This document shows positions 1 through 6,734 of a stretch of DNA of 6,734 nt, in pieces (position 1 is the stretch's first letter; the number at the start of each line of letters is the position of its first letter). This DNA comes from Anaerolineales bacterium (GTDB lineage Bacteria > Chloroflexota > Anaerolineae > Anaerolineales > E44-bin32): NCBI GenBank assembly GCA_011772595.1, contig WVZH01000296.1:896-7629 (forward strand), read 5' to 3'. A model generated the notes under the pieces. That model had not been told where the DNA came from. It saw only the letters and a list, made by a program, of their open reading frames with translations, and searched no databases. The position numbers and the translations under genes are program-made.

Positions 1-248
1 TAATGGTTTGCGTTACTTACCCGAGGCGTGACTTGGCGACTCCATCACCAATTGAGCAACCACTGAGCAACTCCCGTCTTTCGCGCAGTCCCCCAATCAT
101 GTGCACGCTTTGTTAGCTGGCTTGACTGAGCGGAACCAGACTCCTGTCGCCTCCGATGTTCGGGAGAAAGATAGTGCACGGATGACTTTTCAAGAGAGGT
201 AGAACCAACCCTAATGCCACATTGTTCATGCCTACGATGAAAGTCGAT
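1..248. other. Non-coding tail of the MBL-TPR cassette
   Basis: No credible gene is seen here. On the minus strand this is the sequence after the stop codon of the MBL-TPR gene (stop at 249-251). It leads into the 5' half of an attC site at 101-118. Downstream of that half, toward position 1, the sequence should hold the rest of the attC, but no clean GTTRRRY box is visible. A short GCGTG at about 26-30 could pair with CACGC at 104-108 as the L arms. The other end may be degenerate or may lie beyond the window. Confidence 0.6.
101..118 (-). repeat. attC 5' half (R''-L'') after the MBL-TPR gene
   Basis: On the minus strand the gene tail runs into AGCTAAC (118 to 112) followed by AAAGCG. This is the R''-spacer-L'' arrangement of integron attC sites, and it closely parallels GCCTAAC-AAATCG of the well-formed site at 4924-5047. 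The box AGCTAAC is the exact complement of the GTTAGCT box at the other end of this cassette (1527-1533), so the MBL cassette is bounded by matching core boxes. The partner half toward position 1 could not be identified with confidence. Confidence 0.5.
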
Positions 249-1415
249 TTAATCTTCGCTTGTAGGTCTTAGTTTTTTCAGCGCATCAACTGCAGAAGAC
301 ATGTTCGGATATATTGACACAGCCTTCTCATAATTTTCGATTGCCTGTTCTTCGTCTCCGCTCGCCAGGTAAGCTTCACCAAGACTGTCATAGGGGTTAG
401 CAGATTGTGGATAGGCTTGGACATTTAATTTGAACACTTCTATGGCTGCCTCGTTCATATCTCGCCAAAGAAGTTGATAACCAAGCATATTCAGTTCGTT
501 CTCGGTAAAAATGTAGGAATCTGGCTGATTGTTTTTTAATTCCAGGTATTGCTCAATGGCAGCTTCAATACCTTTATCCATAATTGTATAGGTAAGAGTT
601 TCTGATATTGATTTTTTCCCTTGGTCCGACAGACTCTCGTAAGCTTGTGCGATCCAAGCTTCACTGGATACTTGGGAACTGCTCCAATTTTCCCAATCCT
701 TCAAAAGATCTTCCGAAACCATGTCTTGTGCATTCTTTCCATCAGCCATTCCTTGCTTAATCAAATGTGCCGTACTGACAGCCATCTGATAGTGTTCTCT
801 CAGATCGACTAAGGAATAATCGCGACCATGACCAGTAATTATCTTTACATCGGCCGGCAACAACTCTACCAGCTTTCCAATGCTTTCGATGTATTGTTCG
901 GTGTTTCCACCCCGCACCAGATCAAGTGGAGGAAATGTATCCGAGAGGACGAGATCCCCCAGAAATACAACTCCCGAATTGATAAAATAGACAGCCATAT
1001 CGCTGTTGGTATGCCCGGGCGCGGGAATGATCTTTATGTCTTCCCCATTAAAGCGTAACGACAGTTCGTTATCCAGAGTGATGGTGGGTAACTCCTGCCC
1101 TGGGAGTGCATCAAGTCCAAAGTATTTCCCGGCCAGTTCATCACTTGTGTTCTTGTGCGCAATCAGTGTGGCCTCTTCTCCAAGAAGTCCCCTTCCGCCA
1201 ATGTGATCGGCATGGGGATGGGTGATGATGATCAATTTCACGATGCCATCATCAAGTTCTCTTACCTGTTTGTTTAATTCTTCAGCGGTCTGAGCCCACC
1301 CCGTGTCAATCAGCAAGATGCCATCCACCCCTATACAAACACCCAGATTTACGGTGGAATCATTGATAAATAACGAAAACTTGTAGAGCGTTTCAGAGAT
1401 TTTTTCTACTTGCAT
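249..1415 (-). CDS. MBL-fold metallo-hydrolase with C-terminal TPR repeats
   Basis: This is a 388-residue cytoplasmic protein with no signal peptide visible. The N-terminal two thirds is a metallo-beta-lactamase fold. The metal motif THPHADH gives H66, H68, D70 and H71. Further ligands are H135 (in PGHTNSD), D154 (in FLGDLVLSD) and H196 (in TGHGRD). The Asp at 154, in place of the Cys of class B1 enzymes, suggests a glyoxalase-II-like di-metal hydrolase rather than a carbapenemase of the VIM/IMP type. The substrate is unknown. The last 80 or so residues contain TPR-like helices, with PYDSLGEAYLASGDEEQAIENYEKAVSIYP as two adjoining stretches. The start at 1415 is chosen because a perfect AGGAGG (1421-1426) lies 5 bp upstream. 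An in-frame ATG at 1445 would place that site inside the gene. The gene looks lower in GC than the neighbouring IS. It is the sole gene of its cassette. Confidence 0.88.
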   Translation of the reverse strand: MQVEKISETLYKFSLFINDSTVNLGVCIGVDGILLIDTGWAQTAEELNKQVRELDDGIVKLIIITHPHADHIGGRGLLGEEATLIAHKNTSDELAGKYFGLDALPGQELPTITLDNELSLRFNGEDIKIIPAPGHTNSDMAVYFINSGVVFLGDLVLSDTFPPLDLVRGGNTEQYIESIGKLVELLPADVKIITGHGRDYSLVDLREHYQMAVSTAHLIKQGMADGKNAQDMVSEDLLKDWENWSSSQVSSEAWIAQAYESLSDQGKKSISETLTYTIMDKGIEAAIEQYLELKNNQPDSYIFTENELNMLGYQLLWRDMNEAAIEVFKLNVQAYPQSANPYDSLGEAYLASGDEEQAIENYEKAVSIYPNMSSAVDALKKLRPTSED

Positions 1416-1526
1416 CTTGTCCTCCTGAGACATCGATCGTACCACACCCTAAATGTATAGGGCATTTCCAAGGCCCTCACTCCCAACAAATAACCGATGT
1501 ATATTCATAGACAGGTATTTCAAACT
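1416..1526 (-). promoter_or_regulatory. Leader of the MBL-TPR cassette
   Basis: The sequence between the attC core box (1527-1533) and the MBL-TPR start is 111 bp, much longer than the 19 bp seen in the cassette starting at 4923. It holds a strong Shine-Dalgarno sequence at 1421-1426. An internal promoter is possible: the stretch is AT-rich, with TTGAAA at 1523-1518 and TATACA downstream on the minus strand. However, the spacing of about 14 bp is too short to be convincing. Confidence 0.3.
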
Positions 1527-1608
1527 AGCTAACGGCCTCGAGCTGAGCGATCCCGTAATGCTACTCCAGATGGTTATGCGTCGTCGCGAAGGACCCACTC
1601 TAGCGAGC
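1527..1608 (-). repeat. attC 3' part (L'-R'), separated by the IS
   Basis: On the minus strand this segment runs from CTCGCTAGAG near 1606 to the core box GTTAGCT (1533-1527). The plus-strand word at 1529-1547 matches 4926-4944 of the intact attC at 17 of 19 positions (CTAAC-R-GCCTCG-M-GCTGAG). The word CTAGCGA is shared at 1600-1606 and 5031-5037. The R'' box that should complete the site is 1.4 kb away at 2995-3001, across the insertion sequence. Rejoined, the two parts give a 90-bp attC. Confidence 0.82.
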
Positions 1609-1615
1609 TGATTAT

Positions 1616-1625
1616 ATGCAAGCAC
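1616..1625 (+). repeat. Left subterminal inverted repeat of the IS
   Basis: ATGCAAGCAC pairs with the right repeat at 2981-2990 at 8 of 10 positions, or 9 of 11 if the adjoining T at 1615 is counted. It sits 7 bp inside the inferred left end, as in IS1111-group elements. Confidence 0.75.
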
Positions 1626-1689
1626 TGCACCTCCGGCTATCCTCGTCGCAGGTTTTGAGCCGCGCGCTCTCAGACAACAGGAGGTGCAG
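1625..1689 (+). promoter_or_regulatory. RBS-masking inverted repeat before the transposase
   Basis: CTGCACCTCC (1625-1634) is perfectly complementary to GGAGGTGCAG (1680-1689). The second arm contains most of the transposase Shine-Dalgarno sequence AGGAGG (1679-1684), which lies 7 bp before the ATG at 1692. In a transcript that starts upstream of 1625, the 10-bp stem with a 45-nt loop would hide the ribosome binding site. A transcript that starts inside the loop would be free. Such folding would limit transposase synthesis from read-through transcripts. The pairing is seen directly; the regulatory role is inferred. Confidence 0.6.
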
Positions 1690-1691
1690 CC

Positions 1692-2788
1692 ATGTCCTAT
1701 TATCGCGTAGGTTGCGATGCCCACAAATACTGTTCGCTCTTCGCCGTTTTAGACGATCGGGGGAAGCTCATGGAGGAGCAACGTGTCGACCACGAACCAG
1801 GCGCTATCCAAGCTTACCTCTCTCGGTTCCCAGAAGGCACCCCCGTCGCCATCGAAAGTGTCGGCAACTGGTACTGCCTGCACCTGTGGTGCGGCACAGG
1901 TGGATCGTGGACGAGATCGAGGCCGCAGGATGCGTGCCCAGGATGGCCCATGCACTCTTCGCCAAAAAGATGATGGCCCACATCCACAAGACAGACAAGC
2001 TCGACGCACAAGGCCTGGCCACGCTCGAGCACCTGGGGTCTCTGCCCACTGTCTGGATCGCACCCGGCGAGATCCGCAACGCCAGGGAGCTGCCGCGTAC
2101 TCGGATGGCCTTTTCCAAGATGCGCACTGCCTTGAAGAACCGCAGGCACTCCACCCTGGCCAAGTACGCACTCTCTCTGGAAGGTGCCAGTGACGTCTTC
2201 GCCCTCAAGTGGCGACCTCTGCTCCTGCAACTCATCGATAGCCTGCCACAGGAGACCGCCCGCTGCATGCACCAAGAACTCGAACTACTTGGGCAGGTGC
2301 AGGACCACATGGGCCAGCTGGAGACCTGGATCAAGGAACGCATCAAGCTCACCGAAAGCATGCAGCTCGTCCAAAGCCTCCCAGGTATGGGCGTAATCCT
2401 GGCCATCCTCATCACCCTGGAGGTCGGCTCCGTCGATCGCTTCCGTTCCCCAAGTAACCTGGCCAGCTATTCCGGCACGGTTCCCAACGTCAAGAGCAGT
2501 GGCGGCAAGCAGCGCCACGGCAGGATGGTTACGCAGGCCAATAATTACCCGAAATGGGCCTTCATCGAAGCCGCTAACGTGGTGGTCATGAAGCGGAACC
2601 ATCCCCTCTGGCGCCGCAAGCACGTCTCCGTGCTCTACGATCGCATTCGCCGGTGCAAGGGCCACGCTGTGGCCGTCGGTGCCGTCGCCCGTCACTTAGC
2701 CGAAGCCACCTTCTGGGTCCTCACCAAGGCTGAGCCTTATCATGATCCCATGAAGGTATCACCCAGGCAGGGGCAAGCGCGTGGCTAA
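1692..2788 (+). pseudogene. IS110/IS1111 DEDD transposase, frameshifted
   Basis: This encodes the recombinase of the IS. The N-terminal RuvC-like domain begins MSYYRVGCDAHK with D9 and has E55 in AIESVGNW. The reading frame then changes and continues WIVDEIEAAGCVP, with D93 and D96 in KTDKLDAQGL, completing the DEDD set. The C-terminal Transposase_20 domain has LPGMG and the SSGGK motif that carries the family's catalytic serine. The break is explained by 26 extra bases at 1875-1900. Removing them joins NWY directly to WIVDEIEAAG and gives a normal 356-residue protein. As it stands, frame one ends at about 1973 after 93 residues, so the long downstream frame lacks D9 and E55. The start at 1692 has AGGAGG 7 bp upstream. 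The element is probably unable to move by itself unless a helper copy exists. Confidence 0.85.
1875..1902 (+). repeat. 26-bp hairpin insertion inside the transposase gene
   Basis: The inserted bases run from 1875 to 1900. They form most of a perfect 8-bp stem, CACCTGTG (1881-1888) and CACAGGTG (1895-1902), around the loop GTGCGG. The last two stem bases belong to the original gene, so the insert end is placed by the protein alignment of NWY to WIVDEIE. The length of 26 shifts the frame by two bases, exactly as the translated frames require. Confidence 0.6.
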
Positions 2789-2968
2789 CTTGGATCCACC
2801 GAGATCCGTGAGTTGATTGCGATCCCCCTGCCACACATGCTCTTGCCGCTTTGACGGCGCACAGATGTTTCCGGTGTGACCGGCTCGGCTTTGAGACGCT
2901 GGAAGTGATCTGAAGACAGAGAAAGGCCCTCCCCAAGGGAGGAGAGATTCATTTAACGGGGTTGGTTC

Positions 2969-2974
2969 TTGACA
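2969..2974 (+). promoter_or_regulatory. Outward -35-like TTGACA near the IS right end
   Basis: A consensus TTGACA points out of the right end. In many insertion sequences such a box forms a promoter when the ends join in a circle. Here the joined ends would place GATTAT about 20 bp downstream, longer than the preferred 17 bp, so the promoter would be weak at best. In the present location it would drive transcription antisense to the 3' end of the secreted-protein gene. Confidence 0.25.
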
Positions 2975-2980
2975 AGTGTG

Positions 2981-2990
2981 GCGCTTTCAT
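2981..2990 (-). repeat. Right subterminal inverted repeat of the IS
   Basis: GCGCTTTCAT on the plus strand is the partner of 1616-1625. Three bases (AGA) separate it from the inferred right end at 2993, matching the IS1111 asymmetry. Confidence 0.75.
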
Positions 2991-2993
2991 AGA

Positions 2994-3001
2994 TGTTAGG
3001 C
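2994..3001 (-). repeat. attC 5' part (R'' box) separated by the IS
   Basis: On the minus strand GCCTAACA follows the stop codon of the secreted-protein gene by 11 bp. It is the R'' box plus the first spacer base of an attC. The spacer and L'' continue at 1608 on the other side of the IS. The rejoined order GCCTAACA-GCTCGCTAG parallels GCCTAACA-AATCGCTAG of the intact site at 4924-5047. Confidence 0.8.
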
Positions 3002-3012
3002 TGAACCCCGAA

Positions 3013-4368
3013 TTACTTCCAGCACTTCGGCTTAGACACGATGCTGTCGGACCCTTCTATCGGCGTTCCATCGAAGGTCTCGCCCCAAAGAGAGGCTTCC
3101 GTGTCACCGCATTGGATGCCGGTTTCCTGCGTACGAAAATGTAGCAGCAAGTCTAAGTCAGCGTCCCCATCAACGTCTTCAACATGACCCGATGGATGTA
3201 CTATCTCTGCACCATCAGGACCGAACGCGACGGTATCTGGGTCCACGGTCGTCGCATCGAAGGTATCCGTCGTCAAGATCGCCACTGGGATGACGCCCTT
3301 ACTACGTGGGTTAATGGTATTCGGATCGCTGCCGGGCATAATATCAATGTTCACATGGAAGCCTAGGTCGAAGATCGTCCCTACCTGGAGGAAGCTACCT
3401 GGCCCGTCATTGCTAATCTCCATGACGGTTTGCCCTTCGAAGCTCGCGCGACGCACGCCGTATGCAGAAGCATCTCCGCACTGGTCGTCTACGATCCAGT
3501 GCGTTAGTGGCTCCCAAGACCCGGTGCTCTCCCGCATGAACTGGAAATCCCACAGATAGACCTTGAAGAGCCCTGGATAAAGGTAGAACTCCGTACGGAA
3601 GATGATCGGAGCAGCAGAGGAGATGAAGCGTGCATTGCTTTCCGGTGAGGCGAAGGCGACGTTGTAGGTCGTAGGTCCGACGGTTGCCGAGGCGTCCCAC
3701 TGGCGGTACGTGTCGGCGTCTAGTGGGCCCGCGCATTTCCATCCAGTCTTGTCGGATACGAGACCGCCACTTGTGATCATGACCTCTGTGGTCGTCTGGT
3801 TGAGATTCAACTGGGAAATCGCATCGGTCTTCGGAATTGGAAGGTTGTCGATGAGATAGCTCTGCAGTGGAAATACCGATGGCGCGAACGACTTCATTCC
3901 TGTCTTCCCCAGGCCCGCATAATCCGGAATGGCTAACCGAAGACTGGCCTCGCTGACCACACGCTCCCCAGTGAGCGGCCAGGTAGTGCAGATCGGGTGG
4001 TCATAGATCAACCCGAGCGTGTACAAGTTACTCTCAAGGGAATACTTGCGTGCCGCTCCAGGCGTGTAAAGTGGAATGAAACCGAAAAGGATCTTTAGGC
4101 CCAGGTCTGTTTGGTTGTTGTCGGCGACGTGAAACTTGTAGCGCAGCCCTGTGATGTCCTGAGGTCCCAGACCAGGCGGAAAGTAAGCTCTGACACCCAT
4201 GTTGCCGTTGCACTGCGTGGGACTCGAATTGGTGGTGGCATTGGTGCTGAACTCTGCGGGGGGCCCGAAAACTGATCCTGCAGCTTGCGTCCCCGACGTC
4301 AATACGATGACAGACACTATTCCTAACAAAAGGGCTGCCGTACTGATGACAACTCGATTGGTAGTCAT
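3013..4368 (-). CDS. Secreted protein with Ca-binding-type C-terminal domain, function unknown
   Basis: This is a 451-residue protein exported by a signal peptide. The N-terminus MTTNRVVISTAALLLG continues with a hydrophobic run to about residue 27 and a likely cut after the TQAAG region. The central part, roughly residues 35-335, is not recognised. Residues 339-451 resemble a C-terminal module I recall from many environmental bacteria. It begins VNIDIMPGSDPNTINPRSKG, continues VIPVAILTTDTFD, and carries an Asp-rich loop DVDGDADLD near 398-406, which looks like a calcium-binding turn. The start at 4368 is chosen because AAGGAGG (4373-4379) lies just upstream. An in-frame ATG at 4452 would add 28 residues ahead of the signal peptide. 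The gene starts about 27 bp after a degenerate attC core box, and its stop is 11 bp from the attC R'' box at 2995-3001, as expected for a single-gene cassette. Confidence 0.8.
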   Translation of the reverse strand: MTTNRVVISTAALLLGIVSVIVLTSGTQAAGSVFGPPAEFSTNATTNSSPTQCNGNMGVRAYFPPGLGPQDITGLRYKFHVADNNQTDLGLKILFGFIPLYTPGAARKYSLESNLYTLGLIYDHPICTTWPLTGERVVSEASLRLAIPDYAGLGKTGMKSFAPSVFPLQSYLIDNLPIPKTDAISQLNLNQTTTEVMITSGGLVSDKTGWKCAGPLDADTYRQWDASATVGPTTYNVAFASPESNARFISSAAPIIFRTEFYLYPGLFKVYLWDFQFMRESTGSWEPLTHWIVDDQCGDASAYGVRRASFEGQTVMEISNDGPGSFLQVGTIFDLGFHVNIDIMPGSDPNTINPRSKGVIPVAILTTDTFDATTVDPDTVAFGPDGAEIVHPSGHVEDVDGDADLDLLLHFRTQETGIQCGDTEASLWGETFDGTPIEGSDSIVSKPKCWK

Positions 4369-4394
4369 CAAGCCTCCTTTCTGCGGCAAACTGT

Positions 4395-4480
4395 ATCCTA
4401 CGGCTTCGATCTGAGCTGCCCTGCCGATCTGCCGCGGCTTGGAAATCAGCATCCCGCGGGGTCAGCTTTTACGAGATGCC
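4395..4480 (-). repeat. Probable degenerate attC
   Basis: On the minus strand the segment ending at 4395 contains GCTCAGATCGAAGCCGTAGG. This resembles the L'-R' end of the IS-split attC (GCTCAGCTCGAGGCCGTTAG) apart from a few changes, including a T lost from the core GTT. It lies 26 bp before the start of the secreted-protein gene, where a cassette boundary is expected. The opposite half is unclear. GGCTAC near 4470 might be a worn R'' box, so the upper limit is approximate. Confidence 0.35.
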
Positions 4481-4521
4481 ATGTAGCCATCTTATTCTTT
4501 TGAAGATAATTGATCGATATT

Positions 4522-4904
4522 TCATAGCGCTTGAATAGAGATGATCATAGGCGAAATGCCGCTCAATATTAGTGCTCCAATTAGGATTTCTGAGAATAAA
4601 CCACTCCAGTAGGGTCCAGGCTGCAGAATCCTGGGCACATGCTTCAATGTCCCAGCCAATGCTAAGGAGCCTCCAAGAAAGGGGCACCGATGTAGCCCCA
4701 CCGTAGACCTCTTGCGGCCAGGGAGAACACCGTAATTAGCATCGCTGTAAAAAAGCCGGCCAGGATCTGGGCTTGAATGTTGGAAAGACCGAATTCCTCG
4801 TGGACCTCAAAGAGGAAGTCATCAATAAGGTGTGGAATCGCGACACCCACCATGATTGCGCCATTTATCAGCACAAGATTTCCCAAACCACGGGCTTTAT
4901 TCAT
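4522..4904 (-). pseudogene. Small four-helix membrane protein, -1 frameshift
   Basis: The first 80 codons (4904-4662) encode MNKARGLGNLVLING and further hydrophobic sequence, then stop. The other frame continues the same protein style without a gap: after residue 77 comes GGSLALAGTLKHVP and, later, GALILSGISPM, ending at TGA 4522-4524. The joined product is 127 residues with four likely membrane helices, near residues 9-26, 46-64, 69-87 and 103-122. The frame change falls at CCC-TTT-C (minus strand 4683-4677), either a lost C in a C-run or a natural -1 slip site. The Shine-Dalgarno is weak (GGA about 7 bp upstream). The ATG lies 19 bp after the attC core box at 4924-4930, the normal cassette position. 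No family is recognised. A sequencing error is also possible. Confidence 0.65.
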
Positions 4905-4923
4905 AGTTCAATCCATGATGGCT

Positions 4924-5047
4924 GCCTAACAGCCTCGCGCTGAGGCACCGGGGCTATCACCCTGGCCACGAATTCTCGTAACGAATTCCTGAACGATCGA
5001 TCGAAAATCGTGACGCATCCCCGGCCGACCCTAGCGATTTGTTAGGC
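4924..5047 (-). repeat. attC site, 124 bp, intact
   Basis: In the minus-strand direction the site starts with R'' GCCTAAC (5047-5041) and the spacer AAATCG. It ends with R' GTTAGGC (4930-4924). The end boxes are perfect inverted repeats, and the match extends to 9 of 10 with the flanking bases. An inner arm pair CCGGGG (4948-4953) and CCCCGG (5019-5024) can extend the stem. An extra local hairpin GCCTC/GAGGC (4932-4946) lies on one side only. The R''-L'' half follows the pattern targeted by the widely used cassette PCR primers of the HS286 type. The site separates the MoaF cassette from the membrane-protein cassette. Confidence 0.88.
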
Positions 5048-5188
5048 GGCTGTCCAAGATTGGCAGTGATTAATGTGTGGAGTAAGGACAGATCGACAAT
5101 CCGGCCCATCTTTTTCGAACTAACCGGTCTTCAGGCATGTGGTCTACCCGTCCAGTTCGGTTGACTCGCGCGAGTGTTTACCAAACCC
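5048..5188 (-). other. Untranslated tail of the SDR-MoaF cassette
   Basis: No gene is seen in these 141 bp between the MoaF stop and the attC. A perfect 12-bp palindrome, ACTCGCGCGAGT, lies at 5164-5175 shortly after the stop. It has no T-run, so a factor-independent terminator is not supported. A CGAACT/AGTTCG pair further along is probably chance. Confidence 0.4.
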
Positions 5189-5977
5189 TTATAACGGCTG
5201 CATATCGAGGGGATAAAAGGCCATGGACAACTTATTGATTAGCGCACCGGCAGGTGTATTGTCGATTTTACCACTTTTATCAATGGCAAAGAATTTACCG
5301 GTCGATCTCATCTGATCCCAGTTGTAGAAAAATACCGTGGAGACAGGCAGACCGAATTCGCGGAAGGCAAATATGTATTGATTATCATCGAACTTGTAGA
5401 CGGTAGCCATATCCACATCGCTTTCACCATGCAACGGTCCTATGATGCACTGCCATGCATAACGCTTCGAATTCAGGTAGATATGCTCGAAACACTGCCC
5501 TGGGCTATAAACATAAAGCCCACGCAAGCCGATTAGATCACGCGTTGGTGCAGGCTTACGCCCCATCGGTGGAATGGCTGGATCTCCGAGAATCCCGGGC
5601 GAGAAATCATGGACCGCCCGGGGTTCTTGGCCGACATCACCTTCGCGCATAATCGTGCGGATGGAGAGCACTTGCCGAGATTGTATGTTAACGACAAACG
5701 TCTGCGACTGACGAGGTTGTTCGGTAAAAGTCATGTCAATGAAGTAGGTTTCCGGCGCTACTTCCACCACCTCGCACCAGTCCGTACCGCGCTCGTTGTC
5801 GCTTTGCCAGTTGACCTCGTTTTGGTCTACGAACTCGAGATCGAAGGATGTCCCTGTGTCGAGCGTGACCTTCATCGTCATACCCACCAGTGCGGCCGTT
5901 TGGGGAAGACGATGGAACGCCAGTTCCGACGCGTAGTCCTCGTACTTGTAATCCGTTTCACCCTCTCGTTGTGGCAT
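5189..5977 (-). CDS. moaF: MoaF-family protein
   Basis: This is a 262-residue cytoplasmic protein. The second half carries the recognisable MoaF C-terminal signature: DLIGLRGLYVYSPGQCFEH, then IYLNSKRYAWQCIIGP, DVDMATVYKFD, FAFREFGLPVSTVFF and RSTGKFFAIDKSGKI. The first half fits the MoaF N-terminal domain, a small beta-barrel of the lipocalin-like (calycin) type. MoaF was named from a molybdenum cofactor operon, but its biochemical role is unsettled, and such proteins often sit next to dehydrogenases in catabolic clusters. The start at 5977 is chosen because GAGG lies 6 bp upstream. The ATG at 5989 has no Shine-Dalgarno sequence. The gene follows the SDR gene by 27 bp, so the two are probably co-transcribed, and it ends 141 bp before an attC. 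The family call is firm; the function is not. Confidence 0.85.
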   Translation of the reverse strand: MPQREGETDYKYEDYASELAFHRLPQTAALVGMTMKVTLDTGTSFDLEFVDQNEVNWQSDNERGTDWCEVVEVAPETYFIDMTFTEQPRQSQTFVVNIQSRQVLSIRTIMREGDVGQEPRAVHDFSPGILGDPAIPPMGRKPAPTRDLIGLRGLYVYSPGQCFEHIYLNSKRYAWQCIIGPLHGESDVDMATVYKFDDNQYIFAFREFGLPVSTVFFYNWDQMRSTGKFFAIDKSGKIDNTPAGALINKLSMAFYPLDMQPL

Positions 5978-6004
5978 GGTGCACCTCATTTAATAGATTC
6001 TTAC

Positions 6005-6734
6005 TCATACGCCCCACTTAACGCCGGCATTGGTCAGCGCAGCTCCGGCAACATCAACGATCGCCGCTCCTCCATCAAGTAGAAGAACAGCTCCCGTCAT
6101 AAACGTGGAATCATCACTGGCAAGGTAGCTGCAAATGCCGGTGATCTCACTGGGATGGGCAGTCCGCCTCAGAGGAACCATCGAAGATATGCACTGAAAA
6201 ACACCCTCCATATCTGTCCCAAGTACCTCGGTGAGGGGGCTGAGTGATTCTTCCAGCATTTCCGTCCTTGTGCCTCCCGGACAGACCGCATTGCATCGGA
6301 TCTTGGCTGGACCAAAATCCAGCGCAACCTGCTTGGTGAGCATTATGAGGCCCGCCTTCGATGAGCAGTACGCGGGCATGCCAGGCAGGCAGCGCAAACC
6401 TCCCAGGGAAGCAATATTTATGATAGACCCGCCCCCTCCCTCAATCATATGCGGTATGGATGCCTTCATAAGATACATAGGACCGGTGAGGTTTGTTTCG
6501 AGAACGCTGTGCCACAGCTCCGGATCTACCTCCACAACAGTAGTCCCGCCCGGATCTATGGCTGCGTTGTTCACTAACACGTCGAGTTTACCTGCAAATC
6601 TGAGCGCCGTCTCAACCATTCGCTGGGTGTCTTCGAGCTTTCTTACATCTCCAGCGCATGTCACCACTGCGTCCGCTGGTAACGATTGAGCGACCCTGTC
6701 GAGCATTTCCTGTCGTCGGCCGGTTATGCATATC
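6005..6734 (-). CDS. Short-chain dehydrogenase/reductase (SDR), 5' end outside the window
   Basis: This encodes an NAD(P)-dependent oxidoreductase of the classical SDR type. The reading frame is open to the window edge, and ITGRRQ just ahead of the first internal ATG (6706) matches the usual SDR strand that follows the GxxxGxG nucleotide-binding turn. The true start therefore lies upstream, outside the window. Motifs seen are NNAAID (the NNAG-type structural motif), ETNLTGP with the conserved Asn, the catalytic Ser in INIASLGG, the catalytic pair in YCSSK, and CPGGTRTEM after it. The C-terminus has FMTGAVLLLDGGAA, the common SDR ending. The substrate cannot be told. The pairing with MoaF suggests a joint role in modifying a small molecule. 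Confidence 0.9.
   Translation of the reverse strand, partial: ICITGRRQEMLDRVAQSLPADAVVTCAGDVRKLEDTQRMVETALRFAGKLDVLVNNAAIDPGGTTVVEVDPELWHSVLETNLTGPMYLMKASIPHMIEGGGGSIINIASLGGLRCLPGMPAYCSSKAGLIMLTKQVALDFGPAKIRCNAVCPGGTRTEMLEESLSPLTEVLGTDMEGVFQCISSMVPLRRTAHPSEITGICSYLASDDSTFMTGAVLLLDGGAAIVDVAGAALTNAGVKWGV

What the first reader, a model, noticed from the sequence alone, without database searches (positions are those of the whole stretch)
1527..3001. IS1111-group element placed exactly between the R'' box and L'' arm of an attC
The two flanks of the IS are complementary halves of one attC. Removing 1609-2993 yields a 90-bp site whose conserved words match the intact attC at 4924-5047. The insertion splits the R'' box from the L'' arm, so the fold needed for integrase recognition should be lost and the secreted-protein cassette locked to its neighbour. 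The IS transposase points against the cassette direction. IS1111-attC elements are known; this element and its environmental host array may be new.
Basis: partly seen in the sequence, partly recalled or inferred. Interest (0 to 1): 0.75.

Follow-up and report, generated by a model that had tools for sequence, protein, structure and literature searches.

The report
RNA-guided jumping gene inside attC
A small jumping gene from uncultured bacteria sits inside the recombination site of an integron gene cassette, and its own guide RNA appears to be programmed to aim it there; a known kind of element, but on a branch separate from the known one it was compared with.

Summary
Confirmed: a 1385-bp IS110/IS1111-type element fills window 1609-2993, between the L'' arm and R'' box of an attC, transposase against the cassette gene. 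Relatives fix the ends; ten relatives also carry attC-type flanks, some incomplete. New: the region downstream of the transposase encodes a covarying guide RNA. Across 19-29 elements its two target segments follow each element's own flanks, and a third follows the element's right end (0 of 20,000 permutations each). The attC guide reads GCCTAAC, the complement of R''; the window has GGCTAAC. The transposase (relative P0002) is 20% identical to ISPa21, a published attC-targeting element in the same spacer; grouping the two is rejected (AU p 0.0014), so attC targeting probably arose at least twice. The identical hairpin sits at the same codon in a transposase about 60% identical to P0002 and recurs in two other genomes. 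Loss of cassette mobility is inferred, not shown.

The parts
1527..1533 (-). R' box of the interrupted attC (AGCTAAC on +)
   Evidence: sequence; pairs 5 of 7 with R''; block CTAACGRCCTCGAGCTGAGCG shared with L002 and L079
1540..1549 (.). L' arm of the interrupted attC (approximate, by eye)
   Evidence: alignment with the attC half in L002
1598..1607 (.). L'' arm CTCTAGCGAG, next to the element
   Evidence: sequence; arms of the same kind (CCAGCGAG, CCATTGAG, CCATCGAG) next to the same junction in relatives
1609..2993 (+). IS110/IS1111-type element, 1385 bp
   Evidence: ends fixed by relatives
1609..1610 (.). core dinucleotide TG, left junction (repeated at 2994-2995)
   Evidence: right flank begins TG in 28 of 30 elements; left extension begins TG in 23 of 29, in four more TG starts one base earlier
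1616..1627 (+). left subterminal inverted repeat ATGCAAGCACTG
   Evidence: 2 mismatches to the consensus ATGAAAGCGCTG
1692..2788 (+). transposase gene, frameshifted: frame of 1692 up to about 1875, then the frame of 1889-2788
1876..1901 (+). 26-nt hairpin insert in the transposase gene (between GNWY and WIVDEI)
   Evidence: absent from intact relatives; identical at the same place in L076; copies in G573 and G613
2766..2774 (+). 5' arm of the lower stem of the guide RNA (3' arm about 2823-2832)
   Evidence: helix 1, 9 of 9 pairs with compensatory changes
2781..2789 (+). guide segment 1, GTGGCTAAC, matching the R'' side (complement of GTTAGGC with one mismatch); holds the transposase stop codon TAA 2786-2788
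2808..2818 (+). guide segment 2, GTGAGTTGATT, matching left flank plus left end GCGAGC|TGATT (4 of 6 in the flank)
2861..2867 (+). donor segment ACAGATG, matching the element's right end plus core (ATAGATG), 6 of 7
2979..2990 (+). right subterminal inverted repeat TGGCGCTTTCAT, followed by the 3-bp extension AGA 2991-2993
2995..3001 (-). R'' box of the interrupted attC (GTTAGGC on +)
   Evidence: sequence; same box at the same distance in L001, L004, L006, L011, L019 and L056
3013..4452 (-). cassette gene cut off from the rest of its attC (479 aa, no Pfam or NCBIfam match at E 0.001; the frame holds MTTNRVVISTAALLLGIVSVIVLTSG, which by eye looks like a signal peptide)
4924..5047 (-). intact neighbouring attC
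   Evidence: its arms pair only modestly (65 of 1000 shuffles)

Best explanation
The element is an insertion sequence whose downstream non-coding RNA guides its DEDD recombinase. The RNA has an internal loop between a lower stem and an upper stem-loop. The 5' side of the loop pairs with the top strand of the right half of the target (R'' box, GTTAGGC) and the 3' side with the bottom strand of the left half (end of L'', CGAG, plus the core TG and the first bases of the element). A further segment matches the element's own right end plus core. An element whose guide reads the L''/R'' spacer of attC therefore goes into that spacer, with its 3' end next to R'' and its transposase against the cassette gene. 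The insert separates R'' from L'', which should weaken or abolish folding of the single-stranded attC that the integron integrase needs. Shown: ends, place, orientation, covariation of the RNA structure, and agreement of guide segments with each element's flanks and of the donor segment with the right end. Inferred: that the RNA is made and guides the enzyme, the effect on the integrase, and that this frameshifted copy is now immobile by itself.
For: Ends and repeats. Guide 1 against right flank: own match 5.76 of 7 against 4.73 permuted (sd 0.13), 0 of 20,000, n=29; the 21 non-attC elements alone 5.71 against 4.65, 0 of 20,000. Fixed register, n=27, best of five registers tried (two of the five showed no signal): 3.85 against 1.92 of 7, 0 of 20,000. 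Guide 2 against left flank: 4.21 against 1.76 of 6, 0 of 20,000, n=19. Donor segment: 6.86 against 6.00 of 7, 0 of 20,000, n=29; L016 has core CG and its RNA reads AGAGACG. RNA structure, 28 sequences: 93.5% of 587 cells paired, 18 of 21 pairs with changes on both sides, covariation score 0.609 against 0.192 shuffled, 0 of 500 (7 of 500 for the count of further pair types). Orientation: in 7 of 7 loci with ORFs listed, an open frame beside R'' runs against the transposase and ends 2-51 nt from the junction. [quoted passage not shown]). The 11 attC-flanked rows fall in one clade, moderate support 89/94.
Against: The window is not one of the good cases: its guide 1 matches its own flank 5 of 7 and ranks sixth among the 29 RNAs; guide 2 matches 4 of 6; the same guide 1 variant does occur beside TGTTAGGC in L056. 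In one search the own RNA was best or tied best at guide 1 for 14 of 29 elements; L013, L017 and L030 rank far down. In the fixed register L013 does not match, and L005, L012, L015, L016, L021, L023 and L035 are off by one or two bases. The permutations ignore kinship, which matters most for the donor segment, where a few types follow the tree. Folding of the whole window NCR is no better than shuffles (156 of 200 fold as well). The rejoined window attC does not fold better than shuffles. For L004 and L019 no R' was found within 170 nt, nor by eye in 260 nt. No RNA, transposition or recombination was measured.
Confidence: 0.84

Rival explanations
1. It is simply a member of the published IS1111-attC lineage (ISPst6, ISKpn4, ISPa21) that reached another host.
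For: Same spacer of attC, same orientation, same anatomy; ISPa21 on pME-1a sits between the L'' arm and R'' with its transposase against the cassettes (ends read by eye).
Against: P0002, a relative 88% identical to the window, is 20% identical to ISPa21; a split with 100/100 support separates them and the AU test rejects holding ISPa21 with four rows of the window clade (p 0.0014; the group was named after a first tree was seen). Subterminal repeats differ (ATGGACTCTCCC against ATGAAAGCGCTG), and the junction is 6 nt from GTT in ISPa21 against 1 nt here. Only ISPa21 of the published group was fetched, and its branch is long.
Confidence: 0.07
2. The flanks are not attC; a guide for the word TGTTAGGC puts the element at chance occurrences, and the attC look is coincidence.
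For: The window halves pair no better than expected; R' not found for L004 and L019; relatives in the same family use unrelated targets; my attC finder also hits loci without such flanks (10 in 153.5 kb).
Against: L034 halves pair as R' GCCCAAC with R'' GTTGGGC plus long arms (0 of 1000 shuffles); by eye the left halves at L079, L025, L057 and L002 (this one beside a different element) show R' and/or L'-L'' arms; intact attC sites lie in L006 (two) and L056 (one) with 9-12 of 1000 shuffles reaching them, and in the window (65 of 1000).
Confidence: 0.07
3. The frameshift is only apparent: the 26 nt are skipped in translation or the gene is otherwise still expressed, and the copy is active.
For: The same 26 nt sit at the same codon in diverged transposase genes, and the downstream frame is open in the window and L076.
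Against: Copies of the same hairpin lie in unrelated sequence in G573 and G613 (genes there not examined), which fits a repeat or mobile sequence; nothing shows skipping; other attC-type copies are broken in other ways (L011, L019, L034).
Confidence: 0.1

Closest known systems
IS1111-attC group (ISPst6, ISKpn4, ISPa21, ISPa25; [quoted passage not shown]
   Same: DEDD transposase, subterminal repeats with short outer extensions, downstream NCR; for ISPa21 also insertion between the L'' arm and R'', transposase against the cassette direction (by eye)
   Different: transposase lineage (P0002 20% to ISPa21), repeat sequence, junction 5 nt nearer to R'', hosts (six of the ten attC-flanked relatives are named Chloroflexota MAGs, one Planctomycetota, one Ca. 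Fraserbacteria, two unnamed)
seekRNA of ISKpn4 and ISPst6 (PMC11187229; abstract, passages and section 13 seen)
   Same: top-strand match 5' of bottom-strand match, in an RNA from the region just downstream of the transposase gene
   Different: here inferred from comparison, not purified; the stop codon of the window transposase lies inside guide 1; a donor-matching segment is also seen
Bridge RNA of IS621 and IS110 elements (PMC11208160, passages seen)
   Same: one RNA with target- and donor-matching segments; the only PDB sequence matches of the transposase are IS621 and ISCro4
   Different: RNA lies downstream, not upstream, of the transposase gene; long subterminal repeats

Membership tests
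IS1111 family (anatomy) | 11-13 bp subterminal inverted repeats | tested here: met
   met in relatives (consensus ATGAAAGCGCTG); in the window itself degenerate, 4 of 12 mismatches, so an unguided search found none
IS1111 family (anatomy) | terminal extensions 7 bp left, 3 bp right | tested here: met
   TGATTAT and AGA; L017, L018, L030 and L031 appear to have one base more on the left
IS1111 family (anatomy) | longer NCR downstream of the transposase gene | tested here: met
   NCR 2789-2993; its first part and the gene's last bases hold a covarying structure
IS1111 family (descent) | transposase related over its full length to IS1111-type transposases and clustering with them | tested here: not met
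   P0002 20-25% identical to ISPa21, IS4321, ISEc11 and IS5708; separate from them in the trees; IS1111 itself was not fetched
IS1111-attC group | insertion at a fixed place in attC | tested here: met
IS1111-attC group | common descent with ISPst6, ISKpn4 and ISPa21 | tested here: not met
   AU test against ISPa21, p 0.0014; the others were not fetched
bridge/seekRNA-guided elements | RNA segments that match both target halves | tested here: met
   (family level; the window itself 5 of 7 and 4 of 6)
bridge/seekRNA-guided elements | RNA segment that matches the donor | tested here: met
   right end only; kinship not controlled
bridge/seekRNA-guided elements | RNA bound by the transposase and needed for movement | not testable with these tools
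   needs the bench
integron attC | R and L boxes that pair, with an extrahelical base in L'' | tested here: inconclusive
   clear for L034, L006 and L056; not better than shuffles for the rejoined 90-bp window site and modest for the intact window attC; an extra T on the L'' arm seen by eye in L057, L002 and L006
integron attC | recombined by an integron integrase | not testable with these tools
   no integrase among the seven window frames scanned against Pfam

The most novel reading that the evidence does not exclude
A second, independently evolved branch of RNA-guided insertion sequences specialises on integron attC sites in uncultured Chloroflexota, and is itself colonised by a 26-nt hairpin that enters its transposase gene at one fixed codon (YT^G) in diverged elements: either a site-specific mobile mini-hairpin or a segment skipped in translation.
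Probability: 0.25. Interest if true: 0.75.

Novelty: new variant of a known kind. Interest (0 to 1): 0.5.

Why it matters
If right, targeting of integron recombination sites by RNA-guided elements has arisen more than once, and the family around this element offers natural pairs of guide and target in bacteria far from the clinical ones. It makes two open questions testable: how much an element in the L''/R'' spacer stops cassette shuffling (PMC11616780, a passage, says experimental evidence is limited), and how guides are re-programmed in nature. The shared 26-nt hairpin inside diverged transposase genes is a separate puzzle.

Tried and rejected
Unguided search for inverted repeats at the ends found none that lie at the ends (one unrelated 10-mer), because the window's repeats are degenerate; relatives resolved it. 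Plasmid and phage DNA searches with the element found no match; the viral-contig search found no relative. Rfam had nothing in the window up to E 1. A class-wide genome search found a relative at E 1e-60 in 1 of 396 genomes, the one already known. Folding of the window NCR was uninformative. Folding tests of attC sites: L001 z -1.66, L019 z 0.86 and L025 (left half only) z -0.31 and 0.72, of 18 loci and the window only L034 (0 of 1000) and the non-attC control L015 (0.045) fell below 0.05. A home-made attC finder gave 9 sites in 45.9 kb of host loci (2.6 in shuffled) against 10 in 153.5 kb of other loci (8.8 in shuffled); I found only the four GCCTAAC...GTTAG[GC] sites with good arms convincing, so it was not used as proof. 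Sequencing error as cause of the frameshift was rejected, because the same insert recurs in L076 and in proteins from other sources. Copies of the hairpin: none in G001-G008 or G563, one in G417, eight in G573, four in G613, 3 of 400 genomes, control columns of the rows shown all 0.

Rows dropped or adjusted: L020 from the guide 1 and donor tests (flank too short); L016 from guide 2 (different core); L017, L018 and L030 shifted by one base by hand in guide 2; L001's guide 2 anchor is displaced by an insert and was left in (2 of 6); L001 and L006 left out of alignment A2 because of that insert; L003 skipped in the tree for an internal stop.

Full report
Observation. The window (6734 nt, no whole genome held) holds genes on the minus strand: an MBL-fold/TPR protein at 249-1445 (below every NCBIfam cut-off shown), a 479-aa protein at 3013-4452 without family match that by eye has a signal peptide, an 80-aa frame at 4662-4904, a MoaF-like protein at 5189-5989 and a short-chain dehydrogenase at 6005-6733. 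On the plus strand lies an IS110-family transposase, in two frames.

Ends. Forty-two loci with relatives came from bacterial and archaeal genomes. In one search a right end was found in 29 of 42 and in the window, a left end in 28 of 42 and in the window (two of these, L010 and L036, have 3 mismatches and no right end and are doubtful). The pattern is TGATTAT-ATGAAAGCGCTG ... CAGCGCTTTCAT-AGA|TG: a 12-bp subterminal repeat with 7- and 3-bp extensions, as published for the IS1111 family (PMC11187229, passages). The right flank begins with TG in 28 of 30 elements (not L002, L016). The window fits at 1609-2993. Its repeats, ATGCAAGCACTG and TGGCGCTTTCAT, have two mismatches each to the consensus and four to each other.

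Target. Flanks of the attC type are seen in the window, L001, L002, L004, L006, L011, L019, L025, L034, L076 and L079 (11 rows), with two more partial copies, L056 and L057, in the genome of L006. They are not equally good: L002 and L006 lack the left end, L025, L076 and L079 the right end; L002 has GGTTAGGG instead of TGTTAGGC; for L004 and L019 no R' box was found within 170 nt. The best case is L034: R' GCCCAAC on one side and R'' GTTGGGC on the other, with long arms, 0 of 1000 shuffles reaching it; L001 is reached by 46, L011 by 56 of 1000. The window's exact 90-bp site is reached by 230 of 2000, and 373 of 500 shuffles fold as well, so by folding alone it could not be called an attC; its left half is called one because it shares CTAACGRCCTCGAGCTGAGCG and a CTCYAGCGAG arm with attC halves in L002 and L079. 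L011 has its R' about 200 nt away. In 7 of 7 loci whose ORFs I listed (window, L001, L002, L006, L011, L034, L056), an open frame next to R'' runs against the transposase and ends 2-51 nt from the junction; these are mechanical ORF lists, and L006 also has an overlapping plus-strand frame. For L004 and L019 I listed none. So the element's 3' end faces R'' and the cassette gene.

Guide RNA. Behind AGCGCG near the transposase stop codon lies a segment that is the complement of the right flank; some 20 nt further, just before TGATTG, a segment equal to the left flank. Non-attC relatives make the point: L003 has right flank TGTAAATT and RNA AATTTACA; L005 has TGCTTCGCTAC and GTAGCGAAGC; L007, L008 and L012 likewise. 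Permuting RNAs among elements lowers the match, with 0 of 20,000 permutations reaching the observed mean; at guide 1 the own RNA was best or tied best for 14 of 29, partly because attC elements share a target. The RNA structure (alignment A2, 28 of 30 anchored elements) has a lower stem, an internal loop with both guide segments, an upper stem-loop and a second hairpin, with compensatory changes in 18 of 21 pairs. A third segment downstream matches the last five bases of the element plus the core; it follows the types ATAGA, AGAGA, AGATA, ATACA and, in L016, a changed core; 25 of 29 match 7 of 7, and L002, L015, L035 and the window 6 of 7. Kinship is not controlled there. It resembles the donor loop of bridge RNAs (PMC11208160, passages). 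In the window, guide 1 is 2781-2789, guide 2 2808-2818, donor segment 2861-2867. The window's guide 1 has one mismatch to its R'' box, a variant shared with L056, which also sits at TGTTAGGC.

Descent. As yardstick I read ISPa21 on plasmid pME-1a; the record calls it an IS110 family transposase, and a paper on this plasmid places ISPa21 behind smr in In416 (PMC6739498, passages; the same order in a similar plasmid, PMC7232449, passages). By eye it lies in the same spacer and orientation, 6 nt from GTT instead of 1. Its transposase is 20% identical to P0002, a relative 88% identical to the window. In trees the window clade is separate from ISEc11, IS4321, IS5708 and ISPa21, and holding ISPa21 with four attC rows of the window clade is rejected (AU p 0.0014), with the cautions that ISPa21 is a long branch and that the group was named after a first tree. 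The 11 attC rows fall in one clade with moderate support 89/94, which also holds four metagenome proteins of unknown target; L003 and L005 lie outside, so within this family the attC guide was probably gained once. ISPst6, ISKpn4 and ISPa25 were not fetched.

State of this copy. The frame is shifted by 26 nt at 1876-1901. In one search the frameshifted N-terminal frame found 32 proteins; of the 10 fetched five, the window's own included, carry the same CLHLWCGTGG and two close variants, though these relatives are only 61-75% identical to the window's frame. The DNA of one such gene, L076, has the identical 26 nt at the identical place and a second, different 26-nt insert. L011 carries three inserts of 24-25 nt in its transposase gene, L019 one of 22 nt (by eye). 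The window hairpin occurs eight times in G573 and four times in G613 with up to two mismatches, each time after T and before TG; most of these copies lie in larger repeats, so there are only about six independent contexts, and I did not examine genes there. So the transposase of this copy is probably inactive, not by sequencing error, and the hairpin is a dispersed sequence in its own right. Whether it moves, or is skipped by ribosomes, is open.

Consequence for the integron. R'' stays with the gene at 3013-4452 while L'', L' and R' lie beyond 1385 bp. Folding of the attC strand should suffer, and a copy without working transposase could not leave by itself. This is inference from how attC works; PMC11616780 (passages) states that evidence on the effect of such insertions is limited.

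Novelty. Searches of the held library listed no title or abstract start on attC-targeting IS110-type elements in Chloroflexota; the one on IS110, integron and Chloroflexi returned no paper. The library is incomplete and the listed papers were not all opened. The kind is known; the lineage, hosts and the natural set of guides and targets look new.

Noticed in passing
window 1876-1901; L076; L087-L098: A 26-nt hairpin (GCCTGCACCTGTGGTGCGGCACAGGT) interrupts the transposase gene at the same codon in diverged elements and recurs in genomes G573 (8 copies) and G613 (4), mostly inside larger repeats.
   Followed up: partly
L011 tnp and NCR; genome G005: Inserts beginning CCTGTCCTGGC sit three times in the transposase gene; the 12-mer GCCTGTCCTGGC occurs 14 times in G005 (three of them here) against 0 for the reversed pattern.
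   Followed up: partly
L001 and L006, NCR: About 22 extra nt (CCGCAGGTACCC...GGGTG) lie inside guide segment 2 at the same place in two genomes; effect on targeting unknown.
   Followed up: no
L034:1436-3119: Next to the attC with the element lie a SLATT-domain gene and a CBASS-type nucleotidyltransferase (below its cut-off), a defence-like pair on the cassette side.
   Followed up: partly
L002:1836-1960: An attC left half ends at CCAGCGAG and is followed by AATAGTATGAGAAAGTC, apparently the left end of a different element in the same attC position.
   Followed up: no
window 2786-2788: The stop codon of the transposase lies inside guide segment 1; by reading frame in L004 and L011 as well, but not in L002 and L006, so coding and guide sequence can overlap.
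   Followed up: partly
window 109-120: TTTGTTAGCTGG resembles the end of a further attC whose other half would be outside the window.
   Followed up: no
L005: This relative sits in TGCTTCGCTACGCTCGC-type sequence with a fitting guide: a naturally re-targeted element.
   Followed up: partly
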